Position numbers and translations under genes: made by a program
The notes under the pieces: model-generated
Told to the model about the DNA's origin: nothing
Databases searched by the model: none
Seen by the model: the letters and a program-made list of their open reading frames with translations, nothing else
Assembly: GCF_003112735.1 (NCBI RefSeq)
Contig: NZ_BFBR01000002.1
Coordinates: 62,001-126,000 of the forward strand
Direction of reading: 5' to 3'
Source: Candidatus Phycosocius bacilliformis
Lineage (GTDB): Bacteria > Pseudomonadota > Alphaproteobacteria > Caulobacterales > Aquidulcibacteraceae
DNA length: 64,000 bases
Shown here: in pieces, positions 1-64,000 of the stretch
How the letters are laid out: each line of letters starts with the position of its first letter
Position numbering within the stretch: position 1 is the first letter of the stretch

Positions 1-2
1 CA

Positions 3-2915
3 CTCATCCTGGTTGTGACCGCAGCCCTGTTGGCAGGCTGGGCCATGGTTTACGGCACACGCCGTTATGAGGCCGCTGCCCGCAATGATGCTGTATTGTT
101 CGCGGTCGGGTTTGAATCCCTGTTCAAGCTCGTCACACTTCTGGCCGTGGCCAGTTTTGCCGCCACACTTTTGGTGGAAGTCAGCCCGCAGGTTCTGGCC
201 CGAACGCAGGCGACGATGGCAGAAACCTTCAGCCCGCATGCCATCAATGCCGATTTTTTCATCATCACCTTATTGTCCATGGCCGCCATCATCGCCTTGC
301 CGCGGCAATTTTATTTCATGGTGATCGCCGCCCAAAACAGCCGTGATCTGGAACGGGCGCGCTGGCCATTTGTGGCCTATATGCTGGCCACGTTAGCGGT
401 GGTGATCCCCTTGGCCGGGGCAGGCATTGCCATCCTGCCTGACACGGCCCGTCCCGATCTCTATGTGCTGCTGCTCCCGCTCAGTCAGGGCGCCAATATG
501 ATGGCCATTTTGGTGTTTCTCGGCGGCTTTTCGGCAGCGACCGCTATGGTTCTGGTAGAGACCATCGCTTTGTCGACCATGGTGTCCAACGATCTGGTCG
601 CCCCCGCGCTATTGCGCCGTGAAGGCCCGAACGGCCCAGCGAATTTCGGCAAGCTGATGTTATTGGTGCGCCGGTCTGCGATTGGCGCGATTATGCTGTT
701 TGCGCTGTTGTGGGCGCTTGCCATCCCAGACAATCAGCGGCTTGCCTCTATCGGTTTGGTGGCCTTTGCGGCCATGGCGCAATTCGTACCCGTCCTCATA
801 TTGGCGGTTTATCGGGGCAATCGTGATGCCATGGCGGCCCGCTACAGCTTGTTGGCGGGCCTTCTTGTGTGGTTTTATACCCTCGCACTGCCCCAGCTTT
901 TGGGACCTGGCTTCCTCGCTTTGTTGAGCGGGACCCTCTTTGATCCGTATCATCTTTTCTGGATCGGCAGCCTGAGCCCGATCAGCCATGGTGCGGTTTG
1001 GAGCTTGGGACTTAATTTGGCTGTCTATGTGCTGGTGACTGCCCGACGCGTGCAGGCCAGTGCATTGCCAGGACTCTTGCGCGCACCGGGTAATGTGGCG
1101 ACTTTGCCACCCGCCACGATCAGCGACCTGAAGGCTTTGGTGGCACGCTTTGTTGGCCCTATTCTGGCCCAAGAAGCATTTGCCAATCTCAAAGAAAGCG
1201 CCCCCGTCAGCCAAGCCAGCGCACGCAAAGCCGAACGGCTCATTGCGGGGGTTGTGGGCCTGCCGTCAGCGCGTGCGCTGATCGGATCGCGCTTGTTTGG
1301 CGCGCGACTGTCGGCTGATGAGGTGTCGCGCCTGTTGGATGAGACCGGCCAAAGCCTGCGGTTTTCCAAGGACCTCTTGGCTGCCACGCTTGAACACATT
1401 GATCCTGGCGTCAGCGTGGTGGATCGTGACCTTAATATCGTGGCGTGGAACAGCCGATATTTGTCGCTGTTCAATTATCCTGACGGCATGGTCTATGTCG
1501 GTGCACCTGTTGCCAGCCTGATCCGCTTCAATGCAGAGCGGGGCGAATGCGGTCCTGGCGAGATCGATAGTCATGTTGAGAGACGTCTTCAGCATATGCG
1601 CCGTGGTCAGCCGCATAGTTTTGAGCGCGTCCGTCCCGATGGTCGAGTCATCAAGACTGTTGGTGGCCCGATGCCCAGTGGCGGTTATGTCATGTGCTTT
1701 TCTGACATCACTGCTGAAGCCGAAGCCTTGGCGGGTCTGCGTCGGGCGCGGGCCGAATTGGAAGCCCGGGTTGAAGAACGGACTTTGGATTTGCGCGAAG
1801 CCAATCGGGCGCTGGCCAAGGCAGATGCCGAGAAGACCCGCTTTTTGGCCGCTGCCAGCCACGACTTGCTGCAACCCATTCATGCGGCACGGCTGTTTTC
1901 GTCTGCCCTAGCCCGCCAGATTGGCCAAGATCACCAAGACATGCTGCGCAAACTGGACCTGTCGATCCAGTCAGCCGACACATTGTTGCGGGCCCTGTTG
2001 AATATCTCCAAGCTGGACGCGGGCGGGGTGGAACCGTCTGTCCAGAAAGTCGCACTTAAACCCCTGTTGCAGAATCTGGTCGATACGATGCTTCCCTTGG
2101 CCACCGAAAAGGGGCTGCAGGTGCGGTTGTTTGGGCGCGATCAACTGGTCGAGACCGATCCCGCACTTTTGGGGTCGATCGTCCAGAACTTTCTCTCCAA
2201 TGCCATCCGCTACACCCGCGAGGGCGGCATTGTCGTGGCCATACGTCAACGCGGTGATCAGGTGCGGGTGGACGTGATTGATACCGGCCCTGGTATTGCG
2301 CCTGAAGACCATGCCCGGATTTTCCGCGAGTTTGAGCGCCTGCCTGAAGCCGACGGCGGCGGAATTGGCCTGGGTCTTGCCATTGTTGAGCGCACCGCTC
2401 GTGTGTTGGGGGCCGAAGTCGGGCTGCAATCGTCTGTAGGGCAGGGGAGCCGCTTCAGCGTTTCACTCTCAGCTTGCCAGGATGCCAGCCCGCCAGTGCC
2501 TCACCCTCAATCTGCTGCCGGTCAAAGCGCCGGCGGCCTTGTGACATCAGCCTTGACCATTCTGGTGGTTGAAGATGATCTTGCCAATCAGGATGCCATG
2601 CTGGCCTTCCTCAATAGTCGTGCTCTACAGCACATATGTGTCGGTGATGCAGCTTCAGCCCTTGCGGTCACAGATCATTTTGACGGCGCGCTGGTTGATT
2701 ATCATTTAGGCGGGTCCCAGACAGGCCTTGATGCGATTGCAGGCCTGCGCCAGCGCTTTCCGACTGCCCGCTATGCCTTGACCACCGCTGCTTCTGAAAG
2801 CGAATTCGCAGATCGTGCCAATGCTATGGGCGTCATGGTGTTTCGAAAGCCTGTTGATCCCGCTGCCCTTGATCATTGGCTTGCCCAGATTGAGGCTGGC
2901 TTGGAGACGGCCTAA
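3..2915 (+). CDS. CrbS-type hybrid sensor histidine kinase with SLC5-like N-terminus (5' partial)
   Basis: The reading frame is open from base 3, so the 5' end lies outside the window; the GTG at 15 is only the first internal start codon. Numbering from that GTG, the protein has a polytopic Na+/solute-symporter-like region (about 1-345), a STAC-like linker (about 365-435), a PAS domain (about 455-575), a HisKA phosphoacceptor region with H616 in SHDLLQPIHA, a HATPase domain with NAIRYT, DTGPGIAPED and GLGLAIVE, and a C-terminal receiver with D895 and the later Lys of FRKPVD. This order (SLC5-STAC-PAS-kinase-receiver) matches the CrbS/MxtR family, which controls acetate use in Vibrio and Pseudomonas (family knowledge). 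The gene converges on the response regulator and overlaps it by 4 bases at the 3' ends. The partner and the acetate link are inferred from position. Confidence 0.88.
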   Translation, partial: LILVVTAALLAGWAMVYGTRRYEAAARNDAVLFAVGFESLFKLVTLLAVASFAATLLVEVSPQVLARTQATMAETFSPHAINADFFIITLLSMAAIIALPRQFYFMVIAAQNSRDLERARWPFVAYMLATLAVVIPLAGAGIAILPDTARPDLYVLLLPLSQGANMMAILVFLGGFSAATAMVLVETIALSTMVSNDLVAPALLRREGPNGPANFGKLMLLVRRSAIGAIMLFALLWALAIPDNQRLASIGLVAFAAMAQFVPVLILAVYRGNRDAMAARYSLLAGLLVWFYTLALPQLLGPGFLALLSGTLFDPYHLFWIGSLSPISHGAVWSLGLNLAVYVLVTARRVQASALPGLLRAPGNVATLPPATISDLKALVARFVGPILAQEAFANLKESAPVSQASARKAERLIAGVVGLPSARALIGSRLFGARLSADEVSRLLDETGQSLRFSKDLLAATLEHIDPGVSVVDRDLNIVAWNSRYLSLFNYPDGMVYVGAPVASLIRFNAERGECGPGEIDSHVERRLQHMRRGQPHSFERVRPDGRVIKTVGGPMPSGGYVMCFSDITAEAEALAGLRRARAELEARVEERTLDLREANRALAKADAEKTRFLAAASHDLLQPIHAARLFSSALARQIGQDHQDMLRKLDLSIQSADTLLRALLNISKLDAGGVEPSVQKVALKPLLQNLVDTMLPLATEKGLQVRLFGRDQLVETDPALLGSIVQNFLSNAIRYTREGGIVVAIRQRGDQVRVDVIDTGPGIAPEDHARIFREFERLPEADGGGIGLGLAIVERTARVLGAEVGLQSSVGQGSRFSVSLSACQDASPPVPHPQSAAGQSAGGLVTSALTILVVEDDLANQDAMLAFLNSRALQHICVGDAASALAVTDHFDGALVDYHLGGSQTGLDAIAGLRQRFPTARYALTTAASESEFADRANAMGVMVFRKPVDPAALDHWLAQIEAGLETA

Positions 2916-3532
2916 GGCGGGGTTAGGCCCAGCGCCTTGGCGGCCAGCACGGCCTGGGTGCGGTTTTGCACGTCGAGTTTTTTCAAGATCGCCGTCATAT
3001 GGGCTTTGACAGTGGCTTCGCTAAGTCCCAGATCATGGGCAATCTGCTTATTCAAACGACCCTGCATGACCCCCAGCATGACTTTAAGCTGGGTCGGCGT
3101 CAGGCTAGCAATCTGGGCAGCGACTGGGTCGAGCAGGGGATCACTGGGTGGGGACAGGCGTTTGCCAGCCAGCGCATCGCCAATGGCTGTTTCGATGACA
3201 CTGAGATCTGAATCCTTGCCAATAAAGCCCACCGCCCCAAAGCGCAGGGCATTTTGCGCCGTGCCTGCCCCGGCCTCGCTTGAAACCACCAGAATCGGGA
3301 CCTGAGGCTTTTGGGCGTGCAAGAGTGCCACCCCAGAAAATCCCTCCGCTCCCGGCATTTTCAGATCCAACAGGATCAGCGCCAAATCATCGGCGGCCTG
3401 GGCCTCGGCCAATGCTGAGGCCAGAGTCGCGCTTTCAACCAAGCGTGCGTCCCCGGCCACTTGCCCTGCCGCCATCGCCAAGGCTTGGCGGAACAGGGGG
3501 TGGTCGTCGGCGATCAGGATGGTCCGGCCCAT
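2912..3532 (-). CDS. LuxR/NarL-family response regulator (CrbR-like)
   Basis: This 206-residue two-domain regulator has an N-terminal receiver (acidic pocket in ILIADDHPLF, predicted phosphoacceptor D56 in LLDLKMPG, switch Ser in VVSSEAG, Lys in FIGKDSD) and a C-terminal LuxR helix-turn-helix (about 140-200, with NKQIAHDLGLSEATVKAHM). It lies 4 bases downstream of acs on the same strand, so the two probably form one transcript. Its 3' end overlaps the hybrid kinase. By analogy with CrbR/ErdR it should activate acs, which would be a positive feedback because its own gene is downstream of acs. The DNA boxes at 5608-5643 are the natural candidate targets. The family assignment is firm; the regulatory circuit is inference. 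Confidence 0.9.
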   Translation of the reverse strand: MGRTILIADDHPLFRQALAMAAGQVAGDARLVESATLASALAEAQAADDLALILLDLKMPGAEGFSGVALLHAQKPQVPILVVSSEAGAGTAQNALRFGAVGFIGKDSDLSVIETAIGDALAGKRLSPPSDPLLDPVAAQIASLTPTQLKVMLGVMQGRLNKQIAHDLGLSEATVKAHMTAILKKLDVQNRTQAVLAAKALGLTPP

Positions 3533-3536
3533 GGGT

Positions 3537-5462
3537 CTAACGCGAGGCGATCAGGGCATCCACCACCGAAGGGTCCGCCAAGGTCGAGGTATCGCCCAAA
3601 CTGGAGACATCCCCTTCAGCAATCTTGCGCAAGATACGCCGCATAATTTTGCCGCTTCGTGTCTTGGGAAGACCAGGGGCGAAATGAATGGCATCGGGTG
3701 TGGCAATTGGGCCAATTTCCTTACGCACCCATTGCACCAATTCCTTGCGCATGGCATCGCTTTCGGTGGCATCTGAATTCAAAGTCACATAAGCATAAAT
3801 GCCTTGGCCCTTGATATCATGCGGGAAACCGACAACGGCGGCCTCTGCCACCGCAGCATGGGCGACCAAAGCGCTTTCCACTTCAGCTGTACCCATGCGG
3901 TGGCCGGACACATTGATCACATCATCAACCCGTCCTGTGATCCAATGATAGCCATCCTCATCGCGCCGACAGCCGTCGCCGGTAAAATAATAGCCGGGAT
4001 AGGCTGAGAAATAGGTTTGGAAAAAGCGTTCATGATCACCCCAGACCGTGCGCATCTGGCCCGGCCAGCTGTCGGTGATGCACAAATTGCCATCTGTAGC
4101 CCCTTCCAGCACCTTGCCTTCGCTATCAAGCAACACGGTCTTGACCCCGAACATGGGCAAGGTGGCCGAGCCGGGTTTGAGGGCCATGGCACCGGGCAAG
4201 GGTGAAATCATCGCCCCACCCGTTTCGGTTTGCCACCAGGTATCAACAATCGGGCAGCGACCTTCGCCCACGACGTGATAATACCATTCCCAGGCTTCAG
4301 GATTGATCGGCTCGCCCACGCTGCCCAAAAGCCGCAGCGACTTGCGTGAGGTGCGCGTGACATACTCATTGCCTTCGCGCATCAAGGAGCGCAGTGCTGT
4401 GGGCGCGCCGTAGAATATATTGACCTCATACCGATCGACAATGTTCCAGAAGCGGCTGAAGTCGGGATAATTGGGGACGCCCTCGAACATCACAGTCGTC
4501 GCACCATTGGCCAGTGGCCCATAGACGACATAGGAATGGCCGGTGACCCAGCCGATATCGGCCGCACACCAGAATATTTCGCCATCCTGATAATTGAAGA
4601 TGTAGGAGAAGGTCATGGCAACCCAGACCAAATAGCCGCCTGTGGTGTGCAAAACCCCTTTCGGCTTGCCCGTACTGCCCGAGGTGTAGAGGATAAAGAG
4701 GGGGTCCTCGGCATTCATCGGTTCTGGCGGGCAGATGTCAGACACATTGGCGACAACATCATGATACCAGTGGTCGCGGCCTGCCTGCATGGCAATCTCA
4801 TTGCCGACATGGGCGATGACGAGCACATGTTTGACGGAGGGGCAGTGGGTCAAGGCTGCATCGACATTGGCCTTGAGGGGGACCGTCTTGCCCCCGCGCA
4901 TGCCAGCATCGGCGGTAATCACAATGCTGGAGTCACAATCCTGAATCCGCCCTGCCAAGGCTTCGGGAGAAAAACCGCCAAACACAATGGTATGTATGGC
5001 CCCCAGTCGGGTACAGGCCAGCATGGTCATGGCAGCCTCAGGGATCATCGGCAGATAAAGCGTGATGCGATCACCCTTTTTCACACCCAAATCCTTCAAA
5101 GCATTGGCAAGGCGACAGGTTTCGCGGTGCAATTCCCGATAGGTGATTTTGCGCGATTGGCTGGGCTCATCGCCCTCCCAGATGATGGCAACTTGGTCAG
5201 CGCGTTCTGCCAGATGGCGATCGAGGCAGTTTTCTGAGACATTGAGAACGCCATCTTCGAACCATTTGATGCCGAAATCGGCCTCGTGGAAGCTGGTATT
5301 CTTCACTTTGGTAAAGGGTTTCATCCAGCTGATACGCGCGGCTTCCTGCGTCCAAAACGCATCAGGATCTTGGATTGAGGCCGCATAGGCTGCCCGATAG
5401 CCTTCTTCAGTGATCCGTGCCTTTTTCGCCCATTCGGCTGGGACTGGATAAACAGCTGCCAT
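3537..5462 (-). CDS. acs: Acetyl-CoA synthetase (AMP-forming)
   Basis: The protein activates acetate to acetyl-CoA through an acetyl-adenylate. The ATG at 5462 is chosen over the longer frame to 5525 because AAGGGAG lies just upstream and the product ([15 protein letters not shown], 641 residues) has the usual Acs length. The adenylate-forming signature [15 protein letters not shown], the WWQTETGG segment, the YFTGDG hinge region and the C-terminal TRSGKIMRR lysine motif (the regulatory acetylation site in Acs enzymes) are all present. It is the first gene of a minus-strand unit with the response regulator 4 bases downstream. A divergent promoter region shared with the porin carries paired palindromic boxes, which suggests control by the neighbouring two-component system. 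Confidence 0.97.
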
Positions 5463-5607
5463 CGTCGTCTCCCTTATCAAGCCGGCTTGCGTCGGCCTTG
5501 TCTCGATTGGCCCAACCCTGCCCACCCGATTTCTGGTGACTTGGATCGCAGGGAGGTTGGGCCCGTGTTTGGGTTGTTTCTAGAGTCTTTTTTACACACC
5601 CGCACCC

Positions 5608-5643
5608 TAGACCAAAGTCTATCGGGCCTTCGACTAAAGTCTA
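5608..5643. promoter_or_regulatory. Paired 14-bp operator-like boxes in the acs/porin divergent region
   Basis: TAGACCAAAGTCTA at 5608-5621 and TCGACTAAAGTCTA at 5630-5643 match at 12 of 14 positions and start exactly 22 bp apart, two helical turns. The first has perfect TAGAC/GTCTA arms around CAAA; the core of the second is a GACT/AGTC dyad. They occupy the 293-base gap between the acs and porin starts and could serve both. The neighbouring LuxR-type regulator is the obvious candidate binder (inference). Confidence 0.6.
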
Positions 5644-5755
5644 GCTATCGCTGGCTGCTGTGACCTGAGACCTTAGCACCAATGGCACCGGACTCTCCGT
5701 CCCACGCGGGGGATGTCCACGAAGGCCTGTGCGAACATTTATCGAGGGAACGATC

Positions 5756-7195
5756 ATGCGTTTGACCAAGCGGCGTCATTATTTGTTGTCGGGCATTGCC
5801 CTGTTTGCCTTTGCGGCGACCTCCGCTCATGCCGACACCCCCAAGGAACAAGAGCTTGAGGCCCGCATCGCGGCACTGGAGCGCATGTTCGGCTCAGTCC
5901 AAGCTGATCTGGCCGCCACCAAGGCAGAAAACGCCAAGCTGCGCGCCGATGCGGCCGAGGCCCAAGCCCAGGTTCAGGCGCGCACCGCTGAGCTGGCCGC
6001 CTCCGTCGCAGCCATCAAGGTGACACCGGCAGCCTCGACTGCCCCAGCACCAGTTATTGCCCCTGCCGATGGCTTCAAAGTGGGGGCCACCACAGTCAAG
6101 CTGGGTGGCTTTTTAAAGACAACGGTGGATTTCACCCGCTGGAATGATGGGGATGTTGCAACCGGCAATCTGGGTCGCGACTTCTATCTGCCCCAATCCA
6201 CCCCAATCGGGGGGACGCGCGAAAGTGTGGACAATGACTTCAATGCCAAACAGACCCGCCTGTGGCTGACCACAGAGACCGCGGTCGCTGGTCATACGCT
6301 TAAAGGCTATGTCGAAGGCGACTTCCAAACCTCGCCTGGCCCGCAAGGCAATGAGCGCACCACCAATGGCTATAATTTCGCGCTGCGCCGGGCCTATTTG
6401 CAATATGACAGGCTGACGGTCGGCGAAGACTGGACCACCTTCCAGAATATCGCGACCCTGCCTGAATCAACCGATTTCATCGGCCCAACAGAAGGCATTG
6501 TGTTTGCCCGCCAGCCGCTGATCCGATATTCTTATCCGGTCAGCAAGACCACGACTTTGCATCTTGCGCTGGAAAATCCTGAAACGGCCAGCGCCAATTT
6601 GGGCTCGCCCACATTGATCGAAAATGATGATGATTCTGTGCCTGATGTGGTGGTGCGGCTCAATCACAGCTTTGCCCAAGGTGAAGTCTCGGTGGCCGGG
6701 ATCGTGCGGCAATTGTCGGTCGACAATGGCGCGATTGGCGACACCGCCACCGGCTATGGGATCAGTGTTGCCGGCAAGATCAATCTCGATCAAGCCAAGC
6801 GCTATGAATTCAAGTTTATGGCCACAACCGGGACCGGCATCGGTCGCTATGTCGGTCTGAACTTTGCCCCCGATGCGGTGTATGTGCCCGCCACCGCACA
6901 GCTGCAAGATGTCGATATCGCTGGGGGCTATGCTGCCTTCAAAGTGAATTGGACCCCGCAGTTGCGCTCCTCGCTCATCGGCAGCATCCAGAGCGTCGAT
7001 TATGCCAAGGGCCTCACACCCGCCAGTCTTGCGACATTCAACAAGCAAGCCTGGAGCGTGTCCGCCAATCTTTTCTACACCCCGGTCAAAGGCTTGGATT
7101 TGGGTGCAGAATATCGCCACGGCGTGCGTGAAGTTGTCAGCGGGGCCGATGGCTCGCTCGACAGGCTCGAATTCCTGGCAAAATACAGCTTCTAA
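5756..7195 (+). CDS. DcaP-like outer-membrane porin
   Basis: The ATG at 5756 follows GAGGGA and begins a typical signal peptide (RRHYLLSGIALFAFAATSAHA), which supports it over the upstream in-frame start at 5729. The mature N-terminus is a coiled coil (about 30-90, with heptad-like KEQELEARIAALER and KAENAKLRADAAEA), as in trimeric porins of the DcaP type. A beta-barrel region follows from about 110, starting KLGGFLKTTVDFTRW, and ends in an aromatic residue (LAKYSF), the usual C-terminal signature of outer-membrane barrels. The 479-residue length fits the family. It is 23 bases upstream of the permease and divergent from acs, so passage of small carboxylates is a reasonable guess for its cargo. 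The substrate cannot be read from sequence. Confidence 0.85.
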   Translation: MRLTKRRHYLLSGIALFAFAATSAHADTPKEQELEARIAALERMFGSVQADLAATKAENAKLRADAAEAQAQVQARTAELAASVAAIKVTPAASTAPAPVIAPADGFKVGATTVKLGGFLKTTVDFTRWNDGDVATGNLGRDFYLPQSTPIGGTRESVDNDFNAKQTRLWLTTETAVAGHTLKGYVEGDFQTSPGPQGNERTTNGYNFALRRAYLQYDRLTVGEDWTTFQNIATLPESTDFIGPTEGIVFARQPLIRYSYPVSKTTTLHLALENPETASANLGSPTLIENDDDSVPDVVVRLNHSFAQGEVSVAGIVRQLSVDNGAIGDTATGYGISVAGKINLDQAKRYEFKFMATTGTGIGRYVGLNFAPDAVYVPATAQLQDVDIAGGYAAFKVNWTPQLRSSLIGSIQSVDYAKGLTPASLATFNKQAWSVSANLFYTPVKGLDLGAEYRHGVREVVSGADGSLDRLEFLAKYSF

Positions 7196-7218
7196 AAGGA
7201 AAACGGAGGGAGAAAGAC

Positions 7219-8904
7219 ATGGCTACGGTAAAACCGATGCCCGTCACAGCTGGAGGCCACGCCGCGGCCTCAGCCAAGGGGCAGAATGAGAAATTGGTGA
7301 TTGCGGCGTCCTCGCTCGGTACCGTGTTTGAATGGTACGACTTTTACCTCTATGGCCTATTGGCCACCTATATCTCAGCCCAATTCTTCTCAGGCGTGAA
7401 TGAGACAACCGGTTTCATCTTTGCCTTGGGTGCCTTTGCTGCTGGCTTTGCCGTGCGGCCGTTCGGGGCGCTGGTCTTTGGTCGGATCGGCGACATGGTT
7501 GGTCGCAAGAACACCTTCCTTGTCACCATGGGCCTGATGGGGCTGGCCACATTCGGGGTCGGCCTGTTGCCATCCTATGCCACAATCGGTGTGATGGCCC
7601 CCATCATTCTGATTGGTCTGCGCCTTCTGCAAGGCCTGGCCATGGGTGGTGAATATGGTGGGGCTGCCACCTATGTGGCCGAGCACGCGCCGGAAGGTAA
7701 GCGTGGGCTTTATACCAGCTGGATCCAGACAACCGCGACTTTGGGGTTGTTTGCCGCTTTGCTGATCGTCATTGGCACCCGCACACTTCTGGGTGAAGAG
7801 GTGTTCAAGGCCTGGGGCTGGCGCGTGCCATTCCTCGTGTCGATGATCCTGTTGGCCGTATCCATGTGGATCCGCCTTCAGCTCAACGAAAGCCCAGTTT
7901 ATCAAAAGATGAAGGACGAGGGTAAGACGTCCAAAGCACCCCTGACCGAAGCCTTTGCCAAATGGGGCAATTTGAAGTGGGTCGTCATCGTCCTGTTCGG
8001 TGCGGTCGCTGGTCAAGCCGTGGTTTGGTACACTGGCCAATTCTATGCTCTGTTCTTCCTTGAGAAGATGCTCAAAGTCGACGGTGCCACGACCAATATC
8101 TTGATCGCTGTGGCCTTGATGATCGGTACACCTGGCTTTGTGTTCTTTGGTTGGCTGAGTGACAAGATTGGCCGCAAGCCTATCGTGTTGGCAGGCTGTG
8201 CTTTGGCAGCGCTGACCTATTTCCCCGCCTTCCATGCCCTTACCAAAGCAGCCAATCCTGCTTTGGCCCAAGCCCAAGCCAGCGCACCGGTGAGCGTGGT
8301 GGTCAATAATGCCGATTGCTCGGTCCAGTTCGACCCTGTTGGGAAGAATAAATTCGACACCAAGAGCTGCGACATCGCCAAATCCTATCTGGCCAAAAGC
8401 GGTGTCAGCTATACCAAGGTTGATGCACCCGTCGGCACCATTGCCGCCATCAAGATCGGTTCAGAGACCTTCGTCGCCCCTGATCCATCCACCGTGGCAG
8501 GTGCAGCAAAGAAGGCCGCCATCACCGCCTATCAGGACAGTGTGAAGGCTGCTTTGGCCAAGGCCGGCTATCCATCCAAGGCTGACCCCGCCGCGATGAA
8601 CCGGCCTTTGGTGATTGGCATCCTGGTCTATCTGGTGCTGTTGGTCACAGCAGTCTATGGCCCGATTGCCGCCCTCTTGGTGGAAATCTTCCCAAGCCGG
8701 ATCCGCTACACCTCAATGTCATTGCCCTACCATATTGGCAATGGCTGGTTTGGCGGCTTCCTGCCCACCACGGCCTTTGCCATGGTGGCAGCAACGGGGG
8801 ACATTTATTACGGCCTCTGGTACCCCGTCTTGATTGCAGGGCTGACCGCCATTGTTGGGCTGTTGTTCCTGCCTGAAACCTTCAAGCGCCGCCTTGATGC
8901 CTAA
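7219..8904 (+). CDS. MFS permease, metabolite:H+ symporter (MHS) type, with a periplasmic loop domain
   Basis: The ATG follows GGAGGGAG. The 561-residue protein has the MHS layout of twelve hydrophobic segments, the TM2-3 motif GRIGDMVGRKNTF and its repeat GWLSDKIGRKP. Unusually for the superfamily it carries a soluble insertion at about residues 344-461, between predicted TM9 and TM10. By topology this loop is periplasmic, and it contains two cysteines (in NADCSVQF and TKSCDIAK) that could form a disulphide. MHS permeases move small organic acids, betaines and dicarboxylates with protons (family knowledge). Its position in the porin operon opposite acs suggests acetate or a related acid; a hairpin terminator follows. 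The exact substrate is unknown. Confidence 0.88.
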   Translation: MATVKPMPVTAGGHAAASAKGQNEKLVIAASSLGTVFEWYDFYLYGLLATYISAQFFSGVNETTGFIFALGAFAAGFAVRPFGALVFGRIGDMVGRKNTFLVTMGLMGLATFGVGLLPSYATIGVMAPIILIGLRLLQGLAMGGEYGGAATYVAEHAPEGKRGLYTSWIQTTATLGLFAALLIVIGTRTLLGEEVFKAWGWRVPFLVSMILLAVSMWIRLQLNESPVYQKMKDEGKTSKAPLTEAFAKWGNLKWVVIVLFGAVAGQAVVWYTGQFYALFFLEKMLKVDGATTNILIAVALMIGTPGFVFFGWLSDKIGRKPIVLAGCALAALTYFPAFHALTKAANPALAQAQASAPVSVVVNNADCSVQFDPVGKNKFDTKSCDIAKSYLAKSGVSYTKVDAPVGTIAAIKIGSETFVAPDPSTVAGAAKKAAITAYQDSVKAALAKAGYPSKADPAAMNRPLVIGILVYLVLLVTAVYGPIAALLVEIFPSRIRYTSMSLPYHIGNGWFGGFLPTTAFAMVAATGDIYYGLWYPVLIAGLTAIVGLLFLPETFKRRLDA

Positions 8905-8933
8905 GGGTTTTTGAAATCCAGATCATCCTGACC

Positions 8934-8965
8934 AAGACCGGCTGCCACAGGTGGCCGGTCTTTTT
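8934..8965 (+). terminator. Rho-independent terminator after the MHS permease
   Basis: AAGACCGGC (8934-8942) pairs perfectly with GCCGGTCTT (8954-8962) across an 11-base loop, and the 3' arm runs into a T-rich stretch. It sits 30 bases past the permease stop codon and would end the porin-permease transcript. Confidence 0.85.
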
Positions 8966-9227
8966 CTTTGTGGCTGGCAGACTTGTAGCGTTCTGGCCTC
9001 TGCGGTTTTGACAGGCGATGGGCCACACGATTGAAGATTATGATTGCCAGGCTCAGGCTCAGGCTTACGGTTTGGTGCCTCGCCCTGATCTGCGCATTGC
9101 CGCGTTGGTCCAAAAGGCCTTGGGAACAGCCCGTACAGTCCTGAATATTGCGGCAGAGACCGGCTCATATGGGTTGAATGGGCTTCATGTCGTCGTGATT
9201 GAGCCTTCAGCCACGCTACGCACTGAG
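8966..9227. other. Intergenic stretch without a recognisable gene
   Basis: This lies between the terminator and the 3' end of the dehalogenase gene. Open frames exist on both strands, but they have no good ribosome binding site, no family resemblance, and the plus-strand one runs on through the dehalogenase gene in antisense. I see no RNA gene or repeat here. Confidence 0.5.
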
Positions 9228-10130
9228 CTAGGTTCGTTCAAAAGCGCTCAGCGCCGCTTTGGCAATTTCTTCGCCCCATTCCTGCACGAAATGGCCGCCA
9301 TTGTGGATGACCAGCGGGGCTGGGCAGCCGCGAATGAGTTGGTACATATCTTCCATGACATCGAGCCCGAATACCGGATCGGCCGCACCCCAAGCCATAA
9401 AGCTTTTGCCGCGCCACTGCTCAGCCCAGAACGTTCGCGCAGCAAGTGAGACTTCCACCCCGTCCATGTGAGGTTCGGTCATCACACGTTTGGGAAACGC
9501 GCGGACTCCAGCCTTATAGGTTTGATCGGGGAAAGGGGCATCATAAGCGGCGATCTCATCGGGTGTGAGATGTGGGGCAGAACGCTTGATGAGTGCGCCA
9601 ATGTCGAGATCAGGCCGTGCTCCGGCATATGTGCGCCAGGCGAGAAAGCCCGCGCTAGGGGGGTGACCCGTGGCCAAAGTGGTGTTCATGATCAACAGAC
9701 GGTCGATGCGCTCCGCCATGCCTGCAGCAATTGGCAGGGTCAGGCCCAATAGCCCGCCCCAATCCTGAACCACGAGCGTGATCTGGCTTAGGTCCAGCCG
9801 CTCAATCAGCCGGATCAGGAATTGGCGATGAAAGTCAAAGCCATAAACCTCTTCATCCAGAGGTTTGTCTGAGCGGCCAAAGCCCAGCAGGTCTGGAGCC
9901 ACAACGCGCGCGCCGCTGGACAGAAACACCGGGATCATATGGCGGTAAAGATAGCTCCAGGTGGGTTGACCATGTAGGCACAAATAGACATGGGCCGCAT
10001 CTGCAGGGCCTTCATCAATCACAGCCGCGCGCAATCCGTCGTAGCCGGGCAAGTCGCTGATGTAATCGGGTTGATAGTCAAAGCCCGGCAAGCTGGCAAA
10101 GCGGGCATCGGGTGTTCGCAAGAAGTCCAC
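9228..10130 (-). CDS. Haloalkane dehalogenase-like alpha/beta hydrolase (HLD-I/DhmA type)
   Basis: This 300-residue alpha/beta hydrolase starts at a GTG preceded by GGGGGA. The nucleophile is Asp, D123 in VVQDWGG, with the following Trp that stabilises the halide in haloalkane dehalogenases. The oxyanion-hole region is HGQPTWSYLY. The likely acid is D251 (AADPVFG) and the base H280 (GGHFVQEWGE). These features favour dehalogenase over the Ser-type esterases and fit subfamily I (DhlA/DhmA). Such enzymes hydrolyse carbon-halogen bonds to an alcohol and halide in the cytoplasm. It lies 40 bases downstream of a four-helix membrane protein on the same strand, near an epoxide-hydrolase-like gene. 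An epoxide hydrolase of the same fold is the main alternative; the substrate is unknown. Confidence 0.82.
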   Translation of the reverse strand: MDFLRTPDARFASLPGFDYQPDYISDLPGYDGLRAAVIDEGPADAAHVYLCLHGQPTWSYLYRHMIPVFLSSGARVVAPDLLGFGRSDKPLDEEVYGFDFHRQFLIRLIERLDLSQITLVVQDWGGLLGLTLPIAAGMAERIDRLLIMNTTLATGHPPSAGFLAWRTYAGARPDLDIGALIKRSAPHLTPDEIAAYDAPFPDQTYKAGVRAFPKRVMTEPHMDGVEVSLAARTFWAEQWRGKSFMAWGAADPVFGLDVMEDMYQLIRGCPAPLVIHNGGHFVQEWGEEIAKAALSAFERT

Positions 10131-10170
10131 AATCAGTTCCCCCCTGGCTGAATGGTCGTTGGGTGGTGGC

Positions 10171-10590
10171 TCATCGTTTCAACACACCGCTGCCCACAAT
10201 ACCCACGCCAAACATGACCGCCAGGATCGTATTGGGGATGAGATTGAGGGCAAATCCCGTCGCCACCGAACATATGCCATCAATGACATACCAGCCCGTC
10301 AACCCAAACATCATCGCCAGCCACAGCGGGCGGGCTTCGCGCCCGTGAGCCAGGGCAAACCTGATCACGCCGTGCAATGTGATGGCCCAACCAATGGTGA
10401 TCGCCCCCATAAGGCCGAGGGCAAAACGCAGGACCGGATGAAACGCATCTGGACCTGCAGGACCCAGAATTGCCAGCAGCTGTTGGACAGGGCTGCTGGT
10501 GGGCTCAAAGGCACCAGCGCATAACAATGCGCCAAATCCAATGAGCGACAACGTAAAGGCATTAAAATAAAGCCGCCAGAATGGGTGCAT
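10171..10590 (-). CDS. Four-helix membrane protein, family unknown (paralogue 1)
   Basis: I do not recognise the family. The ATG at 10590 is preferred over the frame start at 10617 because GGAG lies 7 bases upstream. The 139-residue product is almost entirely hydrophobic with four predicted membrane segments, including FTLSLIGFGALLCAGAF and LMGAITIGWAITLHGV, a short positive loop (HGREARP), and the segment WYVIDGICSVATGFALNLIPN. The same layout, with matching W..(I)D..CS.A.G and N.I. positions, occurs in the protein at 12058-12504, so the two look like diverged paralogues. It is upstream of the dehalogenase and divergent from the XRE regulator at 10730, which may control it. Confidence 0.72.
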   Translation of the reverse strand: MHPFWRLYFNAFTLSLIGFGALLCAGAFEPTSSPVQQLLAILGPAGPDAFHPVLRFALGLMGAITIGWAITLHGVIRFALAHGREARPLWLAMMFGLTGWYVIDGICSVATGFALNLIPNTILAVMFGVGIVGSGVLKR

Positions 10591-10729
10591 GTGCGATCTC
10601 CAGAGATCACCTGCCAAAGGTCAGGGGTTTGCCGATCATGCGGTGTGACCTTGCACCCTGCAATTACCTCTGGCGTTATTGAATGGCCTACGAGGACATG
10701 CAAATGGGTCTGGCAGAGGAGATCCGATT

Positions 10730-11572
10730 ATGCCGGGGGATACCCAGTTGCAGATGGCTGATCACGATGGCGGCTTTGCCCGTCTATTGCGCGACTGGCG
10801 TCAAAGGCGACGTCTGTCACAACTTGATTTGGCGCTGATGTCGGGCGTGTCACAGCGCCATGTTAGCTTTCTGGAATCCCGGCGTGCCAATCCAAGCCGC
10901 AATATGATCTTGCAATTGAGCGAGACCTTGGATGTCCCTTTGCGTGATCGTAACGCATGGCTGACGGCGGCAGGCTTTGCCCCCATTTATAAGACACGTA
11001 CGCTGGATGATCCCCAAATGAGCCAGGTGATGGCGGCGATCCACATGATGCTGAAGGCGCATGAACCGTTTCCAGCCTTGGCCCTTGATCGGGCGTGGAA
11101 TGTGCGTTTGTCCAATCAGGCCTTTGATCGGCTGACAGCCATGCTGGGTGAGGATATTTGGGCGCGGGTGGGCGATGGCACGCGTAACCTCATGCGCTTA
11201 TTCTTCCATCCTGACGGCATTAAGCCCTATGTGACCAATTGGGCTGCGGTCGGCCCGCTGATCTGGCAGCGCGCCCAGCGCGAGGCCGAAGCCGTCGGCG
11301 AACCCGCGATGAAGGCGGTATTGGCGGAGTTGGCCCCCTATCAGGATAATCACATTCTGTGGTCAGCGGCAGAGACGGCTCTGGTTCCGGTGATGCCCTT
11401 TTCCATGGAAATGAATGGTCTTAAGATTTCCATGTTCGCTGTGGTTGCCACCTTTGGTACGGCTCAAGATATAACCGCTGATGAGCTGCGACTGGAGACC
11501 TTATTTCCCGCAGATGCGCAGACGGAGGCTTTATTTCGCGCTGCCGCTACCCCGCCAGATCCAAGTCGATAA
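10730..11572 (+). CDS. XRE-family regulator with MmyB-like ligand-binding domain
   Basis: The ATG at 10730 follows AGAGGAG and gives 280 residues. Residues about 17-72 form a helix-turn-helix of XRE type (RRRLSQLDLALMSGVSQRHV, SFLESRRANPSRNMI). The rest, from about PFPALALDRAWNVRLSN, matches the MmyB-like transcription regulator ligand-binding domain, a small-molecule sensing fold often tied to regulation of adjacent oxidoreductases and hydrolases (family knowledge). It is divergent from the membrane protein and dehalogenase unit and upstream of the epoxide-hydrolase-like gene, so it is well placed to control both arms. The inducer is unknown. Confidence 0.88.
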   Translation: MPGDTQLQMADHDGGFARLLRDWRQRRRLSQLDLALMSGVSQRHVSFLESRRANPSRNMILQLSETLDVPLRDRNAWLTAAGFAPIYKTRTLDDPQMSQVMAAIHMMLKAHEPFPALALDRAWNVRLSNQAFDRLTAMLGEDIWARVGDGTRNLMRLFFHPDGIKPYVTNWAAVGPLIWQRAQREAEAVGEPAMKAVLAELAPYQDNHILWSAAETALVPVMPFSMEMNGLKISMFAVVATFGTAQDITADELRLETLFPADAQTEALFRAAATPPDPSR

Positions 11573-11674
11573 CCTCATAGGTAATTGCATGTCGGCAATC
11601 GCCGGGCCAGCCTGAAGATCTGATCACACATCTGCGCATCGGGCCCGTTTTTGGGTATAGGAGGGAAAAAGACC

Positions 11675-12058
11675 ATGTCTGCCGACACGCCGCTGGCGAT
11701 TGCCCAGAGCTTTCTGAAGGCCATGGAGCCGCTTGATTATGACACAGCACTCAAGCTTGTCGCCCCTGATTGCACCTATATCAATCCCCCACCCATCGGT
11801 GCCGTAACAGGACCGGCTGGCATTCGTGCGGTGCTTGAGCCGTTTTTTGCCCCGACGCTTGAAAATGAGTTTCGGATTTTGCGCGCAGCGGTGAGTGGAG
11901 ATGTGGTGTGCCTTGAACGGCTCGACCGACACAAATTGGCGGACAAATGGGTGGAATTGCCCGTGACAGGCATATTCGAAATTCATGATGGTCTCATTAC
12001 ATATTGGCGAGACTATTTTGACGCGGCCACCATCTTGAACCAATGGCCGCGCGGGTGA
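11675..12058 (+). CDS. Limonene-1,2-epoxide hydrolase-like enzyme (SnoaL-like fold)
   Basis: The ATG at 11675 follows AGGAGGG and gives 127 residues, short for the family but complete. The catalytic set of limonene-epoxide hydrolase can be placed: Y35 and N37 in YINPP, R82 and D84 in LERLDRHK, and D113 in YWRDYFD, with spacings close to the Rhodococcus enzyme (Tyr53, Asn55, Arg99, Asp101, Asp132). The motif set separates it from generic SnoaL-like proteins, which usually lack it. Family members add water to epoxides in one step. The stop codon shares its last base with the start of the next gene (TGATG), implying translational coupling to the second four-helix protein. The substrate is not predictable. 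Confidence 0.82.
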   Translation: MSADTPLAIAQSFLKAMEPLDYDTALKLVAPDCTYINPPPIGAVTGPAGIRAVLEPFFAPTLENEFRILRAAVSGDVVCLERLDRHKLADKWVELPVTGIFEIHDGLITYWRDYFDAATILNQWPRG

Positions 12059-12504
12059 TGAAGGTCTCGCAGGCGGCCCAAAAGGCGTGGTTGAAAGTCA
12101 CTGCCATCATTGTCGGCAGCTTCGGGCCGGTCTTCTTTCTGGGCACGATGGCGGCCACGCGTGAGCCTGCGCGTTGGACGCTGGATGTGTTGAGTTGGCC
12201 ATTGGACGGGGCAACCCGGTTTTCAGATCCTGACACACAGTTCTTGGCAGCCCTGACAGGCGGCTTTCTGGCCGGCTGGGGGGTGATGATCTGGTGCTTG
12301 TCTACCTTTGTCCATGATCAGGCCCCTGAAGCGGTGCGCCGAACGGTTTTAATCAGCCTTCTGACGTGGTTCTGCTTTGATAGTGCGGGATCTATCGCTT
12401 CGGGAAATGGATCGAATGCGCTGATCAATATGATGGTCTTGATCTTGGCAGTCGGGCCGTTGTGGTGGCCTGCCACAGGCACCAAAGACCCCTCCGACAC
12501 CTAG
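12058..12504 (+). CDS. Four-helix membrane protein, family unknown (paralogue 2)
   Basis: I do not recognise the family. The ATG at 12058 is chosen because it overlaps the previous stop as TGATG; an in-frame ATG at 12043 would also be possible but has no ribosome binding site. The 148-residue protein has four predicted membrane segments (IIVGSFGPVFFLGTMA, TGGFLAGWGVMIWCLS, ISLLTWFCFDSAGSIAS, MMVLILAVGPLWW). Its layout and several positions (GW in helix 2, W..(F)D..GSIASG in helix 3) parallel the 139-residue protein at 10171-10590. Coupling to an epoxide-hydrolase-like gene suggests a shared membrane-linked role. It ends with a 4-base overlap with the convergent CoA-transferase gene. Confidence 0.72.
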   Translation: MKVSQAAQKAWLKVTAIIVGSFGPVFFLGTMAATREPARWTLDVLSWPLDGATRFSDPDTQFLAALTGGFLAGWGVMIWCLSTFVHDQAPEAVRRTVLISLLTWFCFDSAGSIASGNGSNALINMMVLILAVGPLWWPATGTKDPSDT

Positions 12505-13706
12505 AGCCGTTCTGCCACAACCGACTTGCCAATCAGGGCCTCAATCTCCTCTGGGCTGAAACCTGCATCGGCAAGCACTGCGCGCGCATCTTGGCCGGGG
12601 GCTGGGACCGCTGGTTTGGTGGTCTCGTCCAGTCCAGGAAAGCGGATCGGACCTGATGGCGAAGCCTTAAAGCCACCGGCTCCATCGGCAATCTGTGTTA
12701 TGCCACCTGCAGCCAGAAATTGCGGATCGGCGACCGTTTCAGCTGGACTTTGAACCGGGGCCCACACCAAATCATGGGCATCAAGGCTTTCGGCGATGTC
12801 TGCAAAGTCGCGAGAAGCAAACACCGCATCCATCAGCCCCACCAATTCAGCTCCATGTTCGCGCCGCGCTTTGGAGGTGGCAAAGCGGGGGTCGTTCTGG
12901 AGCCGCTCTAATCCAAGGGCGGCGCAAAAGCCCGGCCAATCGGCGGTGCCTTGTCGGGGTAGCAAGGTGAGCCAGCGTCCATCACGGCACTGGAAGAAAT
13001 TGGCCAGCGGGTTGACCGCTTCAAGACGGGGGCGGGTGGAGGCCAATCGCCCAAACCGCATCTGGATCGACATGTCCGAGCCCAATGTATAGGTGCCCGC
13101 CCGCAGAAGCGAGGCATCAACGTGTTGACCCTTACCGGTCAGCGAGCGGCTGTGCAGGGCTGCAAGAATGCCCGCGACTGTGGCCAGCGAACAAATATGG
13201 TCGCCCACCCCTGTGCGGATCGGGAAGGGGTCAACGCCTTTGGGTGCGGTCAATCGTGCCCACCCCGAGCGGGACCAAAACGCGGCAACATCAAAACCAG
13301 CCCGGTCGACATCTGGGCCTTCCAGCCCATAGCCGGTGACATTGGCATAGATCAAAGCGGGATTGACTGCCGAAAGCGCAGCATAATCAAGGCCTGCTCG
13401 GGTAAGCCCGCCGGGACGCACATTGGTGATAAAGATGTCGGCATCGGCCACCAGCCTGCGCACCAAATCGCGCCCTTCATCGCCGCCCGTGTCGATGATG
13501 ATGGATCGTTTGCCGCGATTATCGAGGTCAAAAACCGGGTTTTCGGCAATATCGGCCCCAATGGTGTCAAAGAAACGTCGGATTGGGTCGCCACCGGGGG
13601 GTTCGATCTTGATGACATCAGCGCCCCAGTCCGCCAACAAGCCGCCAGCCCCGGGGGCGGCAATATAGGTGGCATATTCAATGACTTTCAGACCCTTGAG
13701 CAGCAT
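12501..13706 (-). CDS. Family III (CaiB/BaiF) CoA-transferase
   Basis: This 401-residue protein of family III length starts MLLKGLKVIEYATYIAAPGA. It shows the N-terminal ADWGADVIKIEPPGGDP nucleotide-binding segment and the central GVGDHICSLATVAGILAAL motif, whose Asp is the expected acyl-acceptor. Members move CoA between organic acids (formate/oxalate, carnitine, bile acids, 2-methylacyl substrates) or act as racemases. The racemase subgroup needs an Asp-His pair and cannot be excluded. It is convergent with the preceding gene and alone on its strand. Together with the dehalogenase and epoxide-hydrolase-like genes it could take part in breakdown of an unusual substrate, but that link is positional only. 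Confidence 0.88.
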   Translation of the reverse strand: MLLKGLKVIEYATYIAAPGAGGLLADWGADVIKIEPPGGDPIRRFFDTIGADIAENPVFDLDNRGKRSIIIDTGGDEGRDLVRRLVADADIFITNVRPGGLTRAGLDYAALSAVNPALIYANVTGYGLEGPDVDRAGFDVAAFWSRSGWARLTAPKGVDPFPIRTGVGDHICSLATVAGILAALHSRSLTGKGQHVDASLLRAGTYTLGSDMSIQMRFGRLASTRPRLEAVNPLANFFQCRDGRWLTLLPRQGTADWPGFCAALGLERLQNDPRFATSKARREHGAELVGLMDAVFASRDFADIAESLDAHDLVWAPVQSPAETVADPQFLAAGGITQIADGAGGFKASPSGPIRFPGLDETTKPAVPAPGQDARAVLADAGFSPEEIEALIGKSVVAERL

Positions 13707-13747
13707 TCATCCCCCCGTTTTCTTCTTTTGGCCCGGGTCTTTATTCA

Positions 13748-13800
13748 AGAACAGGCGTTCTGTTAGACCCTTGAACACTTGACGCATTTACCTGTGTAAA
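13748..13800. promoter_or_regulatory. Two small palindromes upstream of the first DUF2336 gene
   Basis: AGAAC-AGGC-GTTCT (13748-13761) and TTTAC-CTGT-GTAAA (13787-13800) are both 5-bp-arm dyads with 4-base spacers in the 167-base gap between the CoA-transferase and DUF2336 starts. The second overlaps a plausible promoter (TTGAAC at 13771, TGTAAA at 13795, spacing 18). The binding factor is unknown. Confidence 0.35.
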
Positions 13801-13873
13801 GACCTCATTAACCCTAACACAGCACCTTAGCCCTCATGCGAATCACGGCAAGAGTGGCTGCAGGAGCATTGTC

Positions 13874-15022
13874 ATGGGCGTTTCCACGCTGCGCGTAAAC
13901 TTAAGTGAAGCAGACATTCGATCATTGATCAAAGGCGAGACCGACGAAGATCGGGCGCTGGCCTGTTATCGTCTTTGCCGTCGCATCGATACGGTTACAT
14001 TGAGCGACGAAGAACGCGCCTATGCCGAGCAAATTCTGAAGATCGTGATTGCAGGGGCGGCCGAGCGTGTGCGTCGTGCGCTGGCGGTGACGCTGAAGGC
14101 CTCGCCTAATCTTCCCGCCGAAATTGCCACCAAACTTGCCCGTGACATTGATTCCATTGCTGTTCCAATTCTGGAAAGCTCGCCTGTCTTGAGTGATGAG
14201 GATCTGGTTGAGATTTTGGAGTCAGCTGAACCTGCCCGCCAATATGCGATTGCCCGGCGTGAAACGCTTTCTGAAGTGGTGACAACAGCCTTGTGCACCC
14301 ACGGGGTGGATGGGGCCATTATCGAAGCCCTGCGCAATGATGGCGCGCAGTTCAATGATGTGGGTATGACACGTGCACTTGATCGCTTTCCAAGCGTGCG
14401 TGAATTGCAAGAAGCCATGGTGGATCGGCCGATCCTGCCGCTTTTGGTCTCTGAAAAACTTGCAGCTAGGCTTACCGGTGAATTGTTTGACCGTCTGGTC
14501 GAAAAACACGCGATGCCGCCACAAATGGCGATTGAGTTGGCAACCCAAACCCGCGAGCGGGCAGGGGTGGATTTGGTCGCCCAAGCCGGTCTACAGGCCG
14601 ATATGAAGCGGTATGTGCAGCAATTGCACCTGAATGGTCGCTTGACGCCCAGCTTCGTGCTGCGGGCCTTGTGTCAGGGTGAAGTACGTCTGGTTGAACA
14701 TGCCTTTGCCGAATTGGCTGGCATTGCCCACAATAAGGCATGGCTTCTCGTTCATGATGGCGGCACCATGGGACTACGCGCAATTTTTGAGCGCGCCAAT
14801 ATGCCGCCGAGCCTGTATCCTGCCTTCCGGGCAGCGATTGAAGTGCTGCATGAGACTGAGTTTGACGGCACCGCTGATGATCGCATGCGGTTCCGCAAGC
14901 GCATGATTGAACGTGTCCTGACCCGGTTCCAGTCCATCCCTGAAGATGATTTGAGCTATCTGCTTGAGAAGCTCGATTATGTGCGTGAGGAGACGGATGA
15001 TCGCCGTCGTGCGGTCGGCTAG
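13874..15022 (+). CDS. DUF2336 domain protein 1
   Basis: This 382-residue helical protein starts at an ATG following AGGAG. It resembles the alphaproteobacterial DUF2336 family: repeated helical, HEAT-like segments such as AERVRRALAVTLKASPNLPAEIATKLARD and VPILESSPVLSDEDLVEILE, no signal peptide and no membrane segment, so it should be cytoplasmic. No catalytic residues can be named. A second family member lies 2 kb away at 16869-17957, with the shared pattern (I/V)PIL..(S/C)P(V/I)L.D(E/D).LVE. A strong hairpin follows the stop. The family has no established function known to me; its frequent company with signalling genes is suggestive, and here a lone Hpt protein is the next gene. Confidence 0.8.
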   Translation: MGVSTLRVNLSEADIRSLIKGETDEDRALACYRLCRRIDTVTLSDEERAYAEQILKIVIAGAAERVRRALAVTLKASPNLPAEIATKLARDIDSIAVPILESSPVLSDEDLVEILESAEPARQYAIARRETLSEVVTTALCTHGVDGAIIEALRNDGAQFNDVGMTRALDRFPSVRELQEAMVDRPILPLLVSEKLAARLTGELFDRLVEKHAMPPQMAIELATQTRERAGVDLVAQAGLQADMKRYVQQLHLNGRLTPSFVLRALCQGEVRLVEHAFAELAGIAHNKAWLLVHDGGTMGLRAIFERANMPPSLYPAFRAAIEVLHETEFDGTADDRMRFRKRMIERVLTRFQSIPEDDLSYLLEKLDYVREETDDRRRAVG

Positions 15023-15092
15023 AGCCGTGCGCTGAGGGGCGGCTCGTGGCTTTTTAGGCGGAAGCGAGCGCCAACATGATCATGATACAGCA

Positions 15093-15117
15093 AAGGCCGC
15101 CCCGAAAGGGCGGCCTT
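15093..15117. terminator. Perfect 10-bp GC-rich hairpin between convergent genes
   Basis: AAGGCCGCCC pairs with GGGCGGCCTT across the loop CGAAA. It sits between the convergent DUF2336 and Hpt genes and could stop transcription from both sides. Neither side has a long T run, so termination strength is uncertain. Confidence 0.7.
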
Positions 15118-15157
15118 CATGTTTGAAGCCTGAGCTATATAACTTGTAGGAGGCCGA

Positions 15158-15649
15158 TTATTCGCCCGCAGCGTATCGGTTCACTTGGGTCTGCAGCTCG
15201 GTCAAGAGCGCGCGGCCGATTGGATGCTCACTGTCTTTGATGTTCTGGCGCACGGCGGCCACGATGGCACCGACGTGGGCATCAAGGATTTGGCGGGGGG
15301 CTTTGGCGCGCCCTTCTGGGCTGTCGATCAGTTTGCACAGCGACGCGGCAAATTGCGACACAATGGGAAAGCCATAAGTGGTGCCAAGGCCTTTAAGATC
15401 GTGGGCGCGGCGGTAGAATTCTTCCAGTTCATGTTCACCAGAGCCAGCCTGCTTCACCACGCTATAGGCTGCTTCCAGCTTGGTGAGTTCATCGTTCAGC
15501 CAGCCAGCAAACTGGTCAGACATGGAGGCGAGGGCTGCCTCAGCCCGTGCGATGGCCGCAGCGTCGAACCCGCCCAACCGGTTGCCCAATTTCGCCTTCA
15601 GGCGGTTGGGTGGTGAAATGAATTCAACTTGATCATCTTGGCTGGGCAT
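15158..15649 (-). CDS. Stand-alone Hpt (histidine phosphotransfer) domain protein
   Basis: This 163-residue protein begins at an ATG 8 bases after GGAG. The region about 40-155 is a helical Hpt domain with the phosphoacceptor H83 in RRAHDLKGLGTTYGFP, the canonical H-x-x-K-G pattern. There is no kinase, receiver or membrane domain. Hpt proteins relay phosphate between receivers and histidine kinases, so it must work with partners elsewhere. Possible partners include hybrid kinases such as the one at the left edge, but that is speculative. It lies between two DUF2336 genes and faces the first across a hairpin terminator. The specific phosphorelay is unknown. Confidence 0.85.
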   Translation of the reverse strand: MPSQDDQVEFISPPNRLKAKLGNRLGGFDAAAIARAEAALASMSDQFAGWLNDELTKLEAAYSVVKQAGSGEHELEEFYRRAHDLKGLGTTYGFPIVSQFAASLCKLIDSPEGRAKAPRQILDAHVGAIVAAVRQNIKDSEHPIGRALLTELQTQVNRYAAGE

Positions 15650-16014
15650 TGGTTATTCTCCACGATGACGCATGTTACCAAATTGCCTTTAATAGAAGGT
15701 GAAGGGCGAATATCTGTTGGTTTAACAAGGCTAATGTGGCCGTATTCTTGCGATCTTTTTGAGTAATTTTTAGCCTTCTGGTGAGTTGGAAGTTTAGCGT
15801 GTGATCGTGGGAAGGTATAAGCCCGCGCCTGAAGATTGGCGCGCACATCTACAGGTCTTGGAGCGTCACACCATCAAGCCGAAAATAGGAGGCTTTGATG
15901 AACCTGACCAATCACCTATCGAGGCGGCCCGACCGCCAAATCAGGCAACCATAAAGACAGCGCCTGCTTGGTTGCTTCATTCTGGTGGCAAGGATTGAAG
16001 CGGTGGAGGCGACC
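15650..16014. other. 365-base gap upstream of the Hpt gene; only weak small-ORF candidates
   Basis: The left part is AT-richer than its surroundings and probably holds the Hpt promoter. The right part holds two overlapping plus-strand candidates: a 65-codon frame from the GTG at 15801 (GGAAG upstream, ending at 15998) and an 18-codon frame at 15898. No family resemblance was seen for either, and I see no tRNA or repeat. Confidence 0.4.
15898..15954 (+). CDS. Possible 18-residue peptide with a perfect Shine-Dalgarno sequence
   Basis: The ATG is preceded by AGGAGG at a spacing of 5, the best ribosome binding site in this gap, and the frame MNLTNHLSRRPDRQIRQP is followed by TAA. The peptide is basic in its second half. 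It could be a real small protein, a leader peptide or a chance match; a 65-codon frame overlaps it in another frame. There is no homologue known to me, so the call rests on the ribosome binding site alone. Confidence 0.22.
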   Translation: MNLTNHLSRRPDRQIRQP

Positions 16015-16797
16015 CTATTGCGCGAATTGTTCAGCCAGCATGCGTTCATCGAGTGAGCGGTCGGGGTCAAACAGCATGACCATGCTGCGTGCGCGATCCT
16101 CTCGGATGCTGACGCTGGCGACATGGCGTACTTCTTGACTGTCGGCCGAGGCAGCCACAGGTCGCAAATCGGCATCAAGCACCTCAAACCGCACCTGACA
16201 TTCCCGTCGTAACAGCGCCCCGCGCCAGCGCCGAGGCCGGAACACGCTGATCGGAGTCAGAGCCAACAGGCCACAGCCCAACGGCAGGATCGGCCCATGG
16301 GCTGATAGATTATAGGCCGTGCTGCCTGCTGGGGTTGCCAGCAACAGACCATCGCAAATGATTTCATTAAGGCGCTCGGCCTCATCAACAAAAATCCGCA
16401 GACGCGCGGTTTGATGTGTCTGCCGCAACAGCGAGACTTCATTGATCGCCACATGCTCATGCACGCTGCCGTCAACCTGTACGCTGGTCATGCGCAAAGG
16501 GTGGATAACAGAAGCCTTGGCCGCCGCGATCCGGTCAAGCAAATCGGTCTCACGGTAGTCATTCATCAAAAAGCCGATGGTGCCTTGATTGAGACCAAAC
16601 ACTGGCACCCCGTCATCCATATGGCGACGCAGGGTTTCCAGCATCAAACCATCCCCGCCCAAGGCGACAATCACATCCGCCTCGCTCTCTTTGACGGAGC
16701 CATAGAGGTGGCGCATCCGCATCAGGGCGTCGCGCGCCTCGGGCCGGGCACTGGCCACAAAAGCAATACGTTCAAAGCGACGACGCGGTGCTGTCAT
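16015..16797 (-). CDS. nadK: NAD kinase
   Basis: The protein phosphorylates NAD to NADP using ATP. The ATG at 16797 is chosen over the TTG at 16806, giving 260 residues, normal for alphaproteobacterial NadK. The key motifs are VIVALGGDGLMLETLR (GGDG with the catalytic Asp), FGLNQGTIGFLMN, the NE..LLR segment and DGLLLATPAGSTAYNLSAHG. It lies 71 bases downstream of the second DUF2336 gene on the same strand and is probably co-transcribed with it. Nothing in the sequence suggests loss of function. Confidence 0.95.
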   Translation of the reverse strand: MTAPRRRFERIAFVASARPEARDALMRMRHLYGSVKESEADVIVALGGDGLMLETLRRHMDDGVPVFGLNQGTIGFLMNDYRETDLLDRIAAAKASVIHPLRMTSVQVDGSVHEHVAINEVSLLRQTHQTARLRIFVDEAERLNEIICDGLLLATPAGSTAYNLSAHGPILPLGCGLLALTPISVFRPRRWRGALLRRECQVRFEVLDADLRPVAASADSQEVRHVASVSIREDRARSMVMLFDPDRSLDERMLAEQFAQ

Positions 16798-16868
16798 GGA
16801 CCCCAACCCGGTTCAAACTAATCAGCATCCCCCTTAGAACAAAGCCGCCCTAAGTTGCCACCGATATT

Positions 16869-17957
16869 TTAGTTGGACATGCCTTTGGCAAATGCTGTGC
16901 GGGCCGCATTAGGCGAGCAGCGCATCCAGACCAGCGCGACGGTACGATCATCGCCAATGGTCCATGGAATCGCACGCGTCTCAAGGGTTTCATAAATCGT
17001 GCGCACGATCGAGGAATCGAAATTGGCTGCCCGTGCCGCCAGTGCGATGCTTTCAGTGTCAGCATTGGCAAGTTTGCGACTGACCCCGGCGGTTGGCAAT
17101 TCCAGAATATAGGCAAGACCACGCACGAATTGATCGCGCTCGCCCCGCATCAGAGCGGCAACCAAAAAGCCCGGTGTCGGCTTGATATCGAGCTTGCGGG
17201 CCGAGGTGCGTACCTGGTCGACGACACGGTCAGGCAATGGGTGTTTAAAGGCGGTCTTAGCGGCCGAACTGGCTGCTTCGGCGCTGGTATCTGCAACGAT
17301 GGTGACCAGCCTGTCAGCAATTTTTGGCGATACGCGACTGACGATGATATCGCGAGCTTCCGCCCCGGCCAGCGCGAAGGCAGCAGCAACCAAACTGGGC
17401 GGTAGGTCATGGCGCTGAACCAGCAAATTGAGCGATTCTGGCATGTCTGAGAGTGAGTTCATCGCCCGTTCAAAGTCAGCAGATGTGATCCGTGCTGTGA
17501 CATTGGCAGCCAAAGTGGCCAGTACCTTTTTGTCATCGGTCTCAATCAGGCTGTGCGATACCCGCTCGCCGATGCAAGGCCGTTCAGCAATGGCCTGACG
17601 ATGATCATAGCCACACGCTTGCACCACCTCGACCAAGATATCGTCATTGAGGATGGGGCAAAAACTCAGGATCGGCTGCGCAATGTCAAATGAATCAAGC
17701 GCTAGCTCGCGCACCAGATCGACCGGTGCCCAATCGGCCATGGCCAAGGTCGCCGACAATTTAAGCCGTACTTCCTGGCGGGCAAACTGATAGAGCTTGA
17801 CCAATATGTCTGAGAACAGCGTGCGCTCCATTAATGAAGCGGCTTCACCATTATCAAGAAATTGTTCCGCCGTCGCTGCAACCAAGGCCTCGCGCGCCTC
17901 GCGAGAGTCATTTTCTGCCAATTTAATCAGCGGATGAGGGGCGTTTGTATGTGACAT
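16869..17957 (-). CDS. DUF2336 domain protein 2
   Basis: The frame runs from 17990, but MSHTNAPHP at 17957 is the more likely start, giving 362 residues. The protein is helical and soluble, with the DUF2336 layout: an early helical region (LMERTLFSDILVKLYQFARQ), the shared pattern QPILSFCPILNDDILVEVV and a long tail with QRHDLPPSLVAAAFA. It resembles the product at 13874-15022 but is clearly diverged from it. It is followed by nadK and is divergent from the class II aldolase gene, across a region rich in GTTACC/GGTAAC elements. Function unknown. Confidence 0.78.
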   Translation of the reverse strand: MSHTNAPHPLIKLAENDSREAREALVAATAEQFLDNGEAASLMERTLFSDILVKLYQFARQEVRLKLSATLAMADWAPVDLVRELALDSFDIAQPILSFCPILNDDILVEVVQACGYDHRQAIAERPCIGERVSHSLIETDDKKVLATLAANVTARITSADFERAMNSLSDMPESLNLLVQRHDLPPSLVAAAFALAGAEARDIIVSRVSPKIADRLVTIVADTSAEAASSAAKTAFKHPLPDRVVDQVRTSARKLDIKPTPGFLVAALMRGERDQFVRGLAYILELPTAGVSRKLANADTESIALAARAANFDSSIVRTIYETLETRAIPWTIGDDRTVALVWMRCSPNAARTAFAKGMSN

Positions 17958-17979
17958 CGCCCCAAGGGTTAACGTTATC

Positions 17980-18063
17980 ATCGTTACCAACCCGTAAACG
18001 ACATGATTAAAAAGCTGCGGTTACGTTGGGTAACTTGATTATCGCTCACAATGGGGTAACGAT
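17980..18063. promoter_or_regulatory. Inverted repeats ATCGTTACC...GGTAACGAT around a central dyad
   Basis: ATCGTTACC at 17980-17988 and its exact reverse complement GGTAACGAT at 18055-18063 flank the dyad GTTAC-GTTGG-GTAAC at 18020-18034. All lie in the 130-base divergent region between the DUF2336-nadK unit and the aldolase gene. Three related sites suggest a regulator that binds GTTACC-type half-sites; the protein is unknown. Confidence 0.45.
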
Positions 18064-18087
18064 CAGGGTTTATGGAGGAAAAGCCGG

Positions 18088-18945
18088 ATGAATGCACATA
18101 CAAACACGTCCAGCACCAACCCAGCCATGCAGACCGGAACGGCTTTGCCAGAGGGGTCAGCCCCGGCATTGACAGGTCTGATGGCCAGTGTCGCGCACCT
18201 CTATGGCGAACGGGTTGATGATGCTGAATGGCGCGCCCGCGTCGATTGCGCTGCCCTTTATCGTTTGATTGCGCTCTATGGCTGGGATGATATGATTTTC
18301 ACCCATATTTCGCTGCGTTTGCCGGGGCCTGATCATCATTTTCTGATCAATCCCTACGGCTTTCTGTTTGACGAAATTACCGCGTCATCGCTGGTGAAAG
18401 TAGACCTCAATGGCAATGTGATTGAGCCGACACCTTACTTCATCAATCCCGCAGGCTTTACCATTCACTCAGCCATTCATGCGGCACGCGAAGATGCCAT
18501 GTGCGTCATCCATTGTCACAGTGATGCGGGTGTTGCTGTGAGTGCCCAGAAGGGAGGCCTTCTGCCGGTGTCGCAAACCGCAATGGCCTGCACCCATGAT
18601 TTGGCCTATCATGATTATGAAGGCGTGGCGCTGGATCTTGATGAGCGCGAGCGTTTGGTGGCCGACATTGGCACCAAGAACTTCATGTTGTTGCGTAACC
18701 ATGGCACGCTGACAGTTGGGGAATCGGCTGCATCGGCGTTCATGCGCATGTTTTATCTGGAACGGGCCTGCAAAATGCAGGTTCTGGCGCAGGCAGGTGG
18801 CGAATTGCTGACCTGCGATGATGCCATGGAAGCTCGGGTTGGTCAGCAAACCAAACCCGCATTTATGCAGGCATTGGGTGGAATGTTGGCGTGGCCCGGC
18901 CTGCTTCGCAAGGTCGCACGCCAATCGCCCGGCTTCAACACCTAG
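18088..18945 (+). CDS. Class II aldolase/adducin-family protein
   Basis: The ATG follows GGAGG with a spacing of 9. The 285-residue protein has the class II aldolase fold, with predicted zinc ligands in IHCHSD (two His) and the later RNHGTL His. The family includes L-fuculose- and ribulose-phosphate aldolases/epimerases and many bacterial members of unknown substrate. The N-terminal 30 residues, rich in Ser, Thr and Ala, are outside the fold. The catalytic acid/base of the sugar-phosphate enzymes cannot be assigned with confidence, so the reaction is open. The next gene overlaps its 3' end by 55 bases. Confidence 0.85.
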   Translation: MNAHTNTSSTNPAMQTGTALPEGSAPALTGLMASVAHLYGERVDDAEWRARVDCAALYRLIALYGWDDMIFTHISLRLPGPDHHFLINPYGFLFDEITASSLVKVDLNGNVIEPTPYFINPAGFTIHSAIHAAREDAMCVIHCHSDAGVAVSAQKGGLLPVSQTAMACTHDLAYHDYEGVALDLDERERLVADIGTKNFMLLRNHGTLTVGESAASAFMRMFYLERACKMQVLAQAGGELLTCDDAMEARVGQQTKPAFMQALGGMLAWPGLLRKVARQSPGFNT

Positions 18946-19646
18946 GGCGGCTGGGGCGCTGTCTGCTGGCGACCTCAGGTGTCGCCCTCATACCCCTGCC
19001 CGTGGCGGCAGGGGCGTGGGTTCCTGAACGTGATCGCGGTGTCCTGATTGCCAATGCTGTGCAGGTCAGCGTGGATGACCGCGATCCCGGGCTGTCGGTC
19101 GAGTTTTATGGCGAATATGGTTTAGGCCATGGTTGGGCGGCCGTGCTGGCCCCCTCTGCCAGTCGAGGCGTCCGTGCAGCTGGTATCGACTGGGCCAGCG
19201 ATGAAGTCTTGGTCGGCTTACGAAAGCAAATTTGGTCCGGTCCTGATCGGGCCATTTCCGTCCAGATTGGGGCCTTCTCTACCCCTTCAACCAGACTTGC
19301 TAACCGGCGCGATCAGGGTACTGAAGTAAGGCTCAGCTTTGGCCGCAATGTCACACGAAAAACATGGATTGATGGCGAGATTGCCACCCGCACCTGTGAT
19401 GGGGGGCGGCAAGGCACCCGTTTTGATGCGGCTGCCGGGATTAAACTGGCGGCTGACCGTCAGGTGATCCTGAAAGCCTTTGGCGATGGTGATGGTTGCA
19501 GCAAGGAGATTCTGCGGGCCCAAATCAGCTATTTGCGGCCCATATCCAAGCGTTTGAGCCTTGAATTGGGTTGGCGCCAAACCTTGTCTTCACCTGACAA
19601 CCGCGCAGAGCGGGGCTTTGTTGTCGGTGTCTGGCACGCGTTTTGA
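18891..19646 (+). CDS. Exported protein of unknown family, possibly a beta-barrel
   Basis: I do not recognise the family. The only good in-frame start is the GTG at 18891, inside the aldolase gene. A signal-peptide-like stretch (GRCLLATSGVALIPLPVAAGA) follows about 20 residues later. The mature part has alternating short strands (LSVEFYGEYGLGHGWAAVLAP, LGWRQTLSS) and ends in the aromatic WHAF, which would suit an outer-membrane beta-barrel of about 200 residues. It is next to the RND efflux genes but separated from them by 200 bases. Frame conservation across 756 bases supports it being real. Confidence 0.6.
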   Translation: MARPASQGRTPIARLQHLGRLGRCLLATSGVALIPLPVAAGAWVPERDRGVLIANAVQVSVDDRDPGLSVEFYGEYGLGHGWAAVLAPSASRGVRAAGIDWASDEVLVGLRKQIWSGPDRAISVQIGAFSTPSTRLANRRDQGTEVRLSFGRNVTRKTWIDGEIATRTCDGGRQGTRFDAAAGIKLAADRQVILKAFGDGDGCSKEILRAQISYLRPISKRLSLELGWRQTLSSPDNRAERGFVVGVWHAF

Positions 19647-19849
19647 TCGCGCTCTTATTGCCTTGTTCGGCTTATCCCGGCATGACTTCTAAGCGATCAG
19701 CTGGATCGTGAAGCCGTCACGTGCATCGACAAACTTGCCCGTGGACTTGCAAAGGTGCATGGGGTCTCGGCAAAGTCATGCTGAACGAGAAGCCGGACGT
19801 TGCGTGGTGAAAGCCTATATCCAAGCCAAATGCGAAAACGTGGAGAACC

Positions 19850-21259
19850 ATGGCGTTGCGTGATTATCTGAAGCGGCATTTTTTCTTTGCTCTCGCCGGT
19901 GCTGCCTTTTTGTTGATGTTCGGCTTTGTCTTGCTGAAAGAGGTTGGCCTGTTTGGCAAGTCAAAGGGGGCAAGTGGTCCGCCTGCGGCTGCGGCGACCG
20001 GCAAAGGTGGGGCTGCCAAAGCGGGAGGCCGTCCAGCTGTGGTGGCTTTGAGCACTGCGGATGTGCGGGTTTTCTCTGACCGTGTTCAGGTTCCCGGCAA
20101 TGCTTTGGCCAATGAATCCATTACAGTAACCTCCAAAGTTCAGGACGTGGTTGAAGAAGTCCGCTTTGAGAGCGGCCAGTATGTTAATCGCGGCGAGGTC
20201 TTGATTATTCTGGCGCGGACCGAACAATCGGCAGACTTGGGTGGTGCGCGCAGTGACGTGGCCGCTGCCTTTGATGATGCCAGTGCGGCGATGAACGAGA
20301 TCAATGCAGCCAGTCGTGACCTTGAGGCCGCGCGTGCCGGTATTGTTGAGGCTGAAGCCAATCGCAATGAGGCCAAGCTCAATTATGATCGTGTGGCCGC
20401 TTTGGCCGAGCGCGGATTTGCCTCCAAGGCTCGGCTTGATTCGGCCAAAGCGCAGTTGCAGACCGCCGATTCAAGGCTCCAGGTGGCACGTGAACGTGCT
20501 GAAGGTGCAGGTCAAAGGCTTGAGACCCAGCGTGTGCGCGCCAATGCGCTGACGCGGCGGGCTCGCAGCGTCGACCAGCGAAGTAATTCCGCCCAATCTC
20601 GTTTGGCAGATCGCATTATCCGCGCGCCGTTTTCCGGGCGCATCGGCCTGCGCAATGTCAGTCCGGGGCAATTGGCGCGGCCAGGCGATTCTTTGGCGAC
20701 TCTCGATGATATTTCAGAGATCAAAGTCGATTTCGACGTGCCTGAAAATCGGCTGGCGTCCGTTCAGGTGGGAACCGAGGTTGTTATTCGCTCCAGCGCA
20801 TATCCTGATGAAGTCTATAAGGCGACAGTCCGGTTTGTGGATACACGAGTGGATCCCCGATCGCGCACCATCCGGGCGCGCGCTTATATTCCCAACCCGG
20901 CAGGACGGTTGCGTCCTGGCATGCTGCTCAGCGTTGATCTCCTAACACCAGACCGTCAGATGCCAGCAGTCCCCGAAGTTGCGCTGTTGGAAGAAGGCAA
21001 TGCGACGTACGTCTTCATAGCCAATGGCTCAGACAAGGATGGCATGACGGCCAAACGTGTCCCCATCAGTGTGGGGATGCGCAAAGATGGTTTTGCCGAG
21101 GTGCTGACCGGCCTGCCTGTCGGGGCAAAAGTTATCACGGAAGGTTTGGTTGGCTTGCGTGATGGTCAACCGATCAAGCCGCAAGGCGCCCCGTCCAGCA
21201 AGACACCGGATGGGAAGGCGGGGCCCGCGACGGCCCGGCCAGATGGGCGTGGTGGCTGA
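19850..21259 (+). CDS. RND efflux periplasmic adaptor (membrane fusion protein)
   Basis: This 469-residue adaptor starts MALRDYLKRHFFF with one N-terminal membrane anchor (about 12-28). A low-complexity linker (about 38-62) is followed by a barrel-sandwich/lipoyl half (VQVPGNALANESITVTSK), a long coiled-coil hairpin (about 120-245), the second lipoyl half (IIRAPFSGRIGLRNVSPGQ) and beta-barrel and membrane-proximal domains. It joins the inner-membrane pump to an outer-membrane channel. Its stop overlaps the pump start as TGATG. No outer-membrane factor gene is adjacent, so a TolC-like channel must be encoded elsewhere. Substrate range is not predictable. Confidence 0.93.
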   Translation: MALRDYLKRHFFFALAGAAFLLMFGFVLLKEVGLFGKSKGASGPPAAAATGKGGAAKAGGRPAVVALSTADVRVFSDRVQVPGNALANESITVTSKVQDVVEEVRFESGQYVNRGEVLIILARTEQSADLGGARSDVAAAFDDASAAMNEINAASRDLEAARAGIVEAEANRNEAKLNYDRVAALAERGFASKARLDSAKAQLQTADSRLQVARERAEGAGQRLETQRVRANALTRRARSVDQRSNSAQSRLADRIIRAPFSGRIGLRNVSPGQLARPGDSLATLDDISEIKVDFDVPENRLASVQVGTEVVIRSSAYPDEVYKATVRFVDTRVDPRSRTIRARAYIPNPAGRLRPGMLLSVDLLTPDRQMPAVPEVALLEEGNATYVFIANGSDKDGMTAKRVPISVGMRKDGFAEVLTGLPVGAKVITEGLVGLRDGQPIKPQGAPSSKTPDGKAGPATARPDGRGG

Positions 21260-24200
21260 TGTTTCTGGCCGATATCTCCGTTAAGCGTCCGGTGCTGGCC
21301 ACAGTGGCTAGCCTGCTGTTGATTGCTTTTGGCCTGATTGCATTTCGCACCTTGCCTTTGCGCGAATTGCCTGCCGTGGATCCCCCGATTGTGTCGGTCA
21401 CCACACAATATCGCGGTGCCTCATCTGATATTGTCGAAAGCCGCATAACCCAGATCATTGAGGATCAACTGACCGGAATTGAAGGCTTGGCCTCGATTCA
21501 GGCCTCAAGCCGCGACGGGCGCTCGTCGATTCGGGTTGAGTTCAAACTGTCGCGCAATCTCGATGAAGCGGCCAATGATGTGCGCGCAGCCGTCAGCCGT
21601 ATCCAGAACCGCTTGCCCCCTGGGGTTGATCCCCCGCAAGTCGAAAAATCGGATGCGGATTCTGACCCGATCATGTTCCTCAATCTGGCGTCGGACACGC
21701 TGACGACGGCCCAATTGACCAGCTTTGCCGAGCGGACATTGGTGGACCGCTTAAGCGCGATTGACGGGGTCGCCACGGTCCGGGTGTTTGGTGGATTGCG
21801 CCAATCCATGCGTGTCTGGCTGGATACAGAGGCTCTGGCTGCTCGTGGGCTCACACCTGATGATGTTGATGCCGCTTTGCGGGCGCAGAATGTTGAGTTG
21901 CCCGCCGGGACCATCGAAGGCCAAGAGCGCGACTATACGATGCGGATTGCACGAGGCTATCGTACCGCAGAAGAGTTCCGTCGGATGCCGATTGGGCGCA
22001 GCGGCGATGGCAGGGTCACGCGGCTGGAAGATGTCGCCCGGGTCGCGGTTGAACCTGAAGATGACCGCCGGATCTTTCGGGGCAATGGCGTCAATCAAGT
22101 GGGGCTTGGCATCGTCCGACAATCCAATGCCAATGCGCTTGAGGTGGCCCGTGCCATTCGGGCCCAGAATGACCAGATCGCCAAGACCTTGCCCAAGGGA
22201 ACAACCATCGTGGTGGCCTTTGACTCAACGGTCTTTATCGAGCGGGCAATTACTGGGGTCTGGCACACGATGGGCGAGGCCATCATTCTGGTGGTATTGG
22301 TGATTTTTCTGTTTCTGGGATCCTTCCGGGCAGCGCTCTTGCCGGCTGCGACCATTCCAGTGTGCTTGATTGCGACCTTTGGCGTGCTGGGCCTTTTTGG
22401 CTTCTCGATCAATCTGATCACGCTGCTCGCCTTGGTGTTGGCGATTGGTCTGGTGGTGGACGATTCTATCGTGGTGCTGGAAAACATTCAGCGTCGTATA
22501 GATTTGGGCGAGCCTGCCTTGATTGCCGCCCAACGTGGCACCAATCAGGTGGCGTTTGCCGTGATCGCTACGACTGCGGTTCTGGTGTCGGTCTTTACGC
22601 CACTCTTGTTTACCGGCGGATTTGTAGGCCGATTATTTGTGGAATTGGCGGTCACCATCGCTTCGGCGGTGACGATTTCAGCCTTTGTCGCTTTGACCCT
22701 GACCCCGATGATGGGCTCGCTTCTGTTGCGGCCTGCCGATAAGGCCAACAAGCTGTCGGCCTTTATCGACTCCTCATTCGACAAGATACGTGCGTCTTAT
22801 GCAGCCTCCGTCAAAGCCAGTCTTTCGGCACCGAAAACCGCTTTTGCTGTCATGGGTGTGGCCGTGTTGGCGGCGGGCTTTTTTGCAACCAAGCTGCCCA
22901 GCGAGCTCATCCCCTTGGAAGACCGTGGCAATATCACGGTCAATTTCAGCGGACCTGAGGGTGCAGGCTTTGCCTATACCCGCCAGATTGTGGCCAAGAC
23001 CGAACCTGTATTTGCCACCTATGTCGCGAGCGGTGAAGCAACCCGCACATTGGTCATCGCCCCTAATTTTCAGGATCAAGGCACCAATCGTATGAACCGG
23101 GGCATTGGCCGTATCTTCCTGTCCGAATGGGGCACGCGGCGGGATGGCAATGAGATTGTCGACGAGCTCAATAGGAAATTGTCGGCCATTCCAGGTGCCC
23201 AATTTCGGGCCTCGATGCAAAACGCATTCTCAGGTGGGCGCGGGCCTGGTTCGGATGGGGTGTCCATCGTCTTAGGTGGCAGTGATTATCAGGAATTGGC
23301 AGCTGTGGCGGAGAAAATCGTCGCCAAGGGCCGGTCGAATGAGGGTTTTGCCCGCATCCGCATGAATTACGAACCCATTTCGCCCAAGATTGAGATTATC
23401 ATCGATCGGGAGCGGGCTGCGGCCTTGGGCGTGTCAGTTCAGGCAATCGGGCGGACTTTGGAGGCAACAACCGGGCTGCGCCGGGTCGGCACTTATCCGG
23501 CTGACGGGGAAGAATATGACGTCATTTTGCAAGTGGACCGGCGCGAGCGGCAGAATGTGGAAGCCTTAGGCCGGATTTATGTGCGATCCGACCGATCTGG
23601 CGAGTTGGTGCCCTTGTCCAATCTCGTCACCACCCGCAATCTTGGCGGGGTCGATGATTTGCCGCGTGTGAACAAGCTGCGCGCCGTGACGGTCACCGCC
23701 AATCTCAATAAGGGCTATACGATTGGTGAAGCGGTCAAATGGTTGGAGACAGAGGCTGCCGCCGCCATGAAGCCAGACATGAAAATCGATTACACAGGCC
23801 AGTCTCAGCAGTTCAAAGAAGCTGGCTCTGCCATCGGCTTTGCTTTTGCTTTGGCAATCCTGATCGTGTTTTTGACTTTGTCGGCACAATTTGAAAGTTT
23901 CGTTCACCCCGTCACCATCATGATCACCGTGCCGCTGGCGATTGCTGGTGGTTTGTTCGGGCTTTATGCGGCGGGCTTTACCCTCAATATTTATTCCCAG
24001 ATCGGTTTGATCATTCTGGTCGCTTTGGCGGCCAAGAATGGCATTTTGATTGTGGAGTTTGCCAATCAGTTGCGCGATGAGGGACGTTCGATCAAACAGG
24101 CCATTGCTGAGGCTGCCGATCTGCGCTTGCGCCCGATTCTGATGACATCTGTTGCCACTGTGGCCGGGGCTTTGCCTTTAGCGCTCTCGCAAGGGGCGGG

Positions 24201-24396
24201 CAGTGAAGCGCGTGCCAATATCGGCGTGGTTGTTGTGTTTGGGGTGCTGTGTGCAACTGCCCTGACACTCTATGTCGTGCCGGTAATTTATATGTTGTTG
24301 GCCCGTTTCACCGGTAGCCCCGAGGCCCGTGCCAAAGCCATTGAGGCATTTGAAGAGGAAGAGGCAGAAACCGCTCAATCCGCACGTGTCGACTAG
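21259..24396 (+). CDS. RND multidrug efflux permease (AcrB/HAE1 family)
   Basis: This 1045-residue protein is full length for the family and is translationally coupled to the adaptor. It has twelve membrane segments with two large periplasmic loops. Proton-relay residues are present: the double Asp in LVVDDSIVVLEN (TM4) and the Lys in LAAKNGILIVEFAN (TM10). It begins MFLADISVKRPVLATVASLLL, the canonical N-terminus. The pump exports amphiphilic or toxic compounds with proton influx through a tripartite complex. No TetR, MarR or two-component regulator lies beside the pair. It is of the MexF/MexD-like HAE1 group broadly; a finer class cannot be given. Confidence 0.95.
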   Translation: MFLADISVKRPVLATVASLLLIAFGLIAFRTLPLRELPAVDPPIVSVTTQYRGASSDIVESRITQIIEDQLTGIEGLASIQASSRDGRSSIRVEFKLSRNLDEAANDVRAAVSRIQNRLPPGVDPPQVEKSDADSDPIMFLNLASDTLTTAQLTSFAERTLVDRLSAIDGVATVRVFGGLRQSMRVWLDTEALAARGLTPDDVDAALRAQNVELPAGTIEGQERDYTMRIARGYRTAEEFRRMPIGRSGDGRVTRLEDVARVAVEPEDDRRIFRGNGVNQVGLGIVRQSNANALEVARAIRAQNDQIAKTLPKGTTIVVAFDSTVFIERAITGVWHTMGEAIILVVLVIFLFLGSFRAALLPAATIPVCLIATFGVLGLFGFSINLITLLALVLAIGLVVDDSIVVLENIQRRIDLGEPALIAAQRGTNQVAFAVIATTAVLVSVFTPLLFTGGFVGRLFVELAVTIASAVTISAFVALTLTPMMGSLLLRPADKANKLSAFIDSSFDKIRASYAASVKASLSAPKTAFAVMGVAVLAAGFFATKLPSELIPLEDRGNITVNFSGPEGAGFAYTRQIVAKTEPVFATYVASGEATRTLVIAPNFQDQGTNRMNRGIGRIFLSEWGTRRDGNEIVDELNRKLSAIPGAQFRASMQNAFSGGRGPGSDGVSIVLGGSDYQELAAVAEKIVAKGRSNEGFARIRMNYEPISPKIEIIIDRERAAALGVSVQAIGRTLEATTGLRRVGTYPADGEEYDVILQVDRRERQNVEALGRIYVRSDRSGELVPLSNLVTTRNLGGVDDLPRVNKLRAVTVTANLNKGYTIGEAVKWLETEAAAAMKPDMKIDYTGQSQQFKEAGSAIGFAFALAILIVFLTLSAQFESFVHPVTIMITVPLAIAGGLFGLYAAGFTLNIYSQIGLIILVALAAKNGILIVEFANQLRDEGRSIKQAIAEAADLRLRPILMTSVATVAGALPLALSQGAGSEARANIGVVVVFGVLCATALTLYVVPVIYMLLARFTGSPEARAKAIEAFEEEEAETAQSARVD

Positions 24397-24542
24397 GGTT
24401 TCATGCTCATAAGCAATGCTGAATCACCGAGAATTGCGCGGCAGTCTGTTGCAAGCAATCGATACGCCACAGACAACCGCCGCGCCGCAACATTCAGGTA
24501 CAGGGACTGGTGGGTGCGTGTCCCACGGGTTAGGATAGAGTT

Positions 24543-26891
24543 ATGAACGCCATTTCCAAATCGGCCTCCATGCCGCTGACCCCGCGTGAACTTTCTGCCC
24601 TTGCCACGCTGGAAGAGCGCCTCTTATGGCTGTCTTCGTGGACGATCCATCACGCCAATCATGTGCGACCCAATCGTGACGGGCTCAAAGTAGGTGGGCA
24701 TCAGGCCTCCTGCGCTTCGATGACCAGCCTGATGACGGCGCTCTATTTCCATGCGTTGCGACCTCAAGACCGGGTTGCGGTTAAACCTCACGCAAGCCCA
24801 GTATTCCATGCCGCCCAATATATGTTCGGTCGGCAGACCCGCGATCAGCTTGAGCGCTTCCGGGGATTGGGTGGGGCGCAGTCCTATCCCAGCCGCACCA
24901 AGGATAAGGATGATGTGGATTTTTCCACTGGCTCTGTCGGGTTGGGCGTGGCCGTCACCGCTTTTGCAGCACTTGTGCAGGATTATCTGGCCGCGCGCGG
25001 ACGAATTGGTGCGGACCGCATGGGCCGGATGATTGCCCTTTTAGGGGATGCCGAACTCGACGAAGGCAATATTTATGAAGCCCTGATCGAAACCTACAAG
25101 CATGATTTGCGCAACATCTGGTGGATCGTTGATTATAATCGCCAGAGCTTGGATGCCACCACCTCAGAACGAATGTGGGACCGGTTTGACGATATCTTTG
25201 AGACGGTCGGCTGGGACGTTCTGACCCTGAAATATGGTAAGCGTCAGTTGGAGGCCTTTGCCCGCCCAGGTGGGCCTGCACTGCAGGCATGGATCGAATC
25301 CTGCCCGAACGATCTTTATGCAGCCTTGAGCTATCAAGGGGCATCGGCTTGGCGTGCGCGCTTGATGCAGGATTTACCGGCGGATGGTCAGGCATTGATT
25401 GCATCCTATGACGACATCGGCTTGTCCAATCTCATGACGCAATTGGGTGGCCATTGTCTGGAGACACTGCTTGAGGCGTTTGAGCAGGCAGCCCAGAATG
25501 ATCGGCCAAAATTATTCATCGCCTACACAGTCAAAGGCTGGCGACTGCCATTTCAGGGCCATAAGGATAATCATTCTGGCCTGATGACGCCTACTCAAAT
25601 TGAGTCGTTGCGCGATCAATTGGGGATCAAACCCGGGCAGGAGTGGGATGCATTTTCAGGTTTGTCTCAAGACATGGCTGAGGATGTTCGTGCACTAATT
25701 GCCAAAGCACCGTTTCAAGACCCGAGACCACGGCGGTTTGAACCAGCCTCCGTTGAGATTCCGGCCTCATTTGATGTTCCAAGTGGTCAGAGTCAGTCAA
25801 CTCAGGCCGCTTTTGGAAAAATATTGGCCGATATTGCCAAGACCGAAAGCGATTTTGCTGCCCGCATTGTCACCACCTCACCAGATGTGACGGTGTCCAC
25901 CAATTTGGGCGGGTTTGTGAACCGACGTGGCTTGTTCTCGCGCACCACGATGAAGGACGTCTTTAAAGATCTTAAAATCGCCAGTCCGCAAATCTGGACC
26001 GGGTCGGGGGGCGGCCAGCATATCGAACTTGGGATTGCGGAGAATAATCTCTTTCTAAATCTGGCCGCCTTTGGCTTGGCAGGGGAGCATTTTGGCGAGC
26101 GCCTGTTTCCAATCGGCACGCTTTATGATCCCTTCATCGCCCGTGGCCTCGATGCGCTTAATTATGCGCTTTACCAGAATGCCCGCTTTATCGTGGTTTC
26201 AACTCCTTCAGGGCTGACACTGGGACCAGAAGGAGGGGCTCACCAATCGATCAATACGCCACTCATCGGCATGGGTCAGCCAGGTCTCACCCATTGGGAA
26301 CCCGCCTTTGCCGATGAATTGGCACTTCTGATGCGTCATGCCTTTGTTGATCTGCAGGCGCCAAATGGCGGATGCCATTATTTCCGCTTGTCGACCCGCT
26401 CGCTAGAACAGCCTGCGCGATCTCAAGCCGATTGGCAGAGCCACGCCTTACAGGGAGCCTATTGGCTGGTACCGCCAGGACCTGGGTCGGGACTGGCGAT
26501 TGCTTATGCCGGTGCGCTGGCACCAGAGGCCTTGGCAGGCTTTGAGGCCTTGCGCGAGGACTATCCCGATCTGGGTGTACTGGCTGTAACCTCGCCTGAT
26601 TTATTGCATCGCGGGTGGACACAAGCCGGACGGGCGCGCTGGACTGGCGCAGCAGGCAAAACCAGCCACGTGGAGACATTATTGTCCGCTTTGAGCCCGC
26701 AAGCAGGCCTGATCACTTTGGTGGATGGATCGCCTGCCACCTTGTCTTGGTTGGGCTCGGTACGTGGACAGCGGGTGCGGGCGCTGGGTGTGGAAGAATT
26801 TGGCCAGACTGGGGACTTGCCAGACCTCTATCGCACCTATCGGCTCGACAGTGAAGCGATCCTCGATGCCGCAGCGGACTTGGTGCTTTAG
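24543..26891 (+). CDS. AceE-like/transketolase-family thiamine-diphosphate enzyme
   Basis: This 782-residue protein resembles homodimeric pyruvate dehydrogenase E1 (AceE) and transketolase. N-terminal motifs include GGHQASCASM and the cofactor motif GDAELDEGN...VDYN (GDA instead of the usual GDG). The middle domain has IELGIAENN, whose Glu is the expected partner of the cofactor aminopyrimidine, and TPSGLTLGPEGGAHQS. It is about 100 residues shorter than AceE, and no E2 or E3 gene is nearby. The reaction is therefore uncertain: an E1 working with a distant E2, or a lone decarboxylase/ketolase. It follows the RND operon by 146 bases and ends in a large hairpin that includes its stop codon. Confidence 0.8.
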   Translation: MNAISKSASMPLTPRELSALATLEERLLWLSSWTIHHANHVRPNRDGLKVGGHQASCASMTSLMTALYFHALRPQDRVAVKPHASPVFHAAQYMFGRQTRDQLERFRGLGGAQSYPSRTKDKDDVDFSTGSVGLGVAVTAFAALVQDYLAARGRIGADRMGRMIALLGDAELDEGNIYEALIETYKHDLRNIWWIVDYNRQSLDATTSERMWDRFDDIFETVGWDVLTLKYGKRQLEAFARPGGPALQAWIESCPNDLYAALSYQGASAWRARLMQDLPADGQALIASYDDIGLSNLMTQLGGHCLETLLEAFEQAAQNDRPKLFIAYTVKGWRLPFQGHKDNHSGLMTPTQIESLRDQLGIKPGQEWDAFSGLSQDMAEDVRALIAKAPFQDPRPRRFEPASVEIPASFDVPSGQSQSTQAAFGKILADIAKTESDFAARIVTTSPDVTVSTNLGGFVNRRGLFSRTTMKDVFKDLKIASPQIWTGSGGGQHIELGIAENNLFLNLAAFGLAGEHFGERLFPIGTLYDPFIARGLDALNYALYQNARFIVVSTPSGLTLGPEGGAHQSINTPLIGMGQPGLTHWEPAFADELALLMRHAFVDLQAPNGGCHYFRLSTRSLEQPARSQADWQSHALQGAYWLVPPGPGSGLAIAYAGALAPEALAGFEALREDYPDLGVLAVTSPDLLHRGWTQAGRARWTGAAGKTSHVETLLSALSPQAGLITLVDGSPATLSWLGSVRGQRVRALGVEEFGQTGDLPDLYRTYRLDSEAILDAAADLVL

Positions 26892-26921
26892 GGGGATTAC
26901 GACTGGGTAATACCCCTAAAG
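26886..26921 (+). terminator. Long hairpin spanning the stop codon of the AceE-like gene
   Basis: CTTTAGGGG (26886-26894) pairs with CCCCTAAAG (26913-26921), and the inner ATTAC pairs with GTAAT around loop GACTGG, with a single G/A mismatch: 14 pairs out of 15. It covers the TAG stop at 26889-26891. No T run follows, so it may be a transcript-end stabiliser or a protein site rather than a simple terminator. Confidence 0.5.
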
Positions 26922-26960
26922 GAGGGATATTTTCAGGTATTGGCACCTTCACAAGCCATC

Positions 26961-28007
26961 TCACAAGCCATCAATGAGCGGCTTTAGCCGATTGTCATTT
27001 AGCCGATCCAAGTCCTCAATCCATTGGGAGCGAGACAATTGGTCGGCATAGGACGATAAAGCAGGGTTCAGCGCCTTTTCTTGGGCCGACAATGCGCGAC
27101 GCACCGCCTCGAAACCCGCTTCGGCCTGACCCTTATAGACATAGTCGTTCAAGAAGGCCGCGACCGGAGCGAAGCTTTCGGGCCTATCAGGATCGAGCAC
27201 GACCGAAGCCATTGCAGTACGTCGCGCCAAGGCAGCTTGGGCAAGCTCTTGAGCCAAATCCCCGCGTGGACCTGAGGCGTGATTTTCGGTTGCCGCGTCA
27301 ATTTCCAATTGGGCTTGGGTGAAGACCTCACGCAAAAGATAAGGTGGGGGGCTTTCAGGAGTGGTGGCTTTCATCGCCTCTTGGTAGAGACCGAAGCGAC
27401 CATCCTTCAAAATCAGCACAACTTGTGCAAGCGGTTGGCCTTGTTCGATATTTTGGCCATCTAGGGTTAAATCATCATAAGCCAGAAACGCTGAGGGATA
27501 GGGCCCTGTGCGATCCAATTTCACAAAGCGGGATGCGCCACTGCCGCCCAGATTGAGGCGACCCAAAAGTTTTCCGGTCGGCCCATCGAACACAAGCCGG
27601 GTCAAGCAACAATGCGAGCCGCCAGACCAGCCATCCACCACAATATCGGCATGGTGCGTGCCAGAGGCATTGATGTTGTTTGACGACATGTCAAACTGCT
27701 GAACAGGGAGGTTGGGGTCGGCTGGCAAAGCAGGCAGACGGCCTCGACCGCGCCAGACCGCCAATTCTTCTTCAAAAGGGCTGATGGACAAAGCAAAGAC
27801 ACGCACATCTCCCAACTCAGCCACAAGGCGGCCTTCAAAGGCTGGTTTGGGAACCAAAATGGTGACCACTGTGCCGATGCAGCCGGCAATAATGGCGATT
27901 ATGGCGATGTTGAATGCCTTGTTTTTCCAGCCTGGACCCCGCAATGGGAAGGCGGGCAAGGACGGCTCACCGCTCTGGTTTGAAGGGGGTTGTGCCTTAG
28001 GTGCCAT
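26961..28007 (-). CDS. Membrane-anchored protein with GGSHCC motif, unknown function
   Basis: I do not recognise a named family. The ATG at 28007 is preferred to the adjacent GTG. The 348-residue protein has one membrane segment near the N-terminus (AFNIAIIAIIAGCIGTVVTILV, about 32-52), a short proline-rich cytoplasmic tail before it, and a periplasmic part. That part contains DGWSGGSHCCLTRLVFDG, a WSGG-HCC pattern I know from various exported bacterial proteins of unknown role, where the paired cysteines may form a vicinal disulphide. The C-terminal third is helical, with an LSAQEKAL segment. It is alone on its strand, facing away from gyrA. Confidence 0.65.
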   Translation of the reverse strand: MAPKAQPPSNQSGEPSLPAFPLRGPGWKNKAFNIAIIAIIAGCIGTVVTILVPKPAFEGRLVAELGDVRVFALSISPFEEELAVWRGRGRLPALPADPNLPVQQFDMSSNNINASGTHHADIVVDGWSGGSHCCLTRLVFDGPTGKLLGRLNLGGSGASRFVKLDRTGPYPSAFLAYDDLTLDGQNIEQGQPLAQVVLILKDGRFGLYQEAMKATTPESPPPYLLREVFTQAQLEIDAATENHASGPRGDLAQELAQAALARRTAMASVVLDPDRPESFAPVAAFLNDYVYKGQAEAGFEAVRRALSAQEKALNPALSSYADQLSRSQWIEDLDRLNDNRLKPLIDGL

Positions 28008-28145
28008 CACGGCAGTGTCCTAGCATCAAATGGCCGCAATTGCATGCAGGAAGTTTGGACCTAATCGGTGCTGGATGCTAGAGTGCGAATTCCAGTTTGG
28101 GTCCGAATCGTACCCCCCATAATCAGCTAACAGACGGGCTTCCCC

Positions 28146-30965
28146 TTGACCGATACACCAGATACTGACGGCCTTGATCCGAACGAACCTAACCACCCTG
28201 GCATGGGTCCGCAGGACGGGGTGGTCGACACCAAGGGCATCACCCCGGTCTCGATCGAGAATGAACTTAAATCCTCCTATCTCGACTATGCGATGAGCGT
28301 CATTGTCGCCCGGGCGCTGCCAGATGCGCGAGACGGCCTCAAGCCGGTGCATCGGCGCATTCTCTATGCGATGGGCGAAGGTGGCTACACGCCGGACAAA
28401 AAACATGTGAAGTCATCGCGTATTGTCGGCGACGTGATGGGTAAATATCACCCCCATGGCGATAGCGCGATCTATGATGCAATGGTGCGGATGGCGCAGG
28501 ACTTTTCCATGGCCCTGCCGCTCATTGATGGCCAGGGTAATTTCGGCTCGATCGACGGTGATCCTCCCGCCGCCATGCGTTACACCGAAAGCAAGCTCGC
28601 CAAAGTCGCGATGGCGCTGCTTGATGATATTGATGAGTCGACCGTCAATTTTCAGGACAATTATGACGGGTCCGAGCGGGAGCCCGTGGTGCTGCCTGCC
28701 AAATATCCCAATCTATTGGTCAATGGGGCTGGCGGTATCGCTGTGGGGATGGCAACCAATATTCCCCCGCACAATCTGGGCGAAATTTGCGATGCCACTT
28801 TGGCAATTCTCGAAAATCCATCCATCTCGGATATGGAACTCCTTGATATTGTTCCTGGGCCTGACTTCCCGACCGGGGGCGAGATTGTCGGTCGGGCAGG
28901 GGCGCGCAATGGGCTTTTGACCGGGCGGGGCTCGGTCATTATGCGGGCCAAGACCTCGGTTGAGACCCTACGCGGCGAACGCGAAGCCATCATCATCTCG
29001 GAAATTCCCTATCAGGTGAATAAGTCCGCCATGATTGAGCGGATTGCCGAATTGGTGCGCGAAAAGCGCATCGAGGGGATTTCGGGGCTACGAGATGAGA
29101 GCGACCGTCGCGGCATGCGCGTCGTGGTCGAGCTTAAGCGCGATGCCTCAGCAGAAGTCGTGTTGAACCAGCTGTATCGCTATTCCCAGCTGCAAACCTC
29201 GTTTGGCGTCAACATGCTCGCCTTGGTTGGCGGACGGCCGGTGCAATTGTCGTTGCGCGGCCTGATTGAGACCTTCTTGAATTTCCGCGAAGAAGTTATT
29301 GCCCGACGCACGCGCCATCGCCTCAATAAGGCGCGCGAGCGTGGCCATGATTTGGTGGGTCTGGCCATTGCTGTGGCCAATATTGACGAAGTCGTCCGCC
29401 TGATCCGTGAGGCCCCCGATCCAGCAGCTGCCCGCCTAGCGCTGACCAGTCGGGATTGGCCAGCCCATGATCTGGCCCCGATCATTCAATTGATTGCCGA
29501 TCCGCGCTCCGTCTTGACCGAGGCGGGTACCATTCGCATGAGTGAGGATCAGGCGCGCGCCATCCTCGACTTGCGCTTGCAGCGTCTGACAGGGCTTGGA
29601 CGTGATGAATTGGCCAATGAGGTTCGCTCCTTGGCTGCACGTATTGCCGATTTGCTGGACATTTTGCGGTCCCGTGCGCGGGTAATCGACATTATCCGCA
29701 CCGAGCTCACCCATGTGCGCGACACCTATGCCGTGCCGCGCCGGTCCAGCTTCATTGAAGCTGACCTTGATTTGGAAGATGAGGATTTCATCGAACGCGA
29801 AGACATGGTGGTGACGGTGTCGCACGCAGGCTATGTTAAGCGCACCTTGCTGTCGACTTATCGCACGCAAAACCGTGGCGGGCGAGGTCGGTCGGGCATG
29901 GAGACCAAGGATGAGGACTTTGTGGTCCGCTTGTTTGTCGCCTCGACCCACGCGCCCATTCTCTTCTTCTCGTCCAAAGGGCTGGTCTATCGGGAAAAAG
30001 TCTGGCGCTTGCCGCAAGGCGACCCCCGAACCAAGGGCCGCTCGATCGCCAATATCCTGCCGATCGACAAGGATGAAAAGATCACCACTGTCATGCCGCT
30101 GCCTGAGGATGAAGACAGCTGGGGCAATCTGGAACTGATGTTTGCCACACGTAAAGGCAATGTGCGGCGCAATTCGCTGGCTGACTTCCAGCGTGTGGCG
30201 CGCGGTGGCAAGATTGCCATGAAGTTTGATGACGCCGATGACCAGATCGTCGATGTGGCCATTTGTTCACCTCAAGATGATGTGTTGCTCACCACCAAAA
30301 TGGGGCAATGCATCCGCTTCCAAGCCACCGATGTGCGCGTGTTTAAGGGCCGGGATTCCACCGGCGTGCGCGGCATTAGTTTGGGTGAGGGCGATGAAGT
30401 CATCGCCATGTCCATCCTGCGCCACGTCGAGGTGACGGCTGAGGAACGCACCACCTATATCAAACAATCCCGCTCAGTTCGCGGTGAGGAGGTTGATGCC
30501 TCAGCCAATGTTGAACCGATTGAGGAATTGGCCGAGGGCGATGCCGGACCCGCTCAATTGTCGCCCGAACGCTATGCAGAATTGTCTGCGCGAGAGCAAT
30601 TTGTCCTTGCGGTAGCCGAAGAAGGTTTGGGCAAGCGGGCATCATCTTATGAGTATCGGGTTACCAATCGAGCTGGCAAAGGCATTGTCGCCCATGACTT
30701 ATCGCGTCGCGGCGGCAAGCTGGTTGCCGCTTTCCCCGTCGAGGAAACTGACGAAATCATGATGGTGACAGATGGTGGCCAATTGATTCGGACCCGTGTA
30801 GATCAGATCCGACGGGCTGGTCGTTCCACACAGGGTGTAATGATTATCCGCGTCTCAGAAGGCGAGCGGGTCGTCTCAGTTGAGCGTTTGGCCGATGTGG
30901 GAGGCGAGGAGCCTGAAGCAGACGCTGGTGCCAGCGAGATGGGGCCTGACAGCGCCAATAACTGA
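28146..30965 (+). CDS. gyrA: DNA gyrase subunit A
   Basis: This is the cleavage/re-joining subunit of the topoisomerase that introduces negative supercoils. The frame starts at a TTG at 28146; a later ATG at 28203 has no ribosome binding site and would cut the N-terminus. The catalytic region has [11 protein letters not shown] and the quinolone-determining stretch [19 protein letters not shown], with the Ser and Asp of quinolone-sensitive enzymes (E. coli Ser83 and Asp87). The C-terminal domain has the GyrA-box-like [10 protein letters not shown]. Length 939 is slightly long, with an acidic insertion (about 785-805) in the C-terminal domain. It leads a run of plus-strand housekeeping genes. 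Confidence 0.97.
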
Positions 30966-30998
30966 CGGGGCAGTCCTGCACCGCGTGGGAGAAAGAGG

Positions 30999-31484
30999 AT
31001 GCGTGTTGGTCTTTACCCTGGCACGTTCGACCCGATCACATTAGGTCATCTGGATGTGGTTGGCCGGGCAATTAAGTTGTTCGACAAATTGGTTATTGGC
31101 GTGGCGATCAATCGCGACAAAGGCCCATTGTTCACGTTGGAAGAACGTGTGGCAATGGTAGTCAAGGACACCGCCCAATTTGCGCACTATGGCGAGATCG
31201 AAGTCCGCCCGATGGAGGGGCTTCTTATCAGCTTTGCCGAACAGGTTGGTGCCTCGTGTATTGTTCGCGGTCTGCGGGCAGTCTCGGATTTTGAATATGA
31301 ATTCCAGATGGTGGGGATGAACCAGAAGCTGAACCCGGAAATCGAGACCGTGTTTTATATGGCCGATGTCCAGCATCAAGCCATTGCCTCGCGCCTGGTC
31401 AAAGAAATTGCCCGTCTTGGCGGCGACGTGACACCTTTTGTCAGCGCCAATGTTGTCCAAGCTTTGAAGGAGAAGTTTCCGTGA
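30999..31484 (+). CDS. coaD: Phosphopantetheine adenylyltransferase
   Basis: The enzyme makes dephospho-CoA from 4'-phosphopantetheine and ATP in CoA synthesis. The 161-residue protein begins MRVGLYPGTFDPITLGHLDVV, with the nucleotidyl-transferase TxGH motif, and continues with IVRGLRAVSDFEYE and the later SRLVKEIARLGGDV. The start follows GAGAAAGAGG. It is 33 bases after gyrA, and its TGA overlaps the GTG start of the next cyclophilin gene (GTGA), so the genes are probably co-translated. Confidence 0.96.
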   Translation: MRVGLYPGTFDPITLGHLDVVGRAIKLFDKLVIGVAINRDKGPLFTLEERVAMVVKDTAQFAHYGEIEVRPMEGLLISFAEQVGASCIVRGLRAVSDFEYEFQMVGMNQKLNPEIETVFYMADVQHQAIASRLVKEIARLGGDVTPFVSANVVQALKEKFP

Positions 31485-32731
31485 GACACACCCGTTTTGG
31501 CCCGGTTTTTGAAGGGCTGACTGGCATTGGTCGGATAAATTTGGGTCGGCGAGCTCTGGCGCTTGGGTGCTTTGGTGCCGTGATTTTGGGCGCAACTGCC
31601 CTACAAGCACAATCGTCGGCTCCAGCGCTTAAAGTGGTTCCCATGGGGGAGAACCCGCAACCGAAAAAAGCGCCAGCTAAGAAGGCAGCGCCAGCGGCGA
31701 AGGCCCCAGCGCCGAAAGCGCCTGCGCCTAAGGCCGCTCCTGCCGCGGTAACGCCGGCTCCCAAAGCGGCACCGAAAGCGGCAACATCGGCTCCACCTCC
31801 GGCACGGCCCGCGCCAAAAGCTGCGGCACCAGCTTCAGCACCCGCCAACCCGGCGGCATCCGCTCAAGCCAAGCCGGCACCAAAGCCTGCCGGTGGCGTT
31901 GCGGATTGGACGACATCGCCAGCAAGCCAAGCCCCAGTCAGCACCCCCACCGTGCCATCACGGGCAAGCTTTGCCCCTGAAGATTGGCGGGCTTTGAATC
32001 CTGAAAACACCTTGGTGTATGATACGACCAAGGGGCGCATCATCGTGGAATTGGCCCCAGAAATGGCACCAGGTCATGTCGCGCGCGTGAAGATGTTGAC
32101 CCGCCAAGGCTTTTATAATGGCCTGTCATTCCACCGTGTCGTGAGTGACTTCATGGCCCAAGGCGGGGACCCTAAGGGCGATGGGACAGGTGGTTCAGAT
32201 CAACCTGACCTGAAGGCTGAGTTCAATTTCCGGCGCGGTTCCGGCACGAATTTTGTCCGTGCGGTTGACCGGGGCGGGGCCAGCATTGGCTGGATCGGTA
32301 CGATACCTGTCACCACCCAGATTGATGCGTTGATGGAGCGGACGTCGGATAAGCGGGTTGCGGCATGGGGTAATCATTGCCCAGGCGTGGCCAGCATGGC
32401 CCGCAGCAGCGAGGAAGACTCGGCCAACAGCCAGTTTTTCTTAATGCGGGCAGCCTATCCCACACTTGATCGGCGCTATACGATCTGGGGGCGGGCGGTG
32501 ATTGGCCTTGATGTGATCCGGTCTTTCAAAGTCGGTGAGCCAGTGGTGGACCCAGATCGTATGCTTCAAGTGCGCGTTTTGGCGGATATTCCAGAGGCTG
32601 ACCGTCCGGTTATCATGGTTCAGCGCACCGATGGGCCCGCATTCCAAGCACGGCTCAAAGCCACGCTGGAACAACGTGGGGCCGCCTTTTCCAATTGTGA
32701 CCTGACACCTGAAGCTCGGCTGGCCCGCTAA
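31481..32731 (+). CDS. Exported cyclophilin-type peptidyl-prolyl isomerase with Lys/Ala/Pro-rich linker
   Basis: The GTG start overlaps the coaD stop. The protein (416 residues) has a signal sequence (LALGCFGAVILGATALQAQ), a low-complexity Ala/Lys/Pro linker (about 58-150) and a cyclophilin domain (about 180-350) with the catalytic Arg in FHRVVSDFMAQGGDP and SANSQFFLM. An extra stretch of about 45 residues sits within the domain between LKAEF and GVASMAR, and a C-terminal tail extends past the fold. It should act on prolyl bonds of envelope proteins in the periplasm. The linker would let the domain reach away from the membrane or cell wall. Confidence 0.9.
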   Translation: MRHTRFGPVFEGLTGIGRINLGRRALALGCFGAVILGATALQAQSSAPALKVVPMGENPQPKKAPAKKAAPAAKAPAPKAPAPKAAPAAVTPAPKAAPKAATSAPPPARPAPKAAAPASAPANPAASAQAKPAPKPAGGVADWTTSPASQAPVSTPTVPSRASFAPEDWRALNPENTLVYDTTKGRIIVELAPEMAPGHVARVKMLTRQGFYNGLSFHRVVSDFMAQGGDPKGDGTGGSDQPDLKAEFNFRRGSGTNFVRAVDRGGASIGWIGTIPVTTQIDALMERTSDKRVAAWGNHCPGVASMARSSEEDSANSQFFLMRAAYPTLDRRYTIWGRAVIGLDVIRSFKVGEPVVDPDRMLQVRVLADIPEADRPVIMVQRTDGPAFQARLKATLEQRGAAFSNCDLTPEARLAR

Positions 32732-32811
32732 AGCCTAAGCCTGCGCTGCAGATCAATGGCTATGCCCCGGCAGTCGGAAGGTGTAGAGGGCTCGCCAACA
32801 TGGAGAGCATG

Positions 32812-33282
32812 ATGAGCTTGGATCCCGAAAATACCCTTCTTCTTGAACTCAACACTGGTTCAGTCACCATTGAATTGCGCCCCGATCTGGCCCCTGGCCA
32901 CGTGGCGCGTATCAAGGAATTGGCGCGTGAAGGGTTTTATGACGGCATTATTTTTCACCGTGTGATTGACGGTTTCATGGCCCAAGGTGGGTGTCCGAAT
33001 GGCTCGGGCATGGGTGGTTCTAAAAAGCCTGACCTGCGCGCAGAATTCAACGAAGAGCCTCATGTAGAGGGCGTGTGCTCGATGGCGCGGACGAATGCAC
33101 CGCATTCGGCCAACAGCCAATTCTTCATCTGTCTGGATGATGCCACCTTTCTAGATCGCCAATACACCGTCTGGGGTAAGGTCGTTTCCGGGATGGAGGC
33201 TGTCCACGCTTTGCCTAAGGGGGAGCCTCCACGCCAGCCCGGCAAGATTATCTCAATGAAAGTCGCTGCTGACGTCGCATGA
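32812..33282 (+). CDS. ppiB: Cyclophilin-type peptidyl-prolyl cis-trans isomerase, cytoplasmic
   Basis: This is a compact single-domain cyclophilin (156 residues) without a signal peptide, hence cytoplasmic. The ATG at 32812 has GGAG 6 bases upstream; in-frame ATGs at 32800 and 32809 are alternatives that add 1-4 residues. Motifs are FHRVIDGFMAQGGCP (catalytic Arg) and HSANSQFFICLDD. It follows the exported cyclophilin by 80 bases, so two isomerases for two compartments lie in tandem. Its stop overlaps the next start as ATGA. Confidence 0.92.
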   Translation: MSLDPENTLLLELNTGSVTIELRPDLAPGHVARIKELAREGFYDGIIFHRVIDGFMAQGGCPNGSGMGGSKKPDLRAEFNEEPHVEGVCSMARTNAPHSANSQFFICLDDATFLDRQYTVWGKVVSGMEAVHALPKGEPPRQPGKIISMKVAADVA

Positions 33283-34073
33283 CGACGGGTGGGATCGACC
33301 CGGCGGTCCAGCACAGGCTGGACCGGCTGGCGGCGATCGGACAGGCACTTGCGGCACATCCTGGTGGTCTGGCGCTTTTGGCACTTGGGTCTTTAGGCCC
33401 TGATGTGGCGCGCGCGGATGCCTATTCAGACCTTGACTTCTTCGCGATTGCCGAACCTTGGGCGGTGGCAGAATTACGGGATGATTTGGGTTGGCTTGCG
33501 GCTGTCTGCCCGATTGTATTTGGGTTTGCCAATACGCCAGATGGCTCGAAAATCCTGTTCGAGGACGGCTTGTTTGCCGAGTTTGCGGTATTTTGTCCTG
33601 AACAATTACCGCATATTCGGTTTGAACCCGGTCGCATCGTCTGGGCGCGCCCAGGACTGGATGTCGCCCAATTTACCCCGCTGCGACCAGCCGAGAAGAC
33701 CGATCCTGATTGGGCCATCCTTGAAGCTCTGACCTGTCTGTTGATTGGTTTGGGCCGGTTTCGCCGCGGTGAAGTCCTCGCCGCACATCGGATGATCCAA
33801 GGTCACGCGCTGGATCTGACCTTGCTGGCGCGCCAGGCATTGGCACCATCACCCGATCAACCGGCTATGCCTGTTGAGGCATGGCAGCGCTTAGATCCGT
33901 TTAATCCTGCCCGTCGGATTGAGGCGGTGGCACCCGACCGGATATCTTGGTTGCGCGCGGCATGTGCGGGCTATGGGCAGTCCGATCATGCCGCTCAAGC
34001 CATTTTGACTGAATTGGGTCAACTTGGCCCCTTGCCGCCTGCGCTTGTGGCCGCAATTGAGGCGCTTCTGTAA
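33279..34073 (+). CDS. Nucleotidyltransferase-fold protein, substrate unknown
   Basis: This 264-residue protein is coupled by ATGA to ppiB. The region LLALGSLGPDVARADAYSDLDFFAIAE has the GS...D-x-D signature of the polymerase-beta-like nucleotidyltransferase superfamily, and a third acidic candidate lies in LFAEFAVF. The C-terminal half is helical with LLIGLGRFRRGEVLAAHRMI. Aminoglycoside and lincosamide nucleotidyltransferases have this general build, but so do many uncharacterised proteins, so no resistance role is claimed. It sits between a cyclophilin and queA with short gaps, in an otherwise housekeeping run. Confidence 0.7.
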   Translation: MTTGGIDPAVQHRLDRLAAIGQALAAHPGGLALLALGSLGPDVARADAYSDLDFFAIAEPWAVAELRDDLGWLAAVCPIVFGFANTPDGSKILFEDGLFAEFAVFCPEQLPHIRFEPGRIVWARPGLDVAQFTPLRPAEKTDPDWAILEALTCLLIGLGRFRRGEVLAAHRMIQGHALDLTLLARQALAPSPDQPAMPVEAWQRLDPFNPARRIEAVAPDRISWLRAACAGYGQSDHAAQAILTELGQLGPLPPALVAAIEALL

Positions 34074-34092
34074 TCCTGTTTGGACCCACGCC

Positions 34093-35157
34093 ATGCTGCT
34101 TTCGGAATTCGACTTTGACTTGCCTGAGGAATTGATCGCTTTGCGTCCAGCGGTCCCGCGTGACTCGGCCCGCCTTTTGGTGTCCCAGCCCGGTCAGATG
34201 ATTGAGGATTCTGTGGTGTCGGCTTTGCCCGGTTTTCTGCGGGCAGGCGATGTTCTGATCTTCAACGACACGCGCACCATTGCCGCATCGCTGAAAGCCA
34301 CGCGTGCGCCGCGTGGCCCGATCGGCGGACCGGTCCAGATTGATCTAAATCTGCACCAACGTGTGGACGAGGCCAGTTGGAAAGCGTTTGCCCGGCCGGC
34401 TAAACGGGTGGCAATCGGCGACGTCCTCGATCTTGCTCAGGACTTGCGCGCCGAGGTGATTGATCTGGGAGAGGGCGGGGAAGTGACGTTGCGCTTTTCT
34501 GTTGCCGGAGATGCGCTTGCTCAAGCCATTGGCAGGGTTGGGGCGATGCCCTTACCGCCCTATATCGCCCGCAAGCGCGACATTGATGACCAAGATGCCG
34601 AGGATTATCAAACCGTCTATGCTCGGGCGGAAGGCTCAGTCGCCACGCCAACCGCAGGTCTGCATTTTACACCCGACTTGCTGGCCGCCCTTGATGCCGC
34701 CGGCATTGAGCGGCACTGGGTCACCTTACATGTCGGCGCAGGCACGTTTTTGCCCGTCAAAGTCGACAAGATCGAAGACCATGTCATGCATTCTGAATAT
34801 TATGAGGTCAGTCAGCAAACCGCGCAGGCCATCGCGAGGGCGAAGGCCGAGGGGCGACGTGTGATTGCTGTAGGGACAACAAGTTTACGCACGTTGGAGA
34901 CCATCGGGCAGTCCGATGGGCGCATCAAGGCTGGCAGCGGCGACACCGCAATCTTCATCACACCGGGTTATCGGTTCAAAGTGGTTGATGGCTTGATGAC
35001 CAATTTTCATTTGCCCAAATCGACGCTTCTCATGCTTGTTGGGGCTTTAATCGGCATGGAGGGTTTGCGCAGCGTCTATCGTCATGCCATTGAGAGCCGC
35101 TACCGCTTCTATTCTTATGGGGACGCGAGCCTTCTGTGGAAGGCCGATCCTTTCTGA
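34093..35157 (+). CDS. queA: S-adenosylmethionine:tRNA ribosyltransferase-isomerase
   Basis: The enzyme adds the ribosyl part of S-adenosylmethionine to preQ1 in tRNA, giving epoxyqueuosine. The ATG at 34093 ([20 protein letters not shown]) is the conserved family start; the open frame to 34024 lies within the previous gene. Length 354 is normal. Motifs are [36 protein letters not shown] and [20 protein letters not shown]. It is 13 bases upstream of tgt, which catalyses the step before it in the same pathway. Confidence 0.96.
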
Positions 35158-35170
35158 GCCCACATCTGTC

Positions 35171-36295
35171 ATGCGCTTTACATTCACCTGCCACGCCACC
35201 GACGGCCATGCCCGGACCGGTGTGCTGTCGACCCCGCGCGGAGACATCCGGACCCCTGCCTTTATGCCTGTGGGCACAGCTGCCACTGTGAAGGCGATGA
35301 GCATCGACCAAGTCAAATCGACTGGTGCGGACATTTTGTTGGGAAACACCTACCATTTGATGCTGCGGCCTGGGGGCGAGCGGCTGGCCCGCTTGGGCGG
35401 GCTGCATCATTTCATGGGTTGGGATAAGCCGATCTTGACCGATTCAGGGGGATTTCAGGTCTGGTCGCTGGCCGGCTTGCGAAAAATGACTGAAGCCGGT
35501 GTTGAGTTCCGGAGCCATATCGACGGGTCTCGACACATGTTGACTCCCGAACGCTCGATTGAATTGCAAGCCGATTTGATTGGCTCGGACATCATCATGC
35601 AATTGGATGAATGCACCACCTTTGGCTCCAGCCATGAGGAAGCCCTTGTCAGTCTGGAATTGTCTGCTCGTTGGGGGGAGCGTTCCAAGGTCGCCTTCGG
35701 CGGGACCCGCGCGACACAAGCACTCTTTGGGATTGTTCAAGGCTCTGTGTTCCCCGATTTGAGGAAGCGGTCGGCCGACGCCCTCAAATCGATCGGCTTT
35801 GATGGATATGCGATTGGGGGATTGGCGGTTGGAGAGGGCCACCAGCTCATGTGTCAAACCCTTGATGTCACCGTGCCTGAACTACCTATGGATCGGCCGC
35901 GCTATTTGATGGGCGTGGGAAAGCCGATTGACCTCGTTGAAGCGGTCCACCGCGGCGTGGATATGTTTGACTGCGTCCTGCCCACACGCGCAGGACGGCA
36001 TGGTCAGGCGTGGACTTGGGATGGGCCGATCAACATTCGCAATGCACGTTTTGCCGAAGATCCAGATCCGATTGATCCAACCAGTACCTGCCCGGCGAGC
36101 AGTCGGCCATCAAAAGCCTATTTACACCATTTGTTCAAGGCCGAAGAGATCCTCGGCCAGACACTATTGTCGTGGCATAATCTGGGCTTCTATCAGGACC
36201 TTATGGCGGCCATGCGAGCGGCCATTGCCAAAGGACAGTTTCAGGACCTTCGGGCTCGATTGCGCCAGCGTTGGGGGTTTGCCCCGCTCGACTAG
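35171..36295 (+). CDS. tgt: tRNA-guanine transglycosylase with degenerate zinc site
   Basis: The enzyme exchanges guanine-34 for preQ1 in tRNAs with GUN anticodons. The ATG at 35171 ([17 protein letters not shown]) gives 374 residues. The TIM barrel is intact: [10 protein letters not shown] with the general base Asp, VQGS, GGLAVGE and [12 protein letters not shown] with the nucleophile Asp. The C-terminal zinc motif is not. The usual C-x-C-x-x-C reads S305-T-C307-P-A-S310, so two of the three cysteines are serine, while the later His in SWHNL remains. Either zinc binding is lost or weakened, or the fold is held another way. It is downstream of queA in one transcript. Confidence 0.95.
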
Positions 36296-36299
36296 CGCG

Positions 36300-36884
36300 T
36301 TAACAGCTTTTGGATTGGGCAAGGCCGCGCAGAAAGGCGCGGCGAACCATGCCGCGCTGTTCTGCTTCTTCATAGCGCCGTTCCGCTTTGGAGGCACCGG
36401 TTAGCATGCGAACAAGGCCGCGTTGCGGCACCAGCATAGAACCGACTCCGCGAACGGCTTCGCTGGCACCATCCTTGGCCGCATCTGTTCCCCGTTCAGT
36501 TACACTGCGATCATCATGGCCGGGGGCAGGGGCCACGTCCGCCGGAAGCACAGCATTTAATTGCTGCAGTTCGTAATTTATCCACGCGCATGAGGTGTCG
36601 GCCGGCATCGCATAGGGGTCAGATATTCGCGCCAGCGCCGGCGGGATTTTGCGCCGAACCATGCCGACATCACGCAAGGGTTGGACTGCCACATCCGAGG
36701 CCGTTGACCTCAAATCATCATTAGCTTGCCCCCGCACCGAACCTTGTTTGTCAGCTTGGCTATGGGTTGATGAGCTGGCGCAGCCAGTAATTGCCAAAAC
36801 AGCCGTGAACATGATCCACGCCAGCTTTGTGGAGCGGCGTCCAAGAGATGGGGTGCATTGTGTGCGAGGTGGCGAGGTGATCAT
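36300..36884 (-). CDS. Putative lipoprotein of unknown function
   Basis: I do not recognise the family. The start is placed at the ATG at 36884 (MITSPPRTQC); the frame continues to 36911. A signal sequence ending in AVLAITGCASSS fits a lipobox, predicting a lipid-anchored protein. The rest (about 150 residues) is polar with no membrane segment, containing ISDPYAMPADTSCAWINYELQQLNAVLPADV and a basic helical C-terminus (SKAERRYEEAEQRGMVRRAF). The gene converges on tgt with 4 bases between the stops. Possibly an envelope stress or cell-wall protein, but nothing specific supports that. Confidence 0.7.
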   Translation of the reverse strand: MITSPPRTQCTPSLGRRSTKLAWIMFTAVLAITGCASSSTHSQADKQGSVRGQANDDLRSTASDVAVQPLRDVGMVRRKIPPALARISDPYAMPADTSCAWINYELQQLNAVLPADVAPAPGHDDRSVTERGTDAAKDGASEAVRGVGSMLVPQRGLVRMLTGASKAERRYEEAEQRGMVRRAFLRGLAQSKSC

Positions 36885-37151
36885 GGTTCTAAGTCCACTC
36901 AAGTTCGTCAAGGTTACGGTCGCCCCTTGGTGTGACTTGCCTTGTCTTGGCAGGATCGGTCAAGTCTTGAAGACATGGCCTGTCAAATAGGAACCCACAC
37001 ACTTTCGCGGCGAGGGCAGGTTAGAGGTCCGGCAGTCTTGATCGCTGAGCGCTCCGCGATTGAATCATTGAGGGGCATTGACTGTGCGCAGGTGTGTGCG
37101 TATCAGCGCCGCTCCAAACCGGACCGCGGAATCGCGGCATTCCCAGATTGG

Positions 37152-37227
37152 GAGCCTGTAGCTCAGCCGGTAGAGCAACTGACTTTTAATCAGTAGGTCC
37201 CGGGTTCGAACCCCGGCGGGCTCACCA
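37152..37227 (+). tRNA. tRNA-Lys (anticodon TTT)
   Basis: A complete 76-base cloverleaf is present: acceptor GAGCCTG/CGGGCTC, D-arm GCTC/GAGC, anticodon stem ACTGA/TCAGT with loop CTTTTAA (anticodon TTT, lysine), variable loop AGGTC, T-arm CCGGG-TTCGAAC-CCCGG, discriminator A, and an encoded CCA end. It lies in a 603-base gap between a minus-strand lipoprotein gene and the OmpA gene, on the plus strand. Confidence 0.97.
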
Positions 37228-37409
37228 TCCTTCCGTATCATGATGGTCCAAGATTTCGTGTTGATCGGGCGTCTTTGCAGATCCGTGCTAGAACATTGAC
37301 TTGGCTCGCAACCCGGCAACCCAGAACAGCATTGCGTCCTTGCTGCAACACTGTGGCGATTTACACGCAAAATTGCAGAACTGATCATGACTAACTGTTT
37401 AGCAAGTGG

Positions 37410-37437
37410 TTGACCTCTCGATTTCATCGTTTAATAC
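37410..37437 (+). promoter_or_regulatory. Sigma-70-like promoter of the OmpA gene
   Basis: TTGACC (37410-37415) and TAATAC (37432-37437) are 16 bases apart, and the start codon is about 45 bases downstream. The spacing and match are good for a strongly expressed outer-membrane protein gene. Confidence 0.6.
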
Positions 37438-37487
37438 GACTCAGGAGCGTCCAACCGGACGTTACGATATATGAGGGAAATAGACCC

Positions 37488-38639
37488 ATGAAGAGAAATT
37501 GGCTTTGCGCCTCTGCGGTGCTCGCATTGGCAGCAGCGCCTGCCATCGCATCGGCTGATGGTTGGTATGGCAGCGCAGGCACTGGCTATAGCATCGGTGG
37601 CAGCGTTGATATTGATGCGCCTGTGAATCCGTCGGGCGTCGGCCAGTCTCCATACATGATTGGCAAGCCTGCCAAGGGTGATGGTGGCTGGGGCGGCAAT
37701 ATCGCTCTTGGCTATGGCTTCGATAATGGCTTCCGGGTTGAAGCCGCCCTCGCAAAAGGCAACGCTGGCTTTAAGAACAGCGGCAATGGTTCGACCGTCG
37801 GCAACATCGGCGTGTGGACCGCGATGGTCAATGGCCTGTATGACTTCAACCGTGATGGCAACATCAACCCATTCGTGGGTGCCGGTGTCGGTTTGGCCCG
37901 CGTTGATCTGCTTGCTGGTTCGTTCGATCAAGCCAATGCGTCGAGCCCATTGCTGGCTCTGAGCCGCGCCTCGTCTGTGTCGATCAATGACAGCGACACC
38001 GGGTTTGCTTGGCAGCTGATCGCAGGTTTGGGCTTGAAGCTCAGCGATCGTTTGAATGCTGACATCACCTACACTTATGTGAACGTGGCAGATCTGTCCT
38101 TCGCCGGCACGGGCCGGGTTCGTTCGAACAGTTTTGGTGGTTCAACCACGTCTCCTCTGACCTTGGGTGCAGGGTCGGGTACCAGCGGTCTGCCAGGGAT
38201 TGGCGGGTTGGGTCTGGGTCTGCGTTATTCTTTCGCAGCTCCGCCAGCTCCACCTCCACCACCTCCTCCTCCGCCACCCCCACCACCCGTGTGTGATGGC
38301 CGGTCGCTCGTGGTGTATTTCGAGCACAACAAGTCGTTCCTGACCGCAGAAGCGACCAGCGTGTTGGATAACGCGGTGTCGGAATTGTCGTCTCAGAGCT
38401 GCAACTACCGCACCGCTCTGATCCAAGGCCACACCGACTTGTCGGGTAGCCCACAGTACAATATCGAACTGTCGCAAAAGCGCGTGGTTGCGGTCCGTGA
38501 GGCACTTGTGGCCCGTGGCGTCCCAGGCGATCTGATGACTGGTGAGGCCTTCGGCGAATCCAAGCCAGCCAAGCCAACTGCAGATGGCGTCAAGGAACCC
38601 TTGAACCGTCGTGCAGAGGTGACCTTCACCTTCCAATAA
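37488..38639 (+). CDS. OmpA-family outer-membrane protein
   Basis: The ATG at 37488 follows GAGGGAAATA and starts a standard signal peptide (LCASAVLALAAAPAIASA). The mature part has an eight-strand-like beta-barrel (about 24-245, GWYGSAGTGYSIGG to GLRYSFAAP), a proline-only linker (about 250-266) and a C-terminal OmpA peptidoglycan-binding domain (VVYFEHNKSFLT, LIQGHTDLSGSPQYN, LNRRAEVTFTF). It anchors the outer membrane to the cell wall. A sigma-70-like promoter lies upstream and a perfect hairpin terminator downstream, so it is a single-gene transcript, as is usual for this abundant protein. Confidence 0.93.
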   Translation: MKRNWLCASAVLALAAAPAIASADGWYGSAGTGYSIGGSVDIDAPVNPSGVGQSPYMIGKPAKGDGGWGGNIALGYGFDNGFRVEAALAKGNAGFKNSGNGSTVGNIGVWTAMVNGLYDFNRDGNINPFVGAGVGLARVDLLAGSFDQANASSPLLALSRASSVSINDSDTGFAWQLIAGLGLKLSDRLNADITYTYVNVADLSFAGTGRVRSNSFGGSTTSPLTLGAGSGTSGLPGIGGLGLGLRYSFAAPPAPPPPPPPPPPPPPVCDGRSLVVYFEHNKSFLTAEATSVLDNAVSELSSQSCNYRTALIQGHTDLSGSPQYNIELSQKRVVAVREALVARGVPGDLMTGEAFGESKPAKPTADGVKEPLNRRAEVTFTFQ

Positions 38640-38665
38640 GGTGTTTGGTTCGATCTAGAATGGCG

Positions 38666-38694
38666 AAGGCCCGGCAGCAGTGCCGGGCCTTTTT
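38666..38694 (+). terminator. Rho-independent terminator of the OmpA gene
   Basis: AAGGCCCGGCA pairs perfectly over 11 bp with TGCCGGGCCTT around loop GCAG, followed directly by TTT. It lies 26 bases beyond the OmpA stop codon. Confidence 0.93.
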
Positions 38695-38737
38695 CGTGCG
38701 TGGTATCGCAATTGGTCGGAAAACTCGACTTGCAGCC

Positions 38738-38779
38738 CAAGGGTTTCGGATCAAGGGTTTCGGCTCAAGGGTTGCGGGC
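38738..38779. repeat. Three tandem 14-bp units (CAAGGGTTTCGGAT-type)
   Basis: CAAGGGTTTCGGAT, CAAGGGTTTCGGCT and CAAGGGTTGCGGGC run head to tail between the OmpA terminator and phhA. The first two differ at one base. This probably reflects local duplication; a binding role cannot be excluded. Confidence 0.7.
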
Positions 38780-38815
38780 AGCCTTGCCGGTCTGACCGAG
38801 CAGCGAGGTTGAGGT

Positions 38816-39691
38816 TTACGCGCTGGAGGGCAGGTGACTGCCAGCCCGATAGCTATGATCGCCACGTTGAAGAATGTCATCAGACTCCAGAATGTCTCCG
38901 GGTGCATGACTTGGGGCGGCTTCTAGAGCGTGATAAATCGGCGCAAAGTCTTGTGCCGTTGCGTCAAACAGGTCTTGGAAATCAGAAATTTCGAAATAGG
39001 TTTCCTGAAAATCATCAATCCGATAACGGGTTTGCATAACCCTGCGCAATTCAAAACGCAGCCGATTGGGTGAGGGTGATTGCAAACAATAGCTGCTCTC
39101 AGCCGGTGACGACAAAATGCCGGCACCATAGATTCGCGGACCGTCAGCTGTGCTGATCAGACCAAATTCAACTGTATACCAATAGAGCCTGGCCAAGGCA
39201 TCAAGGCTGTTGAAGCTCAATGCCCGCAGGCCGCCCTTGCCATAGGCCTGCATATAATCGGCAAACACCGGATTGGTTAGCAGGGGGACGTGGCCGAACA
39301 CATCATGGAACACATCTGGGGCTTCGATATAGTCGAACTCAGCTTCTGACCGAATGAAATTGCCGGCTGGAAAACGCCGATTGGCCAAATGCTCGAAAAA
39401 CACAATGTCAGGAATGAGACCGGGCACAGCCACGATGGTCCAGCCTGATATGGCTTCAAGCTGCCTATTCAAGTGCCTAAAGTCGGGAATGCCCTCACCA
39501 TGCAAATCCAAAGCCTCCAGCCCTGCCAAGAAGGCGTCACATGCCCGGCCGGGCAGGATTTGCATCTGCCGTTCGTGCAGGCGGGTCCAACGAGCGTGCT
39601 CCTCGGCCTGATAGACGGCCCAATTCTGGTCAATGGTCCAGTCCGCAGCCGCCTGTGGCGGGGGTTTGGCATGCATGTCCTGCGTGTTCAT
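38816..39691 (-). CDS. phhA: Phenylalanine 4-hydroxylase
   Basis: This iron- and pterin-dependent monooxygenase converts phenylalanine to tyrosine. The 291-residue protein has the bacterial single-domain length, without the regulatory domain of animal enzymes. Iron ligands are H129 and H134 in APDVFHDVFGHVPLL and E175 in YWYTVEFGL, and the PGLIPDIVFFEHLANRRFP segment is typical. It lies 27 bases downstream of hspQ on the same strand. A pterin-carbinolamine dehydratase gene, often adjacent, is not seen here. Confidence 0.95.
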   Translation of the reverse strand: MNTQDMHAKPPPQAAADWTIDQNWAVYQAEEHARWTRLHERQMQILPGRACDAFLAGLEALDLHGEGIPDFRHLNRQLEAISGWTIVAVPGLIPDIVFFEHLANRRFPAGNFIRSEAEFDYIEAPDVFHDVFGHVPLLTNPVFADYMQAYGKGGLRALSFNSLDALARLYWYTVEFGLISTADGPRIYGAGILSSPAESSYCLQSPSPNRLRFELRRVMQTRYRIDDFQETYFEISDFQDLFDATAQDFAPIYHALEAAPSHAPGDILESDDILQRGDHSYRAGSHLPSSA

Positions 39692-39718
39692 GTGCTGACC
39701 CCGCCTTGAATTTTGGCT

Positions 39719-40051
39719 CTAGTTCAGTTTCAGGCCTGGTTTGCGTACATAGGCCCGACCGTCGAAATCGGTGAAAAGTTCAGCAACCGTCGGGTGTTCC
39801 ACAGGTTCGCCCGAGGTGTCCGGCAGAAGATTTTGCTCTGACACATAGGCAACATAATGGGTTTCGTCGTTTTCAGCCAAGAGATGATAAAATGGCTGAT
39901 CCTTGCGCGGACGCAGATTTTCCGGGATGGCTTGCCACCATTCTTCTGTATTGGCGAATTGGGGATCGACATCGTAAATGACGCCACGGAATGGAAAGAG
40001 CCGATGGCGCACGATCTCTCCAATCTTAAACTTCGCAGTCTGGTTCAGCAT
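39719..40051 (-). CDS. hspQ: Heat-shock protein HspQ / hemimethylated-DNA-binding-like protein
   Basis: The ATG at 40051 (MLNQTAKFKIGEIVRHR) follows AAGGAG; the frame start at 40078 has no such site. The 110-residue product matches HspQ (YccV) over its length, with the YDVDPQFANTEEWW and DQPFYHLLAEN segments. In enterobacteria HspQ modulates Lon protease and binds hemimethylated DNA (family knowledge). It is co-directional with phhA and divergent from ppx; no clear heat-shock promoter was found in the gap. Confidence 0.9.
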   Translation of the reverse strand: MLNQTAKFKIGEIVRHRLFPFRGVIYDVDPQFANTEEWWQAIPENLRPRKDQPFYHLLAENDETHYVAYVSEQNLLPDTSGEPVEHPTVAELFTDFDGRAYVRKPGLKLN

Positions 40052-40206
40052 GAGAGGACGCTCCTTTCCTGATTCCAAGAGTTATGCATGAAGGCGGCGA
40101 GGTGCAAGCAGGTGCTGGCATGCATCCGCAGAGATTGCCCTTATCCAACTTAATGTTACGATGGAAACAACACAGCGCCTAATCGAGGCGCATGCAGAGG
40201 TTTGAC

Positions 40207-41271
40207 ATGGCCGGCGGCCTAAATTCGCCGGGGCGGGGGGGCGTTAGGCGTCCAGCCCAAGGCGGCCAAACGTCACAGGATGCAGCCGCTTGTTATGCAG
40301 CGCTGGATCTTGGGACCAATAATTGTCGGTTGCTGGTTGCCCAACGGGCCCCCGGGGGCTTTCGTGTGGTCGATTCATTCTCGCGGATTGTCCGCTTAGG
40401 CGAGGGGCTGTCGGCCACAGGTATGTTGTCGGATAAAGCCATGCAGCGGACGTTTTCTGCTGTTATGGCCTGTTCGGAGAAACTGGCACGGCACCGACCC
40501 GCCCGCCTGCGCTGTGTGGCAACCCAGGCTTGCCGGGCCGCGCGCAATGGACCCGCCTTTTTGAAGGAAATCACAGCCAAGACCGGCATCCGTTTCGAAG
40601 TGATCAGCCCTGACGAGGAAGCCCGTTTGGCTGTCATAGGATGTGCGGATCTATTTGATCCAACTGGGATTGGGGCGCTGGTGGTCGATATTGGCGGGGG
40701 CTCCACAGAATTATCCTGGGCGATCAATCGAGGCCGTGACCAGCGACCCAAGCTCGAACATTGGTTTTCTGCCCCGATCGGGGTTGTCACCTTGGCCGAC
40801 CAGTTTCCCGAGCATGAGGATACACGCCTTTGGTATCGGGCGATGAAGCAATGCGCCGCCGATCATGTCGCAGGCTTTCGGGCCCCCGACAGTTTGCGAG
40901 AGCATTTGCTGAGCGGTAAGGCTCATATCGTCGGGACGTCCGGTGCCGTCACCAGTTTGGCCGGCGTGCATTTGAAGCTGCCGCGCTATTCGCGCCATTT
41001 GGTTGATGGCTTATGGATCAGTGAGAGCGAGACACGCGCAGCGATTGAGCTTTTAGCAGCGCGTGACCGGGCTGGACGGGCTGCAGAACCCTGTATCGGA
41101 CCCGATCGGGCTGACCTGGTGCTGGCAGGTGCTGCCATTCTCGAGGCAATCTTGGATCGCTGGCCCAGTCTGCGCTTACGTGTCGCTGATCGCGGCCTGC
41201 GTGAAGGTTTGATCCTCACGATGTTACAACCAGCCCGCCGTCGGCGCAGGCGCAAGAGGACGCGAGCATGA
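40207..41271 (+). CDS. Ppx/GppA-family phosphatase (exopolyphosphatase or pppGpp phosphatase)
   Basis: The ATG at 40207 has AGAGG 8 bases upstream and gives 354 residues; an upstream in-frame ATG at 40192 directly abuts a small palindrome (GCGCCT-AATCG-AGGCGC, 40175-40191). The actin-like ATPase fold is shown by AALDLGTNNCRLLV, VVDIGGGSTELSW and GTSGAVTSLAGVHL. It ends in a strongly basic tail (RRRRRRKRTRA). Family members hydrolyse polyphosphate or pppGpp; the substrate cannot be fixed by sequence. It is coupled to rlmE by ATGA. Confidence 0.88.
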   Translation: MAGGLNSPGRGGVRRPAQGGQTSQDAAACYAALDLGTNNCRLLVAQRAPGGFRVVDSFSRIVRLGEGLSATGMLSDKAMQRTFSAVMACSEKLARHRPARLRCVATQACRAARNGPAFLKEITAKTGIRFEVISPDEEARLAVIGCADLFDPTGIGALVVDIGGGSTELSWAINRGRDQRPKLEHWFSAPIGVVTLADQFPEHEDTRLWYRAMKQCAADHVAGFRAPDSLREHLLSGKAHIVGTSGAVTSLAGVHLKLPRYSRHLVDGLWISESETRAAIELLAARDRAGRAAEPCIGPDRADLVLAGAAILEAILDRWPSLRLRVADRGLREGLILTMLQPARRRRRRKRTRA

Positions 41272-42014
41272 GTTGTGACAAGATCAGAGGTCGGCGCGGC
41301 AGCAAGCCACCGCCACCACCGCCAGGTGAGCGCCGCCGCCGCGTGGTGTTCGATGTCGGCCAAGCCGATGCTCGGGCAACACCCACGCGGGTTAAAACCA
41401 GTCGCAAGCGGACCCCCCAATCTGCCCGCTGGCTCGAACGGCATTTGAATGATCCATATGTGCATCAAGCCAAGCTGGATGGGTGGCGTGCGCGGTCGGC
41501 GTATAAGCTCATCGAGTTGGATGAGAAGTTCGGCCTAATCCCTCGGCAGGGTCGGGTTATTGACCTTGGCGCTGCCCCCGGTGGCTGGACCCAAGTCGTG
41601 GCTCAACGCGGCACAACGGCATTGGTGGGCATTGATTTGTTGGCGATGGATCCGATTGAGGGTGCCATTCTTGTTCAAGGCGATTTTCTGGCTGAAGGAA
41701 TGGAGAATGAGCTTTTGGCTTTGCTGGGCGGGCCACCTGACCTTGTGATGAGCGATATGGCGGCAAATACGGTTGGCCATAAACAGACCGACCATTTGCG
41801 TACTGCGGCCTTATCGGAAGCTGCTGCCCGCTTTGCCATGCGGGTGCTGGCACCGGGTGGAGCCTTTGTCGCCAAAATGTTCCAAGGCGGTACCGAGACA
41901 GATATTCTGGCCGAACTCAAACAGAAGTTTCGCCAAGTCCGTCACGCCAAACCACCCTCGAGCCGGGCTGAGAGCGTGGAACTTTTCATGGTGGCCACTG
42001 GCTTTAAGGGCTAG
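41268..42014 (+). CDS. rlmE: 23S rRNA (uridine 2552) 2'-O-methyltransferase
   Basis: This heat-shock rRNA methyltransferase (RrmJ/FtsJ) modifies U2552 in the ribosomal A loop. The K-D-K-E catalytic tetrad can be placed: Lys in SAYKLIELDEKF, Asp in VMSDMAANTVGHKQ, Lys in AKMFQGG and Glu in ESVELFMVA. The SAM site is VIDLGAAPGGWTQV. The 248-residue length includes an N-terminal basic extension of about 50 residues rich in Arg, Pro and Lys, perhaps for rRNA contact. It is coupled to ppx. Confidence 0.95.
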   Translation: MSCDKIRGRRGSKPPPPPPGERRRRVVFDVGQADARATPTRVKTSRKRTPQSARWLERHLNDPYVHQAKLDGWRARSAYKLIELDEKFGLIPRQGRVIDLGAAPGGWTQVVAQRGTTALVGIDLLAMDPIEGAILVQGDFLAEGMENELLALLGGPPDLVMSDMAANTVGHKQTDHLRTAALSEAAARFAMRVLAPGGAFVAKMFQGGTETDILAELKQKFRQVRHAKPPSSRAESVELFMVATGFKG

Positions 42015-42133
42015 ATGGGCTGCCTTACCTGAAGTGCCTGACCGGTGTGTGCAACAAAACAACACAAAACTTTTGACTGTCTTGCCAAAATCGCCACCCG
42101 CGCCATAAGGCAAGCACGTTTCGAGGAAGAGCC

Positions 42134-43858
42134 ATGACCAATCGTATCTGGGACAAATCACGACTGCCAAGCCGCCATGTCACGCTGGGACCCGCCCGAG
42201 CACCCCATCGGTCCTATTATTACGCCATGGGGCTTGGCACACGCGATATTGAAGCCCCATTTGTTGGCGTGGCATCGTGTTGGAACGAAAGCGCACCATG
42301 TAACACGGCACTGATGCGACAGGGCCATGCCGTGGCCGCAGGGGTCAAGGAGGCAGGTGCCACCCCACGTGAGTTTTGTACCATCACTGTCACGGACGGG
42401 ATCGCCATGGGCCACGAGGGCATGCGCTCGTCTTTGGTATCGCGCGAGGTGATCGCCGACTCGGTTGAGCTGTCGATGCGGGGACATTCTTATGATGCGC
42501 TGGTCGGTGTGGCTGGCTGTGACAAGAGCCTGCCTGGCATGATGATGGCGATGTTGCGGCTCAATGTGCCCAGCGTATTTCTCTATGGCGGCTCAATCCT
42601 GCCGGGCAAGCACAAGGGCCGTGACATCACGGTGCAGGAAGTGTTCGAGGCGGTCGGTGCCCATGCGGCAGGCCGGATGGATTTTGAGGAATTGTGTGAG
42701 ATTGAACGCCATGCTTGCCCCAGTGACGGGGCGTGTGGCGGCCAGTTTACGGCCAACACCATGGCCTGTGTCGCAGAAGCGATTGGTCTCAGCTTGCCTT
42801 TGTCCTCGTCTTTGCCCGCACCCTATCTCGACCGGGATCAATATGGGGTGGCGTCTGGCCATGCAGTGGTGGACTTGATTGTCCGCAATCTGCGCCCGCG
42901 CGACATTTGCACCCGGGCGGCCTTCGTCAATGCCGCGGTTGTGGTTGCTGCAACCGGGGGATCAACCAATGCGGCGCTTCATTTGCCTGCAATGGCCCAT
43001 GAGGCGGGTATTGAATTCACCCTGAAAGATGTCGCAGACGCGTTCCGTTTGACGCCCTGGATCGCCGATTTGAAGCCCGGTGGCCAATATGTGGCCAAAG
43101 ACATGGGTGAAGCAGGCGGCATGCCGATGCTGTTGCGCGCTTTGCTTGATGAAAATCTGATTGATGGCAATTGCCTGACAGTCACCGGCAAGACTTTGGG
43201 CGAAAACATTGAGGAAGTGACGTGGAACCCGGACCAGAAGGTCATCCGGCCAGTGAAAGCACCCTTGACTGAGAATGGGGGTGTTGTGGGCTTGTGGGGG
43301 TCGATGGCTCCAGAAGGTGCGATGCTGAAAATTGCCGGTCTGGCCAATCTGACGTTCCGCGGGCCGGCCCGTGTGTTTGATGGCGAGGAGGCCTGCTTTG
43401 AGGCGGTTTCCAAGGAAGCCTTTGAGGCTGGGGAAGTTCTGGTGATCCGCTATGAAGGTCCGCGCGGTGGGCCAGGCATGCGGGAGATGTTGTCAACCAC
43501 GGCAGCTCTTTATGGTCTGGGCCGGGGCGGGGACGTTGCCCTGATCACTGACGGGCGCTTCTCGGGTGCAACCCGGGGCATGTGTATCGGTCATGTGGGG
43601 CCCGAAGCTGCAGTCGGTGGGCCGATTGCTCTGGTTGAAAATGGCGACATTATCGCCATCGACGCACAAGCCGGGACCATTGATCTTGAAGTGCCGGAAG
43701 AGGTGCTAGCCAAGCGGCGGGCTGCTTGGAAGCCACGCAAGACCAATTATAATTCGGGCGCGATTGCCAAATATGCCAAATTGGTCGGTCCGGCCTATCT
43801 GGGGGCGGTCACCCACGAAGGTGCTGCGGCTGAAACCCATCAATATGCCGATATTTGA
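42134..43858 (+). CDS. ilvD: Dihydroxy-acid dehydratase
   Basis: The enzyme dehydrates 2,3-dihydroxy acids in valine and isoleucine synthesis using an iron-sulphur cluster. All three cluster cysteines are present in [21 protein letters not shown] and [14 protein letters not shown]. Other segments include [17 protein letters not shown] and [19 protein letters not shown]. Length 574 is normal. The ATG follows GAGGAAGAG. It is a single gene with 119 bases upstream and converges on rnhA. A role in sugar-acid dehydration (the related Edd branch) is less likely given the match to the IlvD cysteine pattern. Confidence 0.96.
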
Positions 43859-43861
43859 GGC

Positions 43862-44314
43862 CTAGCTGCGCGGTCTGACAGCCTCGGTACCTTGACGGGC
43901 CAGGCTGTCGGCTCGCTCGTTCATCGGGTCACCGGCGTGGCCCTTTACCCAGCGCCAGTCGACCTTATGCTGTCGGCTGGCCGCGTCCAATCGCTGCCAG
44001 AGGTCTGCATTGAGGACAGGCTTACCGTCAGCTTTGCGCCAGTTGCGTGCTTTCCAGCCGTGAATCCAGCCCGTGATGCCTTGGCGCACATATTGGCTAT
44101 CGGTATATAGCACTACCGGGCAGGGCCGCTTCAGGGATTCCAAAGCCATAATGGCAGCCATCAGCTCCATCCTGTTATTGGTGGTTTGTGCTTCCCCGCC
44201 GAATATCTCTTTTTCCACACCGTTGAACACCAGAATCGCTCCCCAGCCGCCGGGACCGGGATTGCCTGAGCACGCCCCGTCAGTATGGATTGTTACGTGG
44301 GAATCCTGTGCCAT
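43862..44314 (-). CDS. rnhA: Ribonuclease HI
   Basis: The enzyme degrades the RNA strand of RNA-DNA hybrids. The 150-residue protein begins [26 protein letters not shown] with the first catalytic Asp, then has [16 protein letters not shown] (catalytic Glu), [12 protein letters not shown] (Asp) and the basic/aromatic [20 protein letters not shown] segment with the final Asp. It converges on ilvD with 3 bases between the stops and is divergent from the met operon. Confidence 0.96.
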
Positions 44315-44391
44315 GATGTCCTTCCTGCCCTGTGTTTAGGAAGCTTCTGGGCATTCTCAAAGCCCTGTGACTGCGTGATCGCAGAAAGTCC

Positions 44392-44430
44392 TTGCAATCA
44401 CATATAAAGATATGTTTATATCTTCATGTG
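44392..44430 (+). promoter_or_regulatory. Promoter and palindromic operator of the met operon
   Basis: AAGATAT-GTTT-ATATCTT (44407-44424) is a perfect dyad and is framed by CACAT and ATGTG. It overlaps the likely -10 element of a promoter with TTGCAA at 44392 and TTATAT at 44416 (spacing 18). ArsR-family repressors bind such AT-rich dyads, so the product of the next gene is the natural candidate (inference). Confidence 0.7.
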
Positions 44431-44440
44431 AGGATTGGGC

Positions 44441-45433
44441 ATGGAAACCATCGTTGACATTGTGCGCGCCATTGGCGAGCCGACACGGTTACGCATTCTG
44501 GTGCTACTCGCGCGGGGCGAGATGGCGGCCGGGGAAATGTCCACGGTTCTAAACCAGAGCCAGCCGCGTGTATCGCGCCATTTGAAGCTTTTGGCAGAGG
44601 CCGGGCTGCTGGAGCGTCGTCCTGAAGGGGCTTGGGTGTTTTTTCGGTTAAAGACCGATGGGCCTGCTGGTCGCATCATCCAAGCAATCTTGGCCGAAGT
44701 TCGTGGTGATGATCAGATTCTTCAACGTGATCTTGAACGCCTCGGTTCTGTTCAGGCCCAACGAGAGGCTGTCGCGCAGGCTTATTTTGAATCCGCGGCC
44801 GATGAGTGGCATGCCCTGCGCCGCCTGCACCAGCCCGAAGCCCTTGTTGAAGCCCGCCTCAAAGCTGCTGTCCAGGGGCAGCATTTTGATCTGCATATGG
44901 ATTTGGGATCTGGCACGGGGCGGATGATTGAACTGTTCGCCCCGCAAGTCCGCCGGGCAGAAGGGGTGGATTCCAGCCGCAAAATGCTGGCTTTGGCCCG
45001 TGCGCGATTAGATGATTCAGGAAGTGGCCAGGCATCTGTGCGTCAAGCTGATATTCTGGGACTGCCTTACGAAGATGGTTGCGCTGACCTCGTGACCATT
45101 CACCAAGTGCTGCATTATCTGCCAGAACCCCAAGCTGCGATCAAAGAGGCGGCCAGAGTTTTGAAAGCCGGTGGCACGTTGTTGATTGCCGACTTTGCCC
45201 CGCATGGGTTTGAGGAATTGCGCGAGCTGCACGCCCACCGTCGCTTGGGTTTTGAAGATGGAGAGGTGGCGGGCTGGTGTGAGGCCCAAGGCCTCACGGT
45301 CACATCAATCGAGCATATTGCCCCTGAAGCTGGCCAAGCTGGGCTGACGGTGACTTTGTGGCACGCCCATGCACCTGCCCACCGATCGGTTGCGCCCACT
45401 GAAAAGGCTTTTGAAGTTAAGGTAAATCCATGA
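44441..45433 (+). CDS. ArsR-family regulator fused to a SAM-dependent methyltransferase domain
   Basis: The ATG at 44441 follows GAGGA; the frame opens at a TTG two codons earlier. Residues about 1-90 are a winged helix of ArsR type (IGEPTRLRILVLLARGEM, SQPRVSRHLKLLAEAGLLERR). Residues about 145-300 are a class I methyltransferase fold with LDLGSGTGRMIEL-like motif I, EGVDSSRKML and LPYEDGCADLVTIHQVL. Metal-binding cysteines of classical ArsR proteins are absent, so the signal is more likely a nucleoside such as S-adenosylhomocysteine or S-adenosylmethionine (inference from operon and domain). It is coupled to metF (ATGA) and preceded by a perfect operator dyad. Confidence 0.9.
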   Translation: METIVDIVRAIGEPTRLRILVLLARGEMAAGEMSTVLNQSQPRVSRHLKLLAEAGLLERRPEGAWVFFRLKTDGPAGRIIQAILAEVRGDDQILQRDLERLGSVQAQREAVAQAYFESAADEWHALRRLHQPEALVEARLKAAVQGQHFDLHMDLGSGTGRMIELFAPQVRRAEGVDSSRKMLALARARLDDSGSGQASVRQADILGLPYEDGCADLVTIHQVLHYLPEPQAAIKEAARVLKAGGTLLIADFAPHGFEELRELHAHRRLGFEDGEVAGWCEAQGLTVTSIEHIAPEAGQAGLTVTLWHAHAPAHRSVAPTEKAFEVKVNP

Positions 45434-46302
45434 CCCAACCGATTATTTCATTTGAGTTTTTCCCGCCGAAGTCTGAGGCAATGGAGGCGCGCCTCTGGGA
45501 TGCAGTGTCGCGCCTGTCGCCCTTACAACCCGACTTTGTGTCGGTGACTTATGGCGCGGGGGGCTCAACCCGCGAACGCACGCACCGCACCGTGAAGCGG
45601 ATCATTGATGAAACCAATCTCAAGCCCGCAGCCCATCTGACCTGCGTGGCGGCCTCGCGCAGCGAAGTTGATGAGGTGCTGCAATCCTATTGGGATGCTG
45701 GGGTTCGCCACATCGTTGCGTTGCGCGGGGACCCGCCAACAGGTGTGGGTACAGAGTTTGTTGCCCATCCAGACGGCTATATCAATGCCACCGAAGTGAC
45801 CGCCGCTGCCCGCCGAATTGGTGATTTTGACGTGTCGGTCAGCTTCTATCCAGAAAAACACCCAGAAAGCCCCAGTCTGGCCCATGACATTGATGTGCTG
45901 AAAGCAAAGATCGATGCAGGCGCCACCCGCGCGATCAGCCAATTTTTTTGCGAGCCTGGCGTCTATTTGCGCTTCCGCGATGCAGCGGCCAAGGCTGGCG
46001 TCACCATCCCGCTTTTGCCGGGCATCATGGCGGTCGGCAATGTCGCAGGCTATATGCGGATGGCCCATTCTACCGGAACCTCTGTGCCGGCTTGGTTTGC
46101 AGAAGCCTTTGACGGACTTGATCAAAACCCTGAAGTCCGCGACATGGTGGCCGCCTCGGTCGCTGCCGATCTGTGTCTCAAACTTCAAGCCGAAGGCGTG
46201 GACCGTTTCCATTTCTACACGCTCAACCGGGCTGAGCTGGCCCTGGCGACGTGCCGTCGCTTGGGGCTCAAAACCCCGATCATTGAAAGGGATGTGGCAT
46301 GA
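45430..46302 (+). CDS. metF: Methylenetetrahydrofolate reductase
   Basis: This flavoenzyme makes 5-methyltetrahydrofolate, the methyl donor for the following MetH. Its 290 residues are typical for bacterial MetF. Motifs include [10 protein letters not shown] with the catalytic Glu, [20 protein letters not shown] and [16 protein letters not shown]. Stop/start overlaps on both sides (ATGA) tie it to the regulator before and the homocysteine methyltransferase after. Confidence 0.97.
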
Positions 46303-47365
46303 CCACACACATGACACGCCAAGATCGCTTGGCCCGGATCGAAGCTTTGGCTGAACAGCGCATCCTTATTCTGGATGGGGCGATGGGCACCATGATCCAG
46401 ACGTTTAAGCTGGAAGAAGATGATTATCGCGGGACGCGCTTTGCCGACCACGGCCATCCTCTCAAGGGCAATAATGATTTGTTGGTGCTGACCCGGCCAG
46501 ACATCATCTACGGCATCCACGAGGCCTTTCTGCAGGCTGGGGCCGACTTGATCTCGACCAATAGCTTCAATGCGACCACGATCAGCCAGGCTGATTATGC
46601 CATGGAACCCTTGGCCTATGAGCTCAATCTGGAAGCCGCTAAACTCGCCCGCAAGGCCTGTCTTGCTTATGAGACCCCTGAGGCTCCCAAGGCAGTTGTT
46701 GGGTCGATTGGACCTACCAATAAGACGCTCTCGCTGTCGCCAGATGTGAATGATCCAAGTTTCCGGGCAGCCTCCTTTGATGAAATGGTGACAGCCTATC
46801 AGGAACAAACGCGCGGCCTGCTCGATGGCGGGGTCGATTTCCTCATGGTGGAAACTATTTTTGACACGTTGGTGGCTAAAGCGGCTCTCTATGCCATTGC
46901 CGAGGTGCTTGAAGAACGCGGTGAGACCGTTCCGGTCATGATTTCAGGCACGATTACGGACCGCTCGGGCCGGACTTTGTCGGGCCAGACAGTTGAAGCC
47001 TTCTGGAACGCTGTTCGCCATGTGAACCCTTGGTCGATTGGGTTGAATTGCGCGCTCGGCCCCAATGAAATGCGGCCCTTCCTGGCCGAATTATCGCGTG
47101 TGGCGACCTGTCGGGTCTCCGTCTATCCCAATGCCGGTCTGCCCAATGCCTTTGGTGGCTATGACGAGACGCCCGATGACATGTGCCATACCATGACGCC
47201 ATGGGCCGAAGAGGGGCTGGTCAATGTGATGGGGGGGTGCTGTGGCACCACACCTGATCACATACGTCACATCGCCCACGCCGCCAGCCATGGTAAGCCG
47301 CGGGTCGCGCCTGTGGTTGAAACTGCCTTGCGCCTGTCTGGCCTTGAACCCTTTACCGCTGCAGC

Positions 47366-47369
<4 letters not shown>
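46299..47369 (+). CDS. metH: Methionine synthase, homocysteine-binding module (split MetH, part 1)
   Basis: The 356-residue protein is the homocysteine S-methyltransferase domain of cobalamin-dependent methionine synthase as a separate gene. It begins with [15 protein letters not shown], and the zinc cysteines are in GLNCALGP and [14 protein letters not shown]. It carries no folate, cobalamin or activation domains; these are in the next gene. Two-gene MetH is known in Caulobacter and relatives, so this is not a broken gene. The stop overlaps the following TTG start. Confidence 0.95.
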
Positions 47370-50049
<2,680 letters not shown>

Positions 50050-50053
<4 letters not shown>

Positions 50054-50877
50054 GCCCGCGCGCGCCAAGCCCGTGCAAGAGCAAAAAAGCCCTCAGGAGA
50101 AATGGTTTCAGGCCGGGCTGTGGGATCGATACCGGCGTCGGCCAGTAAAGCTTCAGCATCGCCAAGTCCCTTTAGGCTGGCACGCAGCATCTTGCGTCGC
50201 TGGCCAAAGGCGTGGGCGGTGACATGTTCCAAACCCGGCAAATCTTCAAACGGCTTGCCATGGTCTTCCAGCACGACAATGGCGCTTTCGACTTTGGGGG
50301 GAGGCACAAAGGCCAAACGCGGCACGTGCAGCGCCAAACGGGCGTCACAACGCGCTGCGGCCAGCACAGCCAATCGGCCATAATGGGGGCTACCGGGCCG
50401 CGCACAAATCCGCTCGGCCACTTCGGTTTGAAACATCAGGCACATTGGCCCGCGCCAGCTTCCTGCCTTCAGCCATTTCACCAACAGCGGGGTGCCGACA
50501 TTATAGGGCAGGTTGGAAATCAGTCGCACCGGCTGCTTGATACCAAGCTCTGCCAATAGCGTGACCTCATCCAGGGCCAAAGCGTCTGCTTCTCGTACAA
50601 TCAACCGATCGGCCTCATCGGCGAAAAAGCTGCGGAGATGAGCAACAAAGCGGGGGTCTTTTTCAACGGCAATCACCCGCGCGGCTGGGCTTGCCAAAAG
50701 CGCATGGGTCAGACCGCCAGGGCCGGGGCCCACTTCCAAAATCGTGTCGCCGGGTTGAATGCCCGCCAGCCGAGCGATTTTGGCAGTCAGATTGAGGTCG
50801 AGAAGAAAATGTTGGCCCAGACTCTTGCGGGCAAACAAATTGTCTGCCTCCAAAGCCTGACGTAAATCCCCCCTCAT
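50050..50877 (-). CDS. rsmA: 16S rRNA dimethyladenosine transferase
   Basis: The enzyme (KsgA) dimethylates A1518 and A1519 of 16S rRNA during small-subunit assembly. The 275-residue protein shows [10 protein letters not shown], the SAM motif [16 protein letters not shown] and the catalytic [11 protein letters not shown]. The start overlaps the pdxA stop (ATGA). It ends the minus-strand lptF to rsmA series, the common order in alphaproteobacteria. Confidence 0.96.
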
Positions 50878-51896
50878 GATGGCCGCCCTAGGCGGTGATC
50901 GGCCATGGCATGAGCGGCCTTGATCGCGGCAATCATGGAATCGGGCCGCGCGAGACCTTTGCCAGCAATGTCAAAACCGGTGCCGTGATCAGGGGAAGTA
51001 CGGATAATAGGTAGGCCTAAGGTCGCATTGACGCCCCCCCAAAAATCGAGGGCCTTGAGAGGGATTAGGGCTTGGTCGTGGTACATGCAGATGACGGCAT
51101 CAAAACGTGCGCGCGCTTCGCCATGAAACAGGCTATCTGCGGGCAGGGGGCCGCGCACCTGCAGGCCCGCCGACATCAATTCAGCCACGGCCGGGGCGAT
51201 GATGCGGCCCTCCTCATCGCCAAAGGCTCCGTCCTCACCAGCATGGGGGTTTAGGGCAGCAATTGCCAGCCGGGGCTGGGCAATGCCGAAATCACGCACC
51301 AGTGCCTCGGCCGTCACACGCGCGGCCTGCACAATTGCCGGGCTTGTCAGCCGTCCAGGGACTTCAGCCAAAGCACAATGTATCGTGACAGGCACAACGC
51401 GAAGCCCCTCAACCGACAACATCATCACGGGCCCTCGGTGGCCCAGAAAGGGGGCGTCTTGCAACAGACTGCCCAAATACTCAGTATGGCCAGGATGGCT
51501 AAAGCCCGCAGCCATTAGAACCGACTTGGCAATCGGGGCGGTGACCAAGGCCTTGGCATCCCCACTTAAGACAAGATCAACCCCGCGCTCAATTGAGGTC
51601 AGAATGGCAGAGGCATGGGCTGGATTGGGATTGCCTGGATGGACCCCCGGCGCCGCGATTTCGGCCAACACGGGCAAAGCCTTAGGAAACGCCGTGGATG
51701 CCTCATCCAGGTGTGCAATGCGAACAATTGGGATGTCTGAATAAAGGCCGGGGTCACCCACCACGCCAAAGGTCAAACCCGTTTCTCTCAGGGCCTGCCA
51801 AGCCTTGCTGGTGACCTCCGGGCCAATCCCTGCCGGGTCCCCCATCGACACCACAACAGGGCGGCGCACATCTGGGCGTTGAGCCGTTTGGTTCAA
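50874..51896 (-). CDS. pdxA: 4-hydroxythreonine-4-phosphate dehydrogenase
   Basis: The enzyme oxidises 4-phosphohydroxy-L-threonine in vitamin B6 synthesis. The 340-residue protein begins at a TTG that overlaps the surA stop (TTGA). Metal and substrate residues are in MGDPAGIGPE, SHPGHTEYLG (His), CMYHDQALIPLKAL (His) and RTSPDHGTGFDIAG (His). Placement between surA and rsmA is conserved in many proteobacteria. Confidence 0.96.
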   Translation of the reverse strand: MNQTAQRPDVRRPVVVSMGDPAGIGPEVTSKAWQALRETGLTFGVVGDPGLYSDIPIVRIAHLDEASTAFPKALPVLAEIAAPGVHPGNPNPAHASAILTSIERGVDLVLSGDAKALVTAPIAKSVLMAAGFSHPGHTEYLGSLLQDAPFLGHRGPVMMLSVEGLRVVPVTIHCALAEVPGRLTSPAIVQAARVTAEALVRDFGIAQPRLAIAALNPHAGEDGAFGDEEGRIIAPAVAELMSAGLQVRGPLPADSLFHGEARARFDAVICMYHDQALIPLKALDFWGGVNATLGLPIIRTSPDHGTGFDIAGKGLARPDSMIAAIKAAHAMADHRLGRPS

Positions 51897-53188
51897 GGCT
51901 GGATGATCGCGGCTTCGCGGCGGATATCGCGGAGATAGCGCCGGGCGATCAGTGACAATTCCTGATCATAGAGCCGGTCTTCCAATTGCTCGAGTGTCGG
52001 AATGTCCGAACCGGTGTTCTCCCGGTCGCACAGGACCATGACATGCACACCCGCGTCTGAACGGAAGATGGCGCTGGCCTGACCATTGGACAGGCCGAGA
52101 GCCTGGGTACGGAAGGGCTCACCGAGATCGGCATCTTCGATCTCACCATAATCAATGACGTCAAGACCTCCGCGCTGGGCCGCGCGCGACACACCATCAC
52201 AGCCATTGCGCAAGGCGTCGCGACTGGTGCGCGCGGCTTGTTCAGCCCGACGCCAGGTCGCCTCATCCGATCCGGCTGGGACTTTGCGGGTCATCTCACG
52301 CAGCTTGAGCTTAGCCTTGGGTGGGCTGGGGTCTCGCTTTTCGCGGACCGAAACAATCATCACGCCGCCAGGCACCACAATTGGTTCGCTGATCGTGCCT
52401 GCAGCCATTTGTTCGACGACACCGGCCACTTCGGTCTTGAGCTCACCCAATGTGATCCAGCCCATGTCCCCGCCGGTCGAGGCCGATGGGGCAAAAGAAT
52501 ATTGCTGCGCGACCAGCTGAAAGGGTGCCCCGGCGCGCAATTGCTGCACCAATGTTTTGGCACCCTCAAGCGTTTGTGGTGCGCTTTGGACATTTTCGTC
52601 TTCAAGAAAAATCTCAGAAATGAGATATTGAGGCTTGTTTGTATTTGCTAAAATACGATCCAATGCAGCCTTAACTTGATCGCGATTGATCCGGACGCGT
52701 GAGCCAAAGCGGCCGCTGACAATCCGCTGCCACACGATTTCGGCGCGTGTCTTGTCGCGGTAACTTTGCGCAGACACACCAATATCTGCCAGATCGCGGA
52801 AGAAGTTTTCCAATGTCGAGCCATTTTGGCGGGCCTGATTGGTGAGAATGCGGTCGACTTCCCGATCCGGCACATCCAGCTTGAATTTGGCCGCTTCCTG
52901 CAATTGCAGACGCTCATCAATCAGATTGTTTAGCGCAGCCGAGGTTGCCCGTTGCAGCAATTCCGGAGTGATTTGCTGTGCGCCTGACGTGGCGATGAGG
53001 AATTGTACCCGCTGGCGGACATCCAGACGCGTGATTGGCTGATCATTGACGATCGCCGCCACGCCCTCGCTCAACGGCCTTTCTTGGGCCATGACTTGGC
53101 GCGGTGCTAGGCTGATGGCACAAGACATGGCCAGCACCGCACCTAGGGCGACACGGCCCGCATATGCGCTGATAGTCCTTGGCTTCAT
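51893..53188 (-). CDS. surA: Periplasmic chaperone/peptidyl-prolyl isomerase SurA
   Basis: SurA escorts beta-barrel proteins such as LptD through the periplasm. The 431-residue protein starts at an ATG after AGAAGGTGA, with a signal peptide (VALGAVLAMSCAISLAPRQVMAQ) and the N-terminal chaperone region (GVAAIVNDQPITRLDVRQRVQF). One clear parvulin domain is seen (about 195-290, GGDMGWITLGEL). A second, more degenerate PPIase-like region follows (about 320-410), so the isomerase activity is probably weak or single-sited. Co-transcribed with pdxA; lptD lies 137 bases upstream. Confidence 0.94.
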   Translation of the reverse strand: MKPRTISAYAGRVALGAVLAMSCAISLAPRQVMAQERPLSEGVAAIVNDQPITRLDVRQRVQFLIATSGAQQITPELLQRATSAALNNLIDERLQLQEAAKFKLDVPDREVDRILTNQARQNGSTLENFFRDLADIGVSAQSYRDKTRAEIVWQRIVSGRFGSRVRINRDQVKAALDRILANTNKPQYLISEIFLEDENVQSAPQTLEGAKTLVQQLRAGAPFQLVAQQYSFAPSASTGGDMGWITLGELKTEVAGVVEQMAAGTISEPIVVPGGVMIVSVREKRDPSPPKAKLKLREMTRKVPAGSDEATWRRAEQAARTSRDALRNGCDGVSRAAQRGGLDVIDYGEIEDADLGEPFRTQALGLSNGQASAIFRSDAGVHVMVLCDRENTGSDIPTLEQLEDRLYDQELSLIARRYLRDIRREAAIIQP

Positions 53189-53325
53189 TCACCTTCTCCG
53201 TCACGGCGCGCCCGGCGGGGGCTAGCTTCTGTATGTGTCTTAGCTGAAAAACCCTGCATGACCAACGGCCTCAACAGCGGCCTCTCCTTGCACAGCAAAT
53301 TTGTCGATCTTTAGGCAGTCCAGCC

Positions 53326-55656
53326 TCAGTCAAAGGGTGTATCAGACAACTCGCCCAAAGTGCGGAAGGCAATCTGGAAACGAATGGATTGGGACGGTTC
53401 GATGAACCGATTACGTGTCCCCAGTTCTTCATAGAAGAGCCGGATGTCAGTACAATCATCCCCATAGATTAAGCCATAGGCCGACCGCAAATTGGTATCT
53501 GAGTTGAAATCCCGATAGAGCGAGCCAAACAGCTTGAAATTCTTGTTTAAGGTCAGGATGACAGTCCCTTGCAGCTCCTTATTGGCGCGGGTTGGTCCTG
53601 AGGCCGAATTGTCGAACTCATGATAGCGCAGATTGGTTTCGGTCCGCCATAATTTCAACCGACCCAATGCTTCGGTATGGGTCACTTTGCCAGTTTTGCC
53701 ATCAACCCGCAGCCGACCAGTTAGGCTGGCAATATCACCTTGGCGTAGTTCGAAATCGCCCACCCAATCAGACTGCTTGCGATCAAGATTAGAGGCGCGG
53801 CTGAAGCTTGAGCTGTCATCGGTCCGCAGGCGACGGCCGATGAAAGCATTCGCGCGAAACGGCGTTTGCGTGGTGACGCCCGGTGGTATGAGGTCAATGC
53901 CCGCACGAACCCCAATCGTGATACGATTGCCGGGCTCCCACAAATCCATTCCTGCAGCCCCAGCCGGCCGGAAAACGCTGGTCGCGTCAAGTTCAAAGCC
54001 CAGAGCATCTTCCACTCGGATACGGCTTTGCTGATCGTCCTTGCTGGCTGCGGTCAGCGAGACACGCGGTTCAAGGGTCAAGTTGACGCGATTGCCGGGT
54101 CGATAAAGCGGCCAGCGCACATCCACTGATGCCAGCCCCACACCTCTTCCGAACGAATCGGCTGGCAAAGGCGTGGCTGATACAGCCCCTATGTTATTGC
54201 CCGCGCTATAGTCGAAATAATCGCCGCGCAGCATCGCCATGGGTTCAACGATGACCCCACCCGGCAACAGCCGACTGCCTTTCCAGGTGGCACCCAAATT
54301 GCCCCGAACCGAATCAAGCCGACCTTCCGTTCGCATCAAGGAGACGGCAGACCCTGAAATGTCGAGTTGACCATTCATAGGCCCGACCTGCACGCGATAG
54401 GTACTCTCAATCAAGGGGGCAACGCGTGGGACATTTTTGCGCCTTTCGCCGGGGACGAGGTCTTGGAAAACCGCTGCCAAAGAACGCACATAGAAATTGT
54501 CAGACTGGCCTTGCACATAGAGCTGCGACATCAGGCGGGAGGCCTGCGGCCGAACCAGCCCTGCCAGCAAATTGTCCTGAGCGATGCGATAGCGTGACAA
54601 ATAAAGGTCATCGCTTGCCGATTCGGCGGTGAAGCCCCAATTCCAAGTTTTGGTGATGTCGAATTCGCCATTGGCAAATACATGCCCGCGCCAATCCAAG
54701 TCGCCAAACTTTTGCCCGCGCTTGCCAAAGAATTTTTCCCGGGTCACCGAACCGCCGATAGCCACATCACCTGAGAAAAACTTGCGTCGATAATCAACCT
54801 GCAAAACCGGATTGATATATTGGCTGATCAAAGGCGTCAGGGTGACATCGGAGGAGGCGTCAATCACCTGCAGATAGGGCAACTCAATGTAATAGCCGTT
54901 GCGAGAGGATTCTCCAGGCTTTGGCTGAAGGAAGCCTGACCGGCGTGATGCAGTTGGATCGCCGTGAGCGAAATAGGGAATGTAAAGGACTGGGACACCC
55001 TTAACTTCAAACACGACATCATTATAGACGATCGACTCGGCCCGCTCGTTCTGCATCGCGCGCCGCGCCCGAATGATCCAAGAGGGGCGTGACTTGCCGT
55101 CTTTGCAAACTTGGCAGGCCGTATAGACCGCCTGCGACAGGAACTTTCGATCACCTTCACGGGTCACAACGGCATTGGCTGCCAGTGTCGCACCCTCGGA
55201 CAAGCGAGCAGCAAAATTGCTGGCCACACCTGTGGATAACTCATCATCCAAGGTCAGCTCCTCAGCATAAGTCGTTGTGCCATCCGCATTGAGCACAACA
55301 ACATTGCCGATCGCCTTCACGATGCGGGTGTTTTGATTATACTGGATTTGGTCGGCTTTCACAGTCCGACCATTGTTGCGCGCCACCACATTGCCACGGG
55401 CAATCAAAACGCCCGCCTCATCGCCTTGCAGGATCGTTTCGGCCTCCAGAAGCACGGGATCTCTCGGCGACGTCGCGCTTGTATTGGCCGAAGATGACGA
55501 TGTTCTGGCTGTTTGGACGACTTCTGAGCCGGCACTTTGCGAGACGGCTTCATCTTTCAAAATCCAATCCGGCTTCTCGCGACCATGGGCCATAGCTGGG
55601 ACCAGCAAGGTTCCCAGTGAGAGGGCCAGAAGCCGATGGCGCAGGTTCCCTGACAT
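53326..55656 (-). CDS. lptD: LPS-assembly protein LptD
   Basis: This outer-membrane protein inserts lipopolysaccharide into the outer leaflet with LptE. The ATG at 55656 (MSGNLRHRLLALSLGTLLVPAMAHG) follows AAGGA and starts a signal peptide; the frame to 55698 is not needed. The 776-residue protein has an N-terminal OstA/LptA-like jellyroll (about 80-200, GNVVARNNGRTVKADQIQYN) and a long beta-barrel with alternating strands, ending near IRFQIAFRTLGEL. Two N-terminal-half cysteines are seen in YTACQVCKDG. It is 162 bases downstream of lptG. Confidence 0.94.
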   Translation of the reverse strand: MSGNLRHRLLALSLGTLLVPAMAHGREKPDWILKDEAVSQSAGSEVVQTARTSSSSANTSATSPRDPVLLEAETILQGDEAGVLIARGNVVARNNGRTVKADQIQYNQNTRIVKAIGNVVVLNADGTTTYAEELTLDDELSTGVASNFAARLSEGATLAANAVVTREGDRKFLSQAVYTACQVCKDGKSRPSWIIRARRAMQNERAESIVYNDVVFEVKGVPVLYIPYFAHGDPTASRRSGFLQPKPGESSRNGYYIELPYLQVIDASSDVTLTPLISQYINPVLQVDYRRKFFSGDVAIGGSVTREKFFGKRGQKFGDLDWRGHVFANGEFDITKTWNWGFTAESASDDLYLSRYRIAQDNLLAGLVRPQASRLMSQLYVQGQSDNFYVRSLAAVFQDLVPGERRKNVPRVAPLIESTYRVQVGPMNGQLDISGSAVSLMRTEGRLDSVRGNLGATWKGSRLLPGGVIVEPMAMLRGDYFDYSAGNNIGAVSATPLPADSFGRGVGLASVDVRWPLYRPGNRVNLTLEPRVSLTAASKDDQQSRIRVEDALGFELDATSVFRPAGAAGMDLWEPGNRITIGVRAGIDLIPPGVTTQTPFRANAFIGRRLRTDDSSSFSRASNLDRKQSDWVGDFELRQGDIASLTGRLRVDGKTGKVTHTEALGRLKLWRTETNLRYHEFDNSASGPTRANKELQGTVILTLNKNFKLFGSLYRDFNSDTNLRSAYGLIYGDDCTDIRLFYEELGTRNRFIEPSQSIRFQIAFRTLGELSDTPFD

Positions 55657-55818
55657 CAAGTGTCCTTGGCAAGACGGGCGGGCGGGGATGGATTTCATGG
55701 TGTAAAGTGCGACTCAACGCCCGTCTAGTGTGGCATGTGGTAGGCGGCTTGCCGCTGGAGCGGCAAACCAGATGATTCCATGGCAATTTTACGGTCAAGC
55801 CGGACCCTATGTCCCGCT

Positions 55819-56916
55819 CTAGCCATCCTCGCGATACGAAACTGTGGCGAGGGCAACAAACAAAGCCGCTAATGGCGGGCACCATGCAGCAATCCAGCTC
55901 GGGGCATAGCCTGCTGTGGCAAGCGCGCCGGAGATATCATTCACAAAAAAGACAACCAGACCGGCCACAATTGCTGCTGCCGCCATGATGGCACGCTGAC
56001 CAAAGCGTTCACCACTCAAGGAGAGCACTGCTGCAATCATCGCCATGGACAAAAGTGCGATTGGCATGGCCAGTTTGCGATGAAATTGCAGCCAGTAGCG
56101 CTGGGGTGAGCCTCCGGCCGCTTCTGCTGCCCAAGCGGCGGCTGGCAAATCCCATATTGGCATTGCCCGAGCGGTTGCGTCCTTATTCTTCTGTGTATCT
56201 TCAACCCGCTCCTTCACAATTGGGAAGCGCAGGCTTGTGAATGGCACAGAAGGACTGCCCACCATCGAGCGGGTGCCATTGGTCAAAATCCAAGCCGATT
56301 CTGTGCGTCTTGCGGTTTGAGCATCAAAGCGTCCGAGAAAGCGGGAATCGGTGTTTGAAAACGCCAGCAAGGTCACGCCGGAATAATTGCCGTTTTGGCC
56401 AGCCTCTGCCGAGATGGTGAATTGCTGGCTTTCGCCGCGATCTTTGATCCACATCAGTGTCCGATCGCCCGACCCTGTCTTGGTGGTCGCCACCGCGGTC
56501 AGCGCCGCCAGTTGGTTTTCATAGGCCAGATTCAGGCGTGAGGCCATTGGTCCAAGAATGAAAATGGCAAACAAGCCAATCAGGGCTGCCAGCGCAGCCA
56601 CGGGGCTTAAAAAGCGCCAGGTTGAGACGCCAGAGGCCTTCATGGCCACAATTTCAGAGCTTCGCGCCAAACGCATAAAGGTCACAATGGAACCCGCCAA
56701 CACGGCAAACGGCAAAGCCAGTTCTAAGATCCCGGGGGTCCGCATCAAGGTGAAGCGCAAGGCCGTCATCGTGGTGGCATGCGGCTGGCCCGACACATTG
56801 CGCAATTGCTCAATGATGTCGACGAGAATGATGGACAGACAGACCCCGCCAGCGGCCGCTAAAATGCCCACAAGCGTCAGTCGAAAAATATAAAAATCCA
56901 GACGACTAATGCGCAT
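55819..56916 (-). CDS. lptG: LPS export permease LptG
   Basis: This is one of two related permeases of the Lpt ABC exporter (LptB2FG), extracting lipopolysaccharide from the inner membrane. The ATG at 56916 (MRISRLDFYIFRL) is the conserved start and overlaps the lptF stop by 11 bases; the frame to 57033 is overlap with lptF. The 365-residue protein has six membrane segments in two sets of three and a periplasmic jellyroll between them (about 135-265). The TM2-3 segment AVLAGSIVTFMRLARSSEIVAMKASG is the coupling helix region. Placed before lptD, as is common. Confidence 0.93.
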   Translation of the reverse strand: MRISRLDFYIFRLTLVGILAAAGGVCLSIILVDIIEQLRNVSGQPHATTMTALRFTLMRTPGILELALPFAVLAGSIVTFMRLARSSEIVAMKASGVSTWRFLSPVAALAALIGLFAIFILGPMASRLNLAYENQLAALTAVATTKTGSGDRTLMWIKDRGESQQFTISAEAGQNGNYSGVTLLAFSNTDSRFLGRFDAQTARRTESAWILTNGTRSMVGSPSVPFTSLRFPIVKERVEDTQKNKDATARAMPIWDLPAAAWAAEAAGGSPQRYWLQFHRKLAMPIALLSMAMIAAVLSLSGERFGQRAIMAAAAIVAGLVVFFVNDISGALATAGYAPSWIAAWCPPLAALFVALATVSYREDG

Positions 56917-58054
56917 GCTTGAGACGCGCTCCCATCGCTTTCGAAGGCTTAATCGGCTTGCGTTCAATCCAAACTGGAATCTTTTGGCGCACGCCACGCG
57001 TTGTGGCCCACAGGACGATGAGCGGAATGGCATAAAGCAGAATCGCCAATCCGGGTTGATCCGCCACAGTTGGGATCAGGCCTGTGAAGCTCAACAGCAT
57101 AAGCACAAGCCCGCCAAAAGCTGTTGCGATCCGCGCGCCATAGCCCTGGCGGGAGAAAGATCCACCCAAAACCGCAAAAATCGCCAGCGCAACAGCCGAA
57201 AGACAGATTAATGGAGCAGCAAGGCGTCGGTGCGCTTCTGCCAAAAGATCACCCACATGGTCTCTGTCCCAATAGTCGGTGAGGTCGGGCTTAAGCAGGC
57301 TGGGCAAAAATCGGTCGGAGGGCTTGTAAAATAGCTCAAGCGTGGTGTCAGCAAAACCCCGTAATTCCATGACATAATTGGAAAATCCAACAATATCTAT
57401 TTTTCCGTCTTCCAGTCGACGTTGAACCGACCCATCGCGCAGAACCATAACGGGGCCCGTGTCGAGTTTGGCAATCGTACCACGCTGTGCGACATAGATG
57501 ATCGGAATCGTGGAGGACTTGGTGTCTGAGATAATCAGCCCATTCAATGTCCCGTCGCGATCAATCCGCCGGGCAAACACCATCAAGCCGTCGACATTGG
57601 AGCGAAACTCTCCCTCGCGGACCATCGAACTGGCAAAATCGGCCCGAATGTCAAACAAGCGCTCGCGCATTTCGCGCAAAGCAATGGGCTGAATGAAGAG
57701 ATTGACGAAGAGGGCTGCCACAGCACCTAAAGCTGCAAGGCGAAAGGCAGGCTCACATACCTGCCACAGGCTCCAGCCCGCGCCATAGGCCACGATCACT
57801 TCATTATCTTGATGCAGGCGGACATAGGTCCAAGCCACAGCAGCAAAGAGACCCACGGGCATAACAACCGCCATGATTTGGGGCGTGGCCAAAAGCGAGA
57901 TCCCCAAGAATGTCGCCGCACTTTGGCCACGCTCGAAGAGCAAGTCCAATTGTGACAAGCTTTGAGTCAATAAGGCAACCAACGTCAACCCGACCATGAT
58001 CAGGGCAAAGACGGGAAGCAATTGGCCAAAGTAATAGCGTTGAAGCTTGTTCAT
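56906..58054 (-). CDS. lptF: LPS export permease LptF
   Basis: The partner permease of LptG. The ATG at 58054 (MNKLQRYYFGQLLPVF) is chosen; a GTG at 58090 would add 12 polar residues. The 382-residue protein has six membrane segments, the coupling region WTYVRLHQDNEVIVAYGAG and a periplasmic jellyroll (about 120-250). Its basic C-terminus (KPIKPSKAMGARLKHAH) is in the cytoplasm. It heads the minus-strand lptF-lptG-lptD series and is divergent from pepA. Confidence 0.93.
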   Translation of the reverse strand: MNKLQRYYFGQLLPVFALIMVGLTLVALLTQSLSQLDLLFERGQSAATFLGISLLATPQIMAVVMPVGLFAAVAWTYVRLHQDNEVIVAYGAGWSLWQVCEPAFRLAALGAVAALFVNLFIQPIALREMRERLFDIRADFASSMVREGEFRSNVDGLMVFARRIDRDGTLNGLIISDTKSSTIPIIYVAQRGTIAKLDTGPVMVLRDGSVQRRLEDGKIDIVGFSNYVMELRGFADTTLELFYKPSDRFLPSLLKPDLTDYWDRDHVGDLLAEAHRRLAAPLICLSAVALAIFAVLGGSFSRQGYGARIATAFGGLVLMLLSFTGLIPTVADQPGLAILLYAIPLIVLWATTRGVRQKIPVWIERKPIKPSKAMGARLKHAH

Positions 58055-58216
58055 GGGTCCGTTAGCTGCGTTGGGAGGAGAGGGATTCACAGCTTGCCAG
58101 TTGCACCTAACACCGTGGCGCGCAATTTAGAAGCCATCTTGTCGTTGCCCGGTTCAGCCGGGGTCAGTCCGAATGACACACACGTGGCCTGAGCCTCATT
58201 TTTGGGAGCCCGCTTT

Positions 58217-59707
58217 ATGAAGATCGAATTCACCTCTTTTACCGAGTCCAAGGCTGTTATCGCTTTCGTGGGTCAAACCGACGGCACGGTGGCTTTCTCG
58301 GTGCCTGCCCAAAAGCTCGACCGCGCCTGTAAGGGCCGTTTGGCTAAGGCGGCCGCGGCTGCCAAGTTTAATGGTGCGGCCGGAAAGGTGCTGTCGGTTC
58401 ATGCCCCTAACGATAAGCTGGATGTTGTTGTCCTTGTTGGGGTTGGCGAACTGGCAAAAGTCGATGGTGCGGTCCTGGAGCGGGCAGCCGCTTCTGGTGT
58501 GAAGTCGCTTCTGACCTCGGGTGTTGAAACCGCCAGTGTTGCACTCGCAGGCTGGAAAAAACTTGCCACTGCCGTCAATGCGGCTCGCGTTGGCTTTGGG
58601 GCCTGCCTGGCTGCTTATCGCTTCGACACGTATCGTACCCAATTGAAGCCGGAACAAAAGCCCAGCCTGACAACCCTTGAAGTTGATGTTGCCGAAGGGG
58701 CAGAGGCGTGGGCCGCCCACCAAGCTGTGGTCGATGGGGTAAGTTTGGCGCGTGATTTGGTCAATGAGCCTGCCAATATTCTCCACCCTGAGGCCTTTGC
58801 CAAACGCCTGAAAGAATTGACGGCTCTGGGTGTTGAGGTTGAGATTTTGGGTGAGGCCCAAATGGCAGCCTTGGGCATGCATTCCTTGTTGGGGGTTGGC
58901 CAAGGTTCGGTGCGCGAAAGCCAGCTTGTGGTGATGAAATGGAATGGTGGCGGCGACGAGGCCCCACTGGCCCTTGTTGGCAAAGGTGTTTGTTTTGATA
59001 CGGGCGGCATCTCCTTGAAGCCCTCGGGCGGTATGGAAGAGATGAAGGGCGATATGGGCGGGGCAGCGGCGGTCGCTGGTGCCATGCGCGCGATTGCCGG
59101 ACGCAAGGCCAAAGCCAATGTGGTTGGTTTGGTCGGGCTGGTAGAGAACATGCCAGATGGTCAGGCCCAGCGGCCCGGCGACATTGTCACCTCGATGAGT
59201 GGACAGACGATCGAAATCCTCAATACCGATGCCGAGGGCCGTTTGGTTTTGTGCGATGTGATGACCTATGCGCAGGAAAAGCATAAGCCGAAGGCGATGA
59301 TCGATTTGGCTACATTGACGGGTGCAATCATCATTTCTTTAGGTCATGAGTTTGCCGGTCTCTTCTCAAATTCGGATGCGCTGTCGGCCAAAATCACACA
59401 AGCTGGCACATTGGCTGAAGAGCCCGTTTGGCGTTTCCCTCTGACACCGGCCTACAATAAGCTGATGGACAGCAGCGTGGCTGACATGAAGAATGTCCAG
59501 CGCTCTGGCGGCGGGGCAGGTGCCGGATCGATCACAGCTGCCCAATTCCTGCAACGCTTCGTGCAGGACGGCGTTGAATGGGCGCATATTGATATCGCAG
59601 GCACGGCTTGGAAGCCCGGCAATGACGATCCGCGTGAGCCATCTTGGGGCACAGGCTACGGCGTCCGCCTGCTCAATCGGTTGGTCGCTGACGCCTTTGA
59701 AAGCTAA
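58217..59707 (+). CDS. pepA: Leucyl aminopeptidase
   Basis: This M17 zinc/manganese aminopeptidase removes N-terminal residues. The ATG at 58217 (MKIEFTSFTES) is preceded by GGGAG at a long spacing; a TTG at 58202 is less likely. The 496-residue protein has metal ligands in VGKGVCFDTGGISLKPSGGMEEMKGDMGG-type segments and the signature NTDAEGRLVL. The N-terminal domain (about 1-170) is also normal. It leads pepA-holC and is divergent from lptF. Confidence 0.96.
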   Translation: MKIEFTSFTESKAVIAFVGQTDGTVAFSVPAQKLDRACKGRLAKAAAAAKFNGAAGKVLSVHAPNDKLDVVVLVGVGELAKVDGAVLERAAASGVKSLLTSGVETASVALAGWKKLATAVNAARVGFGACLAAYRFDTYRTQLKPEQKPSLTTLEVDVAEGAEAWAAHQAVVDGVSLARDLVNEPANILHPEAFAKRLKELTALGVEVEILGEAQMAALGMHSLLGVGQGSVRESQLVVMKWNGGGDEAPLALVGKGVCFDTGGISLKPSGGMEEMKGDMGGAAAVAGAMRAIAGRKAKANVVGLVGLVENMPDGQAQRPGDIVTSMSGQTIEILNTDAEGRLVLCDVMTYAQEKHKPKAMIDLATLTGAIIISLGHEFAGLFSNSDALSAKITQAGTLAEEPVWRFPLTPAYNKLMDSSVADMKNVQRSGGGAGAGSITAAQFLQRFVQDGVEWAHIDIAGTAWKPGNDDPREPSWGTGYGVRLLNRLVADAFES

Positions 59708-59712
59708 GCTAT

Positions 59713-60186
59713 ATGGGGCAGGCAGGCTCGGAAATCTGGTTTTATCATCTTGAAGTCGCCAGTGTGGACGAGACCCTGCCTCCCTTGGTCGAAAAATGCC
59801 TGGAGCGGGGCTGGCGGGCGCAAATCCGTTCGCCCAGCCCAGAGCGATTGCGCCACTTGGATGGTCATTTATGGAGTTGGAAGCCGGCCAGCTGGCTACC
59901 TCACCACGGCCCGGACGACCCAGAGGGAGCAAAATCGCCGATCCAACTCATCAGCGCCGAGGGAACATTGGCCAATCAACAGATTGGATCAGAGGCCCTC
60001 TTCCTGCTCGATGGGGCGCATTGGGGTGAGTTAACCGGCGTCGTCCGCATCTTTGTGCTGTTCGATGGGCGCGAGGAAGAACACGTGACCCACGCCCGAC
60101 AGCAATGGCGGATGGCGAAGGAGGCGGGCCTTTCGCCCGCCTATTGGCGGCAAACAGAGGATGGAAGATGGGCAAAGACTGGTTGA
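59713..60186 (+). CDS. holC: DNA polymerase III chi subunit
   Basis: Chi links the clamp loader to single-strand-binding protein in the replisome. The 157-residue protein, 5 bases after pepA, matches HolC with the segments EIWFYHLEVASVDETLP, LLEKCLERGWRA-type helix and HARQQWRMAKEAG. Gene order pepA-holC is conserved in many proteobacteria. The next gene overlaps it by 19 bases. Confidence 0.9.
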   Translation: MGQAGSEIWFYHLEVASVDETLPPLVEKCLERGWRAQIRSPSPERLRHLDGHLWSWKPASWLPHHGPDDPEGAKSPIQLISAEGTLANQQIGSEALFLLDGAHWGELTGVVRIFVLFDGREEEHVTHARQQWRMAKEAGLSPAYWRQTEDGRWAKTG

Positions 60187-60518
60187 TCGCTTTCCTCCTA
60201 ATTGCGGCTAATCCGGCACCGCCGGCTTCAACACCCCAAGACAAAGCACCCAGCAGCCCGGCGGGAGTCCCCCAACTTGGCGAAGATAAGGCCGTTATCT
60301 CGAGCACAACACCGCCCGTCCAAGCGCCAGTGCGCTGTGATGCGCGTCAATATCGTGGGCTGGTTGGCCGGACCTTAAGCGATGTTCTGACCCAAAAATT
60401 GCCTGCCGGGACAAGGATTGTCCGGGTTGGCGATCCGCAGCTGGAGCCTTTGGGCCCAGGCCGCCTTGTGATCGAAATCAATCGCAGCACAAGAGTTGGC
60501 AGAATCTATTGCTCATAA
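60168..60518 (+). CDS. Putative peptidase inhibitor I78 family protein
   Basis: The start is placed at the ATG at 60168 (MGKDWLIAFLLIAANPAP), which overlaps holC by 19 bases and gives 116 residues. The first 16 residues form a signal- or anchor-like hydrophobic stretch. A proline/serine linker follows, and the C-terminal about 65 residues (VRCDARQYRGLVGRTLSDVL through GRIYCS) fit the I78 inhibitor pattern: the leading Cys, G..G, RVGDP and the closing Cys. Family members inhibit serine proteases in the envelope (family knowledge). Its place between holC and ndk gives no hint of a partner. Confidence 0.65.
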   Translation: MGKDWLIAFLLIAANPAPPASTPQDKAPSSPAGVPQLGEDKAVISSTTPPVQAPVRCDARQYRGLVGRTLSDVLTQKLPAGTRIVRVGDPQLEPLGPGRLVIEINRSTRVGRIYCS

Positions 60519-60619
60519 AGCTTTCAACTCGGCGCGGGGACTGCTAGACGCCCGCCTTCAACTTTCATCAGGGGTTGGTGCGACGTGCGCGAACCCTTCA
60601 CTTATCTCAGGAGGCCATC

Positions 60620-61042
60620 ATGGCGCTCGAACGTACCTTTTCGATTTTGAAACCCGATGCCACACGTCGCAACCTGACCGGCGCCGTCAATGCCATGATC
60701 GAGGCTGCTGGCCTGCGTATCGTTGCACAAAAGCGCATCCACATGACTCGCGCTCAAGCCGAAACCTTTTACGGCGTCCACAAAGAGCGGCCGTTCTTTG
60801 GTGAATTGGTCGACTTCATGACCTCAGCCCCGGTTGTGGTGCAAGTGTTGGAGGGCGACAATGCAATCCAAGTCTACCGTGATGTGATGGGTGCGACCAA
60901 TCCTGCCAATGCTGCAGATGGCACCATTCGTAAGGTTCATGCTGTGTCGGTTGGTGAAAACACCGTGCATGGTTCAGATGCGCCCGAAACCGCTGCACAG
61001 GAAATCGCCCAGTTCTTCTCGGGTAATGAAATCGTCGGCTAA
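60620..61042 (+). CDS. ndk: Nucleoside diphosphate kinase
   Basis: The enzyme transfers phosphate between nucleoside di- and triphosphates through a phospho-histidine. The ATG at 60620 follows AGGAGG; the frame to 60575 is not used. The 140-residue length is standard. Motifs are [15 protein letters not shown], the active-site His in [14 protein letters not shown] and FFSGNEIVG at the C-terminus. A hairpin terminator follows. Confidence 0.97.
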
Positions 61043-61069
61043 ACCAAACGCCGATCTGATTTTGACACT

Positions 61070-61098
61070 GGCGGTCGCGCGATGCGGCCGCCATTTTT
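61070..61098 (+). terminator. Rho-independent terminator after ndk
   Basis: GGCGGTCGC (61070-61078) pairs with GCGGCCGCC (61084-61092), 9 bp with one G-T pair, around loop GCGAT, followed by ATTTTT. It lies 27 bases beyond the ndk stop and only ends plus-strand transcripts. Confidence 0.88.
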
Positions 61099-61113
61099 GT
61101 TGAAGACTGACGC

Positions 61114-61755
61114 CTAAATGCCCATCAGGGCAATACCACCGGGTTTGCCGTCCAGATAAGTCCGGCCATTCACGAGCCGGGCCCTACCCGAAGCCACCGC
61201 CTCGACGCAGACCGGATAGAGCCGATGCTCTTGGACCAGGACGCGGGCGGCCAGATCGTCGGGGCTGTCGCCCGGCAGGACTGGCACGCAGGCCTGCCCG
61301 ATAATGGCTCCTTCATCGACCCCGGCCGTTACCCAATGTACCGTACATCCATGGAGGGTAACTCCGGCTTCCAACGCCCGAGCATGTGTATGAAGCCCTG
61401 GGAAATTCGGCAGAAGCGATGGGTGTATATTGATCATGCGGCCTTCATAGCGGGCAACAAATTCTGCGCCCATGATCCGCATGAAACCTGCAAGGACAAT
61501 TAGGTCGGGAGTGATCTGATCTATGAGTGCGGCAAGTGCAGTGTCAAAATCTGCGCGGACCTGAAAGGCCTTATGATCCAAACAGGCTGAGGCGATACCA
61601 GCATGCTCAGCCCGTTTCAAACCAAAGGCATCTGGGCGATTGGCAATGACATGGACAATTTCATACGCGCAGTTTGGTTGGCGCGCGGCATCAATCAAGG
61701 TCTGCAGATTGCTGCCGCCACCTGAAATTAGGACCAGCACACGTGCCCGCCTCAT
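61114..61755 (-). CDS. purN: Phosphoribosylglycinamide formyltransferase
   Basis: The enzyme transfers a formyl group from 10-formyltetrahydrofolate to GAR in purine synthesis. The 213-residue protein shows VLISGGGSNLQTLIDA, the catalytic Asn/His/Asp region in MINIHPSLLPNFPGLHTHARA and VDEGAIIGQACVPVL. Its start overlaps the purM stop (ATGA), so the two are coupled. Confidence 0.96.
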   Translation of the reverse strand: MRRARVLVLISGGGSNLQTLIDAARQPNCAYEIVHVIANRPDAFGLKRAEHAGIASACLDHKAFQVRADFDTALAALIDQITPDLIVLAGFMRIMGAEFVARYEGRMINIHPSLLPNFPGLHTHARALEAGVTLHGCTVHWVTAGVDEGAIIGQACVPVLPGDSPDDLAARVLVQEHRLYPVCVEAVASGRARLVNGRTYLDGKPGGIALMGI

Positions 61756-62822
61756 GCTGCGCGCACTTCCCCGATCACGACCGGTTCTTCACCCATCTCA
61801 AGCCAAAGCTGCAGCAGGTCAGGAACCTGTTCTGGCGAGACACATGCTACCAGGCCAATGCCGCAATTGAAGGTGCGCGCCATTTCATCGGCGGCAATAC
61901 CACCTTGTTCTTGCAGCCACTGAAACACTGGTGGCGGTGTCCAAGCCTGCCAATCGAGTACTGGGACCAAATGGTCAGGCAGCATGCGGGGAATATTGTC
62001 CGTGAGACCTCCACCGGTAATGTGGGCAAAGCCCTTCACGAGCCCGGCCTTGATTGCAGGCAACGCAAGCCGTGGATAAAGTCTGGTTGGTGTCAATAGG
62101 GCCGCACCCAAGCTTTGCCCCGGGCTGAATGGGCAAGGCGCATCCCAGGCCAGGCCCGTTAGAGCCACCACTTTCCGGATCAATGAATAGCCATTGGAGT
62201 GCGGACCCGAGGAGGGTAGGGCCACCAAAACATCGCCGGGGCGGATCGCCGATAATTTCGGCAGGACGTCTGCCCGCTCAACCGCACCCACAGTAAAGCC
62301 TGCCAAATCATATTTGCCATCGGGATACATGCCGGGCATTTCGGCAGTTTCTCCGCCAATCAAAGCACAGCCAGCTTCCTTGCACGCACTTGCAATCCCG
62401 CTGATGACGGCGGTGGCCACATCCAGGTCGAGCTTGCCGCATGCAAAATAGTCAAGAAAGAACAGAGGTTCCGCACCTTGGGCCAGTACGTCATTGACGC
62501 ACATCGCCACGAGGTCTTGGCCAATAAAGTCGTGCAATCCCGCGGCCAAGGCAATTTCAAGCTTGGTTCCGACCCCATCCGTGCCAGAGACCAGAATGGG
62601 ATCAGTCATTCCCAAGGCTTTGATGTCGAATAGCCCGCCAAAACCACCAAGAGCCGCATCTGCACCCCGTCGTGCCGTCGCCTTTGCTAAGGGCGCGATG
62701 GCCTTAACAAGTGCCTCGCCCGCATCAATATCCACTCCCGCATCCTTGTAGGTTAGGCCATTGGCCGCGGAGGTGCCCTTTGGGGCAGACGAATGGGACG
62801 GGGTGGGGGGCTGTTCGCGCAT
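61752..62822 (-). CDS. purM: Phosphoribosylaminoimidazole synthetase (AIR synthetase)
   Basis: The enzyme closes FGAM to AIR in purine synthesis with ATP. The ATG at 62822 (MREQPPTPSHSSAPKG) gives 356 residues; the frame to 62996 overlaps the divergent gene and is not used. Motifs are the glycine-rich FGGLFDIKALGMTDPILVSG, DGVGTKLEIA, CVNDVLAQGAEPLFFLDYFACG and GGETAEMPGMYPDG. The proline/serine-rich N-terminal 20 residues extend past the usual family start. It is divergent from the small exported protein at 62901. Confidence 0.95.
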   Translation of the reverse strand: MREQPPTPSHSSAPKGTSAANGLTYKDAGVDIDAGEALVKAIAPLAKATARRGADAALGGFGGLFDIKALGMTDPILVSGTDGVGTKLEIALAAGLHDFIGQDLVAMCVNDVLAQGAEPLFFLDYFACGKLDLDVATAVISGIASACKEAGCALIGGETAEMPGMYPDGKYDLAGFTVGAVERADVLPKLSAIRPGDVLVALPSSGPHSNGYSLIRKVVALTGLAWDAPCPFSPGQSLGAALLTPTRLYPRLALPAIKAGLVKGFAHITGGGLTDNIPRMLPDHLVPVLDWQAWTPPPVFQWLQEQGGIAADEMARTFNCGIGLVACVSPEQVPDLLQLWLEMGEEPVVIGEVRAA

Positions 62823-62900
62823 GCAAGCGGTATGATCGGCTACAGGCTTTACCGCAAGAGTGTGTTTCACGTTGCCCTGCATTCGCGCTATAGGAGAAGC

Positions 62901-63263
62901 ATGACACGAAGAGACAGAATGGGCCGGATCGGCCAAATTGTGAGGGTTGGCCTTGTGGGTGCCTTGGTGGCGGTCAGCGCGCCCGCGTGGGCCCAAACCG
63001 GCATGACTGACAGCAGCCTAAGCCAAGTCAGCCTGGGTGCATCAGCGGTCTATCGTGGTATGGACGAGTGGGCACGCATGCGGACTGCCTTGAGCCGCTT
63101 ACAAGGTGTTTCGGTTTCCATCACGGCGATTTCAGTCGATGGTGCTTTGATCCAATTTCGCTTCTCAGGCACGTTTGAAAACTTGCAAGCCGTGCTCAAG
63201 ACGGGTGGCCTTGATCTTAAGATGGAAGCCAATGGGGCAGTTGTGCGCCTGGCGTCGTCTTAG
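62901..63263 (+). CDS. Small exported protein, possible short DUF2066-like remnant
   Basis: The ATG at 62901 follows AGGAG. The 120-residue protein has a signal peptide (VRVGLVGALVAVSAPAWAQ) and a mature part of about 85 residues (GASAVYRGMDEWARMRTALSRLQGV, FRFSGTFENLQAVLKTGGLDL) that reads like the C-terminal end of DUF2066-type exported proteins found next to hdaA in related bacteria. The usual longer N-terminal region is missing. The resemblance is from memory and is weak. It is 35 bases upstream of hdaA on the same strand, so they may be co-transcribed. Confidence 0.6.
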   Translation: MTRRDRMGRIGQIVRVGLVGALVAVSAPAWAQTGMTDSSLSQVSLGASAVYRGMDEWARMRTALSRLQGVSVSITAISVDGALIQFRFSGTFENLQAVLKTGGLDLKMEANGAVVRLASS

Positions 63264-63298
63264 ACTTCCCGCGTGTAACCCTGTCAGATCATCCGTTC

Positions 63299-64000
63299 AT
63301 GACCCCGACCCAAGCCCAGCTTGATTTTGGCATCCCTGTTTACACAGCTGAATCTTTTTTGAATTCAGATGAAACCGCCCATGCGCGCGCCGCGTTGCAG
63401 CACTGGCGCACCTGGCCTGGTGGGGTATTGTGCCTGCATGGAGAGGCAGGCTCTGGTAAATCTCATCTGGGGGCGATTTGGGCGGGCGAGGCAGGCGCGG
63501 TCAGCCTGCGCGGACCTGACTTGTCATTGGCCTTCGTGGAATCACCCAAACCAGATGATCGGCTGACAGCTTTGATTGATGATGCTGACCAAGCCGACGA
63601 GACGGCCTTGTTTGCCCTTCTGACGCGGTTGGAGCGAGACGGCGGCGCAGTTTTATTACTGGCCCGGCAGGCACCCAGCCTTTGGCCTTATCATCTGGCA
63701 GATTTGCGCTCACGCTTGCGCGCGGTGCCGCACGAATGTTTGCGTCCTCCAGAAGTCCCGCTGCTGGCGCAATTGATTGTCCGCCATGCGGCCGCGCAGG
63801 GCTATCGGCTTGATGCGGCCTCGAGCACCTATCTGGCCGAACGTATCCCTCGCACTTTTGAAGCCGCCAAGGCTGTGACAGATCGGCTGCAGACAGTCGC
63901 AACTTATTCACTAAAATCGCCTATGGCTTTAGCTCAACGGGCCCTTCGCGCATATTATCCCGATGCGTGGCACGAGGCCGATGAACCTGATACCGGGGAT
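63299..64000 (+). CDS. hdaA: DnaA regulatory inactivator HdaA (3' partial)
   Basis: The frame starts at the ATG at 63299 and stays open to the window end (234 codons), so the gene is cut. It begins MTPTQAQLDFG, a clamp-binding-like QxxLDF motif expected near the N-terminus of Hda proteins. An AAA+ fold follows with Walker A GEAGSGKSHLG, the Walker-B-like ALIDDADQADE and a sensor region with LRSRLRAVPHECL. It lacks a DNA-binding domain in the part seen, as expected for Hda versus DnaA. Hda with the clamp triggers ATP hydrolysis by DnaA and stops re-initiation of replication. It is downstream of the small exported protein and close to purM, the usual alphaproteobacterial setting. Confidence 0.88.
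   Translation, partial: MTPTQAQLDFGIPVYTAESFLNSDETAHARAALQHWRTWPGGVLCLHGEAGSGKSHLGAIWAGEAGAVSLRGPDLSLAFVESPKPDDRLTALIDDADQADETALFALLTRLERDGGAVLLLARQAPSLWPYHLADLRSRLRAVPHECLRPPEVPLLAQLIVRHAAAQGYRLDAASSTYLAERIPRTFEAAKAVTDRLQTVATYSLKSPMALAQRALRAYYPDAWHEADEPDTGD

Follow-up and report, generated by a model that had tools for sequence, protein, structure and literature searches.

The closest described relatives of the regulator considered here belong to the MltR/MmyB family (PDB 3pxp), whose members combine an XRE-type helix-turn-helix (HTH) with a PAS-like ligand-binding domain (accessible part of PMC3406030). MltR binds myristic acid and has been modelled on a palindromic target; for MmyB, pseudo-palindromic 'B-boxes' have been put forward as the recognised sequence (Xu et al. 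2012, PMC3406030, accessible part). Stimuli described for the family are furan-type signal molecules, which activate MmyB, and A-factor, which induces one family member (accessible parts of PMC10717218 and PMC3406030). The neighbouring genes described in the accessible part of PMC3406030 are mainly SDR/MDR dehydrogenases or antibiotic genes. By contrast, the regulator analysed here lies among unnamed four-helix membrane proteins and a limonene-1,2-epoxide-hydrolase-like enzyme (LEH).

The window is a 64-kb stretch of contig NZ_BFBR01000002.1 of Candidatus Phycosocius bacilliformis. All six genes of the block at 9228-13706 are present; gene calls, profile scores and structure alignments agree with the first-pass annotation on these genes and on the catalytic residues of the dehalogenase and LEH. 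The MmyB-like regulator (MLTR; 10730..11572, plus strand, 280 amino acids from the ATG at 10730) was scanned from 10727 and carries an N-terminal XRE-type HTH (PF01381, 42.9 bits, cut-off 23) and a C-terminal PAS-like ligand-binding domain (PF17765, 83.7 bits, cut-off 26.3). One four-helix membrane protein, TM4a, is encoded on the opposite strand (10171..10590, minus, 139 amino acids) with a predicted operator upstream; the ATG at 10590 is a more likely start than the TTG at 10617 given in the ORF list. LEH (11675..12058, plus, 127 amino acids) is followed by the second four-helix protein, TM4b (12043..12504, plus, start at 12043 or 12058). Since TM4b overlaps the LEH stop codon, translational coupling is likely.

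We consider that the best explanation, with a probability of about 0.8 on the sequence evidence, is that an undescribed regulon is centred on this locus, and that in it MLTR would control TM4 proteins and one LEH clade through a predicted operator. This operator is a 21-bp dyad with the consensus CAATTACCTCnGAGGTAATTG. The first copy, O1 (CAATTACCTCTGGCGTTATTG, 10661..10681), was found between TM4a and MLTR, as a block conserved in all eight aligned sequences. The second, O2 (CGATAACCTCATAGGTAATTG, 11567..11587), overlaps the MLTR stop codon upstream of LEH-TM4b and occurs at the corresponding place in the seven other genus blocks scanned; it is weaker in the metagenome-assembled genome PA4. 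With at most one mismatch, the 3.3-Mb genome of the organism itself contains three sites: the two described above and one approximately 50 bp before an unlinked third TM4 gene. Six further sites appear if two mismatches are allowed, and the genus mates carry five extra sites that are exact or have one mismatch.

The main comparison sample consisted of 150 genomes of the order, eight of them from the organism's own (Aquidulcibacter-like) genus. In this sample, CAATTACCTNNNAGGTAATTG with up to two mismatches gave 27 sites compared with a single one for the reversed control, and for 24 of them an MLTR, TM4 or LEH match is no more than 1 kb away (the exceptions, with no such match within that distance, are in G004, G035 and G045). 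For example, one site in G048 lies 70 bp before an unlinked LEH gene. The exact pattern was absent from viral contigs.

The genes themselves also recur together. Seven of the eight genus genomes have MLTR and LEH together with one or more TM4 genes (only a TM4 remnant in G058); the eighth, G013 (2.5 Mb), has no match to any of the three. This recurrence is beyond chance. Across the 150 genomes, 38 of 57 TM4 matches are no more than 2 kb from an MLTR that scores above the cut-off, with divergent orientation in 31 cases. Of the 78 LEHs, 12 have an MLTR within that distance, five of these outside the genus. Outside the genus the order and orientation of the genes vary. The first-pass annotation had proposed a neighbourhood analysis of the four-helix family with hydrolases and MmyB-type regulators; the expected co-occurrence was borne out for MLTR, TM4 and LEH. 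That these three form a functional set is supported both by their co-location outside the genus and by an operator that they have in common even when unlinked. The same annotation saw a designed unit in the symmetrical layout of the block, one hydrolase and one four-helix protein on each side of the regulator. We reject symmetry as a principle because the same-genus genomes G003 and G058 have the block without TM4b (in G058, TM4a is also reduced to its rear part).

Does the operator follow the regulator? We scanned with a matrix trained on sites outside the genus, using dinucleotide shuffles as the null, and with MLTR, LEH, TetR, SM and dehalogenase models built from loci collected in this analysis. 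Sites were found before 16 of 31 LEH regions against 0.15 expected, and at 13 of 16 TM4 regions with no MLTR in the locus. Thirty MLTR loci, out of 66 MLTRs, were scanned whole against mononucleotide shuffles: the operator is present at all 19 loci of the window's subfamily (four of whose sites belonged to the training set) and at none of the 11 others. Many MLTR-bearing genomes also carry it at unlinked TM4 and LEH genes. In MLTR-containing genomes 46 of 57 TM4 rows and 16 of 21 LEH rows have a site, as compared with 0/5 and 0/9 in MLTR-free genomes; the threshold for these counts is low (4.2 bits; unlinked TM4 sites score 4.6 in G043 and G077 and 5.0 in G037), some partial duplicates enter the count on either side (G000, G067, G077, G085) and kinship among the genomes inflates all p-values. 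Eleven TM4 rows and five LEH rows in MLTR-containing genomes therefore lack a site. Most of these TM4 rows either are partial duplicates or represent a gene that comes second after an operator; a true exception is the TM4 of G026, which is in an acyl-CoA-dehydrogenase operon.

The position of the sites resembles that of a promoter element. The dyad ends in TTG, where a -35 hexamer would be expected, and some 17 bp beyond it comes an nAnnnT that resembles a -10 element. Downstream of TM4 sites (n=76) this motif occurs 28 times at offset 20 and 21 times at offset 21 (mean per offset 3.1), downstream of LEH sites (n=22) 13 times at offset 20 (mean 1.1) and on the MLTR side (n=62) 30 times at offset 20 and 12 times at offset 19 (mean 2.5); the MLTR side of the window itself has no match to the -10 motif. 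An operator centre near -43, together with poor -35 hexamers beyond the TTG, leads us to lean slightly towards activation rather than repression. The dyad would form the upstream part of the target promoters and would be bound by MLTR proteins of this subfamily as dimers; the targets, in cis or in trans, would be TM4-family proteins and a single LEH clade. By analogy with MltR, MLTR may answer a lipophilic, fatty-acid-like compound that enters or forms in the membrane; LEH may open an epoxide of this compound or of a by-product, and TM4, with its conserved positions within the membrane, may handle the same compound or its effect.

In a literature search that covered mainly openly accessible papers, neither this operator nor the regulon was found described, and neither AGGTAA nor TTACCT occurs in the accessible part of PMC12565409. 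One subfamily of MmyB-like regulators is provided with a predicted operator and regulon; with the predicted operator known, target genes can be read from the sequence. An uncharacterised gene set, partly scattered in the genome, gains a proposed common control that can be tested.

TM4a and TM4b are related, as had been proposed, if distantly: a single-sequence search connects them at E 0.003 and their identity is 17%, and both align within a set of 30 family members. The predicted structure of TM4a is confident (pLDDT 91) and has four long helices with an additional short one. The conserved positions of TM4 proteins within the membrane follow the pattern W-D-S...N-N. A scan of genome contigs yielded 221 relatives of TM4b; the best 80 of the 221 were analysed, and many of these are 65-74% identical to the window protein. 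Neither TM4a nor TM4b matches a Pfam or NCBIfam model, and the 30 family members give only weak, scattered matches (best E 0.02). Sequence searches of the PDB found nothing at E up to 1 and Foldseek nothing at E 0.001 or better; fold comparison with VIA-align returned mostly generic helical bundles. The family is present in several phyla and carries no name. The predicted operator offers a first handle on it and a direct route to asking which compound switches it.

In Bacteroidota, members of the same TM4 family adjoin a TetR gene instead of MLTR, upstream on the same strand (L146, L162, L264-L266), and no TetR-linked TM4 has the MLTR operator (0/25), so TM4 function is independent of the MLTR regulator. 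In the contigs of the best 80 of the 221 relatives, 19 of the 35 TM4 regions with neither MLTR nor TetR lack a site. It could be argued that TM4 is the sole true target and that LEH and the dehalogenase are passengers on its promoter: many genomes and several phyla have TM4 together with MLTR or TetR but no LEH, and TetR-TM4 pairs are present on all three plasmid records with a TM4b match. We think this improbable given that LEH has its own operator at seven places unlinked to MLTR (L230, L228, L229, L231, L215, L227, L221) and that the operator is missing from all nine LEH rows of MLTR-free genomes. A broader version of the regulon, which we advance tentatively and at somewhat less than even odds, is that TM4-type proteins act as effectors in a membrane-stress or lipophile response that is widespread and has so far gone unrecognised, run by MLTR and a conserved operator in Proteobacteria and by TetR in Bacteroidota. 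Within the MLTR subfamily, other small membrane proteins, from at least two unnamed families, could take the place of TM4 beside the same operator, and LEH would provide the chemistry. Separately, the idea that TM4, SM and LADA..SG..G, three families of small membrane proteins, share an ancestor found no support in profile comparisons (probability 0.1 for TM4 with SM and 5 for TM4 with LADA..SG..G).

LEH scores 134.7 bits against PF07858 (cut-off 24), and its Y35, N37, R82, D84 and D113 are each matched by the same amino acid in 5aih; they make up the Tyr-Asn-Arg-Asp-Asp set of the limonene epoxide hydrolase active site. It has its fold family and these five positions in common with the solved limonene-1,2-epoxide hydrolases (5aih/5aii; 2bng; 1nww), with at most 60.5 bits, and may hydrolyse epoxides. 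What sets it apart is that its gene is paired with that of a membrane protein and preceded by a predicted MLTR operator. Could LEH instead make or destroy a lipophilic signal that MLTR senses, with TM4 as membrane receptor or exporter? The furan-type and A-factor responses of the MmyB family lend this some appeal, but no synthase-like family is prominent among the recurring neighbours and LEH is absent from many MLTR-TM4 genomes, and we regard it as unlikely.

The remaining genes fit the proposed regulon less well. The CoA-transferase III gene (12501..13706, minus strand) is convergent with TM4b and, across the loci examined, occurred only in those of the genus, and for these reasons we do not count it as part of the set. 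The haloalkane-dehalogenase-like enzyme (HLD-I type; 9228..10130, minus strand, 300 amino acids, GTG start) scores 322.5 bits against NF002043 (cut-off 265). Its D123-W124, W165, D251 and H280 line up with the haloalkane dehalogenases 2xt0 and DhlA (1b6g), and we take D123 to be the nucleophile, H280 the base, D251 the acid and W124/W165 the halide tryptophans; it differs from both enzymes in its regulatory linkage to TM4a and MLTR. The first-pass annotation had read the block as a unit for detoxifying or consuming halogenated or epoxide compounds, or a lipid-derived signal. In favour of a catabolic or detoxifying pathway for such compounds, with dehalogenase, LEH and CoA-transferase acting in sequence, both hydrolases do keep their full catalytic residues, and PA4 has dehalogenase, TM4a, MLTR, LEH and TM4b in the same order as the window. 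The convergent CoA-transferase, seen only in genus loci, the dehalogenase linkage found only in the genus and PA4, and the operator sites found outside the genus at TM4, MLTR or LEH genes with no linked dehalogenase make this reading unlikely. Of that interpretation the MLTR, four-helix and LEH set stands, and the dehalogenase only narrowly. Relatives above the cut-off occur in 89 of the 150 genomes; other than those of the block, none of the listed rows is near block genes by coordinates, and for the 13 checked by script the nearest is 48 kb away. The gene lies 31-47 bp from TM4a in all seven block-bearing genomes of the sample, and is also linked to it in the genus contig L138 and in PA4, and nowhere else in the 150 genomes and the loci examined. 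It is thus only narrowly supported as a genus-level accessory, which would have joined the set behind TM4a. In the window it follows TM4a by 40 bp on the same strand and is therefore probably in the TM4a transcript.

The six genes named in the first-pass annotation are all present and were correctly described. For the first of the two related four-helix membrane proteins (TM4a) the likeliest start is ATG 10590; for the MmyB-like regulator (MLTR) and the limonene-epoxide-hydrolase-like enzyme (LEH) it is ATG 10730 and ATG 11675. The second four-helix protein, TM4b, starts at 12043 or 12058 and overlaps the LEH stop. Along its entire length, the dehalogenase can be aligned with haloalkane dehalogenases of known structure (2xt0, 389 bits; 1b6g, 345 bits); it keeps the proposed catalytic residues D123, D251 and H280 as well as W124 and W165. 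LEH scores 134.7 bits against PF07858 and retains all five of its proposed active-site positions.

Nearby, the family matches of an MFS symporter (7219-8904, +) fall into separate stretches around residues 350-470, which suggests a soluble insert. Ahead of the symporter lies a DcaP-like porin, and in two loci of the genus (L035 and L037) these two genes adjoin the block. Two DUF2336 proteins are encoded close together: that at 13874-15022 (+) scores 458 bits against NCBIfam SpbR, above the cut-off of 400, and that at 16869-17990 (-) scores 112 bits, below it.

Gene neighbourhoods were analysed in a sample of 150 genomes from the order, using PF17765, PF07858, NF002043 and a profile of TM4 (the family of TM4a and TM4b) as search models. 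The suggested association of the four-helix family with MmyB-type regulators was borne out: 38 of 57 TM4 matches lie within 2 kb of an over-cut-off MLTR (31 in divergent and 7 in tandem orientation); conversely, a TM4 accompanies 33 of the 66 over-cut-off MLTRs. Of the 78 LEHs, 12 adjoin an MLTR. Seven of these 12 belong to the genus of the window. Gene order varies among the five outside it: TM4/MLTR-LEH in G061, MLTR/TM4-LEH in G036 and G041, MLTR/SM-LEH in G026 (SM being another small membrane family) and MLTR-LEH in G017.

When genome contigs were scanned with TM4b (221 relatives), the best 80 contigs (five of them being the genus block) included 22 with MLTR, 25 with TetR, 11 with LEH, 13 with SM and 6 with the dehalogenase. 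The MAG PA4 (L140) carries all five genes (dehalogenase, TM4a, MLTR, LEH and TM4b) in the window's order. Elsewhere in the class, 5 of the 17 TM4 loci examined have an MLTR in their 1.5-kb flanks. On all three plasmid records with a TM4b match, this match is annotated 'hypothetical protein' and lies behind a TetR gene. The neighbours of TetR-TM4 on Bacteroidota plasmids (L264, L265, L266) differ, which suggests a portable pair.

In an alignment of eight sequences, the gap between TM4a and MLTR includes a single strongly conserved block containing a 21-bp dyad, the predicted operator. With at most one mismatch, CAATNACNTNNNANGTNATTG occurs at three places in the 3.3-Mb genome containing the window: O1 (10661-10681) between TM4a and MLTR, O2 (11567-11587) before LEH-TM4b, and C1:406823-406843, which precedes a third TM4 gene (406894) by ~50 bp. 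At two mismatches there are six further sites, and one for the reversed pattern. Sites with at most one mismatch are present in eight of nine genus genomes; the ninth, G013, has none, and TM4, MLTR and LEH searches also gave none there. Five extra operator-like sites occur in the genus (G058, G067, G077, G387).

Beyond the genus the consensus reads CAATTACCTCnGAGGTAATTG; with up to two mismatches, this pattern gives 27 sites in 26 of the 150 genomes (reversed pattern, 1). For 24 of them the distance to a match for MLTR, TM4 or LEH is no more than 1 kb, and to a TM4 match it is usually 41-61 bp; no such match lies within 1 kb of the sites of G004, G035 and G045. Sites occur in 23 of 58 genomes with MLTR versus 3 of 92 others (Fisher p 1.2e-8, uncorrected for kinship). 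The operator-like sites G004:C5:115837, G035:C108:10919 and G045:C1:2894650 are in genomes without an over-cut-off MLTR, and those of G035 and G045 (one genus) are near a gene whose start resembles an HExxH membrane protease.

To build a matrix, TM4 sites linked to MLTR were taken from loci outside the genus (31 sites), and dinucleotide shuffles served as nulls. The matrix matches 16 of 31 LEH regions (0.15 expected): 7 from the genus, 2 others linked to MLTR (G061, G017) and 7 unlinked to it. Of the order's TM4 regions whose locus lacks an MLTR, it matches 13 of 16. In the 80 best contigs of the TM4b scan, matches were found in 16 of 35 TM4 regions with neither MLTR nor TetR and in 0 of 25 TetR-linked ones. 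By genome, 46 of 57 TM4 rows have a site where MLTR is present and 0 of 5 where it is absent; for LEH the figures are 16 of 21 and 0 of 9. The site-free rows include the genus TM4b, second gene behind O2, and the LEHs of G026, G036 and G041, which follow an operator-led membrane gene. The G026 TM4, which is part of an acyl-CoA-dehydrogenase operon, is a clear exception, as are the distant LEHs of G028 and G080.

The predicted operator goes with one MLTR subfamily. Scoring 30 of the 66 MLTR loci with an MLTR model built in this analysis, we found a site in all 19 loci of at least 339 bits and in none of the 11 of at most 55 bits. Among ten site-bearing subfamily loci without TM4, another unnamed small membrane protein faces MLTR across the operator in four (L068, L069, L072, L082) and a SnoaL-like protein in one (L064); no clear small partner was seen in the other five. 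In all, two families of small membrane-like proteins other than TM4, neither of them named in Pfam, accompany this regulator or adjoin TM4: A4, with 11 rows, and A5, with 4 (L247, L153, L185; L068, L069, L072, L082).

On a quick LEH tree (37 rows, weak support at 19 of 34 inner branches), the operator label takes 4 changes versus a mean of 12 with shuffled labels. Of the operator-free rows on its operator-rich side, L214, L234 and L241 are from genomes without an over-cut-off MLTR, and L031, L232 and L233 lie behind an operator-led membrane gene; for L196, an MLTR was sought on its contig and none was found.

The motif nAnnnT recurs 3' of the dyad: at offset 20 in 28 and 21 in 21 of 76 TM4 sites (mean per offset 3.1), 20 in 13 of 22 LEH sites (mean 1.1), and 20 in 30 and 19 in 12 of 62 MLTR sites (mean 2.5). 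A spacer of ~17 bp separates it from the TTG at the dyad end, and the predicted operator would therefore cover the -35 region, in divergent genes that of both. In the window this layout is matched on the TM4a and LEH sides and unmatched on the MLTR side.

The regulon itself, comprising the predicted operator and the MLTR, TM4 and LEH genes, is well supported. A response to lipophiles is its most probable role, with a chance of about one in three. PMC3406030 describes myristic acid held by MltR, a solved relative, and upstream regions common to MltR-family members and their putative targets; for MmyB it suggests pseudo-palindromic B-boxes as its sites.

No TM4 member exceeds a Pfam or NCBIfam cut-off. 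Across 30 members, six positions never vary; in TM4a, numbered from TTG 10617, they are G71, W109, D113, S117, N125 and N129. The predicted TM4a model (pLDDT 91) has one short and four long helices; D113/S117 and N125/N129 are each one turn apart in the last two, flanking the connecting turn, a placement which suggests a polar site within the membrane. Unlinked TM4 genes in the window's own genome (L254, 4895-5320), G144 (L042, 7005-7460) and G058 (L054, 318-749) adjoin a lepA (EF4)-like gene, a reading based on how the protein begins and, in the case of L054, also on a shared cluster. Only the rear part of TM4a is left in G058 (L244, 4604-4801), with the operator alongside intact. The TM4 frame of G085 (L010, 1471-1950) has an internal stop, which may reflect either a disrupted gene or an error in the sequence.
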